Shown here: positions 1 through 64,000 of the stretch, one piece after another | Layout of the letters: every line of letters starts with the position of its first letter | How positions within the stretch are numbered: position 1 is the first letter of the stretch | Assembly (NCBI GenBank): GCA_021772075.1 | Contig: JAETNQ010000008.1 | Span: 1 to 64,000 of the forward strand | Origin: Lachnospiraceae bacterium | Lineage (GTDB): Bacteria; Bacillota; Clostridia; Lachnospirales; Lachnospiraceae | Length of the DNA stretch: 64,000 nt | Direction: 5' to 3' | Program-made: the position numbers and the translations under genes | Notes under the pieces: generated by a model | What the model was told of the DNA's origin: nothing | The model's database searches: none | Seen by the model: the letters and a program-made list of their open reading frames with translations, nothing else

Positions 1-42
1 AGCGAACTGCCGCAAGCCTGATAAAAGTGAAGTGAAATAAAG

Positions 43-97
43 ACTGGAGCAAATCTGTTTCTATCATACAGGTTTGCTCCAGTTTTGTATAGGTACG
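43..97 (+). terminator. Strong intrinsic terminator hairpin downstream of the (leftward) recombinase gene
   Basis: CTGGAGCAAATCTG-loop-CAGGTTTGCTCCAG followed by TTTTGT. Confidence 0.75.
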
Positions 98-347
98 GAC
101 TATCTACCGTTTACGATTCACGGGGGAAAGGAAGACAGAAAAATCGAATAAAGATACAATGCCAAAGGTTTTGTTTAACAGAGCTGTTTGCGGTTTTGTT
201 TGAGAGGAAGGTCCCGAACTCATGTTGTTATTTTGGGAAAGCCTTGATTTTACGGGCTTTCCCGAAGATTTATTATAGCGGGAAATAGGGAAAAGTCAAG
301 TCCCTTCCAGCTATATCAACAGACAGGATTCCCATCTTACATTAATG

Positions 348-496
348 TTATAAAAAATTACGTGTATTATATTTTAAAAGAACTTCTTTCTTTCGGGAAA
401 ATGATACATGGACATATTTTCGGGTAATCGAAATATCAGAATGGCCCAAAAGATCTTGAACACTGCATAAATCAGCCCCATTATTCAGCAATTCAG
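348..496 (-). CDS. 3' exon of tyrosine recombinase (XerC/D-like), C-terminal catalytic part
   Basis: ELLNNGADLCSVQDLLGHSDISITRKYVHV: the LGHxxxxxTxxYxH signature of tyrosine recombinases. It continues the 5' exon at 1165 in frame once the intron is removed. Confidence 0.85.
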
Positions 497-1164
497 ATAG
501 CGATAGGTAAGGTTTTGCGTTTCCGCGCCGCCTTTTCCCCCGCTCCACACCGTACATGATACTTTCGCATCATACGGCGTTCCATCAATAATATATTGAC
601 TAGTGGCCGTCCCTCCGCTGCTTATTATCACAGGTTCATTGGTACCATGCCACCGCTTTCACTGATATAAAAACGGCTTATGAATTATTCCGTTACCGCG
701 TTATAGATGGCAATATCTCTGCGTTATCAGCTTACCACGTTCCGGCATTCCTATCTTTGCATATATTTTTAGGTATCACCTCTGGATTTGGACAACATTT
801 AATACCTGTAATATTAAAAGGCTGTTCATATCGCCCATATTACTTAGCCCTGTACCATTATTCTGCTGCATTTCTGCAGAGAAGCCACCCGTTATCAGTG
901 ATTTGTCCGTGCAAGCACATACTTACCATGAATATTTTATAGACCACCAGCTTATTAGCAACAGAGATTTCGTGGCAATTTGCCTTACGGTTGCTGTCAG
1001 CCGACTTTACCGAGCTTAAAACATATGGGAAATTGCCTTCTTGATGCTTTTCGGAGATTATGGATGAACCTTTCGGGCGTTACTCCTTCATTTGTTCATT
1101 CGGAATGTCAGTTCTACTATGTAAAAATAGTGTGCTGCCTTTTAAGCAGCAAACGTGTCGACAC
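497..1164 (-). mobile_element. ORF-less group II intron (668 nt) inserted in the tyrosine recombinase gene
   Basis: Minus strand starts GTGTCGAC. Contains GCCGGAACGTGGTAAGCTG, GTGAAAGCGGTGG and GGAGGGACGGCCACTAGT blocks, a domain V-like hairpin (ACGCCGTATGATGCGAAAGTATCATGTACGGTGT, about 546-583) and a domain VI-like stem, ending CTAT. Excision restores HTFATELLNNGAD in frame. Confidence 0.82.
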
Positions 1165-1951
1165 TGGCGAATGTATGGCGCAAATAATGGGGAGTAGCTT
1201 CAGGGGTGATATTGGAAAGCTTTCTATATTTGTAGAAAATATTTTCGATACCATATATGGAAATAGCGTACCCATATTTATTAATAAATAATAAATTACA
1301 ATGAGGGTTCAGCAAAGGCCGAAGCCTTATCCAATTGGACAGTTCCTGGACTACTTCAGAAGAAGATATAAATAAAATTCGCTCTTTTTGTCCTTTTCCC
1401 CGAATTAACAGAGTGTTTGTTGACGCTTGGTAATCCTGCAGGCGAAGAAGGGAAATCTCGCCAATTCGCATTCCGGTGCAGATCAGCAGATCAATAATGG
1501 CCAAGTTGCGTGCAGCTATCAGAGCATGATAACCATTTTGATTAGCAAGGTCTTTCTTGACGGCGGAAATTAAAGAAATAAGTTCTTGCTTTTGCAAAAC
1601 TTTAGGAAGTGTGTATTCTCTGTTGGTTTTGCATGTGAAAGAACGGAATGGATTGTCTGAAATGGAGCAGGATGCTTCCAGACTGTTAAAGAACTTATGC
1701 AGGGTAATAAATCTTCTTTTGATCGTGGAAGACTTCAGGCGTTCTGCATGCATGAGTCTTTGAAGATAAGAATTAAGTAATTGGGGAAAACTGTCAATTT
1801 CGATATTAGGGGGGAATGAAGAAAGGAATTTTTGAAATTGACGTAAATCACAAGTATAAGACTTCCTGCTATAGGAAGAAAGATCAGCTGCATTTGTGAT
1901 TTGAATTTGATAATGTCCTAAATGAAATAAAAGTTTTTGATAAGTCAAATA
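1165..1951 (-). CDS. 5' exon of tyrosine recombinase / integrase (core-binding domain and most of catalytic domain)
   Basis: ORF 1142..1963: TGMRIGEISLL and HYLRHTFA motifs; probable TTG start after GGAGG RBS; the ORF then runs into intron sequence. Confidence 0.85.
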
Positions 1952-2008
1952 TAACACCTCCAATTTTGAAATATGATTATTTGCATTGTATTATAACAGA
2001 AAAAAGGA

Positions 2009-2037
2009 TTGCAAATAAACGGGAAATATATCATAAT
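2009..2037 (+). promoter_or_regulatory. Sigma70-type promoter reading into the invertible segment
   Basis: TTGCAA (2009-2014), 17-nt spacer, CATAAT (2032-2037); 11 bp upstream of left inverted repeat. Confidence 0.55.
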
Positions 2038-2048
2038 AAAGGATGTAA

Positions 2049-2085
2049 AAATAATAATTTGTTATTTGGAGGTTGTATGAATAGC
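2049..2085 (+). repeat. Left copy of perfect 37-bp inverted repeat (contains RBS and ATG)
   Basis: AAATAATAATTTGTTATTTGGAGGTTGTATGAATAGC, identical to the reverse complement of 3709-3745. Confidence 0.97.
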
Positions 2086-2163
2086 AAATTACAGATTTGT
2101 TGCAAAAAAATACAGCCCATAAGTGAGCTGCATTCATTAAAGTTATTTAATATGATGCAATAA
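2077..2163 (+). CDS. 28-aa ORF starting in the left inverted repeat (decoy ORF in current orientation)
   Basis: ATG in IR after GGAGG; MNSKLQICCKKIQPISELHSLKLFNMMQ. Confidence 0.4.
   Translation: MNSKLQICCKKIQPISELHSLKLFNMMQ
2104..2130 (-). terminator. Terminator of pentapeptide-repeat gene, lying inside the invertible segment
   Basis: Minus strand CAGCTC-ACTTAT-GGGCTG followed by TATTTTTTT. Confidence 0.6.
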
Positions 2164-3717
2164 TGTGGCTTCAATCCCATATTTTGATAATAACTGGTTT
2201 TTAATTTCAAGCTGTGCTTGTAAATCTTCTATAATATAACGAGATACTTCGTTCAGCTGTTTTTGCTGTTCATTTAATAGCTTTTGTTGTTCATTAATTT
2301 GATCCTGCTGTGTTCGAATCAACGATAATGAGGTGTTTTCAAACCCCTCTATAATATTGGAGTCAGGAGATGGATTCCGTTTCTCTTTTTGCTTTGAAGA
2401 AAACTGTCCGAATAGGCTGATACAATTATTTACAAATGATGTTACCGCATCTAACGGGGAAAATACCGCATTTATACTGTTTAAAACAGCCATCACTATG
2501 GGCCATTCCCCAATCATGGTATAAATAATTTCCCATGGACACTGGTGCTTCATTTCAATATTATATGTAATATTCCCTGCGCCAATAGCATCAAATAACT
2601 GTTCAATTTCACCAATAAGCAAGCCCAGCTTCTGGGAATCGGTATTTTCAATATTTGTTTGCAGGCGAAGTTCCAAAGTTGTTTTTTGCGAATCATTAAA
2701 TAGCAATAAATTCCGTATTGTACCAAGATGGATAAAATAGCTTTTCTTTTCAAACTCTGTCATAGGGCCAAAAGCAGTTGCGTCATAAATTCGATCATAA
2801 ATCGCCTGTAACTGTTCATTGGTAAAAATATGTCCATCCGCAGCGAGCTTGCATAAAAATTTCAACATGCGGAAATCTTTCTTCCGGGCAGCATTTTCAA
2901 TGCCCCTCCTGATAGTTTCATAAGCATGAAGCAAGTCGCCGCATGCCAGATAAATATTTGCAATAGGAAAATATTCTTCATAATGCTTAAAATAACTGAT
3001 TATATCCGGCAATAGCTGCTTATATTGGTCTGGATATAAAACAGGTCCGTTTTTCGTATCCGGCCCAATGTATACATCCTCATTTGTATGAAGGAAATAA
3101 TCTATTCCTCCAAAGACATAAGGAAGCTGGTAAAAAGGAAGAGAAACATGTTCCATATGAACTTGGGCAAATTCGGAGAAACATAAATTCAAATCACATA
3201 ATTCTACATTTTTAAAAGTGCAGTTACTAAATTTACTATTTTCTACCGTGGACATAGAGATAGTTACATCCTCAAATTTGGAATGATCAAAGGAAACGCT
3301 ATCCAATGTAGAATTTGAAATTTGAATTCCTCTGAATTCACAGTTTGAGAAATTTGAAAAACTAAAGTTAGTACCGATAAACGGCCTATATATATTATTA
3401 ACAAAATGACAGGAATCAAAATTACAATATTCTACATTTGTATGCTTATATTTGATATTTATAAAATCAGTCCGAACACATCGGGAATCGGCAAAAATAG
3501 CATTCGTAAAATCAGAATCGTTTACAGTACAGCCAACCAGACGAGAGCGGCGCAAATCTTCTGCAATATAATTGCCGGGAGGTATCGTAATATTTTCCGC
3601 ATTTTTAAAAACAGAAGAAAATATTGGCATGCTATATCCGCAATCTTTAATATGCTTTAAACTATTTTCAAAGTCTAGACTATCGCTTGGCAGAAATGGG
3701 TTTTGATAGCTATTCAT
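2143..3717 (-). CDS. Pentapeptide-repeat protein with C-terminal hydrophobic segment and coiled coil
   Basis: N-terminal A/C(N/D)(F/L)xx-type repeats (DFTNAIFADSRCVRTDFIN..., FSNCEFRGIQISNSTLDSVSFDHSKFEDV). Start in the right inverted repeat (RBS GGAGG, ATG 3717-3715). C-terminal QQKLLNEQQKQLNE coiled coil. Confidence 0.8.
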   Translation of the reverse strand: MNSYQNPFLPSDSLDFENSLKHIKDCGYSMPIFSSVFKNAENITIPPGNYIAEDLRRSRLVGCTVNDSDFTNAIFADSRCVRTDFINIKYKHTNVEYCNFDSCHFVNNIYRPFIGTNFSFSNFSNCEFRGIQISNSTLDSVSFDHSKFEDVTISMSTVENSKFSNCTFKNVELCDLNLCFSEFAQVHMEHVSLPFYQLPYVFGGIDYFLHTNEDVYIGPDTKNGPVLYPDQYKQLLPDIISYFKHYEEYFPIANIYLACGDLLHAYETIRRGIENAARKKDFRMLKFLCKLAADGHIFTNEQLQAIYDRIYDATAFGPMTEFEKKSYFIHLGTIRNLLLFNDSQKTTLELRLQTNIENTDSQKLGLLIGEIEQLFDAIGAGNITYNIEMKHQCPWEIIYTMIGEWPIVMAVLNSINAVFSPLDAVTSFVNNCISLFGQFSSKQKEKRNPSPDSNIIEGFENTSLSLIRTQQDQINEQQKLLNEQQKQLNEVSRYIIEDLQAQLEIKNQLLSKYGIEATLLHHIK

Positions 3718-3745
3718 ACAACCTCCAAATAACAAATTATTATTT
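3709..3745 (-). repeat. Right copy of perfect 37-bp inverted repeat (contains RBS and ATG of pentapeptide gene)
   Basis: Reverse complement identical to 2049-2085. Confidence 0.97.
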
Positions 3746-3769
3746 GGCTGTGAGAAAGGGGCAGATTAT

Positions 3770-4888
3770 ATGGATGAAATATTAAGTAAAATTAATATAA
3801 GGTTGAGAAGGTTTAAACCGATTATGCGGAAAGGAGCCAACTATACAACCTGGATGGAAAATAAAGTATTGCAAGTGACGTATAAAAGCAGGGGATGCCG
3901 CAATTCGGCGTTAGGAAGCTGCCTGATGTGCGATTATGGAGCAGGAAGAAATTTGAATCTGGAAGAATGCACGCAAATCCTTCCGGAGGTTCTTTTGAGA
4001 GAAACAGGACATATTGAGGAACTGATATTGAATACATATGGAAGTTTCCTGGACGAATATGAAATTCCGAAAGAAAACCGGCATGCGGTTTTAATGCAGG
4101 TTGCAGAAACAAAGATCCCATATATTACTTTTGAAACACACTATAAAACAGTAACAAAAGAGTGTATTGAAGAAATTCAAAGAGTGATTGGGGATAGGGA
4201 TATTGCATATGAAATGGGATTGGAATCGGTAAATCCTTATGTGCTGCATAATTGTTTGAATAAGGATATCAATCTGGAAGAGTTGAAAGAATGTATCCGG
4301 TTAATTCACAATTACCATCATGCCGTAATTTTTAATATCTTATACGGAAGTCCATTTTTAAGTGAAAGGCATCAAATGGAAGATGTGCTGCAGTCAATTC
4401 AATGGGCATATGAACAGGATGTGGAGGTAATCGTGCTTTTTCCTGTAAACATAAAGCCGTTTACAGCATTGGAGCATTTATACCGGGGCGGGTTTTACCA
4501 GCCGGTTTCCCATTGGGGGTTTATAAAATTATTGGATGCTGTTCCAGAGAACATTTTAAACAGAATTAGTATTGCATGGTATGGAAATCGTGAGATTAAA
4601 TACGATAGTTATGATTTTGCCCCCGTTCTGCCAATCTCATGCAAAGTGTGCCATGAGGCCATTATGGAATTTTATAAAAATTTTATTAAAAACAGGGATA
4701 TGCAGCATAGAAAAGAGTTGTTGGGAAAAATGATGTCCCAACCTTTTGAGTGCGGATGCAGAAACCATGCATTGGATGCGTTAACCCACCCGGCAGTATC
4801 CGAAGACTTTCGTTCGGAGGCATTGGAATATTTAAAGAAAACGGTATTAAAGGATGGAAAGTATGCGATACCATGGAAAGAATATTGA
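3770..4888 (+). CDS. Radical SAM protein (RaSEA/TIGR01210-like)
   Basis: SRGCRNSALGSCLMCDYG: C-x7-C-x2-C radical SAM cluster; MGLESVNP motif. Confidence 0.75.
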   Translation: MDEILSKINIRLRRFKPIMRKGANYTTWMENKVLQVTYKSRGCRNSALGSCLMCDYGAGRNLNLEECTQILPEVLLRETGHIEELILNTYGSFLDEYEIPKENRHAVLMQVAETKIPYITFETHYKTVTKECIEEIQRVIGDRDIAYEMGLESVNPYVLHNCLNKDINLEELKECIRLIHNYHHAVIFNILYGSPFLSERHQMEDVLQSIQWAYEQDVEVIVLFPVNIKPFTALEHLYRGGFYQPVSHWGFIKLLDAVPENILNRISIAWYGNREIKYDSYDFAPVLPISCKVCHEAIMEFYKNFIKNRDMQHRKELLGKMMSQPFECGCRNHALDALTHPAVSEDFRSEALEYLKKTVLKDGKYAIPWKEY

Positions 4889-5750
4889 TACTTTTGAGAA
4901 TGCGCTATCTATGCTTTATAGAAACAGCGGTTATATACCGGAAAAGCATGCGGACTGCATTTCAGGGAGGGCGTTTGTCTTTAAAGCAGAGCAGAATGAC
5001 TTGAAAAATTGGTTGTCATCGGGAGTGGCTGTGGATGATGCAGTACGGAAGGTTGCCGCATATAATAATCTTTTACAAGAAACGGATATTTTTTATAGTA
5101 TAGAGGACTGCTGCCGGGCAATGGAATGGGGATGCTTCCTTGGGCCGGTAGATATTCTGGCGCAGGATGATATACAATCATTTTATTATAACGGGAAAAG
5201 AAGATATTTATATGTTTGCGGACAAAAGGACGGGATATATGCTGTTCATGATCCTGAAGGATTTCCGCTAAGATTATATAGAAAGGAAGAATTGCTGCAA
5301 GAATATGATCTGAGCCAAAGCATAGCGGTAAGGATGCGTTCTGGCGGCTGCCAGAAAAAGAAGGCGCTTATAGCCGATGTCATCAGATATCAGCTGATTC
5401 ATAGAAGGTCTAAAGAGAATTGGGATCTTGAAGGCGACATGGGAAGCTGGCTGTATTCCGGGGGAGGAAGAAAAAAGGATCTGGCATTGCAATTTGGATG
5501 GAACTTATATCTGCACCAGATATGGAAAATTGTACAGATCCTTGAGACGGAGGGGCTGGGCGCAGAAGTATTTTGTGAGAAGCTGGAATATATGCTGGAA
5601 AAACTATATGGTTATGTATGGAAAGGAAACATGCTGGAGATTTTATTGTGGAGGAATAATTTTTGGAAATGCATGGAAGAGGCTGTGGGGATGGATGATA
5701 AATGGGGAGCAAGGGGCGAGGGGCATGATGCTGGAAGTAATGGACAGTGA
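4854..5750 (+). CDS. BtrH/C39-like protein, probably catalytically degenerate
   Basis: Aligns by eye to the 8632..9552 product around ENALSMLYRNSG and DGIYAVHDPEGFPL...RKEEL; overlaps upstream gene. Confidence 0.45.
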   Translation: MESMRYHGKNIDTFENALSMLYRNSGYIPEKHADCISGRAFVFKAEQNDLKNWLSSGVAVDDAVRKVAAYNNLLQETDIFYSIEDCCRAMEWGCFLGPVDILAQDDIQSFYYNGKRRYLYVCGQKDGIYAVHDPEGFPLRLYRKEELLQEYDLSQSIAVRMRSGGCQKKKALIADVIRYQLIHRRSKENWDLEGDMGSWLYSGGGRKKDLALQFGWNLYLHQIWKIVQILETEGLGAEVFCEKLEYMLEKLYGYVWKGNMLEILLWRNNFWKCMEEAVGMDDKWGARGEGHDAGSNGQ

Positions 5751-6891
5751 ACAACAGGAGAAAATAAAAAGCAATACGCCGTGTTATGTATTTGATGAGC
5801 GGCATTTTTATGAAACTATTCGCCAACTGCGGGATGAATGCGGACAGGGAGTAAATATCTGCTTTTCTATAAAAAGCAATCCATGGCTGGCACCGTATAT
5901 AGAACATTATGTTGATCAGGTGGAGGTTTGTTCGGAGGGAGAATTGGAATTGTGTGAAAGAGCCGGCATCAATATGGGATGTATTTTGGCAGGAGGTGTC
6001 AGCAAAAGTCTCAGAGAACTTGTACATATGATTAGGGCAGGGGTTGGAATGATTTCCATTGAATCCAGGCTTCAGTTGGAGTTGCTGGAACAGGCTTGCA
6101 GACAAGAGGAGAGTAGCTGCCGCTGTCTCCTGCGGGTTTCCAGCGGCAATCAATTTGGGATGCCGATAAAAGAAATTAAAAAAATTTTATCAGAAAGAAA
6201 AGAAACTTCTTTGGTACGCTTCGCAGGTCTGCATTACTATAGCGGAACCCAGAAAAGGTCGGCGAATGAGATTTTGAAAGAAATGGATGCCTTGGAAACG
6301 TTTGCAGATGAAATAGGAAGCTGTTTTGACAAGCAACCATTCATTATGGAATATGGGCCGGGGATAGGATATCCTTATTTTATAACAGATAAAAAGGAAT
6401 ATCATCGGGAAATAATCCGGACGATTTCCAAGCGCTGCTCCCGATGGGCGGAAAAATACCATTTTGTGTTTGAAGCAGGACGGATCTGCGCTTCGGAGGC
6501 AGGGGATTATATTACAAAGGTCGTGGATATAAAAAGAAATGAAGGAAAACTTTTTTATATAGTGGATGGGGGATGCCACCAATTAAAATATTATAATCAG
6601 TCGAATGGCTACAGAATACCGTATTTTGATGTGATCCATATAGAAAAAAGAACGAGGGGAAAGGCGGCTGCGACGGTAAATGGTTCTTTGTGTACAGCGG
6701 GAGATGTTTTGATGCGGGATGCAGAACTTGAAGAATGCGATATTGGAGACTTATTTGTATTCCATAATGTCGGCGCATATTCTTCAACAGAAGCAATGGC
6801 GCTTTTTTTAAGCAGAAAATATCCAGGCATTTTTGTTTGGGAGCAGAACCGGGAATTAAAGCAGATATTTCAGGGCAGGGTACTGCTTTGA
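5725..6891 (+). CDS. Fold-type III PLP decarboxylase (DAPDC/BtrK-like)
   Basis: PCYVFDERHFYETI, CFSIKSNPWLAPYI (PLP lysine), EVCSEGELELCERAG, GLHYYSGTQ, FEAGRICASEAGDYITKVVDIK; C-terminal DVLMRDAELEECDIGD. Confidence 0.85.
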   Translation: MMLEVMDSEQQEKIKSNTPCYVFDERHFYETIRQLRDECGQGVNICFSIKSNPWLAPYIEHYVDQVEVCSEGELELCERAGINMGCILAGGVSKSLRELVHMIRAGVGMISIESRLQLELLEQACRQEESSCRCLLRVSSGNQFGMPIKEIKKILSERKETSLVRFAGLHYYSGTQKRSANEILKEMDALETFADEIGSCFDKQPFIMEYGPGIGYPYFITDKKEYHREIIRTISKRCSRWAEKYHFVFEAGRICASEAGDYITKVVDIKRNEGKLFYIVDGGCHQLKYYNQSNGYRIPYFDVIHIEKRTRGKAAATVNGSLCTAGDVLMRDAELEECDIGDLFVFHNVGAYSSTEAMALFLSRKYPGIFVWEQNRELKQIFQGRVLL

Positions 6892-6924
6892 GAAATGCAC
6901 CAGAAAGATAAGAGGAGGATAGAA

Positions 6925-7212
6925 ATGAGAAAACGAATAGAGAAAAAGGTATTGGAGTTAGTGTATGAAACGATTGATAAAGGCGAAGATGTGCCTGGAG
7001 ATGTATTGGCGGATAGAGAGTCCATGTTAATGGATCTGGGATATGATTCTATTTCTATGATTCATCTTCAAGTGGAAATAGAAGATGAGTTCCGCTTCAT
7101 GTTTGATCCGGTAGAAGATGATTTTGAAGAAATTTTTTCTACGGTGGGCAAGTTGTGCGATTATGTGGTTCAGCGTGTAAAATCAGAAAAAAGCTGGCCG
7201 GGAATGGGGTGA
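6925..7212 (+). CDS. Acyl/peptidyl carrier protein
   Basis: LMDLGYDSISMIHLQVEIEDEF: phosphopantetheine DS motif; RBS GGAGG upstream of 6925. Confidence 0.85.
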   Translation: MRKRIEKKVLELVYETIDKGEDVPGDVLADRESMLMDLGYDSISMIHLQVEIEDEFRFMFDPVEDDFEEIFSTVGKLCDYVVQRVKSEKSWPGMG

Positions 7213-7219
7213 TGGCTGA

Positions 7220-8647
7220 ATGCTTTATCATCTGCTGATGGGAGGGAAGGAGGATTCAGAAAGGACGGCTCTCCATATTAAACGGGAAAAATATACTTTC
7301 TGTGAACTGCATAGATGGGCAAAAGCCTTTTCTGTATTTTTGCAAAATAAAGGGATTAGACAGGGAGACAGGGTTGCGATTATTGCTAATGTAAATATTG
7401 ATACAGTTATTGCAATTCTAGGCTGCATCTTTTACGGTGCAGTCTTTGTTCCGATAGATGCAAGATTTTATAAAGAAAACGATTGCCGGATTGCGAAGGA
7501 AATTGAAGCAAAGCTTATAATAAATGGTCTTCCGCAAGAACTAATGAAAAGCAGCATGTCGTATGAAAATAGAATCAGGGAAAGGATGAATGAGAAAGCA
7601 CAGGTTTACATTTTATATACATCTGGTTCAACAAGCAGGCCTAAAGGTATAATAGCATGTGTGCGGCAGGTGGTGTTCTGTATAGAGAAGATTAATTTAA
7701 GGCTGCAAAATGGTACGGAGGATAAGATTTTGTGTGCGATTCCACTTTCCTTTGATTATGGATTATATCAAATATTTCTATCTTTGGCTTCCGGATCAGA
7801 GTTATACTTGGAGGATGGCAGGGTTTTACAACATCTTCCGGGAATTTTGCAAAAGGAGGGTATCACTGCGTTTCCAGCCGTTCCGTCTATGCTCGCCTTG
7901 CTATGCCGTGCAAAGCTTTTGCAAAGAGTAAAGCTGCCTTGTCTGCGCTATATTTGTTGGACAGGGGATCGGTTAAGCCTGCGGATCGTTGAAGAACTCC
8001 ATAGCGTTTTTCCAGATGTGGAACTTTTGCCGATGTATGGCTTGACAGAATGCAAACGAGTATCCATCATGCCGTTGAATTGTTATGAAAAAACAAAAAG
8101 GGGTTCCTGTGGATTGCCGTTGGATGACGTTCAAGTATGTTTGCAGAATGTGGACAGTAATAGGGTGGGAGAACTCATTGTAATTGGTGAAAATGTAATG
8201 GAAGCTATTGGAAAAGATGAAACATTTTCTATAGATCCAATGACAGGACAAAGAATGTTGAAAACAGGCGATCTGTTTTTTATAGATGAGGATGGTTTTT
8301 TATATTTTTACGGCCGTAAAAAAAGAATGATTAAATCTAATGGTTTTCGAATAGGAAATGCACAGATTGAAGGAATACTGGAAGTATTAGAAAGCGTATC
8401 GGAAGTCCGTATCGAAGGAATACCTGACGATGTATCAGGGGAGAGGATCGGCGCTGCTATTTTTGGCAACGAAGAAGCATTTCAGCAGGAATATGAGGGA
8501 ATAAAAGATAGCATATCCACTTTGTTGAGACCCCAGGTTTTTTACTTCAGCAGGAAGCCGTTGCCTAAAAATAAAAATGGAAAGTTTGACGATAAAAAGA
8601 TCAGCAGGATTCTTGCTGAAAGAGGGAGCAAATGGAACGGGAAATAA
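7220..8647 (+). CDS. Adenylate-forming enzyme (stand-alone NRPS-type A domain)
   Basis: VYILYTSGSTSRPKGI, MYGLTEC, KTGDLFFIDEDGFLYFYGRKKRMIKSNGFRIG, LPKNKNGKFD. Confidence 0.9.
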   Translation: MLYHLLMGGKEDSERTALHIKREKYTFCELHRWAKAFSVFLQNKGIRQGDRVAIIANVNIDTVIAILGCIFYGAVFVPIDARFYKENDCRIAKEIEAKLIINGLPQELMKSSMSYENRIRERMNEKAQVYILYTSGSTSRPKGIIACVRQVVFCIEKINLRLQNGTEDKILCAIPLSFDYGLYQIFLSLASGSELYLEDGRVLQHLPGILQKEGITAFPAVPSMLALLCRAKLLQRVKLPCLRYICWTGDRLSLRIVEELHSVFPDVELLPMYGLTECKRVSIMPLNCYEKTKRGSCGLPLDDVQVCLQNVDSNRVGELIVIGENVMEAIGKDETFSIDPMTGQRMLKTGDLFFIDEDGFLYFYGRKKRMIKSNGFRIGNAQIEGILEVLESVSEVRIEGIPDDVSGERIGAAIFGNEEAFQQEYEGIKDSISTLLRPQVFYFSRKPLPKNKNGKFDDKKISRILAERGSKWNGK

Positions 8648-9552
8648 AATATTATATTGGCAAAAATACATTTTGTGCTTCCTATGCGGTTTTGAATGCA
8701 GCTGGATGCGAGGGAGATGCGGAATTATTTGAATTGTCAATGGGAATACCCTTCGGAATCAAATGCGTGGATATGAAAAGCGAGAGGTTTTTAACCCCTT
8801 ACCGCAATCCGAATGATGGAATTGACATAGCGGCGGCTATGTGGGGAATTCCAGTCCATAAGTTTATATTTGATCAAAAAGATCTGGCATTTGCCCAGCT
8901 GTGCAGGGAATTAGAGAGGGGATGCAATATCGTTCTTGGACCGCTGAATATGGGAAAATTATTTTATATTCCGTTATGCAGCTTGTATGAAGGAGTTGAT
9001 CATTATATACAACTGCGGAAGACAAGAAATGATATTTTTGTGATAAGGGATTCAGAGGGCTATGTTTTAGTCCCGGTAACACGTAAAGAATTATACAAAA
9101 TGTGGAATGTGGACGGGGTATATGAGGCAGAGGGAAAGTATACATTCCGTAGCATAGGGACGCAAAATAAGATGCCGGGGAGGTACTTTACCCGTGTGGG
9201 GCAGCTGCTGGAAATTATATATAAACAGATGAAGCAGAATTTAAAACAGGCTGAGCAGTCTGGGCAGGGGTCCCGGGCGTTTTCAAATGTTTTTGAAATT
9301 TTGAAAATGTATAATGTGAATAAATGGAAACTGAGTTTTTTATATGAACTGGAGCATTTGATTCAAAGAAAAATGCTGGCGCTTTATTTTTTTGAAGAGA
9401 TAAAGAATATGAAATGCGAGGAAAACAAAATTGTGAAAGAACAAATTTATTTAATAGCTTGTCTGTATCGTGAGATAAAGAGGAAAAATATAATTGAGGA
9501 AGAACGGCTTTTGCAGCTTGGGGAACTGGAGCGGCAGTTAGGCGAAGTTTAA
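8632..9552 (+). CDS. BtrH/C39-like acyltransferase or cysteine-hydrolase-fold protein
   Basis: KNTFCASYAVLNAAG (Cys), EGVDHYIQL (His), FVIRDSEGY (Asp). Confidence 0.5.
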   Translation: MEREIKYYIGKNTFCASYAVLNAAGCEGDAELFELSMGIPFGIKCVDMKSERFLTPYRNPNDGIDIAAAMWGIPVHKFIFDQKDLAFAQLCRELERGCNIVLGPLNMGKLFYIPLCSLYEGVDHYIQLRKTRNDIFVIRDSEGYVLVPVTRKELYKMWNVDGVYEAEGKYTFRSIGTQNKMPGRYFTRVGQLLEIIYKQMKQNLKQAEQSGQGSRAFSNVFEILKMYNVNKWKLSFLYELEHLIQRKMLALYFFEEIKNMKCEENKIVKEQIYLIACLYREIKRKNIIEEERLLQLGELERQLGEV

Positions 9553-9734
9553 AAATAGAAAAATTGTAAATTGTCACCAATAAATGTAAAAAAGGAGTGG
9601 AAAAAAAGTAAAAACCAACAAAAAAATAGACGAAACAGGTTGACAGCATGGGGTGGAAAATATATTATTAATATGATACATTAGCGTGATAAAAGAAATA
9701 TGACTATGCAGTAAATGACTTGATATAATCTGAG

Positions 9735-9762
9735 GGCCGAATCTAACAGTTCGGCTTTTGCC
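9735..9762 (+). terminator. Short intrinsic terminator-like hairpin
   Basis: GCCGAA-tctaacag-TTCGGC-TTTT. Confidence 0.4.
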
Positions 9763-9827
9763 AGTGGAGAAAACGGGATATGATTCGGCAGAAATGAGGG
9801 ATTCTTTTGATTATAGAGGAAAGAAGC

Positions 9828-10448
9828 ATGGTGAAGAGTTCGGAGGTCGGATGCTTTCCTACGGTGGAGGCGCTGCAAAGCACTTTGCCGAGGAATGTCC
9901 GGATACATATGAAACGTGTGGGAAAATACGCGGACATACTTTACCAGTATATGCTGAAAAGGAATATAGAAAATGTGCAGGAGGATCTTGGAGGGGATTT
10001 TACCCGGCATAGCGAAGAGATCTTTGCATTACACGATATTGGGAGGCATTTTATTCCTTTTGCCCTTTGGAATAAAGTAGGAGGATTGAGCGAAGAAGAA
10101 ATACAGACCATTAAGAACCATACGGTAAATGCGCGTAAAGCGATTAAGAGCATTTATATACAGCCTTTTTCCGATGGAATGATGGAGCAATGGGAAAAAA
10201 TTGCGGTATACCATCATGAAAGGTTTGACGGAGGGGGATATCCGGAAGGGAAGAAAGGAAAAGAAATCCCGATAGGGGCAAGAATATGCGCGATTGCGGA
10301 TACTTATGACGGAATCGTGAGCTGGAAGCCGTATAAGAAAAAACAGACGACAAAAGAAGAAGCGGTCCAAATCATCGAAGGAGAGGCAGGAGGACAGTTT
10401 CAGCCTGAATTAGTGGGGATTTTTAAAGAATGTGTCGACAGATTTTAA
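9828..10448 (+). CDS. HD-GYP domain phosphodiesterase-like protein
   Basis: HDIGR, HHERFDGGGYPEGKKGKEIPIGARICAIADTYDGI. Confidence 0.9.
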   Translation: MVKSSEVGCFPTVEALQSTLPRNVRIHMKRVGKYADILYQYMLKRNIENVQEDLGGDFTRHSEEIFALHDIGRHFIPFALWNKVGGLSEEEIQTIKNHTVNARKAIKSIYIQPFSDGMMEQWEKIAVYHHERFDGGGYPEGKKGKEIPIGARICAIADTYDGIVSWKPYKKKQTTKEEAVQIIEGEAGGQFQPELVGIFKECVDRF

Positions 10449-10506
10449 GTACTTGGTTCCAAACAAAAAAAGTAGTCTGCCATGAAGAAAAAGCGGGAGG
10501 AGTTTT

Positions 10507-11418
10507 ATGAAAAAGGGAAAACGTTTTCTTAACAAGGGGCAGAAGGGAAATAAAATAAAGCGCACACTGGTCAGCAGGGTGGATCCGATTAACAAGTTCA
10601 GGCATTGGTATATGGGAGGCATCAGTCTTTTCCGCAGCTTTTTCCGTGTCCATGCGGCGAAGCAGACGATTGCCATTATCCTTTTTATTCTGTCGGCGGC
10701 ATTTATTATGGCGGCGTTTTATACAAACGCCGGGGAATTTGTAGTGAAGGTGGACAGGGAAATGGCCAGGGACGGGTTTTACCTTTCGGAGATTCCTAAT
10801 TTTGATGAAAGGCTGATTACGCTTCATGCGGACGCGTTGGTGGACGCTACGAATGTGAGCATATACAATATTGACGAGGATGTGATGGATATTGACGGGG
10901 AGCATCACAGCGATGATGTGTTTGCCTATACATTTTATGTGAAAAACCTGACAGGGGAAACTAAAGATTACAGATATACGCTGTTTATGAGAAATAAAAC
11001 GCAGGGGATCGAAGAGGCGGCCTGGATCATGTTATTTCATAATGGAAAACAGGAGATTTTTGCAAAGGCCAACCAAGAAGGGCATCCCGAATGCCAGTAT
11101 TCGGAATTCGAGTTTCCGTTTCAGGAATATGCGCTGCATCCGGAAAAGCAGCAGACAATGATCTCCAACAGAAATCCGGGATATATTACACAGGAGGTTA
11201 TCGATTATCATGATTTTGACAGCCTGGACGGCATCTATCAGCTGCAGACAGTTCCTTTTGCCTCCGAAAAAACGATTTGCACCGGGTTAAGGCCGGATTT
11301 TGAACATGATGGGATGGATAAATTTACAGTGGTCATCTGGCTGGAGGGAGAAGACCCGGAATGCGTGGATGCTATTATCGGAGGAGAAATAGAATTGGCG
11401 ATGAGTTTTACTTATTAA
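10507..11418 (+). CDS. Membrane-anchored/exported TasA/camelysin-like protein
   Basis: One N-terminal TM segment (QTIAIILFILSAAFIMAAFYTNA); ends like the neighbouring exported proteins (FTVVIWLEGEDPECVDAIIGGEIELAMSF). Confidence 0.5.
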   Translation: MKKGKRFLNKGQKGNKIKRTLVSRVDPINKFRHWYMGGISLFRSFFRVHAAKQTIAIILFILSAAFIMAAFYTNAGEFVVKVDREMARDGFYLSEIPNFDERLITLHADALVDATNVSIYNIDEDVMDIDGEHHSDDVFAYTFYVKNLTGETKDYRYTLFMRNKTQGIEEAAWIMLFHNGKQEIFAKANQEGHPECQYSEFEFPFQEYALHPEKQQTMISNRNPGYITQEVIDYHDFDSLDGIYQLQTVPFASEKTICTGLRPDFEHDGMDKFTVVIWLEGEDPECVDAIIGGEIELAMSFTY

Positions 11419-11469
11419 AGGAAACAGGGAAATAGGATAGAGAAGTGAAGAAGAGGGACGGAGGAGGCA

Positions 11470-12447
11470 ATGGGAAAGCGGATGACGGGGAAAGAAGAGA
11501 AGACAAAAAAGAAAAAAACAGAAGAGACCAGAGGGGAAGGCGCGGAAACGGAAGAAAGTAAGGAAAAACAGGGACTGAAGGCCAGACTGCTGATGTGTCT
11601 GCTATATCTTGCAGTATTGTCCACCGCGACTTATGCATGGTTTACGATGAATAACAAACCAAAAGTGCTGAATCTGGCGCTTTCGGCCGCAGCGGCAGGG
11701 GATCTGATGATCGCCGATGATCTGGGCGGAGGGCCGGGAGAGTACGATGAAGAGCTGGATCTGAAAGCGGCTACGCAAAAGTTTCCCATGGAAGAGGTAT
11801 TGCTGAACCCGGTGACGACTACGGACGGGCAGATGTTCTACGCGCCGGTATATACGGGAAAGGCAGTAAGCGATGTCAAAGAGATCACAGACCTGGATGA
11901 ACTGAACCAGCAATACGTATATGAGAAGACTTTTTATCTGAAAGCCGGGAGCTTGAAAAACAGCAAGGGAAAAAGGGTTTCCCAAGGAGCAATGAAGACT
12001 TATGAGATTATGTTGTTAGGACCTGAGCAGGCCGGGGAGGAAGTCAGCGGCTGCTGGGTGCGCCAGGCAGACGGGGCGGAGAGTACGGTGCCCGGAGATA
12101 CGGCGGCGAATTCTATCCGCATTTCTTTTGAAGTAGAGGGGCAGGAAATCGCCATATGGGAGCCGAACAGCGATAAGCACAACAGCGATACGGAGAAAGC
12201 CATCGATAACGTGAAAGATTCTTATGGGACATATAAAACGCTGCAGCAGACAAGCGGCGGGGATTTTGTAGGCGGCGAGGGCGGCAATTCGGAAAAGCTG
12301 TTTGAAATTGAGGAAGAGCAGGACGTGAAAGTGACGATGCGCGTCTGGATGGAAGGCACGGATGAAGATTGCACCAATTCCAATGAACTGGATGAAATCA
12401 TCGGAAACATACAATTTATTTCTTCGGAGGTAAAAAGCGGAAGATAG
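11470..12447 (+). CDS. TasA/CalY-like protein with SipW-dependent-type signal
   Basis: LLMCLLYLAVLSTATYAWFTMNN signal (TxAWFT); VKVTMRVWMEGTDEDC... Confidence 0.65.
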   Translation: MGKRMTGKEEKTKKKKTEETRGEGAETEESKEKQGLKARLLMCLLYLAVLSTATYAWFTMNNKPKVLNLALSAAAAGDLMIADDLGGGPGEYDEELDLKAATQKFPMEEVLLNPVTTTDGQMFYAPVYTGKAVSDVKEITDLDELNQQYVYEKTFYLKAGSLKNSKGKRVSQGAMKTYEIMLLGPEQAGEEVSGCWVRQADGAESTVPGDTAANSIRISFEVEGQEIAIWEPNSDKHNSDTEKAIDNVKDSYGTYKTLQQTSGGDFVGGEGGNSEKLFEIEEEQDVKVTMRVWMEGTDEDCTNSNELDEIIGNIQFISSEVKSGR

Positions 12448-12491
12448 GGCAGCGCTTGGGCAAAAGGGTATAGCGGGAATGGGAGAGAAGG

Positions 12492-14099
12492 ATGAACGCA
12501 TTTTTTTATTACTTTTATAATTTTATGAGGAGTATCTTCGGGCATATCTGGAACGTACTGGTTGCGATCAAGGATGCCATTTTTGGAATTTTTGATATTC
12601 GTTATTATATAGAGCTGTTCAATACCTACCGTGATGATTTGTCCCCCTTGGGATGGATAGCGGCGATCATTGTACATATTCTGCTGCTTATGCTGCTCGC
12701 CTTGTTTGTATTTCTGGTATATAAAGGGTTGAAAGTAGTTTTCCGCTTTAAGGTTCCTGTGGTGGAATATGAAAAAATGAAAGATGAAGTAGTGACGTTG
12801 AAACGGGAGATTATGAAAGCGAATTATGAAAAGGATAAGATCCTTGCGATGAAAATATCGGAGCTGGGCATGGAGGTGAATGCGGATCTTCTGGAGACCC
12901 CGAATGAGCTTCTGGAAAAGGGGATGGCTGAGGAAAATACGGATACTGCTGCGGAGAAGGAAGAAATAACGGCGGAAGAGGAAGAGGCGGAGGTCATCGA
13001 AACGAAGGAAAGGCGTTTTCCAAGGCTTTCCGCAGTGGATCTGTATTATGCGGATCCCGAATATACGCCGCCGGTCTATAATAATACGATCAGTTTGGAG
13101 GAGATATGCATTAATTTCCGTAATTATGCGGCAAGCAAGCTTGGGCTGTATTATGAACTGGAAGTGATGAAACAGGCGTTTGCCTCTTTTGGAGCGGCCA
13201 AAATGCTAATTCTGCAGGGAATATCAGGAACGGGCAAGACTTCCCTTCCTTATGCTTTCGGGCAGTATATCCAGAATCCGAGCGTGATCTGTTCGGTGCA
13301 GCCTTCCTGGAGGGACAGGACGGAGCTGTTTGGCTATTACAATGATTTTACGAAAAAATATACGGAAACGGATTTCCTGAAAACCTTATACGAGGCGCAT
13401 TATTATGAAGATCCAAGAATCGTGATTCTGGACGAGATGAATATCGCAAGGGTGGAATATTACTTTGCGGAAATGCTTTCCATCCTGGAACTGCCAAGGG
13501 AGGAAGAGCGGTTTGTCACGGTGGTATCCAATACGGCGGCAAACGATCCGGCTCTGATGAAAGAAGGGAAGATATGGATCCCGAATAATGTGTGGTATGT
13601 GGGAACGATCAATAACGATGATTCCACCTTTGCGGTGGCGGATAAGGTGTATGACCGTGCGATCCCGATCGACCTGGACGACCGTGCCGAATTCTTTGAA
13701 GCGCCGGATACGGAACCGTTGCGCTTAAGTTATAAACATCTGGAAGAGTTATATGAGGAGGCAAAGAAAAAATATCCGATATCGGAAGAAAGCCTGATCC
13801 TCCTTGATAAATTGGATAAGTACCTGATCGAGCATTTCCGCCTTACATTTGGTAACAGGATTATGCGCCAGCTAAAGGAATTTGTTCCCTGCTATGTGGC
13901 CTGCGGCGGCACGGAGATTGACGGGATTGACTTTATGTTTTCCAAGAAAATCCTGCGCAAGTTTGAATCCCTGGGCTTAGGATTTATCAGGGATGAGCTG
14001 GACGGCCTGATTGTATATCTGAATCGCCAGTTCGGCGGGGAGAATATGAAAATCAGCAAGGCATATCTGGCAAGGCTGAAGAGGATGAGCGCGGGATAA
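12492..14099 (+). CDS. Membrane-anchored McrB-like AAA+ ATPase
   Basis: N-terminal TM helices; Walker A GISGTGKTS; Walker B RIVILDEMNIARVEYYFAEML; sensor WYVGTINNDDST. Confidence 0.85.
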   Translation: MNAFFYYFYNFMRSIFGHIWNVLVAIKDAIFGIFDIRYYIELFNTYRDDLSPLGWIAAIIVHILLLMLLALFVFLVYKGLKVVFRFKVPVVEYEKMKDEVVTLKREIMKANYEKDKILAMKISELGMEVNADLLETPNELLEKGMAEENTDTAAEKEEITAEEEEAEVIETKERRFPRLSAVDLYYADPEYTPPVYNNTISLEEICINFRNYAASKLGLYYELEVMKQAFASFGAAKMLILQGISGTGKTSLPYAFGQYIQNPSVICSVQPSWRDRTELFGYYNDFTKKYTETDFLKTLYEAHYYEDPRIVILDEMNIARVEYYFAEMLSILELPREEERFVTVVSNTAANDPALMKEGKIWIPNNVWYVGTINNDDSTFAVADKVYDRAIPIDLDDRAEFFEAPDTEPLRLSYKHLEELYEEAKKKYPISEESLILLDKLDKYLIEHFRLTFGNRIMRQLKEFVPCYVACGGTEIDGIDFMFSKKILRKFESLGLGFIRDELDGLIVYLNRQFGGENMKISKAYLARLKRMSAG

Positions 14100-15431
14100 A
14101 TGGAGAAGATTATGGAGAACACGGAAGGCATCGGCTATGTGCATGAGACATACCGGAACATGAACCGGGAGGATGTGCAGGAACAGCTGAAAGACGACAA
14201 ATTTTATAATTACTTTTATAATCTGCTGGAAAATGCGAGCAACTATTGCAAGTTTTCCAATGCGAAACTTGTGAAGAGCATCGACGAGGAATGGGTCAGA
14301 GAGATTGAAGAGGCGATGCCGTCCCTGCATTATGTCATTGTCCATCCGAGGAAATTTATTGAAGAGGAGAGGGAAGTCGTGAATGTGGCTATGGCGCGGA
14401 ACATTACGACGGAATCGATCCGGCATTTGCTGCAGCACAGCAATCTGATTGACGAATACAAGGAAGATGGGACGGTAATTCCCAGCAGGATCCTCAATGT
14501 ATATAAAGAAGAGAGTATTAATATTTATGAGAACCGTTTTATCTGTACGTTGATGGCAGAGCTTCAATATTTTGTGAATAAGCGTTTTAATGTGATTTTT
14601 GAAGCCAGCAAGGATGAGATCGGAACTTTTTTCGAGATGGAATCCCGTGTGGACAATTATACGGAGGTCATAGAGTATAATCTGTCTGTAAAAATACAGG
14701 AGAAGCAGACGGATGTGAACAACGAGGAAGAAAACAACAATATTTTTGCCCGTATTATAAAAATACACCAGCAGGTGAACATGCTGGCGGCGACCGAGTT
14801 TATCGCCATGATGAAACGGTATCCGGCGGTCGTCCATCCAATCGTAAAGACGAATGTGATCGGAAAAAACAAGGACTATAAGGCATGCCATAAACTGTGG
14901 AATTTTATCCATTCTTATAACAGGGTCGGATATAAAGTAAATATCGTAAAGCAGGAGCCGACGATATCAAGGGAGTTTGAACGGGATATTTATAATACGG
15001 TGATCAGGGACTATGCCATGCTCCATCATAATATGAAGTTTGCGAATAATATTGATATTGACCGGCCGAAGAAGGAACGGGAGATGGAAGCAAAGCAGAT
15101 CCGGCAGATGCTGGAGGAAATGGTGCTGAAAACCAATCTGAGCGATGCAGCCCTGAAAAAGCTGGTAGTGAAAGAACTGGCCGATCTGCAGATGAAACGG
15201 AAAGCGGAGCTGGCGGAACTGGAACGCATCCAGAGGCAGAAGCGGAAGGAAATCCGCAAGAACCGGATGCAGCAGGAGGCGGGAGAACTGACGCTGGAAG
15301 ATGTGGACAACGAAAAAAATATTGTATTGCCCGGGGAAGAAGATAAAAAGAGCAAGACAAAGGCAAAGAAGCAGTCGTTGCGGCAAAGGAGACAGGAGAG
15401 GGCCGCAAAACGTAAAGCGGGCGGCAAATGA
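14100..15431 (+). CDS. DUF2357-like (McrC-N-like) partner protein
   Basis: Directly follows the McrB-like gene; NVYKEESINIYENRFICTLMAEL; Lys/Arg-rich tail; no PD-(D/E)xK nuclease motif seen. Confidence 0.55.
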   Translation: MEKIMENTEGIGYVHETYRNMNREDVQEQLKDDKFYNYFYNLLENASNYCKFSNAKLVKSIDEEWVREIEEAMPSLHYVIVHPRKFIEEEREVVNVAMARNITTESIRHLLQHSNLIDEYKEDGTVIPSRILNVYKEESINIYENRFICTLMAELQYFVNKRFNVIFEASKDEIGTFFEMESRVDNYTEVIEYNLSVKIQEKQTDVNNEEENNNIFARIIKIHQQVNMLAATEFIAMMKRYPAVVHPIVKTNVIGKNKDYKACHKLWNFIHSYNRVGYKVNIVKQEPTISREFERDIYNTVIRDYAMLHHNMKFANNIDIDRPKKEREMEAKQIRQMLEEMVLKTNLSDAALKKLVVKELADLQMKRKAELAELERIQRQKRKEIRKNRMQQEAGELTLEDVDNEKNIVLPGEEDKKSKTKAKKQSLRQRRQERAAKRKAGGK

Positions 15432-16000
15432 TGAAGAAATTATTGGCAGGAACAGGAAATCTCATATTTATAGCGGTGACATTGTACCTTTGCTATTTTA
15501 TCGTATCGGCTGCATATAACAGGACGCCGGCATTTTTCGGATACCGCATGCTGCGCGTGGTCACAGACAGTATGGAGCCTGTATTTGCGGGCGGAGATTG
15601 CATCATTATTAAAGAGGCAGGGGAAGAAGAATTGGCGATAGGGGATATTGTGACTTTTGTCTCAGGGGATCCTTCCCTGGAAGGGGCATATAATACCCAT
15701 CGCATTTATGATATTGCCAGGGATTATACGACGGGGGAGGCCGTTTATTATACGAAAGGGGACGGCAATACATGGACGGATGAATATACCGTTTCGAGAG
15801 AGGATATTGTCGGGAAATATGTCGGCAAGATTCCTTATGGGGAGGCATTGACCCTTTTTTTGGATAAGCTGGCGGAAAAGAATTTTTATTTTGCTGCAAT
15901 TATTTTACCGATCGTTTTATGCCTGACCTCCTGCGTAGTGCAGCTGGTAAAGGAAATCAGGCGGGCGGCGCGGAAAAGAGGAGAAGATGAAGAGGTTTAA
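15428..16000 (+). CDS. sipW: Signal peptidase I, SipW/ER-type
   Basis: RVVTDSMEPVFAGGD (Ser), NTHRIYDI (His), YYTKGDGNTWTDEYTV; two TM segments. Confidence 0.85.
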   Translation: MMKKLLAGTGNLIFIAVTLYLCYFIVSAAYNRTPAFFGYRMLRVVTDSMEPVFAGGDCIIIKEAGEEELAIGDIVTFVSGDPSLEGAYNTHRIYDIARDYTTGEAVYYTKGDGNTWTDEYTVSREDIVGKYVGKIPYGEALTLFLDKLAEKNFYFAAIILPIVLCLTSCVVQLVKEIRRAARKRGEDEEV

Positions 16001-16781
16001 GAGGTTATTAACTTTACTTCAGGAAAAGATTATACTTTCTTTTGTGATGTGCCTGTTGCTCTGCGCGGTGCTTTTTTCGGCGACGACGGCATGGTATGCG
16101 GCCAATAATACGGCGGTGATGCATGGCATGGAGATGGGGACAGGAGGGATCGGAGGGCTGAAGGTAGCGATAGAACCGGGAGGGCCGGATATTATGATGC
16201 TGCCGGAAGTGAACCGGGAAGGGATTCCGGTGATTCCGGTTAAGCTGACAGAGCTGAACAATGTAAAAGAGCAAATGATCGCGCCGGGATCATATGGCCC
16301 GATGACTTTCTATATTACTTCGCTGGGAGAGACGGTGACAGGATATTCGATAAAAGTCAAGCTTTCTTACCGGGAAGAAGATGGGGCCGGCGACAAATTG
16401 CCGCCGGAGCAGAGAGAAAGAATACGGGACTTGATGGAAAAGCATATCAGCGTGTATACGAAAATGGAGACGGTTTCTTCCGAAAGCGGGCAAGGAAGAT
16501 GGGGAAGATTTTCGGATCCGCTGGAGTATTACACGGATGCGGAGGCAGGGGACGGTACTGCGGCTACCGGTGAATTGGTTTTTAATACGGAAGTAAAAGC
16601 GGAGATCTATTGGGTTTGGAATTATGAATATACCGATATACCGGGCAACGGGAATCTGCCTGAGGAGGAGCTGCAGGAGAAGATCCGGGAATATGATGAA
16701 GAGGATACAATGCTTGGGAACTACATAGACCATATCTGGTTTGACGTATATATCACAGGGCAGACGGAAGAGGAGAGATAA
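15987..16781 (+). CDS. TasA/CalY-like exported protein
   Basis: CLLLCAVLFSATTAWYAANNT signal; directly follows signal peptidase. Confidence 0.6.
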   Translation: MKRFKRLLTLLQEKIILSFVMCLLLCAVLFSATTAWYAANNTAVMHGMEMGTGGIGGLKVAIEPGGPDIMMLPEVNREGIPVIPVKLTELNNVKEQMIAPGSYGPMTFYITSLGETVTGYSIKVKLSYREEDGAGDKLPPEQRERIRDLMEKHISVYTKMETVSSESGQGRWGRFSDPLEYYTDAEAGDGTAATGELVFNTEVKAEIYWVWNYEYTDIPGNGNLPEEELQEKIREYDEEDTMLGNYIDHIWFDVYITGQTEEER

Positions 16782-16830
16782 TGCAGCATTGGAAAAGCCA
16801 TGGAAAGATGGCAGGAAAGCGGGGAGCGGG

Positions 16831-17571
16831 ATGAAAATGAAAAAGAAAATAATGATAATCATAATCCTGACAGTGCTTTGCCTGGCGGCAGGGGGCGGAA
16901 CCCTTGCATGGTACCTCAGGGAAGATGTAAAACAGGCGCAGACTACAGGAGCGGAAATCATGGCTCCTTATAATTTATACCTGATGAATCCGAATGCCAT
17001 AGATTCCCTGAAGTTTGCAGTAGGAAACCTGCATCCGGGGGAAGTGAAGCATACGGTCATCTGCGTATCCAACCGGGTGCCGGAAAATTATGACGGGGAA
17101 GACAATATGTCGGAGCTGGTAAAGGATTCAGAGTTTAACTATGATCTGCAGCTCGTGCATACGGAAAACCTGGCGGTGGACTATGCGGTATATCCGTTGG
17201 AGAGGAAGCAGATACCGGCAGACGGGCGGCTTCCTGCCGGAGCGATCTGCATGGAGGGGGATGACCCGGCTTATAAAACTTATTATTGGATGAAAACGGC
17301 ATCTCCCATTACAGGAAGCGATAATACGGAAAAGATGCGGAAGGAAGTATTCGGACAGGCGGATATGGCAGATGTCGTAAATGCGGGACAGTATCTTTTT
17401 TTTGATGACAGCAGCATGAAGCTGGCTTACAACAACGGAACTTATGAATACGATTATTATCTGATCGAAGTAACATGGCAGGATATCAGTGACTTTGACG
17501 CATATAAGAAAGAAACGGATCTGGTTTATGTAGTGGTAAATGCAAAACAGCCAAGGCCGACAGAGAGCTAG
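16831..17571 (+). CDS. TasA/CalY-like exported protein
   Basis: MKKKIMIIIILTVLCLAAGGGTLAWYLRED signal. Confidence 0.55.
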   Translation: MKMKKKIMIIIILTVLCLAAGGGTLAWYLREDVKQAQTTGAEIMAPYNLYLMNPNAIDSLKFAVGNLHPGEVKHTVICVSNRVPENYDGEDNMSELVKDSEFNYDLQLVHTENLAVDYAVYPLERKQIPADGRLPAGAICMEGDDPAYKTYYWMKTASPITGSDNTEKMRKEVFGQADMADVVNAGQYLFFDDSSMKLAYNNGTYEYDYYLIEVTWQDISDFDAYKKETDLVYVVVNAKQPRPTES

Positions 17572-17589
17572 TGAGTATGGGGGCAGGCA

Positions 17590-18732
17590 ATGGAGTGGAA
17601 TGATCGGAAAAAGACAGGAAAGATAATGATGCTTGTAGAAAGATGGAAGCAGCGGGGAGCGGGAAGCAGGAAAAAGGCAGTGCTGATACTGGCGGGCTGC
17701 CTGATACTGGCCGGCGCTTCCCTTACCGTGTATTCCAAATATTATAAAACACGATATGAAAAAGGAATGGCGATTGCTTCCGGATTTTATTTCTGCAGTA
17801 ATTATATGTATGAGGAAGAGGGACTTAATGATATTGAAGATATTGAGGAACTGACGAGGAGAAGCGGAGGAAAGCTGGTGCATGAGGATCTGGTGAACCG
17901 GCTGATGGTGGCGGTCAGCAATAAGCCATGGGCTGCCGGAAACAGCTATACTTTTGATGTGGAAGTACGCAATCATATAAATCAGCTTTTATATAACGAT
18001 AAAGATTTGAATGTTGCTTATATGGTAGAGTTTACTTTGCTGGATGGGCCGGACGGGGCGGATTACAGCGTAGGAAAAACAGTAAATGGGGCGGATGTCG
18101 GGAATGATATTCCTCTGAACAACGGCAATACAATAAAAAAGGCTAGTTTTCAGGGGACGCTGGAGGGCGGCAGACTTACATGGGAAAATTATGTGCTGCG
18201 GGTAAAGCTTGGCAGCGGACAAACGGCGGATTCCTATAAACCTGCCCGCGTATTGATGATGGCATATCCTGTGGAACCGGCTTTTCTGGAGGATACAAAG
18301 AAAATAGCCGGAATTATCAAGGCAGAATACAATATAACGGAAATGGAGATTACCGACCAGAAGTTTACAATAGAGGATGAATTAAAAGAAGACAGCTGGC
18401 AGGAGCGGGTGAAAAAAGAATCGGCTTTGGTTTACCAGCTGAAAACGACGGGAAATTATTTTGTGCAGGAAACGGATAACATGATGCAAAAGATACGGAT
18501 CAAATGGAATCCGAATATATTCTCCCTGAATAAGAATGACAGATATCTGAATCATGCGGAGGGTACGCGGCTTGTGGAATACGACGGGGATGCAGGCGTT
18601 ATGGTAATTGAAACCGCGCCGTATTCTTCTATCAAATTTGTTTTTTTTAAAAAGGAAGATTTTGATGCGGAGATACAGAATATGACGTTGGATGAATTTA
18701 AAAATACGATTCAGGCAGAAAAGGTAGAATAA
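17590..18732 (+). CDS. Exported protein of the same locus
   Basis: KKAVLILAGCLILAGASLTVYSKYYKT N-terminal TM/signal; co-directional and closely spaced. Confidence 0.5.
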   Translation: MEWNDRKKTGKIMMLVERWKQRGAGSRKKAVLILAGCLILAGASLTVYSKYYKTRYEKGMAIASGFYFCSNYMYEEEGLNDIEDIEELTRRSGGKLVHEDLVNRLMVAVSNKPWAAGNSYTFDVEVRNHINQLLYNDKDLNVAYMVEFTLLDGPDGADYSVGKTVNGADVGNDIPLNNGNTIKKASFQGTLEGGRLTWENYVLRVKLGSGQTADSYKPARVLMMAYPVEPAFLEDTKKIAGIIKAEYNITEMEITDQKFTIEDELKEDSWQERVKKESALVYQLKTTGNYFVQETDNMMQKIRIKWNPNIFSLNKNDRYLNHAEGTRLVEYDGDAGVMVIETAPYSSIKFVFFKKEDFDAEIQNMTLDEFKNTIQAEKVE

Positions 18733-18761
18733 GACGGAATTTCATAGGGCAGGTGAAGGAA

Positions 18762-21700
18762 ATGAAAAGGTATTTTGGAAAAAAGTCTTATAAGAAAATA
18801 GGCAGTATGATAGCAGTATTTCTGGTATTAGCAATATTTTTAAATAATGAAAGCATATATTCTGTGCTGGCGGCAGAAAGTGCGCCAAAAGCAGCAGCGG
18901 ATAATAGCGGGAGCCAGGGGACGGAGGGTGAAACTGCGCCGCCGGAAGGAGGAAGCGGAAGCGAAAGCCAGCCGCCGGAGGGAGGAAGCGGAAGCGAAAG
19001 CCAGCCGCCGGAGGGAGGAAACGGAAGCGAAAGCCAGCCGCCGGAGGGAGGAAACGGAAGCGAAAGCCAGCCGCCGGAGGGAGGGAACGGAAATGAGAAC
19101 CAGCCGCCGGAAGGGGGGGACGGAAATGAGAGCCAGCCGCCGGAAGGAGGGAATGGAAGCGAAAGCCAGCCGCCGGAGGGAGGAAACGGAAATGAGAACC
19201 AGCCGCCGGAAGGGGGGGACGGAAATGAGAGCCAGCCGCCGGAAGGAGGGAATGGAAGCGAAAGCCAGCCGCCGGAAGGGGGAGGCGGAAATGAGAACCA
19301 GCCGCCGGAAGGGGGGAACGGAAATGAGAACCAGCCGCCGGAAGAAGGAGATGGAACGGGGGATAAACTGCCGGAGGACGAAGTTATACCGGAAAAGCCT
19401 TTGCCGGAGGAATTGCCTGCAGACGGCAGTTTGGACGGGGAAATTATAGATGATGCGGACGGGGAAGAGGGAATTCCTTCCTGTGCGGAAGAAAGGGAGC
19501 ATGAATACGAAGTAATATTGGGAGAAGATGGCTCGGTAACAGGTTATCGGTGCGTATTCTGCCTGAGGGAGATCAGCGAGGAGACACTGGAGGCAGAAGG
19601 CGCTTCCCTTCATGCCCATATTTGGAACAGGGCAGAAGGGGAGATTATCCCTGTCTGCGAGGATTGCGGATTGGCGCGTCTGGATTGTGACGGGGAAGAC
19701 GGTTATGGGATACATATCTTTGAGCTGATCCAGGAAGAAGGGAAACCTGATAAATACCGCTGTGCGATTTGCGGGGAAGAAAAGGAATTCCTGGATGAAT
19801 GGGATATGACGGCGGAGTTGTTTGCCGAGCTTATGGGTGTTTCCTTGTATGCCTTTGAGTATAATGGGGAGCCATCGGATCTTCCGACCACTGCGGACGA
19901 ACTTAAGGCTTATTCAGGTAAGACTCTTATGGTAGAAAAGCTGGCGGATCTGATGGCTTTGCAGAAACTGAGCAGTGAGTCTGATTTTGACGGCTATACG
20001 GTACAGCTGGTATTTCAACGAGGCGATTCGGGAACAACAAATACGTGGGATTTAAGGAGTCTGAAAGGGGATTTTAACGGGTTGGGAAGTGAAGAATATC
20101 CGTTTAAAGGAGTTCTGACCTCGTACTATGATGCGAAGTCTTTTAACTTCCAAACGGCTACGCCGATGCTTAATTATGTTGCCGCAGGAGCGGAAATATC
20201 CAATCTGCAGATCAATGCGGATATTACAGGGGACGGCAGCAGTCCGATCGGGGCGATTGCTTCCCATGTGGTATCGGACCAGGGCGGGACTGTAACTATT
20301 TCCGATATATTTTTATCGGGAACCATATCCAATCCAGGCGGTGCGGCCGGAGGCTTCTTCGGGGAAGTGGTGAATGCTTCCGCGAAAGAGCCGATAAAGA
20401 TTGATTATAAAAAAGGGGATGGAAGCGAACTTGGGATATCCGTGGGAGCAGACGTGAGCGGCGGCTCTGCCGGCGGCCTGGTTGGCAGGACGGAAGGGAA
20501 GGTAGAAGTTTATAAAACGAATGCATTCCCGACAGGAGCCGTCAGCGGAACCCAATATGCGGGCATGCTCGTAGGAAGTATGGAAGCAGGGGGAACTCTG
20601 TTTGCGGACGGTTCGGACGAGGAATGGAATGTTAATGTAATGGGAACCGGAACCAGCGGAGGTTTGGTTGGAAGGATAGGGAAAGGGACGCTTTGCCGTA
20701 CGCAAGGGAATGAGAAGGAACTTATTTTGGCAGGCAAGGTGGAAGGGGGCCATGCCGGCGGCCTGGTCGGAGAGTGCGCGGATACGGAAGTAAGGATGGA
20801 CCATGTCGCTGTGAAAGCAGATGTAACGGCTCTGACAGGAAATGCCGGAGGGGTGATCGGGCTTTTTACAGAATCCGCATCAGGCACAGGTAATGCGAAT
20901 GCGCCGGATGAGGACTGGCATCTTCTGCACCATATCGATATCATTGGAAATATCAGAGGCGTTACAAATATCGGGGGGATCGTCGGCGATCTAAAAGGAT
21001 CGAATGTCCGCATCGGCCTGCCGGGGGAGGCGGATAATTTTGAGTGCATGGAAGTGAGCGGGAATATTTCTGCGGACAGCCAGGGCGCGGCTGCCGGAGG
21101 CATGATAGGAACTGCGGAAGGGGAATTCATCGAAGTTTACCATGCAACAGTGACAGGGGGGATCGATACGGCTGGCACGATCGGAGGAGTGGTCGGAAAG
21201 GTCGGGAACGCTGTCGTGAAAGTAAGAAATGCAAAGGTGGGCGCTGCGCTGGATCCGCAAGCGGACGGCCAGATACAAGGGGGGATCTTTGGAGATATCC
21301 TGCCCGGCAGCATGGCCGCGCTGGATGGAGAAATTGATGTGGAAGGGCTGAAAATGAATCATGCTTCGCTGTTAAGGGGGCATATTGCGGGAAAACAGGA
21401 AGAAGCCCTTGTTTATTTTGAAGAAAACTGCAGCTACGGGAAACCGGAGGGGAAAGACTGGGTAGACAATATCGGCAGTTACGGCGGAGTCTATCGAAAC
21501 GGAATATGGGGAGAAGGCGGCAATACTCCTCTGATTTCCTATGCAGGAAAAAATGTGACAGGCGCGGTCTACAATAGCGGAAGCGGATGGCTATTGGATT
21601 CGGAAGCGGATATCATGCGCCTGGCGATTATGCTGAATACGGAAGGAAGATTCGCAGGAAATTGTTTTGGAGGCACGGCCAAGGCGGAGCTTCTTACGGC

Positions 21701-24700
21701 GGATTATTTATTGAATAAGCCTTCCTATGCGCTGGGCGAATCCGGTATTTATGCCCTGAACCGCAATGACAAGGGAAATGAAGACGGAGAGCGGTTTACC
21801 GGCAAGCTGGCCGGCGAAGGGAATCCGGTTATCGATTTGGGGGACTGCATTACTTATCAATCCTATCTTTCTTTATTTCCCTGTGCGGGAGAGGGAGTGG
21901 AATTCCGGAATCTGACGGTGAAAAGGAATATCCGGTACGCGAGAGATGCGGCTGCAGGGCTGGCGGCATATACTTCCGGCAACGTTACGGCAGATGGGGT
22001 GGATATGCAGGTTTCATTGACTGGCAGCACTGTTGACTCCCCTTACTTGTATGGAGGCATGTTTGCCGATTACCAGGCAAAAGGAGCCGTAACGCTGAGC
22101 GTAACCGGAAGCCGGATTGGAGGAAGCTTCGAAATCAACCAGAATACAGGCGATGACAGCAAAAAACAGTATCTGGGAGGATTGCTTGCAAAATATACGG
22201 CTGATACAACGGAGACTCCGATAATCCAGATAAACGGGCTGGAGATCGCAGCGCCGATTACATCTTCCAGCGGTTCGGTCAGCGGGATGATTACGCAGAT
22301 CAATACGGAGGATGCCAACCAAGATAAAACCAGGGACAGGGTAATGCTGGATATGCAGAAGATCACAGTAACAGGAGGCACCAAAATCAGCATAAGCCAT
22401 AGAGGGGAATCGGGAGGATTCCTCGGATGGAAATGGTTTGGAATAGGCCCCTGTGCCGGAAATTATTCCATCAATGAACTGACAGTAGGAGACGGCGGTA
22501 CGGCAGCAAGCGGTCCCTCCTATTATACGGATGGCGGATACGGAGGGTTGGTGCATACGGTGACGGGCAGAATCCAGTTAAAGGATGTCCATATTCGGAA
22601 TGCTTCTTTCCGTGCAAGACCCGAAATCAGCAACCATAATGGTCTGCTGTTCCATAACGGCCATAATGCCTTGATAGAGCTGGAGGAATATGAGATTGCC
22701 GACCAGGGAGTAGGTGTGAAACCGGCTGACATAAATTATGCCGCGAATAGGGGGAAAGTCAGCGTAACAGGACAAACGGCTTATTTCGGCGAGGTTGTGG
22801 GCAGTAATATGGGGGACAGCAAAGACAGGAGAAGCTACACGAACGGGGGGATTGTCAATATTATCAGCCCGGCTTTTCAGAATGATTTTACTGCCTTTAG
22901 CGGTCATCTGTTTTCATTAAATGATGGGGCGGGTTCCAATTCCAATCAGACACGGTATTATTATAACTTGTTTGGAACTTCATTGTCAGGAGAAGGTACT
23001 TTTTTGCCTGAAAATAGAAAGCTGGATAAAAACAGCCTGGTGATTACGGATGCGGATCAGATGATGATCTGGCATCTGTCCCAGTATATGAATGATTCGA
23101 TCCGAAGATATTTAAAGCCTTATTTCCGGGGAGAAGCGGTGCCAGATAAAAATACGGATGTGACGATAAAAGGAACGATTGATTTAAACAGAAAGGGTTA
23201 TTATCCGACGCCGGTGCAGGATTGCACGGTAAAAGGGGAAGATTCCGCAACCGTTGTTTTTTACGCCGATGAACTGGCGGAGGTAAACGGAACGATAGCA
23301 GAACAAGGCGGGAAGGGAGAGGGAAGAAAAGAAAATTACATGCTTCACAGCGGCCTGCTGATCAGCCCGAAGGGAGGAATGACGGTTCAGGGGGATAAGA
23401 ATTATCTCACTCTGAAAGGAAAAGTTACCCGTCTTTTTGAGGATTCGGGTGCACTATTTGTGATGTCGATCTGTGGAACGAATACGATATGCAAAATCCG
23501 CCTGGAGGATCTGTATCTGAATAATTTTGGAGGAGCGGCGCACGGATACGGCCTTCTGATAGGGACAATCGGGGACGGATCCGATATAAATATCAGCTGG
23601 CTGGAAACGAAGGGATACCGTGATGCCCCCGGTAAGGCGCGGCAGACATATGCGGCTTCGGCTCTGATCGGAAGGGTTGGCAACGGATCTGCCAAGGATT
23701 TGAAGCTGGATTTTACGAATATTAAGATGGGGGGAAAGAACCCGGAGCGGCAGCTTGCCGATAAGAGCGAAGGAATTTTCAGGTGGGCGATTTTTATCGA
23801 TTTCCACGAGTATACGGATAATACTCAGGAGAACAAGGGACGCGTCAGGTATTTGTTTACGGAAGAGGCTTATAAAGGGCTGGATATGGCGGATACCAGA
23901 AACAGTACGCGCGATCCTTTCGGCCAAGGTATTTTTGGAGATAATAATTATAAATCAATAGGGGAATATGTCACGATAGGCAAGGAGCTGAAGAATGGAT
24001 TTGAGTATTGGAATAAAGATGGGGAAGTAAAGCAGGAAGATATAGGGACGATTAACTGGGATGAATATCTGCCATATGTGTGTACGGCTACCCATGCATC
24101 GAATAAGGCCATCCAGGTCAACCCGAAAAACGTTTCGATTGACAAAGGCTGCGGAACTTATGAGGATCCTTATCAAATCACAAGTGCGAAACAGCTTTTG
24201 GCGCTGTCTTATTACCTCATGAACGGGGAGGGCCAGCAGTATTTGGAAAACTGGCAGATCAGAAAATCGGGAGACAAAGAAAATCCAACTGCAGACGGAA
24301 TCTGCACGAAAAGCCATACGGCTGATACTTTGAAAACCTATGGACAGGACGATTTCCCTACCCGGGAAGAACTTCGGAAAGCTTACTATATGATTACGGA
24401 TGATATTGACTTCTCCGCGCTGAAGGCTTCCGGCGACGCGCCCGTGGCACAGAGCTTTGTCGGCCTTGGAACAACACAATATCCGTTTTCGGGAGTGATT
24501 GTGGGTCAAAAGAGCGATGGAAGCATCCCTAAGGTTATCCTGCCTTATAAAAGAAAGGGAACTACCAGCAATTATTTCGGACTGGTACAGTATGCAAAAG
24601 GGGCGGTAATAAAAAATCTCGAGATTGTCAGCCCGGAAGTGCCGACGGACGATAATGACCTGCTGACAAATGTAGTGCGCGTAAGCAATAGCGGCAGTGC

Positions 24701-27700
24701 GGTGATGGGCTGTATTCTGGGCGGCGATAATATAATTGATAATGTAAAGGTGAGAACCCAGATAGCGGTGAATCCCGACACAGGCGGGATGAATGCCGCG
24801 GTAGGAGGATATGCCGGAACGGTGCAGCAAGGCTCGCTTATACTCCGCAATGTAAAGGCGGATTGTTTAAGCGGGTTCCGGTGGGGGCTGTTAAGCGGAA
24901 ACAATGAAAACATGGATGGGGTTCCATGGTCGGACAATTATCCGTTTGTGTCAGGTGCAGTAGGGAAGGTGGAAAATGGCTTTGTCCTTTACGAAGGAAG
25001 TGGTGTTTCTGCCAATGAAAAAATACTTTCCCATGATGCCAAAGCGATTCCGGGTATTTACAGCCATGGCGTCCTGCCCTTTTCTTATACTTATGATGTG
25101 ATTACCGCATCGGGAATGGAGGGGGAGAAAAATAGCATATCTGTGAAATCCGACGGAGGAAATTTCACCTGTGATATTGCCGATGGGGCGCAGCTCCAGC
25201 TTGTGTCCATGGCGATTAATTCGGATTCTTTTTCCGTGTATTACGGCGGAGGAGGGTATGATAAGCAGGCGGCATGCCGGAAGGCGAAATACGATGAAGT
25301 CGGGAATGTAACGGTTCCTACGGCCGAGTATGTAAATGCGACGGAAAAGGACGATGACGTTTATTGGTATCCATATATTTACCAGTATTTTATTTTTGAC
25401 GGATTCAGTGCGGAAAGCAGCGATGCCAGTGGTACGGGCTTCTATAAAACATTGGAGAGTTATGGAACCGGCGGCAAAAGAAGCAAGCTGAACGCGGTGA
25501 CAGGCGACGTAAGCGCATCGATGACTTATCGATTGAGGGATGATGTTTCAAAAGAAATTGATTATGATCTGTCTGTCTATCAAAGAGGATTCCGCGGCTT
25601 GGGGGCGACATACAGAGTGTTCGACACAGATGACGTTACGGTAAACGTAACTCCAAACAAGACTGGTGTATACTCTGATTTTAGAGCAAATTTTGACGGC
25701 GGCGGCGCAACCATCAAGGCGGAAATGATCAATGATTATGCGAAAGGGATCCATACGGCGGCTTTGTTTAATGACCTAGTGGATACGAGTGCGCGAAATA
25801 GCTATTTTATCAGGAATTTTACAGTGACAGGCACCTTTCAAAGCAGTAATTCCACGGAGGGAAATAATGCGTCAAACTATGCAGCGGATCGTGCGGCGGC
25901 CGTCGTAGGGATGATGCGCCGGCCATGGGAAATTAGCGGTATAACCGCCAAAAATGTGAATGTATGGAGCAAAGGGCGGGCTGCCGGTATCGTGGCGTGG
26001 ATCAATCTTCCTGCGGATACGAGGAGTAATCCAAGTGCAAAAAACTATGCCTTTACGAACTGTAAGGTGTTATCGGTAAAAGAAGGCAGTGCGGAGAAGG
26101 GAACGGTTATTCATACGCTGGGAGGAAGCAGCGGCGGTATCGTGGGAACTATGGCTACCTGGCATAATAATGATCTGGACGGATATAGTCTTACTTTGGA
26201 AAACTGCAAGGTTTTAGGGGAGCAGAAGAGTGGAAGCCCGGCATATTATGTATACATTGAAAATGAGGGTATGCAGGATGGATTGGGCGGTGGCGACCAA
26301 GAAAGAAATGGAAGAGGAAGAAGCGGCGGCATGGTCGGTCATGTGGGAAAGAACCATGAGAAAGATATTAATATCAGAACGAGAATTGCTTGCCGGGTAA
26401 TAGACAGCATAAGTACGGATGAGGATGTACAATATGTATTTATAAATGGAAGCGACAGCACAGGAGGAGTCATCGGGGAATATTACGGATGGCGCAGGGA
26501 CGAAAGCGATCTGTGCATGGAAGTGGCCAATATTGCGGTATCGGACAGCGTAATAGAGAGCAAAAACAGGAACGAGACAGACCAGGGCTCCTTTGGCGTG
26601 GGCGGTATTATCGGCAAACTACAAAGGGAAGCAACCTGTGAGATCAAGTATACCAATGTAGTAAATACAGATGTACGCTCCGTATATGGAGGCATAGAAA
26701 ATAACGTAAGTATTACGAATATTGCTCCCAAAGGAGACCTGAACGCCGGAGGCGTTATCGGGTATTGCTACTATAAGAGCAGGGTTACGCTCGATCATGT
26801 ACAAGTAAGAGGCGCAATGAAAGACGGGAAACCGCAATATGAGATTTCTTCCCGTTTGTCCAATGCGGGAGGAATGATAGGCGCATGCTGGGACGGGCAG
26901 GAGGATGCGGAAGCCAGCAAATATGTGACGATAAAAGACAGCGCAGTATCGGGCATGAATATATCGTCGGACAGCCGCAGCCTGGCAGACAGGGAAGGGG
27001 ATAAAGCATCCGGTATTTCTGCCGGCGCGGCCGGCGGAGTCATCGGGCGGGCCTCGGCGATAGAAGCGCTTACAGTCCGGGATGTCTCGGTGGAAAATTG
27101 TGTCCTGAGAAGCGGGCGGGGCGCGGCGGGAGGCATGATAGGAAACGCGGTTTCCCGTCTGGGTTCGCTGCTGCAGAATATAAGCGTGGAATCCTGTAAG
27201 ATTGGGAGCAACGGCGGTTTATCGACCGTGGATGCGGGCGGTGTGTTTGGACGGCTGGGTGTTCTTGACAATAAAGGAAGCCAAGGGCTGAAAGGGAACC
27301 TTAAGATAGAACAATGCGATATCTATGGGAATAATGCCGGTGGCCTTGCCGGAAGCGCAGACGAAAAACAGCAGATTGGAAATGTATGGTCCGATGGGAC
27401 TACCGGACACAAAATAACAGTAAATGGAAACTCGGTGCTGGGATATTATGCCGGAGGCGTTTTTGGATCCGACAGAAGCGAGGAGACCTGCTTTGCTGAT
27501 GTTGAAATCAGCGGCAATACTATCGCTGGGGCGGGGAATGGTGCTAACAGCAGTGCGGCGGGAGGCTTTTGCGGCAGAAAAGAAAGCCTGGCGGGTGAGA
27601 ACAGCAGTCATAATCTGAATGATGTTACGGTGGAGAATAATCGTATTTTCAGTACGCATATGACAGACAGCAAAAAGCAGAGCGCGGGAGGAATGTTCGG

Positions 27701-30700
27701 CAATCTGGTTTTGGAAGAGGATGTTTATTCCTATCAGGCGGCGGTAAGAGACAATGCGATTGGTTTTTGCGATGTGGCAAATAACCGGGCTGTGCAGCAG
27801 ATTTTTGATGCAGGGCTGACGGGACAGATGAATGCTATGGAAGCCGCCATGGGAGCGATGAAAGGGCAGACAGTCAAATTGTGGGATGGAAGCGCTTTTG
27901 TTTCCCTTCCTTCCAGCCTTAAGGAGGAGGAGATCGGCAAATATGCAGCTTATTACGGAAATCTGGCAGGAACTTATAGCGGAAGCGGCCATGCGTATTT
28001 CCTGAAGCCGACAGTGGCTTATGCGGATAAAAATGCAACACGGCCTGTTGTGGACGTGGGGAATACGGAGTCCGGGGCTGCATCCGGTAATACGATGCTT
28101 TCTTCTCCTTATGCTTATAGAAGGAACATACATGTTATTTATTTTGAACCGGATGTGAGCGGAAATAATACAGCAGCCAGGTTATGGGCAAGTACGCCGA
28201 TGGGGGAGGAGGGATTGTTCTCTAAAGTAAATGCGGATGCCAAGCTGGAAGAATATGCGAAAGTGATGAACCCTGCAACGGCAAAAGCATCGGAACTGCT
28301 GGATGCTTACCGTTTGAATATTGTGAACGACTCAGGAAGCAGCGTATCCGACATTTACAAAAATATATATAAAGATGAAAACGGATATCTGCCCAAAATA
28401 TCCATAGAGGAAAATGGAGCGGAAGTAGAGCTTCCTATGATTATTCTGGATACCCAGTATGGAACAGTAGACCAGTTGATGGGCGGTGTGCTGGCGGCCC
28501 TGACAGGGGCAGGCGGCATCCATAACAGCGGGACTGTCCATAAAGACAGCATCTACGACCAGGGCATGAATGAGATCATAGGCATATCGGTGGAACCGAT
28601 GAAAGTAGAAAATGGTACGATTCAGAACGGGGATGCCGGCAGAACGGGAAGCATTAAATACTATAATAGGGAAAACGGGCATGACAGGGTGGAAATCTTC
28701 GATAACACCAAGGAACCTGACGAGGAGGATGCGGATGGAAAAGGCACTACTTTTTCCATGCTTACGATTACTTACCGGCAGAAAGATTACGCGGCAATTG
28801 ACGGAGGCAGCGCAGTAGGAGGGGAAATAAAATTGCAAATCCCTGTTTTTGTGGTGGAGAGATTGACGATCGATACCTATCTGAAGATGGCCGAAGGCGA
28901 AGTGTATAATGCGGATAAGGCAAAAGCAGAAGGGGCGGCGAGAAATCCCCTATTGGCGAATGACAGTACCTATACTTTATATATGGAATATATATACGGC
29001 AGCGCCAGGGATAAGTACAGTACGGATGATAAACCGATCTGTATCGATAAAGCATTGGGGATCACTTATACGGATGAAAAGGGAAATATAGTTCCGACAA
29101 AGCTGTGGCCGGGTACGAGACTGACAATGATCGATGTATGCGATTCCAACAAGGTATATTATTATACGGTCCGGGAGGAGGATACGGTCATTAAATTTGA
29201 GCAGTTCAAAACCGACCCCAATGACCCTGCTTCTGAGACATACAAAAATAAGCCGATCCATGGTGAGAACGGCCTGGATGTATATAAGGACGGAAACGGT
29301 TTCCCCGCGGAGGACAGGGATGAGCCGTATATGGATGTCGGCGTAGAGCGGTTCCTTATTATTGTGGATACGGCTTTGGTGGATGAGGAATTGAAACTGA
29401 CAACGCGGAATGTCCGTGATTACCATGTAACACCGGAGCTGAGCGATGATATTGCAAAGAGAACCACATTAACGGAACATAACAAGCTGCAGGTAACTAT
29501 GCAGCCGGGCCTTACAATTGATTTTGTTTCAAAGGGAACGGAGGATATCACGGATATTGCAGGTATTATACAGGATGGCGCGGAGGTAGAGATAGATGCA
29601 ACCTTCCAGATTGCCGGAGAAAAAGCGTATTGGCTGAGAGCCTTAAATAACCAGACGACTACGATAGACAGCGCGAACCATAATAAATATCTGGAAGTGG
29701 GAATTTATTTTACGGATACCAATGGCAATCGGGTAAGGCTTCCGGATAATACGAATGTAACGGTGAATGGAAAACGCGTACAGCCATGGGAGGAGGAAAT
29801 CAAGGAAGAAGAGAATCTGGGCGCATACGTGAACCGGACGGAGGTATATTTTTATAAGGATGGAAGGATTATGTTCCCGCTGGATAAGTTGAAAGAGATT
29901 GTTCAGAAGGATATGGATATGCATGGAACAAACAATTTTAGCGGCATAACCAGCGAAAAACTGAACATCTTACTTAATTTTGCGAATGCAGACCTTTCTG
30001 CTTATACAGATAACAGATATATAGTGAATCTGGAGCTGCTGAGGATTGAAGACGCAAATTATCCTGCAGGCGGAGAAATCATAGATATTTATGAAAAATC
30101 GCTGATCGCAAGAAGGCGGACGGATCTGGCCTGCGCGTTGGAAACCAGGGATTTGATGGAGCTTGGCATTAATACATACCATAACCAGACGCCTATGCCC
30201 CATAACATTAACTTTGATTTTAAGCTGGATTTTAACGGGATATTGAGCGATACCAGCCATAGCATGAACCAGCAGATAGCGGATAAATATTATACGGTGA
30301 CCTACCATATCATGGAAAAGACAAACAAGAACGGGACACCGGAATATAAACCGTACACCGGAAGCCAGCTTTCCTTGGCGCTGGCGGCTCCTCCTTCTTC
30401 CGATATGCAGAAAGGGCTTCAGAAAGGAAGTTCGTCGACCGGTGAATTTGCAAATTCCGTTTACATCACTTATAAGTATAATCTGCGGGAAATTGAAAAA
30501 GGAACGGGGGATGCCGGAAGAGGGGTAATTACGAGGGATTTGGTGCTGACAGTAAAGGATGCGGCAAAGATGGATTTGTCAAATTATAAGATTATGGCAT
30601 CCGTCTTGGTATCCGACAATCCGCCGGGAGATATTGAAATGGATGTGAATCCGACGCTCAGCGATTTCTTCGTATTTACGATAGCAAAGCTGAAGACGGA

Positions 30701-30713
30701 TCTGGATTATTAA
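18762..30713 (+). CDS. Giant (~3,983 aa) GLUG-repeat surface protein
   Basis: Signal peptide; 11-aa PPEGG repeats; CxxC motifs; dozens of GGLVG/AGGMIG/GGVIG GLUG-like motifs. Confidence 0.8.
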   Translation: MKRYFGKKSYKKIGSMIAVFLVLAIFLNNESIYSVLAAESAPKAAADNSGSQGTEGETAPPEGGSGSESQPPEGGSGSESQPPEGGNGSESQPPEGGNGSESQPPEGGNGNENQPPEGGDGNESQPPEGGNGSESQPPEGGNGNENQPPEGGDGNESQPPEGGNGSESQPPEGGGGNENQPPEGGNGNENQPPEEGDGTGDKLPEDEVIPEKPLPEELPADGSLDGEIIDDADGEEGIPSCAEEREHEYEVILGEDGSVTGYRCVFCLREISEETLEAEGASLHAHIWNRAEGEIIPVCEDCGLARLDCDGEDGYGIHIFELIQEEGKPDKYRCAICGEEKEFLDEWDMTAELFAELMGVSLYAFEYNGEPSDLPTTADELKAYSGKTLMVEKLADLMALQKLSSESDFDGYTVQLVFQRGDSGTTNTWDLRSLKGDFNGLGSEEYPFKGVLTSYYDAKSFNFQTATPMLNYVAAGAEISNLQINADITGDGSSPIGAIASHVVSDQGGTVTISDIFLSGTISNPGGAAGGFFGEVVNASAKEPIKIDYKKGDGSELGISVGADVSGGSAGGLVGRTEGKVEVYKTNAFPTGAVSGTQYAGMLVGSMEAGGTLFADGSDEEWNVNVMGTGTSGGLVGRIGKGTLCRTQGNEKELILAGKVEGGHAGGLVGECADTEVRMDHVAVKADVTALTGNAGGVIGLFTESASGTGNANAPDEDWHLLHHIDIIGNIRGVTNIGGIVGDLKGSNVRIGLPGEADNFECMEVSGNISADSQGAAAGGMIGTAEGEFIEVYHATVTGGIDTAGTIGGVVGKVGNAVVKVRNAKVGAALDPQADGQIQGGIFGDILPGSMAALDGEIDVEGLKMNHASLLRGHIAGKQEEALVYFEENCSYGKPEGKDWVDNIGSYGGVYRNGIWGEGGNTPLISYAGKNVTGAVYNSGSGWLLDSEADIMRLAIMLNTEGRFAGNCFGGTAKAELLTADYLLNKPSYALGESGIYALNRNDKGNEDGERFTGKLAGEGNPVIDLGDCITYQSYLSLFPCAGEGVEFRNLTVKRNIRYARDAAAGLAAYTSGNVTADGVDMQVSLTGSTVDSPYLYGGMFADYQAKGAVTLSVTGSRIGGSFEINQNTGDDSKKQYLGGLLAKYTADTTETPIIQINGLEIAAPITSSSGSVSGMITQINTEDANQDKTRDRVMLDMQKITVTGGTKISISHRGESGGFLGWKWFGIGPCAGNYSINELTVGDGGTAASGPSYYTDGGYGGLVHTVTGRIQLKDVHIRNASFRARPEISNHNGLLFHNGHNALIELEEYEIADQGVGVKPADINYAANRGKVSVTGQTAYFGEVVGSNMGDSKDRRSYTNGGIVNIISPAFQNDFTAFSGHLFSLNDGAGSNSNQTRYYYNLFGTSLSGEGTFLPENRKLDKNSLVITDADQMMIWHLSQYMNDSIRRYLKPYFRGEAVPDKNTDVTIKGTIDLNRKGYYPTPVQDCTVKGEDSATVVFYADELAEVNGTIAEQGGKGEGRKENYMLHSGLLISPKGGMTVQGDKNYLTLKGKVTRLFEDSGALFVMSICGTNTICKIRLEDLYLNNFGGAAHGYGLLIGTIGDGSDINISWLETKGYRDAPGKARQTYAASALIGRVGNGSAKDLKLDFTNIKMGGKNPERQLADKSEGIFRWAIFIDFHEYTDNTQENKGRVRYLFTEEAYKGLDMADTRNSTRDPFGQGIFGDNNYKSIGEYVTIGKELKNGFEYWNKDGEVKQEDIGTINWDEYLPYVCTATHASNKAIQVNPKNVSIDKGCGTYEDPYQITSAKQLLALSYYLMNGEGQQYLENWQIRKSGDKENPTADGICTKSHTADTLKTYGQDDFPTREELRKAYYMITDDIDFSALKASGDAPVAQSFVGLGTTQYPFSGVIVGQKSDGSIPKVILPYKRKGTTSNYFGLVQYAKGAVIKNLEIVSPEVPTDDNDLLTNVVRVSNSGSAVMGCILGGDNIIDNVKVRTQIAVNPDTGGMNAAVGGYAGTVQQGSLILRNVKADCLSGFRWGLLSGNNENMDGVPWSDNYPFVSGAVGKVENGFVLYEGSGVSANEKILSHDAKAIPGIYSHGVLPFSYTYDVITASGMEGEKNSISVKSDGGNFTCDIADGAQLQLVSMAINSDSFSVYYGGGGYDKQAACRKAKYDEVGNVTVPTAEYVNATEKDDDVYWYPYIYQYFIFDGFSAESSDASGTGFYKTLESYGTGGKRSKLNAVTGDVSASMTYRLRDDVSKEIDYDLSVYQRGFRGLGATYRVFDTDDVTVNVTPNKTGVYSDFRANFDGGGATIKAEMINDYAKGIHTAALFNDLVDTSARNSYFIRNFTVTGTFQSSNSTEGNNASNYAADRAAAVVGMMRRPWEISGITAKNVNVWSKGRAAGIVAWINLPADTRSNPSAKNYAFTNCKVLSVKEGSAEKGTVIHTLGGSSGGIVGTMATWHNNDLDGYSLTLENCKVLGEQKSGSPAYYVYIENEGMQDGLGGGDQERNGRGRSGGMVGHVGKNHEKDINIRTRIACRVIDSISTDEDVQYVFINGSDSTGGVIGEYYGWRRDESDLCMEVANIAVSDSVIESKNRNETDQGSFGVGGIIGKLQREATCEIKYTNVVNTDVRSVYGGIENNVSITNIAPKGDLNAGGVIGYCYYKSRVTLDHVQVRGAMKDGKPQYEISSRLSNAGGMIGACWDGQEDAEASKYVTIKDSAVSGMNISSDSRSLADREGDKASGISAGAAGGVIGRASAIEALTVRDVSVENCVLRSGRGAAGGMIGNAVSRLGSLLQNISVESCKIGSNGGLSTVDAGGVFGRLGVLDNKGSQGLKGNLKIEQCDIYGNNAGGLAGSADEKQQIGNVWSDGTTGHKITVNGNSVLGYYAGGVFGSDRSEETCFADVEISGNTIAGAGNGANSSAAGGFCGRKESLAGENSSHNLNDVTVENNRIFSTHMTDSKKQSAGGMFGNLVLEEDVYSYQAAVRDNAIGFCDVANNRAVQQIFDAGLTGQMNAMEAAMGAMKGQTVKLWDGSAFVSLPSSLKEEEIGKYAAYYGNLAGTYSGSGHAYFLKPTVAYADKNATRPVVDVGNTESGAASGNTMLSSPYAYRRNIHVIYFEPDVSGNNTAARLWASTPMGEEGLFSKVNADAKLEEYAKVMNPATAKASELLDAYRLNIVNDSGSSVSDIYKNIYKDENGYLPKISIEENGAEVELPMIILDTQYGTVDQLMGGVLAALTGAGGIHNSGTVHKDSIYDQGMNEIIGISVEPMKVENGTIQNGDAGRTGSIKYYNRENGHDRVEIFDNTKEPDEEDADGKGTTFSMLTITYRQKDYAAIDGGSAVGGEIKLQIPVFVVERLTIDTYLKMAEGEVYNADKAKAEGAARNPLLANDSTYTLYMEYIYGSARDKYSTDDKPICIDKALGITYTDEKGNIVPTKLWPGTRLTMIDVCDSNKVYYYTVREEDTVIKFEQFKTDPNDPASETYKNKPIHGENGLDVYKDGNGFPAEDRDEPYMDVGVERFLIIVDTALVDEELKLTTRNVRDYHVTPELSDDIAKRTTLTEHNKLQVTMQPGLTIDFVSKGTEDITDIAGIIQDGAEVEIDATFQIAGEKAYWLRALNNQTTTIDSANHNKYLEVGIYFTDTNGNRVRLPDNTNVTVNGKRVQPWEEEIKEEENLGAYVNRTEVYFYKDGRIMFPLDKLKEIVQKDMDMHGTNNFSGITSEKLNILLNFANADLSAYTDNRYIVNLELLRIEDANYPAGGEIIDIYEKSLIARRRTDLACALETRDLMELGINTYHNQTPMPHNINFDFKLDFNGILSDTSHSMNQQIADKYYTVTYHIMEKTNKNGTPEYKPYTGSQLSLALAAPPSSDMQKGLQKGSSSTGEFANSVYITYKYNLREIEKGTGDAGRGVITRDLVLTVKDAAKMDLSNYKIMASVLVSDNPPGDIEMDVNPTLSDFFVFTIAKLKTDLDY
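18939..19334 (+). repeat. 12 x 33-bp in-frame tandem repeat (PPEGGxGxExQ)
   Basis: Direct count of repeat units; a degenerate 13th unit follows. Confidence 0.95.
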
Positions 30714-30743
30714 ACCTGAAGATCAGGGGAAGCGCAAAATGAC

Positions 30744-30800
30744 AAAAAAGAAGGCAGGATGGCTGATATTTTTCCATTCTGCCTTCTCTTTTTCTGTTTT
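30744..30800. terminator. Bidirectional terminator between convergent giant gene and EAL gene
   Basis: AAAAAAGAAGGCAG...CTGCCTTCTCTTTTT. Confidence 0.8.
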
Positions 30801-30805
30801 ATTTT

Positions 30806-32350
30806 TTATCCGACCCTTTGCATCATCTGCGTCAATATATCCACATCTTTCTCGAAGTCCTCAAAAGTCGGGTAATATTCCGAAGGCCGGTAGAGATTGC
30901 GGAGCATGGACTTATTCAACTGGTCAAAATGTCTTACGTCCAGAGGTTTCGCGAAAAAATACCCTTGGGCAATATCGCAGCCGATATCGGAAAGGAAATT
31001 GGCTTGCTGCAGCGACTCCACGCCCTCGGTAATAACGGTAAGGTTCAATTCCTTGGCCATAGCGATCAGATAACGGAGGATGGTAAGTCCTTCGTTGGAA
31101 GAAGAGTTCCTCATAAGGAAGCTCCGGTCCAGCTTGATCCTCTCTATGGGGTAATCCTTCAGCAGATTCAAAGGAGAGTGGACGCTTCCGAAGTTGTCGA
31201 TACAAAGGGAAAAGCCCCTTTCTTTTAACTTCATAATGATTTCGGATACTTCCTTGCGGGCATTGGCAACGCCCCGCTCAGGGAGCTCCAGTACAAGTAA
31301 GTCTTTGGAGATCAGATAGGAATGCATCAACTGTTCCAGTTTGTCGATAAACGCCGTGCTTTGCAGATGGAGCGGCGAAATATTCATGGAGATAGGGAGA
31401 GGGGTCATTTTATTGTCAATCCAGCGGCGGATCACCTTACAACACTCTTCCCACATATAATAATCCAGTTTTTGGATTAATGAAGTATTTTCGAAAAGGG
31501 GAAGAAAGGCATAAGGGGAGAGGATCCCTTTCCCGGGATAATCCCAGCGGACCAACGCTTCCGCAGATACGATATGATAGGAATGAAGATCAACCATAGG
31601 CTGTAGATAAACAATAAATTTGTGGCTATCCAGCGCCTCCTCCATTTCGGTACTCATTTTTTTATTTTCGTTATAGGTACGGATCAGATCTTCTGTAAAA
31701 TAGGCATAATTGGCTGTTTTCGGATCTTTGACCGCTTTTTGCGCCAGCAGGGTATAGTTCATAATGTCCATCAGGCTGTCCCCGACATGGTCGCGGTTAA
31801 TGCAATAAATGCCGAATACGGCGGTAACTGCAAAGGTAGGCGAGTAGTCTTTTAGTTTTGCGGTAATTGTCTCCACGATTTCCATAATCTCTTCTTCTGT
31901 AGTATCCCTCAAGAGTATGCCAAAGAGGTTGGAATTGACATGGGCATAGGCAACGCTGCCTCGAATGCTGTTCCGCAGAGTGTCAGCGGTATAAATCATC
32001 ACTTTGTCTCCCTCGGAAGGGCCAAAAAACTGGTTGATCTTCCCGAGATTAGAAATGCTGAAGCCGATCATAGTAAAAACGGAATCGGGAAAGCGCTCAA
32101 AATACGAAGAACAGCGGTTGATAAAATAATCGATATTGCCGATCTTTGTCACGGTATGGGTATATGCCGTTTTATTCAGCGAACTGATGGTGCTTTCCAG
32201 ATTTTGTATCTTATTCTCATAGTTTTGTTCCAGGTCATCCATTTTATCCGCTTTGTACTTATAGTGGATATTTCTGATATATAGCTGATAGCCCATATAA
32301 GCAATAATAACTAATAAAGTAATTATAATGAATGACGTAATATAAGACAT
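30806..32350 (-). CDS. Membrane protein with degenerate GGDEF and EAL domain
   Basis: N-terminal TM; GGDEF region lacks the signature (HVNSNLFGIL); EALVRW, SMNISPLHL, IERIKLDRSFL; loop-6 CIDNFGS instead of DDFG. Confidence 0.85.
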   Translation of the reverse strand: MSYITSFIIITLLVIIAYMGYQLYIRNIHYKYKADKMDDLEQNYENKIQNLESTISSLNKTAYTHTVTKIGNIDYFINRCSSYFERFPDSVFTMIGFSISNLGKINQFFGPSEGDKVMIYTADTLRNSIRGSVAYAHVNSNLFGILLRDTTEEEIMEIVETITAKLKDYSPTFAVTAVFGIYCINRDHVGDSLMDIMNYTLLAQKAVKDPKTANYAYFTEDLIRTYNENKKMSTEMEEALDSHKFIVYLQPMVDLHSYHIVSAEALVRWDYPGKGILSPYAFLPLFENTSLIQKLDYYMWEECCKVIRRWIDNKMTPLPISMNISPLHLQSTAFIDKLEQLMHSYLISKDLLVLELPERGVANARKEVSEIIMKLKERGFSLCIDNFGSVHSPLNLLKDYPIERIKLDRSFLMRNSSSNEGLTILRYLIAMAKELNLTVITEGVESLQQANFLSDIGCDIAQGYFFAKPLDVRHFDQLNKSMLRNLYRPSEYYPTFEDFEKDVDILTQMMQRVG

Positions 32351-32424
32351 AAGAAGACTCCTTTCCGCTCATTTCCCCGAAGCGCGTACCCATTATCCTT
32401 TTATCTGAAAAACCATCCAAGGGA

Positions 32425-33615
32425 TCAGTCCTCTAAGTTTCCGTTCTTATATCTTGCCACAATGTTTTGGATGCGTTCGTTGGGATTCAGCAGATCGCTG
32501 ATGGAAGCATCATGGTTCAGGGTATCGATAATATATGCGATGTACTTGCTCATATCGCAATCGATGTACCATTCCCGGGAAAGAAGATCCGGGGTCTGGT
32601 AAATCAGGTTCGTTGTCAGGACTCTGTCAATAATGCCATTGGCGTATGCCTGGTCAAAACGTTCCAAGCCGTTCGTGAAAAGGCCGAAGGTAGCGCAGAT
32701 GAATACCCGGCGGGCTTTCCTTTCTTTTAATTCCGCAGCGACTTCCAGCGCGCTTTCGCCGGAAGAAATCATATCATCGATGATGACCACATCTTTGTCC
32801 TCCACGCTGGTTCCAAGAAATTCGTGGGCGACGATGGGGTTGCGGCCATGCACGATTTTGGTATAGTCGCGTCTCTTATAGAACATGCCCATATCAAGAC
32901 CCATGACGTTGGCCATATAAATAGCGCGGCTCATTCCGCCTTCATCGGGGCTGATAACCATCATATGATCCGAATCCAGTTCCAGTCCTTCTACATGCTG
33001 CAGCAACCCTTTGATAAACTGATAGGTGGGCTGTACCGTTTCAAAACCGTGAAGAGGAATCGCATTCTGGACTCTTGGGTCGTGGGCATCAAAAGTAATG
33101 ATATTATCGACCCCCATGGAAACCATTTCCTGAAGAGCCAGGGCGCAGTCCAAAGATTCCCGGGATGTACGCTTATGCTGCCGGCTTTCATATAAATAAG
33201 GCATAATAACCGTGATACGCCTGGCCTTTCCGCCTACAGCCGCTATAATACGTTTCAGGTTCTGATAATGGTCGTCGGGAGACATGTGGTTTTCGTGGCC
33301 GCATAAAGAGTAGGTCAGGCTATAGTTAGCCACATCGACGAGAAGGTAGAGATCGGTGCCGCGGACGGACTCCAGAATAATGCCCTTTGCTTCACCGGAA
33401 CCGAATCGCGGAACTTTTGCTCCAAGAATATAGGAATCCCGCTGATAACCTGCAAAGGCAAGGCTGTCTTTGTGTTCGCTTTCGCGTTCCGTCCGCCATT
33501 TTACAAGGTAGTAATCCACCTTTTCACATAAGGGTTTGCATCCGTCCAAAGGAATGATGCCTAAAGAACCGACAGGAATAGTTTCCAGGTTCCTTTTTTC
33601 TTCACGCTTTGCCAT
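32425..33615 (-). CDS. prs: Ribose-phosphate pyrophosphokinase (PRPP synthetase)
   Basis: FDAHDPRVQNAIP, PYLYESRQHKR, DVVIIDDMISSGES. Confidence 0.9.
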   Translation of the reverse strand: MAKREEKRNLETIPVGSLGIIPLDGCKPLCEKVDYYLVKWRTERESEHKDSLAFAGYQRDSYILGAKVPRFGSGEAKGIILESVRGTDLYLLVDVANYSLTYSLCGHENHMSPDDHYQNLKRIIAAVGGKARRITVIMPYLYESRQHKRTSRESLDCALALQEMVSMGVDNIITFDAHDPRVQNAIPLHGFETVQPTYQFIKGLLQHVEGLELDSDHMMVISPDEGGMSRAIYMANVMGLDMGMFYKRRDYTKIVHGRNPIVAHEFLGTSVEDKDVVIIDDMISSGESALEVAAELKERKARRVFICATFGLFTNGLERFDQAYANGIIDRVLTTNLIYQTPDLLSREWYIDCDMSKYIAYIIDTLNHDASISDLLNPNERIQNIVARYKNGNLED

Positions 33616-33691
33616 GAAAGATCCTCGCTTTCCATAATGAAATAATAAATCCCCGCAGGGGTGTTGCTGCTGAAAGCCTGTGCGGCTTAGC

Positions 33692-34660
33692 CTATTCGGC
33701 TTTATGCAATTTTTTATATATCCGGATGTCCGGCCCGGTAAGCTTGCATATCATATAATTGCTTGTAATCCGGGAAAATATCCTGTCAGAATAGCGGTTG
33801 CGCAGTTCTTCGAGAGATAAATTCGTAGAGATAATCGTTGATTTTTTCCGCATATGTCTTTCGGTCAGGCAAGAAAAGAGCTGGGATGTCACAAAATTAT
33901 TCGTCAGCTCCGTTCCAAGGTCGTCGATGATCAACAGGTCGCATCGATAGAGATCCTCATAAGTTCCATGAAGGTCTTCTTTATTTTTATAATCGAAAGA
34001 AAGATGGGATAATGCCTCAAAGAGTCCGACAGCACTGAAATATATAACGGAATTCCCTGCTTCTAGCAATTCCTTTGCAATGCATCCGGAAAGAAACGAT
34101 TTACCTGTTCCCACTGTACCATAAAAAAAGAGATTGCGATAGTCAAAACTAAAATTTTGCGTAAATTTTTTACATGTTTCGACGGCATTCTGAAAATGGA
34201 TCAAATCGTCTCCCTGATAATATTCATAAGAAAGGGTGGAAAAATTTTCCGTTTCCAAAGTACGGCTGATGTTGGATTGTTCATAAAGCAGGGAAATTTC
34301 TGCCTGGCGGAAACAATGGCATTTCCTGCCGTTAATATATCCGGTATCCAGACAGTCCGGGCAGTCGTAGACAGGCTCAAGATAGTCTGCGGGAAGGCCG
34401 GAAGCCGTAAGAAGGCTGGTTTTGCTTTCGGACAGATTTCTGAGAAGAAGCCTGAGTTCATGAAGCGCTGATTCGTCCCCTTCCAAAAGTTTCCTTCCCT
34501 GTGCCACAGAAATAGAGGCAATGGAATCCTCTAATTCCCGGAAACCGTCCACATGGGAATAAACATAAGCGCGCCGTTCTTCCAGCGCATGACGGTTTTT
34601 ATTTTGCTTTTCTTCATAGGTACGAATAATGGCATCGTATTGGCTGTTCGTTAATGGCAC
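33692..34660 (-). CDS. DnaC/DnaI-like helicase loader ATPase
   Basis: FFYGTVGTGKSFLSGCIAKELL, LLIIDDLGTELTN, IISTNLSLEEL; N-terminal Cys cluster. Confidence 0.88.
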   Translation of the reverse strand: MPLTNSQYDAIIRTYEEKQNKNRHALEERRAYVYSHVDGFRELEDSIASISVAQGRKLLEGDESALHELRLLLRNLSESKTSLLTASGLPADYLEPVYDCPDCLDTGYINGRKCHCFRQAEISLLYEQSNISRTLETENFSTLSYEYYQGDDLIHFQNAVETCKKFTQNFSFDYRNLFFYGTVGTGKSFLSGCIAKELLEAGNSVIYFSAVGLFEALSHLSFDYKNKEDLHGTYEDLYRCDLLIIDDLGTELTNNFVTSQLFSCLTERHMRKKSTIISTNLSLEELRNRYSDRIFSRITSNYMICKLTGPDIRIYKKLHKAE

Positions 34661-34718
34661 GCCTTGGTTCCCCCCTGGTTACGAATGTAATTACAAGCAA
34701 TATCAGCTGCAAGTAATG

Positions 34719-35783
34719 TTAGTTGCGAAGAAGCTCTTGTTCAAGAGCATCAAAATCATATTGGTTTTGTTTAAACTGATTAAACTTATTAGAAGCGGCT
34801 GGTTTTGGAGCCGTCGTTTTGTTCCGGCGGAAAAGCTCGTCAGCCTTGGCGATGTCCGATTTATGATGGACATTGGCCTGGTGCCAGCTGGTTAAAATGC
34901 GGTCGGCATATTCGAAACGGTGCTTGTCGGTACAAAGAACCGTGCGTTCGCAAGCCGCGTCGATGACATCCATTTCATAACCGAAATCCTTGGTCCAGCG
35001 ATGGATGTATTCCACTTCCTTTTTTGTAGGCGCGCTTGTCTTGCCAAGCGCATGCATAATGCTATAAACGATTTTATCATATTTGTAAGCATATTTTTCC
35101 GCATCCTTTGGAGTGGAGACGCCGGCCTGCGCCCAGCTTATGGCAACTTTCTCTATGTAACGGAAATCCTTTTTTCCGCGTTCCACGCAGTATTGCACCA
35201 AATAATCGATCAAATCCATGGAAAATGCGAGCTTGTCCTGGAGAAAAAAAATGGTTTTGATCTCGGAGGGCGAAAGGGTTCTGCCAATATACTGCTCCAC
35301 AATAAAAAGAAGCTGGGAGGTTTCCTCGCTGGATTTAAAATTCCTGATCTGGTCTAAAGTATAGGCCGGTTTGGCATAAGGGTTGTCCGTTTCCGCGGTA
35401 TGCCGCGCTGTTTCTTCGGGCGCGGCGTGGGCGGCCATAAGAGTGACGACCGGCTTAAAAGGCTTGTCGCCCGCAAGGTTTTCCGGTTTGTTCAGGTCGA
35501 GGAGGTGGATGCCGATCAGGTTTTTGGAATCGTCGAATTCCAAAGTAAGAAGACGCTGCTTCTCCCAATACTTTAATGCCCGCAGAACATCTTTTTCCGT
35601 ATGGTTAAACTTGTCGGCAATGTCCGATATGCTTGTCGGCAGATTGGCATTCATCATACGGATCAGATATAAATATATTTTAAGCTGCGCGTCATTGGCA
35701 TCCTTCATATATTCGTCAATAAATATATTGGATACTGCTGTCGCTTCTGTATAATTGTCTTTGTAAATTTTTAAACGGCCCAT
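34719..35783 (-). CDS. DnaD-domain replication protein
   Basis: YIGRTLSPSEIKTIFFLQDKLAFSMDLIDYLVQYCVERGKKDFRYIEKVAISWAQAGV; located directly upstream of the DnaI-like gene. Confidence 0.85.
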   Translation of the reverse strand: MGRLKIYKDNYTEATAVSNIFIDEYMKDANDAQLKIYLYLIRMMNANLPTSISDIADKFNHTEKDVLRALKYWEKQRLLTLEFDDSKNLIGIHLLDLNKPENLAGDKPFKPVVTLMAAHAAPEETARHTAETDNPYAKPAYTLDQIRNFKSSEETSQLLFIVEQYIGRTLSPSEIKTIFFLQDKLAFSMDLIDYLVQYCVERGKKDFRYIEKVAISWAQAGVSTPKDAEKYAYKYDKIVYSIMHALGKTSAPTKKEVEYIHRWTKDFGYEMDVIDAACERTVLCTDKHRFEYADRILTSWHQANVHHKSDIAKADELFRRNKTTAPKPAASNKFNQFKQNQYDFDALEQELLRN

Positions 35784-35927
35784 AGTGTTCACCCATCCTG
35801 AATCTATCGATATCTGCGTTGGCAGACGCATCCATTCTTAAAGCATGATGCATTATATCATAACAAATATAAAATGAAAATAGTCATTTTCCCGAAAAAG
35901 GACGAGGCTCTTTCAGGACGTGCAAAT

Positions 35928-36074
35928 AGTGGAAAATGTGGACAATGTGGATAATTTTGAAGGAGAAGGGGCAAAGGTCGGAAAAACAGTTTTTTGGTTC
36001 ATGGAGTTGGATAAAAAAATATCCACAAATTTTAAAAATAATATTTTTAAAAAATTTGTGGATATTGTGGATAG
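35928..36074. promoter_or_regulatory. Cluster of DnaA-box-like 9-mers between murC and dnaD-like gene
   Basis: AGTGGAAAA-TGTGGACAA-TGTGGATAA in tandem (35928-35954), ATATCCACA (36019-36027), TGTGGATAT-TGTGGATAG in tandem (36057-36074); consensus TTATNCACA/TGTGNATAA. Confidence 0.6.
36012..36065 (-). terminator. murC terminator-like palindrome
   Basis: ATATCCACAAATTTT...AAAATTTGTGGATAT arms; on the minus strand followed by TTTTTTT. Confidence 0.6.
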
Positions 36075-37454
36075 TTATTTTTGAAGAAGATTTTCGCCGA
36101 TTTTTACCACATCCCCGGCTCCCATAGTTATCAACAAATCCCCGTTTATGCAATTTTTTAATAAAAATTTTTCAATTTCTTCAAAAGTAGGCAGATAGGT
36201 GCAATCCGTTCCCAGCCGGAGAATTTCTTCCTGGAGGTTTTTGGAACTGATGCCCAAGTCATCCGTTTCCCGGGCCGGATAAATATCGGCGAGAACCACG
36301 TGGTCGGCCAAAGACAGCGCTTTGGCAAATGCGGGAAGAAAGGCTTTTGTCCGCGAATAGGTATGGGGCTGGAATATGCACCAAAGGGACCGGTGGGGGT
36401 AATGGGAAGCCGCTTTTAAAGTCGCTGTAATTTCCGTGGGATGATGCGCATAATCATCTATAATAGAGATGCCGTCCTTTTCCCCTTTTAGTTCATAGCG
36501 CCTGTCTGTGCCGGAAAATTCCAGAAAAGCTTTTTGGATGGTTCCGCTTTCTATGCCGAGAAGATCCGCAAGAATAATGGAAGCCATGGCGTTATGGACG
36601 TTATGTTCCCCGGGAACCATAAGGGAAAAGGTTTCGCTTTTGCCATTTTTGCGGTTCAGGCGGAACGTAGGGCGTGCCAGCCTGTCATAACGGATATCGG
36701 TATAATAATAATCATTATCAGGAGATGAGCCGTAAGTGATGACCGTACACGGGAGTCCGTCGGTGATCTCGCGGTAGTTTTCAATATCGCCGCTGATAAT
36801 CAATGTTCCGTCTTCAGGGAGAAGTGCGGCGAATCGATGGAATGAATTGCGGATATCCTGAATATCTTTAAAAAAGTCGAGATGGTCTTCTTCTATATTT
36901 AATATGATTCCTATTTTAGGAAAAAAACTCAGGAAGCTGTTGGTATATTCACAGGCTTCCGTTACAAAATATTCGGACTTGCCTATCCGGATATTCCCCC
37001 CTATTTCTTTCAGGATGCCGCCTATGGATAAAGTAGGATCCAATTCGGCTTCCAGAAGGATTTCGGAAATCATGGAAGTGGTCGTTGTTTTGCCATGGGT
37101 GCCGCTGACGGCGACGGGTACTTTATAGTTCTGCATCATCTGCCCCAATAGTTCCGCCCTGGTAAGGCTTGGGATTTTCCGTTCTTTCATGGCGGTAAAT
37201 TCCGGGTTATCTTCATGGATGGCGCTGGTATAGACGACGACATCGATATCTCCGGAAAGGTTGGAGGCTTTCTGACCGTAAAATATGCTGGCATTATTTT
37301 TCTCCAGGGATTCGGTAAGCGGCGAGGGCTTGATGTCGGAACCGGATATACGGAAGCCTTCCTCAAGCAGGATCTCGGCCAGCCCGCTCATGCTGATGCC
37401 GCCGATGCCGATGAAATATACGTGGCAGGGTTGATTGAAATCTATTTTGTACAT
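36075..37454 (-). CDS. murC: UDP-N-acetylmuramate--L-alanine ligase
   Basis: VYFIGIGGISMSGLAEIL, VSGTHGKTTTTSMI, DDYAHHPTEI, QPHTYSRT. Confidence 0.97.
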   Translation of the reverse strand: MYKIDFNQPCHVYFIGIGGISMSGLAEILLEEGFRISGSDIKPSPLTESLEKNNASIFYGQKASNLSGDIDVVVYTSAIHEDNPEFTAMKERKIPSLTRAELLGQMMQNYKVPVAVSGTHGKTTTTSMISEILLEAELDPTLSIGGILKEIGGNIRIGKSEYFVTEACEYTNSFLSFFPKIGIILNIEEDHLDFFKDIQDIRNSFHRFAALLPEDGTLIISGDIENYREITDGLPCTVITYGSSPDNDYYYTDIRYDRLARPTFRLNRKNGKSETFSLMVPGEHNVHNAMASIILADLLGIESGTIQKAFLEFSGTDRRYELKGEKDGISIIDDYAHHPTEITATLKAASHYPHRSLWCIFQPHTYSRTKAFLPAFAKALSLADHVVLADIYPARETDDLGISSKNLQEEILRLGTDCTYLPTFEEIEKFLLKNCINGDLLITMGAGDVVKIGENLLQK

Positions 37455-37697
37455 ATGCGCACTTCCTATTCTTTTTATTTTTGCTTAAATTATTATATGC
37501 ATATTCCGGATATGTAAACGTTTGGAAAAGGCAAAATTGCTTAGAACCAATAAACATTATACAAGCATACGGTAGAAAATGTAATAACATAGGAGGAAAA
37601 TCATGAAAATATACAAATTCCAAAATGAATAAAAAAGAAAATTGTAAAAAATCTACATAAAAATATGAGAAAAGGAAAAAGTATTTTGTAAAAAATA

Positions 37698-37726
37698 TTC
37701 ACTTTCATATCAGAATATGGTATAAT
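37698..37726 (+). promoter_or_regulatory. glgC promoter
   Basis: TTCACT-17 nt-TATAAT. Confidence 0.65.
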
Positions 37727-37731
37727 TAGAC

Positions 37732-37747
37732 AACACTATATAGTGTT
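37732..37747. promoter_or_regulatory. 16-bp perfect palindrome at the glgC transcription start region
   Basis: AACACTATATAGTGTT immediately downstream of TATAAT. Confidence 0.55.
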
Positions 37748-37780
37748 TTATCCTACTCAAAGAAATTAAGAGGTGATGAC

Positions 37781-39055
37781 ATGATTAAAAAAGAGATGAT
37801 TGCCATGCTTTTAGCCGGTGGGCAGGGCAGCCGATTGGGTGTTCTTACATCAAAAGTAGCAAAGCCGGCAGTAGCCTTTGGCGGGAAGTACAGAATTATT
37901 GATTTCCCTTTGAGTAATTGTATTAATTCCGGTGTGGATACGGTGGGCGTGCTGACGCAGTATCAGCCGCTCCGGTTAAATACACATATCGGTATAGGTA
38001 TTCCGTGGGATTTGGACAGGAATATCGGCGGAGTAACTGTGCTGCCGCCTTATGAAAAGAGTGCGAACAGCGAATGGTACACGGGGACAGCGAATGCAAT
38101 TTACCAAAATATTGATTATATCGAAAGCTTTAACCCGGAATATGTGCTGATCCTGTCGGGCGACCATATTTATAAGATGGATTATGAAGCGATGCTGGAT
38201 TTCCATAAGGAAAATAATGCGGAAGTGACGATTGCGGTTATGCCGGTGCCGATGGAAGAAGCGAAGAGGTTCGGCATCATGATCACGGATGAGAATAAGA
38301 AGATCACGGACTTTGAAGAAAAACCGGAGCATCCGAGAAGCAATCTGGCATCTATGGGTATCTATATCTTTAACTGGAAGACGCTGAAGGAGGCGTTGGT
38401 GACCAATGCAGAGCAGCCGGCTTTGGACTTCGGTAAACATGTCATCCCGTATTGCCATAAGAAAGAAGCACCTTTGTTTGCCTATGAATTTAACGGCTAT
38501 TGGAAGGATGTCGGGACATTGAGTTCTTATTGGGAAGCGAATATGGAATTGATCGATATTGTTCCGGAGTTTAATCTGTATGAAGAATATTGGAAAATAT
38601 ATACCAGCAGTACGATACTTCCTCCGCAGTACATATCGGAGAACAGCGTAATCGAGAGAAGCATTATCGGGGAAGGCTCGAATATTTATGGGAAAGTATA
38701 TAATTCCGTAATCGGCTGCGGCGTAACGATAGGGGAAGGAACGGTAGTCAAGGATTCCATTATTATGAATGAGACCTGCATCGGGAAGGGGTGCGAGCTG
38801 TATAAAGCGATCGTTGCCGAGAATGTGGCGATTAACGATAATGTAAAATTAGGAATGGGTAACGAAGCGCCTAACGAAACGGATCCGCATATTTATAACA
38901 GCGGCATGGTGACGATAGGAGAAAAGAGTGTAATTCCGAAAGGAATACAGGTGGGCAAGAATTCGGTGATCTTCGGCGTTACAACGCCCGACGACTATGA
39001 TAACGGCTATCTTGCAAGCGGAAAAACATTGATTAAGGCAGGTGATGAAAAGTGA
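37781..39055 (+). CDS. glgC: Glucose-1-phosphate adenylyltransferase
   Basis: [51 protein letters not shown]. Confidence 0.96.
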
Positions 39056-40170
39056 GAGCAATAGGTATTATTTTAGCAGGCGGCAATAATCGTAGGATGA
39101 AGGAACTTTCACAGAAGCGTGCTGTATGCGCGATGCCCATCGCCGGAAGTTACCGGAGCATAGATTTTGCGTTGAGCAATATGTCCAATTCACGGATTCA
39201 GAAAGTGGCTGTGCTGACACAGTATAATGCCAGAAGCCTGAACGAGCATTTGAGTTCCTCTAAGTGGTGGGATTTCGGACGTAAACAGGGAGGGCTGTTT
39301 GTATGTACTCCTGAAACGACGGCAGAAAGCAATGCGTGGTACCGGGGAACGGCGGATGCCATAGCGCAGAACCTCCATTTTTTGAAAGACAGCCATGAAC
39401 CCTATGTGGTGATCGCGTCCGGTGACGGCGTATATAAAATGGACTTCAATAAACTGCTGGAATACCATATCGAAAAGAAAGCGGATATTACCGTGGTATG
39501 CAAGGACATGCCGGCAGAGATGATTTCCGAAAGATTCGGCGTCATCAAAATGAATGAAGAAAGCCGCATCGAGGAATTTGAAGAGAAACCCATTGTAGCG
39601 AAATCCAGCGTAGTTTCCTGCGGCATCTATGTAATCAGGAGGCGCCAGCTCATTGAAATGATCGAAAAAGGAATGGAAGAAGACCGTTTCGATTTTGTAA
39701 AGGATATACTGATTCGCTATAAAGATATGAAACGTATCTTTGGATACAAGATGAAGGAGTACTGGAGCAATATTTCGACAGTCCAGGATTATTTTAAAAC
39801 GAATATGGATTTTCTGAAACCGGAAATCCGGGATTATTTCTTCCATCAGTATCCGGATATTTATTCTAAAGTGGATGATCTGCCGCCGGCAAAATATAAT
39901 GTGGGGGCGAGCGTAAAGAACAGCTTGATTTCCAGCGGATGTATTGTAAACGGAACGGTGGAAGGATCGGTAATATTTAAGAAAACATATATTGGAAATA
40001 ACTGCTATATTAAGAATTCAATTATTTTGAATGATGTTTATATCGGAGACAATACACATATTGAAAACTGCATAGTGGAAAGCAGAGACACCATCAGGGC
40101 GAACTCCTATCATAAAGGAGATGACGGAATTAAGATTGTGATAGAGCATAATGACAGATATGTCATGTAA
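39052..40170 (+). CDS. glgD: Glucose-1-phosphate adenylyltransferase subunit GlgD
   Basis: Paralogous to glg[39 protein letters not shown]; overlaps glgC stop. Confidence 0.93.
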
Positions 40171-40205
40171 CTAAACTTTTTGATGTTCCAAGGAGGATGA
40201 ACGGC

Positions 40206-40484
40206 ATGGAGATTACGGATGTAAGAGTGCGGAAAATTGCGAAGGAAGGAAAGATGAAAGCGATTGTTTCTATTACGCTTGACGATGAATTCGTGGTTCA
40301 TGACATCAAGGTAATAGAAGGCGAGAAAGGACTTTTTATCGCAATGCCGAGCAAGAAAGCATCGGACGGCGAGTATAGGGATATCGCGCATCCCATTAAT
40401 TCAGATACTAGAGACCGGATACAGTCTACCATACTTACAAGCTACGAAAGAGCGTTGCTTGAACCGGAAATGGCTTTGCTATAA
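40206..40484 (+). CDS. spoVG: Septation/sporulation regulator SpoVG
   Basis: [49 protein letters not shown]. Confidence 0.96.
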
Positions 40485-40495
40485 ACGGGGATACG

Positions 40496-40531
40496 GACAG
40501 GCGCTGCAGAATATGCGGCGTCTGTTTTTTT
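40496..40531 (+). terminator. spoVG terminator
   Basis: GGACAGGCGCTGCAgaatatGCGGCGTCTGTTTTTTT. Confidence 0.7.
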
Positions 40532-40584
40532 ATGCGCAGGGGCGCACAGATGAAATTGTTGCTTATGCAACGTGCGCCCCGCGC
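40532..40584 (+). ncRNA. Candidate structured RNA/repeat family 2, copy 1
   Basis: GCGCA-GGGGCGCAC-AGATGAAATT-GTTGC-TTAT-GCAAC-GTGCGCCCC-GCGC; shares ATGCGCAG and cAGATGAAAT with 61715-61776. Confidence 0.5.
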
Positions 40585-40824
40585 GGCGAGTAGGGGAAGA
40601 TAAATCCCCCTACTCGATTAAGAAATTACGCATAGCGTTATAGAAAATCGAGGCATCAGAAATTTCGATGTACCGATTTTTGGTAAGGAAATAAATGAAT
40701 AATTGGTAACGTAAAAACTACGTGTATTTCACGGGAAAGTGTGGTATGATGGCAGATGTAGCATTGGAAAAGGAGCTGGAGCGTGGAGCAGAGGGTTGGG
40801 AAAAGCGGGAAATTGGAGGAGTAT

Positions 40825-41400
40825 ATGTTTGTAATTGTGGGACTGGGGAATCCTTCGAAGGAGTATGAGAATACAAGGCACAATGTGGGGTTCGATGCAA
40901 TAGATGCGATTGCGGATAAGTATGATATCCATGTAGCGGAATTAAAGCATAGGGCGAAGATCGGAAAGGGATATATCGGGGGGGATAAGGTGATATTGGC
41001 GAAGCCTTTGACCTTTATGAATTTGAGTGGTGAAAGCGTACGTGCTATCATAGATTATTATAAGATAGAGCCGGAAACGGAGCTGATCGTCATATCGGAT
41101 GATATCAGCCTGGCGCCGGGACAGCTGCGCATCAGGAAAAGGGGAAGCGCAGGGGGGCATAACGGGCTGAAAAATATTATCCAGCACCTGGGCGGGGAGA
41201 ATTTCCAGAGGGTGCGTATCGGCGTGGGAGAGAAACCGAAGGATTATGACTTGGTGGACTGGGTTCTGGGACATTTTGGGAAAGAGGACAGAAAAGCAGT
41301 GGACGAGGCGCTCCAGAAGGCGGTCCAGGCGGTGGAAGTGATGTTAAAGGACGGAGCGGACGCCGCGATGAACGAATTTAACCGTAAAGCGAAGGAATAG
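40825..41400 (+). CDS. pth: Peptidyl-tRNA hydrolase
   Basis: VGLGNPSKEYENTRHNVGFDAID, LTFMNLSGESV, GSAGGHNGLKNI. Confidence 0.96.
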   Translation: MFVIVGLGNPSKEYENTRHNVGFDAIDAIADKYDIHVAELKHRAKIGKGYIGGDKVILAKPLTFMNLSGESVRAIIDYYKIEPETELIVISDDISLAPGQLRIRKRGSAGGHNGLKNIIQHLGGENFQRVRIGVGEKPKDYDLVDWVLGHFGKEDRKAVDEALQKAVQAVEVMLKDGADAAMNEFNRKAKE

Positions 41401-41455
41401 AAAAAAGACGCGGCATTTTGGCGTCGGGGAAGTGATAGAGAAATGGAGATCAGGG

Positions 41456-44400
41456 ATGAGGACATTTACCGCACCTCTTTTTGAACTGGGGGAATTCGAA
41501 GAAATTACAAAACTTTTGAAGAAGCCGGGCGCGGCGGCGACGCTGACAGGCTGCGTGGATTCCCAGAAACTGCATATGATATATGGCTTGAGCGATGGTT
41601 TTAAATATAAGGTCATCGTTACTTTCAGCGACCTTCGGGCGAAGGAAATTTATGAAGATTATAAGCTTTACGATAAAAACATTATGTTTTATCCGGCGAA
41701 GGATCTCATCTTTTATCAGGCGGATATCCATGGGAATGAACTGGTAAAGGAGAGGATCAAGGTGTTGCGGAGGATCATGGAAGGGCGTCCCCTGACAGTG
41801 GTGACTACTTTTGGCGGTTTGATGGCTCCTCAGGTTCCTTTGGATATCCTGGAACAGTATGTGGTTTCCATCGGATACCAGTCCAGTATCAATGAGAGGG
41901 AACTGGCGAAGAAACTGGTAAGAATGGGGTATGAAAAAAATTATCAAGTGGAAGCTCCGGGACAATTCAGTATCCGGGGCGGGATTGTGGATGTTTTTGA
42001 CCTGACGGAAGAAAATCCTTACCGCATCGAATTGTGGGGGGAAGAGGTGGAATCGATCCGCAGTTTTGATATTTTGAGCCAGCGTTCGATCGAGAAGCTC
42101 CAGTCGGTCAGCATTTATCCGGCTACGGAGATGGCGCTTTCGGAAGAGGAACTGCATGAGGGGCTGGAACGGATCGAAAAAGAGGCAGGGAAATGCGGCG
42201 ATAGATTCAGGAAGGAATTCAAAACGGAGGAGGCCCACCGCCTGGCGGTCCAGGTGAAAGAATTGAAGGAACAGATGGTGGAATTCCAGACAGCGGCGAA
42301 TCTGGAAAGCTATATCCGTTATTTTTATGCGGAGACGGTTTCCTTTTTCCAGATGTTCGACAGGGAAAAAAGCTGTATTTTTGTAGATGAACCGGCCAGG
42401 GTGGAAGAACATGCGAAAGCGGTGGAACTGGAGTTTAGGGAAAGCATGATGCACCGGCTGGAAAAAGGGTATGCCTTGCCGGGGCAGACGGATGTTCTGT
42501 TTGGCGCGGAAGAAGTGGCGGCCAAAATGGGGAAGGGCAGGATCGTGACGCTGGCAGCCATGGACAGGCGGAATGCGTTGTTCAAGGCGGACAGGAAATT
42601 TGATATAGGCGCGAAAAGCATTACTTCCTATAATAATAGCTTTGAGGCGCTGGTAAAGGATCTGAAAAGATATAAAAAGGGCGGATACAGAGTGCTGCTT
42701 TTATCCGGTTCCAGAACGAGGGCGAAGCGGCTGGCCGAGGATCTGCGGGAAGAAGAACTGGCTGCTTTTTACAGCGAAGATCCTTTCCGGGAAATACAGC
42801 CGGGGGAAGTGATGGCTTTTTATGGCAGGGTGCTGAAGGGATTTGAGTATCCGCTGATCAAATTTGTCGTGATATCGGAAAGCGATATTTTCGGCGCGGA
42901 AAAGAAAAAGAAGAAGCGGAAGAAGTATGAAGGGCAGAAGATCCGGGATTTTGCAGAACTGAAAGTGGGGGATTATGTGGTTCATGAGAACCATGGGCTG
43001 GGAATCTATAAAGGGATCGAGAAGGTAGAAGTAGAAAAGGTCGTCAAGGACTATATCAAGATCGAATACCGGGACGGGGGAAATCTCTATATTCTCGCTA
43101 CCGGGCTGGATGTGATCCAGAAATACGCGTCGGCGGACGGGGGGAAGCCGAAGCTGAATAAGCTCGGAACGCAGGAATGGAGCAGGACGAAAAGCAAGGT
43201 GAAAGGAGCGGTGGCAGAAATCGCCAAGGATCTTGTAGAATTGTATGCCGTCCGCCAGCAGAAAGAAGGCTTCGTATATGGCAAGGATACCGTATGGCAG
43301 CAGGAGTTTGAGGAATTATTTCCTTATGAGGAAACGGAAGACCAGCTGCTGGCGATCGCCGATACAAAGGCGGATATGGAAAGCCCTAAGATTATGGACC
43401 GGCTGATTTGCGGGGACGTGGGGTACGGCAAGACGGAGATCGCCATACGGGCGGCCTTTAAGGCGGTGCAGGAAGGGAAGCAGGTAGTGTATCTAATACC
43501 CACCACGATTCTGGCACAGCAGCATTATAATACCTTTGTGCAGAGGATGAAAGATTTTCCGGTCCGGGTGGACTTGCTTTCCAGATTCCGCACGGGGGCG
43601 GAACAGAAAAAAACAGTGGAGGATCTGAAGAAAGGATTTGTGGATATCGTGATCGGCACGCACAGGGTGCTTTCCAAGGATGTGGCTTTCAAGGATCTGG
43701 GACTGTTGATTATTGACGAGGAGCAGCGTTTCGGGGTGGCACATAAGGAAAAAATTAAAAAAATGAAGGAAAATGTGGATGTGCTGACGCTGACGGCAAC
43801 GCCTATACCGAGGACGCTCCATATGAGCCTGATCGGCATACGGGATATGAGCGTATTGGAGGAAGCGCCGGAGGACCGGCTTCCGATCCAGACTTATGTG
43901 ATGGAATATAATGAAGAAATGGTGCGGGAAGCAGTGATGCGCGAGCTGTCCAGGAACGGACAGGTATATTATGTTTATAACAGAGTGAATAATATTGCCG
44001 ATGTGGCATCCCGCATAGAAGCCCTCGTACCCGAAGCAAATGTGGCTTACGCCCATGGGCAGATGAAGGAACATGAGCTGGAGCGGATCATGTATGATTT
44101 TATTGACGGAAGCATCGATGTACTGGTTTCCACCACAATCATAGAAACGGGCTTGGATATTTCCAACGTGAACACGATGATCATTCATGATGCGGATAAT
44201 ATGGGGCTGTCCCAGCTGTACCAGCTGCGCGGCAGGGTCGGGCGTTCCAACCGTACGGCATATGCTTTCCTGATGTACCGCAGGGATAAAATGCTGCGGG
44301 AGGTAGCGGAAAAACGGCTGGAGGCGATCCGGGAATTTACCGATCTTGGCAGCGGCTTTAAGATCGCCATGCGCGATCTGGAGATCCGGGGAGCCGGAAA

Positions 44401-44995
44401 CCTGCTCGGCGCGAAACAGCATGGGCATATGCAGGCCGTGGGGTACGACCTGTACTGCAAGATGCTGAATGAGGCGGTAAAAAACCTGAAAGGGATACAG
44501 ACGGAAGAGGACTTTAATACTTCCGTAGATCTGGATGTGGATGCATTTATACCGCCTTCCTATATTGTCAATGAGTTTCAAAAACTGGATATTTATAAAC
44601 GGATTGCCGGGATAGAGAATGGAAACGAAAGCGAGGACATGAAGGAAGAACTGCTGGACAGGTTTGGCGAGATACCGAAATCGGTGGACAATCTTCTGCG
44701 CATCGCCCTGATCCGCGTTAAGGCACACAAGCTGTATATGCCGGAAGTAAAGGGCAAAAACGAAGAAATACGTTTTCTTTTCAACCGGGATGCCGGAATA
44801 CGGGTAGAGAATATTCCGAAACTGCTGAAAAAATATCCGAAGCTTTCTTTTCAGGCAAAGGGGACTCCGTTTTTTACCTTTCGGTATAAAAAGTGCGGCA
44901 TGGTAGAGCGGGATGCGGAAATGCTGCTCGGTTTTACGGAAGAACTGCTGGAAGCGATGGAAGAGGAACTGCTGGAAAAGGAAGTGGTATCCTGA
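41456..44995 (+). CDS. mfd: Transcription-repair coupling factor Mfd
   Basis: CarD-like RID (VGDYVVHENHGLGIYKGI), GDVGYGKTEIAIRAAFKA, DEEQRFGV, TATPIPRTL, QLRGRVGRSNR. Confidence 0.97.
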   Translation: MRTFTAPLFELGEFEEITKLLKKPGAAATLTGCVDSQKLHMIYGLSDGFKYKVIVTFSDLRAKEIYEDYKLYDKNIMFYPAKDLIFYQADIHGNELVKERIKVLRRIMEGRPLTVVTTFGGLMAPQVPLDILEQYVVSIGYQSSINERELAKKLVRMGYEKNYQVEAPGQFSIRGGIVDVFDLTEENPYRIELWGEEVESIRSFDILSQRSIEKLQSVSIYPATEMALSEEELHEGLERIEKEAGKCGDRFRKEFKTEEAHRLAVQVKELKEQMVEFQTAANLESYIRYFYAETVSFFQMFDREKSCIFVDEPARVEEHAKAVELEFRESMMHRLEKGYALPGQTDVLFGAEEVAAKMGKGRIVTLAAMDRRNALFKADRKFDIGAKSITSYNNSFEALVKDLKRYKKGGYRVLLLSGSRTRAKRLAEDLREEELAAFYSEDPFREIQPGEVMAFYGRVLKGFEYPLIKFVVISESDIFGAEKKKKKRKKYEGQKIRDFAELKVGDYVVHENHGLGIYKGIEKVEVEKVVKDYIKIEYRDGGNLYILATGLDVIQKYASADGGKPKLNKLGTQEWSRTKSKVKGAVAEIAKDLVELYAVRQQKEGFVYGKDTVWQQEFEELFPYEETEDQLLAIADTKADMESPKIMDRLICGDVGYGKTEIAIRAAFKAVQEGKQVVYLIPTTILAQQHYNTFVQRMKDFPVRVDLLSRFRTGAEQKKTVEDLKKGFVDIVIGTHRVLSKDVAFKDLGLLIIDEEQRFGVAHKEKIKKMKENVDVLTLTATPIPRTLHMSLIGIRDMSVLEEAPEDRLPIQTYVMEYNEEMVREAVMRELSRNGQVYYVYNRVNNIADVASRIEALVPEANVAYAHGQMKEHELERIMYDFIDGSIDVLVSTTIIETGLDISNVNTMIIHDADNMGLSQLYQLRGRVGRSNRTAYAFLMYRRDKMLREVAEKRLEAIREFTDLGSGFKIAMRDLEIRGAGNLLGAKQHGHMQAVGYDLYCKMLNEAVKNLKGIQTEEDFNTSVDLDVDAFIPPSYIVNEFQKLDIYKRIAGIENGNESEDMKEELLDRFGEIPKSVDNLLRIALIRVKAHKLYMPEVKGKNEEIRFLFNRDAGIRVENIPKLLKKYPKLSFQAKGTPFFTFRYKKCGMVERDAEMLLGFTEELLEAMEEELLEKEVVS

Positions 44996-45006
44996 AGCAA
45001 TGAAAA

Positions 45007-45063
45007 AACGGTTTTGAAACCGCCGGAGGGCAGCTGATCGGGCAGCCCCTGGCGGTATTTTTC
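45007..45063 (+). terminator. mfd terminator
   Basis: ACCGCCggagGGcag...CCcctGGCGGTATTTTTC. Confidence 0.7.
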
Positions 45064-45159
45064 ATGAAGCGCTTTCTCATCCTATTGTAATCCCTGCCAT
45101 GTATGTGCTATACTACAATCGTATGGATGCATAGTTTCAGGAAAGGCGCGGTTGGCATA

Positions 45160-46410
45160 ATGAACGATATGGATTTTACCGAATGGGGCCGGGAAATTGG
45201 CGATAAAATAGAAGAATTTATTAATTCCAAAGAGATGAAGGATCTGCAGGAGAATATCCGCCATACAGTAGAGGATAAAATGGCAGATGTACGCAGGTCG
45301 GCAAAAGAAGCGGCAGAATATGTGAATAAAAATGTGGAGCTGCAAAAAGAGGGGCTTGCCCAGAGGATGAATCGGGAAAAGTGGAAGGAATATGACGATC
45401 TGAAAGTTTATGAGATGCCGAAGAAGCAACAGCCTGTCCGCTATGAGAAGCGGCAGCTTCCTGTAGCGAAGCGGCCGAAAGGCAGGGTGGCCGGAGTGCT
45501 GCTTTCCGTGTTTGGAACCTGCGGGGCGATAGCGGGATGGACGGCGGCTCTTTTTGGCTATTCCCTGTTTATGCTGGGGGGCATCCTTCAGGCGGCGCTG
45601 CTTCCGTCCAGTCTGGCCGGCATTTTTGCAGGGATTTGTACGGTTGCCGCAGTAGCCGGAGGCGTGATCAGGCATAGGGTCAGACGCTTTAAACATTATA
45701 TCAAAACGATGGGGGAGAAAGATTTTTATTCGATCGAAGGGCTGGCGGATGCCGTTTCGAAAAAAGAAAAGTTTGTCATAAAAGATTTAAAGAAAATGAT
45801 CCGTAACGGATGGTTCAAAGAAGGGCATTTGGACGAGCAGGAGACTTGCTTTATGCTGACGGATGAATCATACCAGTTGTATTTGAATGCGCAAAGAGAG
45901 CTGGAACAAAGGAAAGAAGAGGCAGAGCGGCTTGCGAAAGAGCAGGAAATGCTGGAGAATGATCCGGTGAGGAAGCAGCTGAAGGTAACGATCGAGGAAG
46001 GAAACGAGTACATACGGCGGATACGGGAAATCAATGACGATATACCAGGGGAAGAAATTTCCAACAAACTTTATCGTCTGGAGCGGGTATGCACGAAGAT
46101 TTTTGAGCATGTGGAGGATAATCCCGAAAAATTGCCGGATATCAGGAAATTTATGAGTTATTATCTCCCCACTACGCTGAAGCTGGTACAGACTTACCAT
46201 GAGTTTATCGAACAGCCTGTGCAGGGAGAGAACATCACGACTGCGAAGAAAGAAATCGAAGGAATGCTGGACGACATTAACCAGGCATTTGAAAAGATGT
46301 TTGACAAGCTGTTTGAAGATGATGCCATGGATATTTCTACGGATATTTCCGTGCTGTCTATGATGCTGGCGCAGGAAGGGCTTTTGGAAGACGAATTTAA
46401 AATGAATTGA
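45160..46410 (+). CDS. XpaC-like (5-bromo-4-chloroindolyl phosphate hydrolysis family) membrane protein
   Basis: Two TM segments, C-terminal helical region; adjacent to TelA-like gene as is typical. Confidence 0.75.
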   Translation: MNDMDFTEWGREIGDKIEEFINSKEMKDLQENIRHTVEDKMADVRRSAKEAAEYVNKNVELQKEGLAQRMNREKWKEYDDLKVYEMPKKQQPVRYEKRQLPVAKRPKGRVAGVLLSVFGTCGAIAGWTAALFGYSLFMLGGILQAALLPSSLAGIFAGICTVAAVAGGVIRHRVRRFKHYIKTMGEKDFYSIEGLADAVSKKEKFVIKDLKKMIRNGWFKEGHLDEQETCFMLTDESYQLYLNAQRELEQRKEEAERLAKEQEMLENDPVRKQLKVTIEEGNEYIRRIREINDDIPGEEISNKLYRLERVCTKIFEHVEDNPEKLPDIRKFMSYYLPTTLKLVQTYHEFIEQPVQGENITTAKKEIEGMLDDINQAFEKMFDKLFEDDAMDISTDISVLSMMLAQEGLLEDEFKMN

Positions 46411-46426
46411 GAGGGAGAAGAGACAG

Positions 46427-47596
46427 ATGATGGAAGAATTGAAAAATGCAGAACCGGTATTGACGCTGAATCCTTTTGAAGAAATAGGCAAAGAGCCGCA
46501 GGCTCCGGCTGTACCCGCATCCGTGCAGGAAGCGGAAGTAATTGCAGAGGAGAAAAAAGAGGCGGTCTTCGATGAAAGCACGCTTTCGCCGGAGGAACGT
46601 AAGATGGTGGATGATTTTGCCAATTCTATTGATTTGAAAAATTCTACCGTAGTACTCCAATACGGCGCGGGAGCACAGAAGAAAATAGCGGATTTTTCGG
46701 AGACGGCGCTGGCAAACGTGAAAAGCAAGGATCTGGGCGAGATCGGCGAACTTCTGTCAGGGGTGGTTTGTGAACTGAAAAAGTTTGATGAGGAAGAGGA
46801 AAAGGGATTTCTTGGTATTTTTAAGAAGGGCGGCAACAAGATCGCGGCCATGAAGAGCAAATACGATAAGGCAGAAGTGAATATCAATAAGATATGCGAT
46901 GTCCTGGAAGAACATCAGAGGCAGCTTTGGAAGGATAGCGCGATGTTGGACAAGATGTATGATTTAAACAAAAATTATTTTAAAGAGCTGTCCATGTATA
47001 TTCTGGCAGGAAAGAAAAAACTGGAGAAGGCAAGGGCAGAGGAACTGCCGGGATTGATGGAAAAGGCAAAGCAGAGCGGTCTGCCGGAGGATGCGCAGGA
47101 AGTGAATGATTTTGTCGCTATGTGCGACCGGTTTGAGAAGAAGATCCACGATTTGGAACTGACCAGAATGGTTTCTATCCAGATGGCTCCCCAGATCCGC
47201 CTGGTGCAGAGCAACGATACGCTGATGTCCGAGAAGATCCAGTCCACTCTTGTCAATACCATTCCTTTGTGGAAGAGCCAGATGGTACTCGCCCTCGGCA
47301 TCAACCATTCCACACAGGCGGCACAGGCGCAGCGGGAAGTGACGAATATGACGAACGAGCTGCTGAAGAAAAATGCGGCGGTGCTGAAAATGGCCACGGT
47401 GGAAACGGCAAAGGAAGCGGAACGCAGCATTGTGGATATCGATACCTTGAAACAGACGAATGAATCTTTGATTTCCACATTGGATGAAGTGCTGAAAATA
47501 CAGACGGAAGGAAGAGAGAAACGCAAAGAAGCGGAAATAGAACTCCGCCGTATCGAGGGGGATCTCAGGGACAGATTGCTCCAGGTACGCGCATAA
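46427..47596 (+). CDS. TelA-like toxic anion resistance protein
   Basis: ELSMYILAGKKKLEKARAEELPGLMEKA, VSIQMAPQIRLVQSNDTLMSEKIQSTLVNTIPLWKSQMVLALGI. Confidence 0.9.
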   Translation: MMEELKNAEPVLTLNPFEEIGKEPQAPAVPASVQEAEVIAEEKKEAVFDESTLSPEERKMVDDFANSIDLKNSTVVLQYGAGAQKKIADFSETALANVKSKDLGEIGELLSGVVCELKKFDEEEEKGFLGIFKKGGNKIAAMKSKYDKAEVNINKICDVLEEHQRQLWKDSAMLDKMYDLNKNYFKELSMYILAGKKKLEKARAEELPGLMEKAKQSGLPEDAQEVNDFVAMCDRFEKKIHDLELTRMVSIQMAPQIRLVQSNDTLMSEKIQSTLVNTIPLWKSQMVLALGINHSTQAAQAQREVTNMTNELLKKNAAVLKMATVETAKEAERSIVDIDTLKQTNESLISTLDEVLKIQTEGREKRKEAEIELRRIEGDLRDRLLQVRA

Positions 47597-47603
47597 GAGA
47601 ACA

Positions 47604-48503
47604 ATGATAGAATATATTCCGGCGAAAACAATTATCACTAAAACAAAATCCGCAGAGTGGTTCGGCGCGGATTATAATATGAACATTTATAAGGGATGCT
47701 GCCACGGATGCATTTATTGCGACAGCCGTTCGGAATGTTACCACATCGATCATTTTGAAAAAGTAAGGGCGAAAGAGGATTCGCTGAGAATCATCAGGGA
47801 TGATTTGCGCAGGAAGGTAAAAAAAGGGGTGATCCATACGGGCGCTATGAGCGATCCGTATAATCCTCTGGAAAAAGAATTATGTCTGACAAGGCATGCC
47901 CTGGAACTGATAGATGCTTATGAATTCGGCGTTTCCATAGCCACGAAAGGAACATTGGTTGCACGGGATACCGATATTTTATGCAGCATTCAGGAGCATT
48001 CCCCGGTGATCTGCAAGATAACGATAACAACGGCGGATGACGGCCTGTCCGCCAAAGTGGAGCCGGGGGCTGCAGTTTCATCCCAAAGGTTTCAGGCGCT
48101 TGCCGGACTTTCAGAGCGCGGAATATTTGCCGGCATATTGCTTATGCCGGTTTTGCCGTTTATAGAGGATAATGAAGAAAATATAAATGCGATCATAAAA
48201 AGAGCTTCGGAATGCGGCTGCCGCTTTATTTATCCGGCCTTTGGAATGACATTGCGGCAGAACCAGAGGGATTATTATTATGAAATGCTGAACCGTATTT
48301 TCCCCGGAGAAAACTTGGTCGGCAAATATAGGAAACGGTTCGGTGAATCTTATGAATGCCGTTCCCCTAAAGCTGCCAAGCTGTACCGGATGTTAGGGAA
48401 AGAGTGTGAAAAAAGGGGGATATTGTATAAGATGAAAGACATTATCCATGCTTACAAAAAGAATTATGGGGATAAGCAGTTGAATTTTTTGGATATGATA
48501 TAG
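47604..48503 (+). CDS. Spore-photolyase-like (SplB/Rv2578c-type) radical SAM protein
   Basis: MNIYKGCCHGCIYCDSRSECY, HTGAMSDPYNPLE. Confidence 0.85.
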   Translation: MIEYIPAKTIITKTKSAEWFGADYNMNIYKGCCHGCIYCDSRSECYHIDHFEKVRAKEDSLRIIRDDLRRKVKKGVIHTGAMSDPYNPLEKELCLTRHALELIDAYEFGVSIATKGTLVARDTDILCSIQEHSPVICKITITTADDGLSAKVEPGAAVSSQRFQALAGLSERGIFAGILLMPVLPFIEDNEENINAIIKRASECGCRFIYPAFGMTLRQNQRDYYYEMLNRIFPGENLVGKYRKRFGESYECRSPKAAKLYRMLGKECEKRGILYKMKDIIHAYKKNYGDKQLNFLDMI

Positions 48504-48596
48504 TGTGGAAAGAAGTTCTAAGGCTCACAGCAAAGGCTGTTTCGCCAAGAACTTCTAAATTCCACACCGAAGAATGCCTGAAAAGCGGCATTCTTC
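48504..48596 (+). ncRNA. Candidate structured RNA/repeat family 1, copy A
   Basis: Nested helices with compensatory differences relative to 61188-61283; begins at the base after the stop codon. Confidence 0.6.
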
Positions 48597-48662
48597 CTGT
48601 TGATGGTTTGTGCCGTCCGGGAGCGGGCCGGGAAGCAGAAGAATACTGTTTACACAGGAAAA

Positions 48663-49793
48663 ATGATGGATTTACGAGAGCTGGAATTGGTCGATATCGA
48701 AGCGGACGAGCAGTTGGTGCGGAAGGCGAAAAAGCGGAAGACGCATCATTCGGAAAAAGAGCAGAAGCAGAGACGGGAAATTGAGGCGTGGCCTATGGGG
48801 GCATGGGTGTCGCAAGAGGCTTCTATACGAAAAAATGAGGGGAAAATAAGAGAACTGGAAGTATGGGGAACGGAAGAAGAATGGGAGGAGGACTGGGAAG
48901 AAGAGCAGGAAGCGGATGAGTGGGAGGAAGACTGGGAAGAAGAGCAGGAAGCAGAAGAATGGGAGGAAGACTGGGGAGAAGAACAGGAAGCGGATGAGGG
49001 AATAGAAGAGGAGCGGATAGAACGGAAACGGGCCGCGCAGAAGCTGACTGAGAAAAAGCGCAGGAAGAAACGAAAAAGGCGAGCCAGGATGATCCGCAGC
49101 ATGGCCATGGGATTTTCCGTTACGATCATGATCGGAACACTGCTGGGCGCGGGTTATCTGGCAGTTTACGTATACCGGGAACTGAAGGGAAAAGAGGATG
49201 TCCAGACCATGTCAGCGATAGATGTGGAGACAGAGACGAAACAGGACATCCGGGAATGGGCGGAATTTTATGCTGCGGAGTTGGAACGGCCTCCATTGGC
49301 TGTGGACTTGCTGACGGTGAACGAATATTCCAGGCCGGGGGAAGCGCTGCCGGAAGTGAAAAGCATTTTCGTGCACTATACGGCCAATGCAGGAACGACG
49401 GCGGAGCAGAACAGAAGCTATTTTGAATCCCTTGCCGAGAGTCATGAGCGTTCCGCCAGCGCGCATTTTTTGATAGGGTTTGACGGAACGATCGTTCAGT
49501 GCATACCGACTAAGGAGATTGCTTATGCGGTAAAAGGGCGCAATTATGATTCGATATCTATTGAATGCTGTTATTTGGATGAAAATGGAAGATTTGAGGA
49601 GGAAACTTATCAAAAGCTGATCGAACTTACGGCCTGGCTGCTGCATAAGTATGAGCTGAGGCCTGAAAATGTACTCAGGCATTACGATGAAGGCGGTAAG
49701 AATTGTCCGAAATATTATGTGGAGCATGAAGCGGCATGGCAGGATTTTTTGGATGATCTAAGAGCTTATATGACGAGCGTGACGGAAGGATAA
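48663..49793 (+). CDS. N-acetylmuramoyl-L-alanine amidase (Amidase_2) with acidic-repeat N-terminus and TM anchor
   Basis: SIFVHYTANAGTTAEQNRSYFESLA, SASAHFLIGFDGTIVQCIP, YDSISIECCYLDENGRF, LRHYDEGGKNCPKYY. Confidence 0.85.
   Translation: MMDLRELELVDIEADEQLVRKAKKRKTHHSEKEQKQRREIEAWPMGAWVSQEASIRKNEGKIRELEVWGTEEEWEEDWEEEQEADEWEEDWEEEQEAEEWEEDWGEEQEADEGIEEERIERKRAAQKLTEKKRRKKRKRRARMIRSMAMGFSVTIMIGTLLGAGYLAVYVYRELKGKEDVQTMSAIDVETETKQDIREWAEFYAAELERPPLAVDLLTVNEYSRPGEALPEVKSIFVHYTANAGTTAEQNRSYFESLAESHERSASAHFLIGFDGTIVQCIPTKEIAYAVKGRNYDSISIECCYLDENGRFEEETYQKLIELTAWLLHKYELRPENVLRHYDEGGKNCPKYYVEHEAAWQDFLDDLRAYMTSVTEG
48870..49008 (+). repeat. About three in-frame 42-bp repeats, 14-aa unit EEWEEDWEEEQEAD
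   Basis: Read directly in translation. Confidence 0.85.
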
Positions 49794-49881
49794 GATATAA
49801 AATAATGATTTCCAAGGTATAAAATGCCACCGTTTACAGATACTACTACCAAACTTAAGATTTGTAAATGGAGGAAATGGA

Positions 49882-50427
49882 ATGAAAGCGACAGGCATTG
49901 TTAGAAGAATCGACGATTTAGGCCGTATTGTCATACCAAAAGAAATCAGGAGGACGTTGCGGATCAGGGAAAGTGATCCGCTGGAAATATTTACTGACAG
50001 GGAAGGCGAAATTATTTTGAAAAAATATTCTCCGATTGGGGAGATGAGTACTTTTGCCAAACAATATGCGGAGAGCCTCGCCCAGGTATCGGGACATACG
50101 GCTTTGATCACGGACAGAGATCAGTTTATCGCGGTGTCGGGGGGCAGTAAAAACCTGACAGGAAAGGGATTGAGCAAAGAACTGGAAGAAAAGATAAATA
50201 ACAGGGAGACGCTGATTGCATCGAAGGGGGACAAAAGTTTTATCGCTGTTTCTTCGGAAGGGACAGAAGAATTTGTCCATGAGGCAATCAGCCCGATCAT
50301 TTGCGAAGGAGACGTAATCGGCGCGGTTATTTTGGCCCAAAGCGATGAAAAAGCAAAAATGGGGGAAGTGGAACAGAAATTGGTTTTGTCGGCGGCGGGA
50401 TTCCTGGGAAGGCAGATGGAACAGTAA
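49882..50427 (+). CDS. spoVT: Stage V sporulation protein T (AbrB-GAF)
   Basis: MKATGIVRRIDDLGRIVIPKEIRRTLRIRESDPLEIFTDREGEIILKKYSPIGE. Confidence 0.97.
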   Translation: MKATGIVRRIDDLGRIVIPKEIRRTLRIRESDPLEIFTDREGEIILKKYSPIGEMSTFAKQYAESLAQVSGHTALITDRDQFIAVSGGSKNLTGKGLSKELEEKINNRETLIASKGDKSFIAVSSEGTEEFVHEAISPIICEGDVIGAVILAQSDEKAKMGEVEQKLVLSAAGFLGRQMEQ

Positions 50428-50483
50428 AAAAGATATTGGCCGGTCAACGAAGGAAGCGGCCGGACAGAGAAAAAACGGGAAAG

Positions 50484-50512
50484 GAGCGATAGCTTTTTCC
50501 CGTTTTTTCATG
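50484..50512 (+). terminator. spoVT terminator
   Basis: AACGGGAAAggagcgatagcTTTTTCCCGTTTTTTC. Confidence 0.8.
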
Positions 50513-50521
50513 AAAATATAT

Positions 50522-51412
50522 TTAAAGAAATTCCCGGTATTTTTCTTCGGAAGCATCCAGGAAACAGACGCCGACAATTCCTCTTCCGGTATGCGCGCCG
50601 ATGGCGCAGCCTACGGTGGAGACCAGTTTATCTTTCGGCTTTAATTCTTCGTCGGCAAGAGCCAGCAGAAAATGAAGCGCTTCTTCATCTTCCCCATGGC
50701 AGAAAGCCAGCGTCTGGGAGGAAAGCTCGTAACCGTTGGTTTTTGCATAATCGATCAGAGCCTTTAAGGATTTCTTGCGCCCCCTGACGGTTTTCAGCAC
50801 TTGCAGGCTGCCGTTTTTGTCTACGATGAGGATCGGTTTCATATCTAAGGTTTCGGCAATCGTACCCTTGAATTTGGAAAGCCTTCCGCCTTTGATCAGA
50901 TAGGCGAGGGTATGCACCGTAAATACATGGTGTATATGGGAGATAAAATAATCCGCCGCTTCCACAATGGTTTCCTTAGGGGCTCCGTGTTCCAGCATTG
51001 CTACCAGTTTGGATACGAGAAGCCCGAAACCGATGGAAGCGGATTTGGAATCAATAATGGTCAGATCAAAATCAGGATATTGTTCCAATATATTTGCTTT
51101 GGCAATATGGGCCGCATTGAAAGTTCCGGCGATTCCGGTGGAAAAGCAGATATAGACTACGGAATCCCCGGCCTGCGCGTAAGGAAGAAAAGCTTCTTCA
51201 AACATAGCGGGATTGATATGGTAAGTACGGATATCCCGTTTGGTATCATCCAATATATTGTAAAATTCTTTTGTCTGGATTGTTTTGCCGTCAAAATAGT
51301 CCGTTTCATCGATGACCACCGGAGTAGGAATTACATGAAGATGATGGGCTTCAATATACTCCTTTGGTAAGTCGGAGGCGGAATCTGTAATGATTTTAAG
51401 CATAATAAACAC
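50522..51412 (-). CDS. DegV family fatty-acid-binding protein
   Basis: KIITDSASDLPKEY, YICFSTGIAGTFNAAHIA, IDSKSASIGFGLLV. Confidence 0.95.
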   Translation of the reverse strand: MFIMLKIITDSASDLPKEYIEAHHLHVIPTPVVIDETDYFDGKTIQTKEFYNILDDTKRDIRTYHINPAMFEEAFLPYAQAGDSVVYICFSTGIAGTFNAAHIAKANILEQYPDFDLTIIDSKSASIGFGLLVSKLVAMLEHGAPKETIVEAADYFISHIHHVFTVHTLAYLIKGGRLSKFKGTIAETLDMKPILIVDKNGSLQVLKTVRGRKKSLKALIDYAKTNGYELSSQTLAFCHGEDEEALHFLLALADEELKPKDKLVSTVGCAIGAHTGRGIVGVCFLDASEEKYREFL

Positions 51413-51432
51413 CTCATTCCATAAAAGCTAAG

Positions 51433-52887
51433 TCAAACCTGTCCCATACGGTCCAGCAGTTCTATTTTAATATCATATAATTTCTTTGAAAGATCCACAT
51501 ATACTTTGTGGGGATTGACAAGGCGCCTTGTTTCATCCCAGAGGGTATCCAGTTCTTTCCGGCAATATTCACGGATATCCATGACTTTCGGCGATTCGTA
51601 GCAGCATTCGCCTTTTAAGAATACGGGAACCATAATTTCCCGCATCGTGTAAGTTCCGCCCTGGAGTTTTGTTTTTTTCCAAGGCTCCAAAGGATCGAAA
51701 AGGAGCAGAGGCTCGTTCTCGTCGAATACTTCGTCCACCAGGCAGATCAGGTCGGCTTTTACCTTGCCCGAAGCTTTCTCATAAATGCGGTAAATGGTTT
51801 TATTTCCGGGGTTGGTTACCTTTTCGCTGTTTTCGGATAGTTTGATTTTGGGAATAAACTTGCCGTTTTTATCCTGGATGGCCGCCAGTTTATATACGCC
51901 GCCGAAGGAAGGGCAGTCCTTGGAAGTGATCAGATTGGTTCCTACCCCCCAGGAAGTGATGGCAGCGCCCTGTACCTTCAGGCTGTCGATGAGGAACTCG
52001 TCCAAATCATTAGAAGCAGAGATAACGGCATCCGGAAAACCGGCCTCATCCAGCATCTTGCGGGCTTTTTTGGACAGATAAGCCAAGTCGCCGCTGTCCA
52101 GGCGGATGCCGTAGTAGGTAAGAGGCGTGCCTGCCTGGCGCATTTCCGTAAATACTTTTATGGCGTTGGGAACTCCTGACTTTAAGGTATCATAGGTATC
52201 CACCAACAGGATACAAGCCGAAGGGTACATGTCGGCATAGGTTTTAAAAGCGGTGTATTCATCGGGGAAACTCATGATCCAGCTGTGGGCATGGGTGCCT
52301 TTTACCGGAACGTCAAAAAGTCTGCCGCACAATACGTTGGAAGTGCCGATACAGCCGCCGATTACGGCCGCCCTCGCGCCATAAGTACCGGCATCCGGGC
52401 CCTGGGCGCGCCTTAAGCCGAATTCCATGATTCCGTCGCCTCTGGCCGCATAGCATACTCTGGCCGCTTTGGTCGCGATCAGGCTTTGATGGTTAATAAT
52501 ATTTAATATGGCTGTTTCGATCAGCTGGGCCTGCATAATAGGGGCGATTACCTTGATCAGAGGTTCCCTTGGGAAAATAACGCTTCCTTCGGGAATGGCA
52601 TAGATATCGCCGGTAAACTTAAAATCTTTCAGATAATCAAGGAAATCCTGCCCAAAGATACCGAGTCCCGCAAGATATTGGATATCTTCCTCGGAAAAAT
52701 GCAGTTCTTTAATATATTGAATGACCTGTTCCAGCCCGGCAGCTATGGCATAACCGCCCTCGCCAGGGTTCGAGCGGTAGAACGCGTCGAAAATAACAGT
52801 TTCATTCTGGTCTTTATGCTTAAAATAGCCCTGCATCATCGTCAGTTCATAAAGATCGGTCAATAAGGTCAAATTTTGTCTGTCCAT
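51433..52887 (-). CDS. pncB: Nicotinate phosphoribosyltransferase
   Basis: LTLLTDLYELTMMQGYFKH, EFGLRRAQGPDAGTYGARAAVIGGCIGTSN, RLDSGDLAYLSKKARKMLD. Confidence 0.93.
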   Translation of the reverse strand: MDRQNLTLLTDLYELTMMQGYFKHKDQNETVIFDAFYRSNPGEGGYAIAAGLEQVIQYIKELHFSEEDIQYLAGLGIFGQDFLDYLKDFKFTGDIYAIPEGSVIFPREPLIKVIAPIMQAQLIETAILNIINHQSLIATKAARVCYAARGDGIMEFGLRRAQGPDAGTYGARAAVIGGCIGTSNVLCGRLFDVPVKGTHAHSWIMSFPDEYTAFKTYADMYPSACILLVDTYDTLKSGVPNAIKVFTEMRQAGTPLTYYGIRLDSGDLAYLSKKARKMLDEAGFPDAVISASNDLDEFLIDSLKVQGAAITSWGVGTNLITSKDCPSFGGVYKLAAIQDKNGKFIPKIKLSENSEKVTNPGNKTIYRIYEKASGKVKADLICLVDEVFDENEPLLLFDPLEPWKKTKLQGGTYTMREIMVPVFLKGECCYESPKVMDIREYCRKELDTLWDETRRLVNPHKVYVDLSKKLYDIKIELLDRMGQV

Positions 52888-53019
52888 GTCCGCCTCTCCT
52901 TTTATTGTGTTCATGCCTGTAATGATTATTTAATGATTATCATAAGGGAAAAACAGGAAGAAATCAATTCATTTTCTTAACAAAAATAGATAAAGAAAAG
53001 AAAAATATTAATTCATATA

Positions 53020-53048
53020 TTGACAGATCGTACAAAGTGCTATATAAT
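53020..53048 (+). promoter_or_regulatory. Consensus promoter of ROK-regulator operon
   Basis: TTGACA-17 nt-TATAAT. Confidence 0.9.
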
Positions 53049-53052
53049 TTTA

Positions 53053-53079
53053 ATTAATTAATAAAGTTTATTAATTAAT
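53053..53079. promoter_or_regulatory. 27-bp perfect palindrome, putative ROK operator
   Basis: ATTAATTAATAAA-G-TTTATTAATTAAT, starting 5 bp after the -10 element. Confidence 0.75.
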
Positions 53080-53098
53080 GGTGAAAGAGGGATATCAG

Positions 53099-54205
53099 AT
53101 GTTAGTAGGACAGCCAAAATTATTGAAGGAAGTAAATCGGGACATTATAAAGGATATGATTTTTGAAGAAGGTCCCATAACAAAACCGGAATTGGCAAAA
53201 GTCTCCAATTTGAGTTTGCCGACGGTAAACAAAATTGTAGACGGGCTGGAAAGCGATGGGGTTATCAGGCAGGATGGAATTAGCGGAAGCAGTTCAGGAA
53301 AGAAAGCGAAGCGATATGTTGCGAATGAAAAAGCAGGGAATATTATTATTCTTTATTATCTGAACGGAGTCTTCCGTTCCTGCCTGGTCAATGCGGTCGG
53401 AAATAAAATCTATGAACGGCAGGCGGAGGTGAATTGTGAAACGGGAGAACTGGCATTGGAATCCGCGTACGGGGCGATCGACGAATTGATGCGGATATCG
53501 GAGGCGGAGATCAGGGCGGTCGGATTTGGCGTTCCCGGCGTTGTCAAAAGCGACAAGCGCATTACGAATATTTCGGCGATACCGGGCTGGACGAATTGGA
53601 AGCTGGAAGAGATTGTGTCTGAAAGGTATAAGATTCCTGTTTTTGTGGAAAATGATGTAAAGCTGACTACCGTAGGTTATTACCATACGTTCGGGCAAAA
53701 GGATGGTTATTTGAAAGAGCCGTGCCGCGATATGGTGTATATCTATATCGGGAAGGGGATCGGCTCGGGGATCATTATCAATGGAAGCCTTCATAAGGGG
53801 TTCAGCAGCTTTGCCGGTGAATTCGGATATCTTGCCCCTTTTGAGGAAATGGAAAAAAAGGATTATGCGCAGGGAGGAGGATGGCTGGAAGATAAAATAC
53901 AATATTTTCTTTCCCAAAATGAAAATGGGAGCCAGGCGGATGAAAAGTATATGCATTATATAGCCGCCAGCATAGTAGGGTATATCGTAACATTGAACCC
54001 GGAGGTTTTGGTCCTCCAGGGAAAAGGGCTGGACGAAGACAAAATATCCGTGTTAAAGGAGGAGATAAAAAGATATATACCGGAAGAAAGCCTTCCCGGT
54101 TTTTATATCAATGAAGATGAGGAATGCGGTATCAACGGATTGATCAATTTTTGCATGGCGAATTTGTCAACGACGAAACAATTTGTTCTGAAAAGCGGAG
54201 TATGA
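53099..54205 (+). CDS. ROK-family transcriptional regulator
   Basis: N-terminal wHTH (ITKPELAKVSNLSLPTVNKIVDGLESDGVI); VGFGVPGVV, ENDVKLTTVGYY, IYIGKGIGSGIIINGSLHKG. Confidence 0.9.
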   Translation: MLVGQPKLLKEVNRDIIKDMIFEEGPITKPELAKVSNLSLPTVNKIVDGLESDGVIRQDGISGSSSGKKAKRYVANEKAGNIIILYYLNGVFRSCLVNAVGNKIYERQAEVNCETGELALESAYGAIDELMRISEAEIRAVGFGVPGVVKSDKRITNISAIPGWTNWKLEEIVSERYKIPVFVENDVKLTTVGYYHTFGQKDGYLKEPCRDMVYIYIGKGIGSGIIINGSLHKGFSSFAGEFGYLAPFEEMEKKDYAQGGGWLEDKIQYFLSQNENGSQADEKYMHYIAASIVGYIVTLNPEVLVLQGKGLDEDKISVLKEEIKRYIPEESLPGFYINEDEECGINGLINFCMANLSTTKQFVLKSGV

Positions 54206-54245
54206 CAAAATTTCGGGAAATATTGTCAGGAAAGGAGGCAGAAAC

Positions 54246-55193
54246 ATGTCGGAGGGGAGATATCTGTTTTCCGTTGACGGAGGAGGCACCAAGACAGAAT
54301 ATTGTGTTTATGATGTGGATCTGCACAAAATGGAAAGTTTTCGTTTCGGAAGCACAAATTATAAGAACATAGGATTAAAGGAAGCGACTGCTAATTTAAA
54401 AAATTCTTTCCGCACTATTTGTGATTCCTTGAATATCGGGCCGCAGGAAATACGCGGAATGGTGGTGGGGGTTTCGGGATGCGATACAGAGAGCGATTAC
54501 GCAGTATACCAGTCCATTGTGAAGCATATGGGGCTGGATCTGAAAAAGGTGTATATTTGCAATGATTCCGAGCTGGTATTCCTGTCGGTGGCGGACAAGC
54601 CGGGCATATGCGTAGTATCCGGTACGGGTTCTATCGCTGTAGGCTTTGATAAAGAGGGGAAAACATATCGCTGCGGGGGATGGGGAAGGCCGTTGAGCGA
54701 TCTGGGATCGGGTTACTGGATCGGGGAACAGATGCTGAAAAAATGGATTAAATACTGTGACGGGCAAGAGCCTTATGACGAGATATTCCGAACGCTGGAG
54801 GGATTCTATCATTTTGAGGAAGCGGAGGAACTGCCATATTATATTGCAGCATTGAGCCAGAGGGATATTACTGCGGCCGCGCATTTGATCTGCGACGGGG
54901 CGGACAGGGGGAACAGCCTTTGCGGACAGGTGCTTTCCGAAGCGGCGGGGGAAGCGGCGGATATAGCGGCTGCGGTGTATAAAAAAATACATCTGGAAAA
55001 GCAGGAAAAAATCCATATAGTCTTATCGGGCAGTATTTTTAAAGGGGATTTTTACAGGCAGGAGTTCCAGGGGATATTCCAGGAGAGGACGGGGCATATG
55101 GATATCCAATATATTTTGCTGGATAAAAGCCCTGCCCAGGCGGGTATTCGGCTGGCAGACGATATATTTGGCACAAATTCATTCAATAAGTAA
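54246..55193 (+). CDS. BadF/BadG/BcrA/BcrD ATPase-type (N-acetylglucosamine-like) kinase
   Basis: FSVDGGGTKTEYCVYD, VVSGTGSIAVGFDKEGKTYRCGGWGRPLSDLGSGYWIG. Confidence 0.88.
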   Translation: MSEGRYLFSVDGGGTKTEYCVYDVDLHKMESFRFGSTNYKNIGLKEATANLKNSFRTICDSLNIGPQEIRGMVVGVSGCDTESDYAVYQSIVKHMGLDLKKVYICNDSELVFLSVADKPGICVVSGTGSIAVGFDKEGKTYRCGGWGRPLSDLGSGYWIGEQMLKKWIKYCDGQEPYDEIFRTLEGFYHFEEAEELPYYIAALSQRDITAAAHLICDGADRGNSLCGQVLSEAAGEAADIAAAVYKKIHLEKQEKIHIVLSGSIFKGDFYRQEFQGIFQERTGHMDIQYILLDKSPAQAGIRLADDIFGTNSFNK

Positions 55194-55204
55194 GGAGGGT
55201 TACT

Positions 55205-56404
55205 ATGAAAAGGTTTATGGGAGCGTTATTGGCAGTGTTATTAGGAATTGGCATGATCGGCTGCGGGGCAGAAGGACAGACGGCGGAAAATGCGGCAGGA
55301 ACGGAGGCGGTATCGGAAGAACCGGGCGTGAATGCGGAAACGGATGAGGCCGGAAATGCCGGAGGGCAGTGGCTGTCGGTAATACCAGGATATGGGAACG
55401 AAGCAGGGGAATATGCGAAGGGACCTAACGGAGAGGAGGCTGTGCCGACGACGGATATCAGCCTGACAGAAGAGCAGTATGCGCAGATCAGGGAGAAAGG
55501 GCTAAAGGCGGCGATGATCTGGGCAGGGGCGAGCGAATGGTATAATGCGATGACGGATGGCGCGAAAGCGGAATTTGAAAAAATGGGGATTGAAATAGTG
55601 GCTACGTCGGATGCGCAGTTTGATCCTTCGAAACAGGCGACGGATATCGAGACATCCATGGCATTAAAGCCGGATATTATACTGTCCCTGCCTGTCGATC
55701 CCGTTTCCGGCACGAGAGCGTTTTCTCCAGCCGTGGATGCAGGAGTCAAGATCGTATTCGCGGATAATGGCGTGGATGGGTATAAAGCGGGAGAGCAATA
55801 TGTAAGTATCGTAACCGGGGACCAGTATGGAATGGGCCGCGCGGCAGCTAAATTAATGGCAGAAGCTGTTGGAGGAAAAGGCAGGATCGGCATTATTTAT
55901 TATGATGTGGATTATCTTGTGACGAATAACCGGGATAATGAATTCGTCAGAACGATTGTCAATGATTATCCTGATATTGAAATCGTGGCAATGTCCGGTT
56001 TTTCAGCAGAAAATGCCACAGGGGAAGTCGCTTCAGCGATGATGACCCAGAACCCGGATTTAAACGGTATTTATGTATCTTGGGACGTGGCGGCGGAACC
56101 GGTGGTTTCCGAACTGAGAGCCGGCGGCTATAAAGACTGTAAAGTCGTTACGATGGATCTTGGAGGAAATAATGACCTGGACATGGCGCAGGGCGGCAAT
56201 GTATATGGAAAAGTAGCGGATATGCCTTTCCAGATCGGGGAGACTATGGCGAAATTGGCGGCGCTCAGCATACTGGGAGAGGATGCTCCGGCTTATGTGG
56301 TAAGCGAAACCGTATCCATGACGAGAGATAATATGGTGGAAGCGTGGAACCAATCGTTAAACAAAGATCCGGATTCCAGTGTATTAGAGATATTAGGAAA
56401 ATAA
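55205..56404 (+). CDS. Sugar ABC transporter substrate-binding lipoprotein
   Basis: Lipobox IGCGAE; periplasmic-binding protein fold (ILSLPVDPVSGTRAFSPAVDAGVKIVFADN). Confidence 0.88.
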   Translation: MKRFMGALLAVLLGIGMIGCGAEGQTAENAAGTEAVSEEPGVNAETDEAGNAGGQWLSVIPGYGNEAGEYAKGPNGEEAVPTTDISLTEEQYAQIREKGLKAAMIWAGASEWYNAMTDGAKAEFEKMGIEIVATSDAQFDPSKQATDIETSMALKPDIILSLPVDPVSGTRAFSPAVDAGVKIVFADNGVDGYKAGEQYVSIVTGDQYGMGRAAAKLMAEAVGGKGRIGIIYYDVDYLVTNNRDNEFVRTIVNDYPDIEIVAMSGFSAENATGEVASAMMTQNPDLNGIYVSWDVAAEPVVSELRAGGYKDCKVVTMDLGGNNDLDMAQGGNVYGKVADMPFQIGETMAKLAALSILGEDAPAYVVSETVSMTRDNMVEAWNQSLNKDPDSSVLEILGK

Positions 56405-56430
56405 TCAGATGATGAAGGGCGGCATAGGAG

Positions 56431-57369
56431 ATGGCAAAGAAATTCGATTATAAAAAATATATTGTTTACATCAGCTTTGTAATTGTATTGGTGGTTTTTT
56501 CGATTCTTCTCAGGGATAAGGGATTTTTGTCCTATGGGAATATGATGAATATATTGAGGCAGACGGCAATGATATCGGTAGCTGCCGTGGGAATGACTTT
56601 TGCCATATCTGCCGGCCTGATCGATCTTTCAACGGGGGCGGTGGTTGCTATATCGGCGCTTGTTACTGCCCTGGCGCTCAGAGTGACAGGGTGGTTCCCG
56701 GCGGTGCTGGCCGGAATGCTGGCAGGGCTTGCCTGTGGTTTCTTTAACGGGCTGATTGTGGCGAAGGTAAGAATACCGGCATTTTTGGTTACGCTGGGAA
56801 CAAGCAGCGTCTATGCCGGCATAGCGAGGACGATAACGAACCTGGAGGCGGTTCCGATCACAAATGCAAGATTTAACTTTGTATTCGGCGCGGGGGATAT
56901 CGGTCCCATTTCCACACTGTTTTTATGGACGATCGTCATTATGATACTGGGGCATATCCTTTATAGGAAAACGCCTTTTGGCAGAGCGGTTCTTGCAGTA
57001 GGCGGAAATGAAGTGGCGGCCAGGTACTCCGGGATCAAAGTGGAGAAGATCAAGCTTTGGGCGATGACGATTTGCGGAATGACGGCCGCATTTGCAGGAA
57101 TTTTATATGCAGGAAGGCTCAATGGAGCAAGATATACGCTGGGAGAAAATGATAATATGTCGGTTATTGCCGCCGTAGTGATCGGGGGAACCAGTTTTTC
57201 GGGAGGAAAAGGGACGATTGTTGGAACGATCATCGGGTCTATTGTCATCGGCATGCTGAATAACGGGCTGCTTTTGATGGGGCTGTCCGTGTCGGAACAG
57301 ATGATGGCCAGAGGGCTGATTATTATTCTGGCGGTATCGTTAAGCTTGAGAGAAAAGATTGAAAATTAA
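56431..57369 (+). CDS. ABC transporter permease (RbsC-like)
   Basis: GAVVAISALVTALAL, TPFGRAVLAVGGNEVAARYSGIKVEKIK, VVIGGTSFSGGKGTIVGTIIG. Confidence 0.92.
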   Translation: MAKKFDYKKYIVYISFVIVLVVFSILLRDKGFLSYGNMMNILRQTAMISVAAVGMTFAISAGLIDLSTGAVVAISALVTALALRVTGWFPAVLAGMLAGLACGFFNGLIVAKVRIPAFLVTLGTSSVYAGIARTITNLEAVPITNARFNFVFGAGDIGPISTLFLWTIVIMILGHILYRKTPFGRAVLAVGGNEVAARYSGIKVEKIKLWAMTICGMTAAFAGILYAGRLNGARYTLGENDNMSVIAAVVIGGTSFSGGKGTIVGTIIGSIVIGMLNNGLLLMGLSVSEQMMARGLIIILAVSLSLREKIEN

Positions 57370-57407
57370 AATTTCCGTCCAAAAGCGGGGAGCAGGAGGA
57401 AAGGCAT

Positions 57408-58613
57408 ATGTTTTTAAAACAGATAGCAAAAAGAAACCCGAAATTGATTCAAGCAGCGGTGGAACTGCATCAGAAAGGGCTGATTCCATCCAATAGTTAT
57501 CTTCTGGATCTCGATGTAATCTTCCATAATGCAAAGCTTATGGCGGAGGAAGGCAGGAAATATGGTTTGAAGGTATTCGCCATGACCAAACAGATCGGAA
57601 GAAATCCAGCCGCCATCAAGGTAATGATGGAAGCAGGGATAGACGCAGGGGTCTGCGTGGATATGAACGATGCCAGGCCGGTTTACCAGGCTGGTATGAA
57701 AATCGGCCATTTGGGCCATCTGGTACAGGTGCCTGTGAAGGAAACGGAAGCGGCGCTGAAGATGCGCCCGATGTATTGGACGGTATACAACTTGGAAAAA
57801 GCAGAGGCGGTATCGGAAGCAATGCAGCGTTCCGGAATACAGCATATACAGAATATGATGGCAAGGATATATGGGGAAGGAGATTCCTTTTACCACGGGC
57901 ATGAGGCCGGATTCAGCATTGGCAGCATCCTGGAAACGGCAAAGAGGATCGGGGAAATGAAAGGGCTTCGCTTTGCAGGGATTTCCACGTTTCCTGCGCA
58001 GCTTTATAATACCTTGGCAAAACGGGTGGAACCCACCCATAATTACGGCACATTGATAGAAACCGCCGACCGGCTCAGAAAAAGCGGATATCCCGATCTG
58101 GAAGTAAATGCGCCTGGGACGACCTCCAGCCATATTTTTCAAAGGCTTGCCGCTGACGGAGTGACGCAGGCGGAACCGGGGCATGGCCTGACCGGAACGA
58201 CTCCGATTCATGCGTATGAAGAGCTGCCGGAACTGCCGGGTTATGTTTATGTATCGGAAGTATCGCATTGCTATGGAGGAAAACCTTACTGTTATGGAGG
58301 AGGCATGTATATCGATCCGGTATTCGATCCATACGAGGTAAAGGCTTGTGTGGGACGGGAAGGGGATGCGGCTCTCCGTAACCGGATCATCTGCGAGATG
58401 CCTGATGCCAAGGCGATCGATTATTATGGCATTTTGCAGCCGGAAAAAGGGCAGAAAGCGGAAGTCGGGGACACGGTTGTGTTTGGCTTCCGGGCGCAAA
58501 TGTTTGTGACAAGAGCCTATGTGGCAGCGGTGAGCGGCATTTCGCAAGGCAGGCCGAAAGTAGAAGGAATCTTCTTTACGGACGGACGGAAGGTGGGGTG
58601 GCCGGAATGGTAG
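57408..58613 (+). CDS. YhfX-like fold-type III PLP-dependent enzyme
   Basis: NSYLLDLDVIFHNAKLMAEEGRKYGLKVFAMTKQIGRNPAAIKVMMEAGIDAGVCVDMNDARPVYQAGMKIGHLGHLVQVP. Confidence 0.8.
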   Translation: MFLKQIAKRNPKLIQAAVELHQKGLIPSNSYLLDLDVIFHNAKLMAEEGRKYGLKVFAMTKQIGRNPAAIKVMMEAGIDAGVCVDMNDARPVYQAGMKIGHLGHLVQVPVKETEAALKMRPMYWTVYNLEKAEAVSEAMQRSGIQHIQNMMARIYGEGDSFYHGHEAGFSIGSILETAKRIGEMKGLRFAGISTFPAQLYNTLAKRVEPTHNYGTLIETADRLRKSGYPDLEVNAPGTTSSHIFQRLAADGVTQAEPGHGLTGTTPIHAYEELPELPGYVYVSEVSHCYGGKPYCYGGGMYIDPVFDPYEVKACVGREGDAALRNRIICEMPDAKAIDYYGILQPEKGQKAEVGDTVVFGFRAQMFVTRAYVAAVSGISQGRPKVEGIFFTDGRKVGWPEW

Positions 58614-60115
58614 ACGAAAAAGGTTATGCGCTTTTGCTGAAAGATATACACAAATCTTTTTTTCAAAATGAAGTCTTGAAAGGGATTACCTTCGGGATCC
58701 GAAAAGGAGAGGTTCTTGGGCTTCTCGGCTCCAACGGCGCGGGAAAATCTACTTTGATGAAGATCGTTGCGGGCGTGTACCGGCTGGATCAGGGGCATAT
58801 TTATATGGACGGAAGGGAAGTATCCATAAAAAATGCTGCCGATGCCTCTGCTTGTGGAATTGCAATGGTTTACCAGGAGTTTTCCTTAATTCCCACCATG
58901 ACAGTGGGGGAAAATCTCTTTTTGAACAGGGAGAAAAAGAAAGCCGGCCTGATTGACGATAAAAAATGCCGGGCGATGGCAAAAAAAGCTTTTGAAGAAT
59001 TCGGGATTGATGTGGATCCCGATGAATATGTGGAAAATCTGTCCATTGGGAACCAGCAGCTGGTTGAAATCGTAAAAGCGTTGATGCACAAGCCTTCCGT
59101 CCTGGTATTGGATGAGCCGACGGCTTCCCTTACCCATAAAGAGATCCAGCTTTTGTTTGCTTTCGTGGAACGATTGAAAAAGCAAGGGATAGCGATTATT
59201 TTTATTTCTCACCATATGCAGGAAATTATTCAAATATGCGACAGGGCCGTAGTGCTGCGAAACGGCATGGTCGAGATGGATCAGTCCACTTCGGGCTTAA
59301 GCGTAGGGGCCATGGTGGAGGCGATGATCGGCAAAAAACTGAACCAGAAATATCTGCAGCCGGGCAGCCCCGTCAATTATGAAAAACCGGTTCTCCGGGT
59401 GGAACATGTGTCATGGTCGGATAAGGTAAAGGATATAAGTTTTGAAGTATATCCGGGGGAGATCGTAGGGATAGCCGGATTGCTTGGAAGCGGCAGGACA
59501 GAGCTGGCAAAATGCATTTATGGGTTGATCAAACCGGACGAAGGAAAGGTTTTCCTGGATTCCGGGGAAGTTCCGACGGGAAAGCCATGGATGTCCATTG
59601 CAAAAGGGATTTCTTTCGTGCCGGAAAACAGGCGAAAGAGCGGGATTGTAGGAATTCATTCGATTCAATACAATATGCTGATGCCTATATGGAAACGAAT
59701 GACAAAAAGGTTTTTGATCGATGAGAAAAAATGTGCGGAAGATGCCGAAGCCATGAGGGAGAAACTACAGCTGAAGTGTACGGGCATTGAACAGGAGGTG
59801 CAATATCTTTCAGGAGGCAACCAGCAAAAAGCGGTGTTCGCGAAAAGCCTTTTGATTCAACCGAAAATGCTGCTTCTTGACGATCCGACGGTGGGCATCG
59901 ATGTGGAAGCGAAAGCGGCGATCGCCCGCCTGATAAGGAGCATTGCCGACGAGAATAACGGAGTGCTGCTGATCTCTTCCGAGATGGAGGAATTGGAACG
60001 GCTCTGCGACCGCGTGCTGATTCTGTCAAAAGGAGAAATAAAAAAAGAACTGTGCAGGAATAAGGGAGATGAGATCACAGAAGCCGTGCTGGCGGAAGCG
60101 ATCCAGACGGCATAG
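58598..60115 (+). CDS. Sugar ABC transporter ATP-binding protein (RbsA-like, two NBDs)
   Basis: LLGSNGAGKSTLMKIVAGVY, LDEPTASLTHKEIQLL, IAGLLGSGRTELAKCIYGL, LSGGNQQKAVFAKSL. Confidence 0.95.
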   Translation: MAGMVDEKGYALLLKDIHKSFFQNEVLKGITFGIRKGEVLGLLGSNGAGKSTLMKIVAGVYRLDQGHIYMDGREVSIKNAADASACGIAMVYQEFSLIPTMTVGENLFLNREKKKAGLIDDKKCRAMAKKAFEEFGIDVDPDEYVENLSIGNQQLVEIVKALMHKPSVLVLDEPTASLTHKEIQLLFAFVERLKKQGIAIIFISHHMQEIIQICDRAVVLRNGMVEMDQSTSGLSVGAMVEAMIGKKLNQKYLQPGSPVNYEKPVLRVEHVSWSDKVKDISFEVYPGEIVGIAGLLGSGRTELAKCIYGLIKPDEGKVFLDSGEVPTGKPWMSIAKGISFVPENRRKSGIVGIHSIQYNMLMPIWKRMTKRFLIDEKKCAEDAEAMREKLQLKCTGIEQEVQYLSGGNQQKAVFAKSLLIQPKMLLLDDPTVGIDVEAKAAIARLIRSIADENNGVLLISSEMEELERLCDRVLILSKGEIKKELCRNKGDEITEAVLAEAIQTA

Positions 60116-60240
60116 AGGAATTCAGAAAAAGAAAAGAATCAAAAAAATAAAAAATATTTGGAAATAGCAGTGTTCAACTTGGCCGGAATGTTGTATAATT
60201 AATTATAATTATGGATTGTACAGAAAGCTGAGGTGATGGG

Positions 60241-61185
60241 ATGAAAATGCTGCGGAAATTAAAGGAAAAAGCCATGGCGGCAGGTGTATTGGTTCTGGTG
60301 GGCGCTATATGGGGAGGAATGCCGGTTTCGGCGGCAGAAGTGCCGGTGAAACCGGAACTAAAAGATCCAGTTCAGAATGAAGGCAATGCATTGGAAGATG
60401 AAGAAAAGGAAAACGAAGAAGCAGGAAGTGAAGAACCCGGAAATGAAGCCATCGAAAAAACAGAAGATGAAAACGATGAGGACATGAAAGAGCCGGAACA
60501 GAAAACGGAAGAGGAACCGGCGGCGGAAGCAGAAGCCGAAGAACCGGATGCGGATGCAGAAGCGGAAATGGAAGCGGAGGAAGAGGAACCTGTAACGGTG
60601 GATCCGGATCAGTTTCAGACCGTCAACTTTGCAGATGGAATATTGACCGATTGGCAGCAAGTGCTGGAAGCTTTGCGCGGACTGACGCCGGAAATGATCG
60701 CGGGGGCGGATGCCGGAGGCGGTGTCTTGATGTTGCAGCTGCAGAATGTGGAGAGCATTCCTGCGGAATTAAAGGACTGCGTGTCATCCAATGATTCCGG
60801 GTATGTGGAGATCGTGCATTGCGGCTTGGGGCCGGGCGTATCCCTCGTGCTGAACGGAGCGTCCGATATGAGCGGCTTTCAGGGAATCAGCAACACAAGG
60901 GTATCGATCAGCAGCGAAAGAAGAGGGAAGAAAAGCGTAGCAACTACGGTGCGGTTTGAATCCCATGAAGATATCGGAGCGGTAGCCAGCCTTCAGGTGA
61001 ATCTGCCGGAATGCAGCAAAGGAACGAAGGTATCCGTCTATGCGGAAACGGTGGCAATGGACGAAGAGGGAAACGTAACGGTCGGGGAGAACGTCTGCAT
61101 AGGGACGACAAAGGCAGGAGAGAACGGCAATGTAGAGATTCCTATCCAGGCTACGGCGAATTATATGTTTATATATAAGGAATAG
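60241..61185 (+). CDS. Exported protein with Glu-rich low-complexity N-terminal linker
   Basis: Signal peptide ...GGMPVSAAEV; EEEPAAEAEAEEPDADAEAEMEAEEEEP. Confidence 0.7.
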   Translation: MKMLRKLKEKAMAAGVLVLVGAIWGGMPVSAAEVPVKPELKDPVQNEGNALEDEEKENEEAGSEEPGNEAIEKTEDENDEDMKEPEQKTEEEPAAEAEAEEPDADAEAEMEAEEEEPVTVDPDQFQTVNFADGILTDWQQVLEALRGLTPEMIAGADAGGGVLMLQLQNVESIPAELKDCVSSNDSGYVEIVHCGLGPGVSLVLNGASDMSGFQGISNTRVSISSERRGKKSVATTVRFESHEDIGAVASLQVNLPECSKGTKVSVYAETVAMDEEGNVTVGENVCIGTTKAGENGNVEIPIQATANYMFIYKE

Positions 61186-61187
61186 TA

Positions 61188-61283
61188 GCGTGAGAAGAAC
61201 TTCTAATCACTCGCAGCAATGGCTGTTTCGTGAAGAAGTTCTAAATCTCGCGCCGGAGAACGCCTGAAATACGGCGTTCTTCC
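61188..61283 (+). ncRNA. Candidate structured RNA/repeat family 1, copy B
   Basis: Same architecture as 48504-48596 with compensatory changes; starts 2 nt after the upstream stop codon. Confidence 0.6.
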
Positions 61284-61429
61284 AATTGCTGCTAAAAGCC
61301 GGGGATGGAAATGGTTTCTTCGGCTTTTTATTTGCAAACTTGCAGGACAGGACTGTTATTTTGTTTTTGCAAGCGGCAAGCAAATATCTTGACACCGGAT
61401 CGGAGAGGCATTATAATACGGCATATATA

Positions 61430-61717
61430 ACAAGGAGAAAGACTGTGACGGAGACAGTAAGCGCTTTTTGAAATCCAAAGCGAGCCGGAGATGGTGAAAG
61501 ACCGGCGAGAGTAGGGGGCGCTGAATATCACTCCCGAGTCGCGGACTGAACTTTTGTCATGGCTGAGGTGCAAATGTGGCAAAATAGTAAGCGCCGACGG
61601 CATTCCGCCGTTAAAGGAAACCATATAACCTATAGAAATCTATGTAGGCGTATGAATGTAAACGGTGGTAACGCGGATCGACACTCCGTCCTTTTACAGG
61701 GCAGAGTGTTTTTTTAT
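61430..61717 (+). promoter_or_regulatory. T-box riboswitch (Ile) upstream of ileS with terminator at about 61682-61715
   Basis: Specifier loop GAATATCACTCCCGAG (ATC = Ile), T-box AACGGTGGTAACGCGG, terminator CACTCcgtCCTttttacAGGgcaGAGTGTTTTTTT. Confidence 0.92.
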
Positions 61718-61776
61718 GCGCAGCCCCATGCAGATGAAATATGTCACTGACGTGACGTATGGGGCGCGCTGCGCAT
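61715..61776 (+). ncRNA. Candidate structured RNA/repeat family 2, copy 2
   Basis: ATGCGCAG-CCCCAT-gcAGATGAAATAT-GTCAC-TGAC-GTGAC-gt-ATGGGG-cgcg-CTGCGCAT. Confidence 0.5.
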
Positions 61777-61817
61777 GGGTACCCGGCGGGCAGGAAAAAA
61801 TAGAAAGGATGAAAAGC

Positions 61818-64000
61818 ATGTATCAAAAAGTATCGCCCGATCTCAATTTTGTGGAGAGGGAAAAACAGACGGAAAAGTTTTGGAAGGATGAGGATATTTT
61901 TGCAAAAAGTATGGAAAACCGCAAGGACGGGCCGACCTATACTTTTTATGACGGGCCTCCGACGGCGAACGGAAAGCCGCATATCGGGCATGTGCTGACC
62001 CGCGTGATCAAGGATATGATTCCGAGGTACCGCACGATGAAAGGCTATATGGTGCCGAGAAAAGCCGGTTGGGATACCCACGGGCTTCCGGTGGAACTGG
62101 AAGTGGAGCGGGAACTCGGGCTGGACGGAAAGGAGCAGATCGAAGAATACGGGCTGGATCCGTTTATTTCCAAATGCAAGGAAAGCGTATGGAAATATAA
62201 AGGCATGTGGGAAGATTTTTCCGGCACGGTAGGTTTTTGGGCGGATATGGATGATCCTTATGTAACTTATCATGACGATTATATCGAATCCGAATGGTGG
62301 GCTTTGAAACAGATCTGGGATAAGGGGCTGTTATATAAAGGGTTTAAGATCGTGCCCTATTGTCCTCGCTGCGGAACGCCGCTTTCCTCCCATGAAGTAG
62401 CACAGGGGTATAAGGATGTGAAGGAACGTTCGGCTATCGCCCGTTTTAAGGTGAAGGGGGAGGATGCTTATATCCTGGCATGGACGACTACGCCTTGGAC
62501 CCTGCCTTCCAACGTGGCGCTCTGCGTGAATCCCGACGAAACCTATGCGAAGGTAAAAGCAGGAGACGGACAGGTTTATTATATGGCGGAAGCTTTGCTG
62601 GATACAGTGCTCGGGAAGCTGGGGGATGAGGAAAAAGGCATCCCCGCTTATGAGGTATTGGAACGGTATACGGGCAAAGAACTGGAATATAAGGAATATG
62701 AACCGTTATTCGATTATGCGGTGGAATTATGCGAAAAGCAGCGCAAAAAGGCATATTATGTGACATGTGATACCTATGTCACACTGACTGACGGTACCGG
62801 CGTCGTTCACATTGCTCCTGCATTCGGTGAAGACGATGCCAACGTGGGAAGAAATTACAATCTGCCTTTTGTGCAGCTGGTGGATGCAAAAGGAGAAATG
62901 ACAAAAGAGACAGATTATGAGGGCGTATTCTGCAAAAAGGCAGATCCGATGATTCTGGCGGATCTGGAAAAGAAAGGGCTTTTGTTTGACGCGCCCAAAT
63001 TTGAACACAGTTATCCTCATTGCTGGCGCTGCGATACTCCTTTGATCTATTATGCCCGCGAATCGTGGTTCATTAAGATGACGGCGGTGAAAGAGGATTT
63101 GATCCGCAATAACAATACGATTCATTGGATTCCGGAATCGATTGGGAAGGGACGTTTTGGGGACTGGCTGGAGAATATCCAGGATTGGGGCATTTCGAGG
63201 AACCGTTATTGGGGAACGCCTCTGAATATATGGGAATGTCCGGCTTGTGGAAAGATGCATTCCATCGGCAGCAGGGAAGAATTGGAAAAGATGAGCGGCA
63301 ACGAGGCGGCGCGCACGGTAGAGCTGCACAGACCCTATATCGATGAGATTACGATCCGGTGTCCGGAGTGCGGCGGCACGATGAAACGTGTGCCGGAGGT
63401 GATCGACTGCTGGTTTGATTCGGGAGCGATGCCTTTCGCGCAGCACCATTATCCGTTTGAAAATAAGGAACTGTTCGATCAGCAGTATCCGGCTCAGTTT
63501 ATTTCCGAGGCGGTAGATCAGACAAGGGGATGGTTTTACTCGCTGCTGGCGGAGTCCACGCTGCTTTTCAATAATTCCTGCTTCGAGAATGTTATTGTGC
63601 TGGGGCATATCCAGGATGAGAAGGGGCAGAAGATGAGCAAGTCCAAGGGGAATGCGGTGGATCCTTTCGAAGCGCTGGCTACTTATGGCGCGGATGCGAT
63701 CCGTTGGTATTTCTATATCAATTCCGCGCCTTGGCTTCCGAACCGTTTCCACGGCAAGGCTGTCCAGGAAGGACAGCGGAAATTTATGGGAACCTTATGG
63801 AACACTTATGCGTTCTTTGTGCTTTATGCAAATATCGATGATTTTGATGCGACAAAGTATAAACTGGAATATGACAAGCTCCCCGTTATGGATAAATGGC
63901 TGCTTTCCAAGTTAAATACGCTGGTAAAGGAAGTGGACAGCGATCTGGAAAATTACCGGATTCCAGAGGCGGCAAGGGCTTTGGACGGCTTTGTGGATGA
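61818..64000 (+). CDS. ileS: Isoleucyl-tRNA synthetase (runs off window end, so absent from the ORF track)
   Basis: DGPPTANGKPHIGHVLTRVIKDMIPRYRTMKGYMVPRKAGWDTHGLPVE, ARESWFIKM, EKGQKMSKSKGN (KMSKS). Confidence 0.96.
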   Translation, partial: MYQKVSPDLNFVEREKQTEKFWKDEDIFAKSMENRKDGPTYTFYDGPPTANGKPHIGHVLTRVIKDMIPRYRTMKGYMVPRKAGWDTHGLPVELEVERELGLDGKEQIEEYGLDPFISKCKESVWKYKGMWEDFSGTVGFWADMDDPYVTYHDDYIESEWWALKQIWDKGLLYKGFKIVPYCPRCGTPLSSHEVAQGYKDVKERSAIARFKVKGEDAYILAWTTTPWTLPSNVALCVNPDETYAKVKAGDGQVYYMAEALLDTVLGKLGDEEKGIPAYEVLERYTGKELEYKEYEPLFDYAVELCEKQRKKAYYVTCDTYVTLTDGTGVVHIAPAFGEDDANVGRNYNLPFVQLVDAKGEMTKETDYEGVFCKKADPMILADLEKKGLLFDAPKFEHSYPHCWRCDTPLIYYARESWFIKMTAVKEDLIRNNNTIHWIPESIGKGRFGDWLENIQDWGISRNRYWGTPLNIWECPACGKMHSIGSREELEKMSGNEAARTVELHRPYIDEITIRCPECGGTMKRVPEVIDCWFDSGAMPFAQHHYPFENKELFDQQYPAQFISEAVDQTRGWFYSLLAESTLLFNNSCFENVIVLGHIQDEKGQKMSKSKGNAVDPFEALATYGADAIRWYFYINSAPWLPNRFHGKAVQEGQRKFMGTLWNTYAFFVLYANIDDFDATKYKLEYDKLPVMDKWLLSKLNTLVKEVDSDLENYRIPEAARALDGFVD

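Follow-up and report, generated by a model that had tools for sequence, protein, structure and literature searches.

A likely gene-flipping cassette with the start signal of a pentapeptide-repeat gene in its recombination sites, and its relatives paired with radical-SAM enzymes

Most described bacterial inversion switches either flip a promoter or shuffle genes for surface proteins and specificity subunits. Nearest in mechanism to the locus considered here are the mba/UU376 and UU172/UU171 loci of Ureaplasma, in which inversion at short inverted repeats, one of them situated in the 5' region of the gene, alternates two opposed ORFs behind one promoter region (PMC3047005). In the stretch of 64,000 nucleotides of a Lachnospiraceae genome analysed here (contig JAETNQ010000008.1, positions 1 to 64,000; hereafter the window), a segment of 1.7 kb is likely to be a gene-flipping cassette. 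It would belong to a recurrent family of switches based on site-specific inversion, whose typical members would likewise alternate two opposed ORFs. For the window itself we infer the inversion, the use of the promoter and the expression states from the arrangement of the sequence elements described below.

The segment is bounded by an inverted repeat, the arms of which, at 2049-2085 (forward strand) and 3709-3745 (reverse strand), are complementary at 37 of 37 positions (100%), bearing out the initial annotation of a perfect 37-bp repeat around one complete gene. A 25-bp probe taken from the arm and allowed up to 3 mismatches matches the 3.48-Mb genome at the two arms only and finds nothing in shuffled versions of the window; when the locus itself was shuffled 60 times, the best inverted repeat to arise by chance scored 13, as against 37 for the actual one. 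The probe and the shuffles thus rule out a chance origin of the repeat. Both arms contain TTATTTGGAGGTTGTATGAATAGC, and each carries, as had also been noted from the start, a ribosome-binding site and an inward-pointing ATG: GGAGG precedes the ATG at 2077 (+) in the left arm, which continues with the codons AAT AGC, and likewise the ATG at 3717 (-) in the identical right arm. The same arms hold the putative recombination sites, each with an ATAA-N7-TTAT core, the window site reading AAATAA/TAATTTG/TTATTTGG. The 7-bp spacer TAATTTG, at 2055-2061 (+) in the left site and 3733-3739 (-) in the right, is the predicted crossover region.

The single complete gene between the arms (2143-3717, reverse strand) encodes a pentapeptide-repeat protein of 524 aa (Pfam PF13599/PF00805), and its start codon is the ATG of the right arm. 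Sequence and predicted fold alike assign the repeat part to the Qnr/MfpA-like solenoids; about 300 aa are added at the C-terminus, a region that matches no Pfam family and is predicted, with low model confidence, to be mostly helical. Identity as a Qnr-type gyrase-protecting protein was considered and rejected, the protein falling far short of the curated cut-offs of all Qnr/MfpA models (26.3 bits where 240 are required). The plasmids searched held no relatives of it. From the ATG of the left arm, a 28-codon ORF (2077-2163, forward strand; MNSKLQICC...) runs into the segment, and is possibly the relic of a lost partner gene.

As the sole protein query, the pentapeptide gene of the window gave no matches in the genome contigs. 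The family was recovered by searching with an alignment of three pentapeptide homologues, which yielded, after removal of duplicates, 16 other loci from Lachnospiraceae, Flavonifractor, Bacilli and one member of the Bacteroidales. One of these (L038 7923-9423) has the pentapeptide gene in two overlapping frames, reflecting a frameshift or a sequencing error. Every locus assembled as far as its other end has a radical-SAM gene there, in convergent orientation to the pentapeptide gene. In 14 of the 16 loci this partner is an ATP-grasp/radical-SAM fusion of about 760 aa, though in L033 the fusion gene is split and L041 has a truncated copy; L043 has a different radical-SAM protein as the partner, and the L036 contig is cut before the partner gene. 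Some loci carry further genes on the partner side, either a DUF4760 gene or a pair encoding a nitroreductase and a RaSEA-like radical-SAM protein. In Foldseek comparisons the N-terminal half of the fusion resembles PurK/biotin-carboxylase ATP-grasp folds; the radical-SAM half comes close to the MSMEG_0568 type, and a sequence search for a solved full-length relative found none. Searches of viral contigs recovered no relatives of the fusion, and plasmids matched it by the radical-SAM domain alone. The two genes also occur together across genomes: the full ATP-grasp/radical-SAM protein is present in 6 of 397 family genomes, and each of these six belongs to the set of eight in which the pentapeptide match is strong, an overlap with a chance probability near 1e-11 if the genomes are treated as independent. 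This conserved pairing points to a common function of the pentapeptide solenoid and the undescribed radical-SAM/ATP-grasp enzyme. A role of the pair in self-protection or in connection with an antibiotic is a possible candidate. Genes neighbouring the cassette in three loci (L040 3959-6590, L028 14681-17056 and L043 2245-7929) resemble defence genes, namely those for SIR2-like proteins, ThsA-type macro domains, type I methyltransferases and UvrD/GajB-like helicases. Despite these neighbours, a defence role for the pair is speculative, since PADLOC gave no confident match for the cassette proteins.

Inverted repeats beyond those of all shuffles occur in 14 of the 16 testable loci, the window included, and the two loci that fail the test are truncated contigs. 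The two arms precede the pentapeptide gene and the partner gene, respectively. The repeats measure 16 to 112 bp and differ in sequence, with ATAA-N7-TTAT recurring in 13 of the 14. Four loci (the window, L028, L042 and L044) have a start codon inside the repeat, making the inclusion of the RBS and ATG in the repeat a recurrent feature of the family; the repeats of L042 and L044 take in the first codons of both opposed genes as well. Recombinases of one clade, 45-79% identical and uninterrupted, adjoin the segment in nine other loci. Some of the loci have the recombinase upstream of the radical-SAM gene, whereas L036 has it upstream of the pentapeptide gene, and this variation in position indicates that both arrangements exist across genomes. 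Furthermore, three contigs (L030, 5639 bp; L034, 4367 bp; L044, 4377 bp) both start and end in repeat arms, and the L043 contig ends in one arm. As a repeat of 16-24 bp would not normally break an assembly, whereas coexisting orientations would break it at precisely these points, this assembly behaviour suggests that both orientations coexist in the relatives with repeat-bounded contigs. The common core, the adjacent recombinases, the repeat-ended contigs and the start codons inside repeats in four loci together support inversion of whole genes. The original proposal that the whole gene flips, rather than the promoter, is therefore strongly supported by the related loci, but needs to be amended in that the segment in the relatives is normally a two-gene, either/or cassette. 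The window lacks this layout: its pentapeptide gene stands alone between the sites, its radical-SAM gene lies outside the right arm, and the ATP-grasp/radical-SAM partner was not found in its genome.

We scanned the 130 bp outside each end of the segments for inward-directed promoters. Strong candidates (p <=0.04) were found in L016, L037, L038 and L042, in each at exactly one end, two of them on the partner side and two on the pentapeptide side. Such one-ended promoters, occurring on either side, are what one would expect of a promoter fixed outside the segment if the genomes include both orientations. In the window, a promoter-like TTGAAA-17-TATTAT (1966-1994, forward strand) lies to the left of the left arm and points into the segment. 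With p=0.26 against shuffles it is not significant on its own, and we treat it as a candidate rather than as an established element. The pentapeptide gene points away from this sole inward promoter candidate, so it is probably OFF as assembled. When the segment is inverted in silico, the pentapeptide ATG comes to lie 83 nt downstream of the candidate -10 element with the RBS-ATG junction and the reading frame kept, just as the initial annotation had anticipated for the junction. The gene is followed by an intrinsic terminator (2098-2140, reverse strand; -14.6 kcal/mol, z -3.9, with a U tract thereafter) that is present on the sense strand only; weak terminator-like matches elsewhere on the antisense strand are near chance level.

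The mechanism that we propose is one in which a XerC/D-type tyrosine recombinase would recombine the two inverted ATAA-N7-TTAT sites, between which a typical cassette would hold a pentapeptide gene head-on to a radical-SAM gene or operon. Inversion would then select which gene sits behind a promoter fixed outside one end, and the RBS and start codon in the sites, where present, would allow one and the same leader to be linked to either gene. The window would represent a reduced form, with the pentapeptide gene inside and the radical-SAM operon just beyond the right site. This operon begins with the gene for a RaSEA-like radical SAM protein (3770-4888, forward strand) and continues with downstream genes on the same strand (4854-9552) for a protein from an ORF without assignment, a PLP-dependent decarboxylase, an acyl carrier protein, an AMP ligase and a further such ORF. 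These downstream genes probably form one operon, and 3770-9552 as a whole is a probable biosynthetic operon that matches no known pathway. In the assembled orientation, the terminator hairpin would have no effect on transcription from the 1966-1994 candidate promoter; a flip would turn the pentapeptide gene ON and bring the terminator, which is one-way, to a position after that promoter and ahead of the radical-SAM operon at 3770. Given this placement of the terminator after a flip, the either/or logic may persist in the window even with the radical-SAM genes outside the sites.

It is quite possible, if not our preferred view, that the window instead has a simple ON/OFF switch of the pentapeptide gene alone, next to which the radical-SAM operon is independent and only incidentally placed. 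The presence of just one complete gene between the sites is what such a switch would look like; the left arm opens nothing beyond the 28-codon ORF, and the outside promoter and the operon are about 1.7 kb apart, with antisense sequence in between. However, homologues of the 3770-4888 protein occur inside the invertible segment in four relatives (L015, L030, L031 and L037), and another is found inside the truncated cluster L033. Moreover, in the sample of 397 family genomes the RaSEA-like protein is encoded only alongside a pentapeptide gene (two genomes, both with the latter), and the terminator, being orientation-dependent, would shield the operon in just one of the two states. These observations speak against an incidental adjacency.

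The recombinase adds a further twist. The initial annotation placed a tyrosine recombinase gene directly outside the left repeat, and the gene there is indeed XerC/D-like, but it is not intact, being split by a group II intron. The contiguous recombinase ORF (1142-1963) stops just past the HxxR box. On the reverse strand, the first exon (1165-1948) starts with a TTG at 1948 preceded by GGAGGTG, and is followed by an ORF-less intron of 668 nt (497-1164) and a second exon (348-496) that supplies the second catalytic His and the Tyr nucleophile. The intron is identified as a group II intron by its D1-D4 structure (RF02004, 936-1116; 126.8 bits), its domain V/VI structure (RF00029, 497-582; 59 bits) and the in-frame join of the exons: removal of 1164-497 in silico yields a complete recombinase that can be aligned over its whole length with its counterparts in related loci, with the caveat that even this spliced form is only about 30% identical to them. 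The catalytic set R-K-HxxR-H-Y is complete only in the product spliced in silico, and inversion by the local recombinase would thus require splicing of the intron. The intron is single-copy in the genome. Group II maturase domains occur in three genes elsewhere in the genome, surrounded by introns of other Rfam structural types, and no maturase of the class of the window intron was found there.

Elsewhere in the same genome, another contig (C54) has at its end an intact recombinase of the main clade (79092-80143; L063 7092-8143), 48% identical to that of L015. The contig breaks off at GGATAATACCAAATTATA, which has the same ATAA-N7-TTAT core. A contig end at such a site beside an intact recombinase makes a second invertible locus in this genome likely, and it is possible that this recombinase acts in trans on the window sites.

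These features raise the prospect of a frozen relic, that is, a family that is invertible elsewhere with the switch of the window locked by the intron and the loss of the partner, its 37-bp repeats having been recently inherited. The unspliced recombinase without the second His and Tyr, the want of an intron-encoded protein of the same class in the genome and the undetected partner gene would all accord with such a history. Nevertheless, we consider it rather unlikely: joined in frame, the exons encode a complete XerC/D-like protein in which no catalytic residue is missing, indicating that neither exon has decayed; D1 and D5/D6 of the intron score well; the two arms have kept perfect identity even outside the core; and the intact main-clade recombinase might serve in trans. 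On the reading of a functional cassette, one may go a step further and tentatively posit that widespread invertible cassettes of Firmicutes and Bacteroidota make the expression of the pentapeptide protein and of the radical-SAM enzyme, in most cases one fused to ATP-grasp, mutually exclusive, and that in the window flipping is gated by splicing of the intron from the recombinase mRNA. We regard this full version as somewhat doubtful. Least probable by far is that the repeats are a leader duplicated by a mobile element or a gene duplication with no inversion at all; the RBS and start codon in the repeat do recall a duplicated gene start, but the ATAA-N7-TTAT core in 13 of 14 otherwise unrelated repeats, the tyrosine recombinase beside most loci and the contigs bounded by repeats argue strongly against it.

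The gene-flipping cassettes thus appear to set two unrelated genes of intracellular type against each other, and their common core and adjacent recombinases render the family easy to find and test. The literature searched, with partial coverage, offered no inversion switch paired with a pentapeptide-repeat gene, and the pentapeptide/radical-SAM inversion cassettes are apparently an undescribed family. Gene-swapping by site-specific inversion is already known; what is new here is the gene pair and the start codon built into the site. Compared with the loci of Ureaplasma, a member of the Mollicutes, where surface antigens alternate, two proteins of cytoplasmic type, a pentapeptide solenoid and a radical-SAM enzyme, would alternate here; the former fuse a 5' coding region to either ORF, whereas here the RBS and start codon alone are shared; and the cassette family, unlike Ureaplasma, has a dedicated recombinase adjacent in most loci. 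Promoter invertons such as fimS and the C. difficile flg, cwpV and cmr switches resemble the cassettes in their tyrosine recombinases, short inverted repeats and ON/OFF logic, but they flip a promoter or leader, whereas here whole genes would flip with the promoter outside. Gene-altering inversions and shufflons (hsdS, Rci), like the cassettes, invert coding DNA against a fixed expression site; however, there recombination within homologous coding regions alters protein specificity, whereas the cassettes would exchange two unrelated proteins. Finally, the window protein shares the right-handed pentapeptide-repeat solenoid of Qnr, MfpA and AlbG, but differs from them in its length of 524 aa, which includes the additional C-terminal region.
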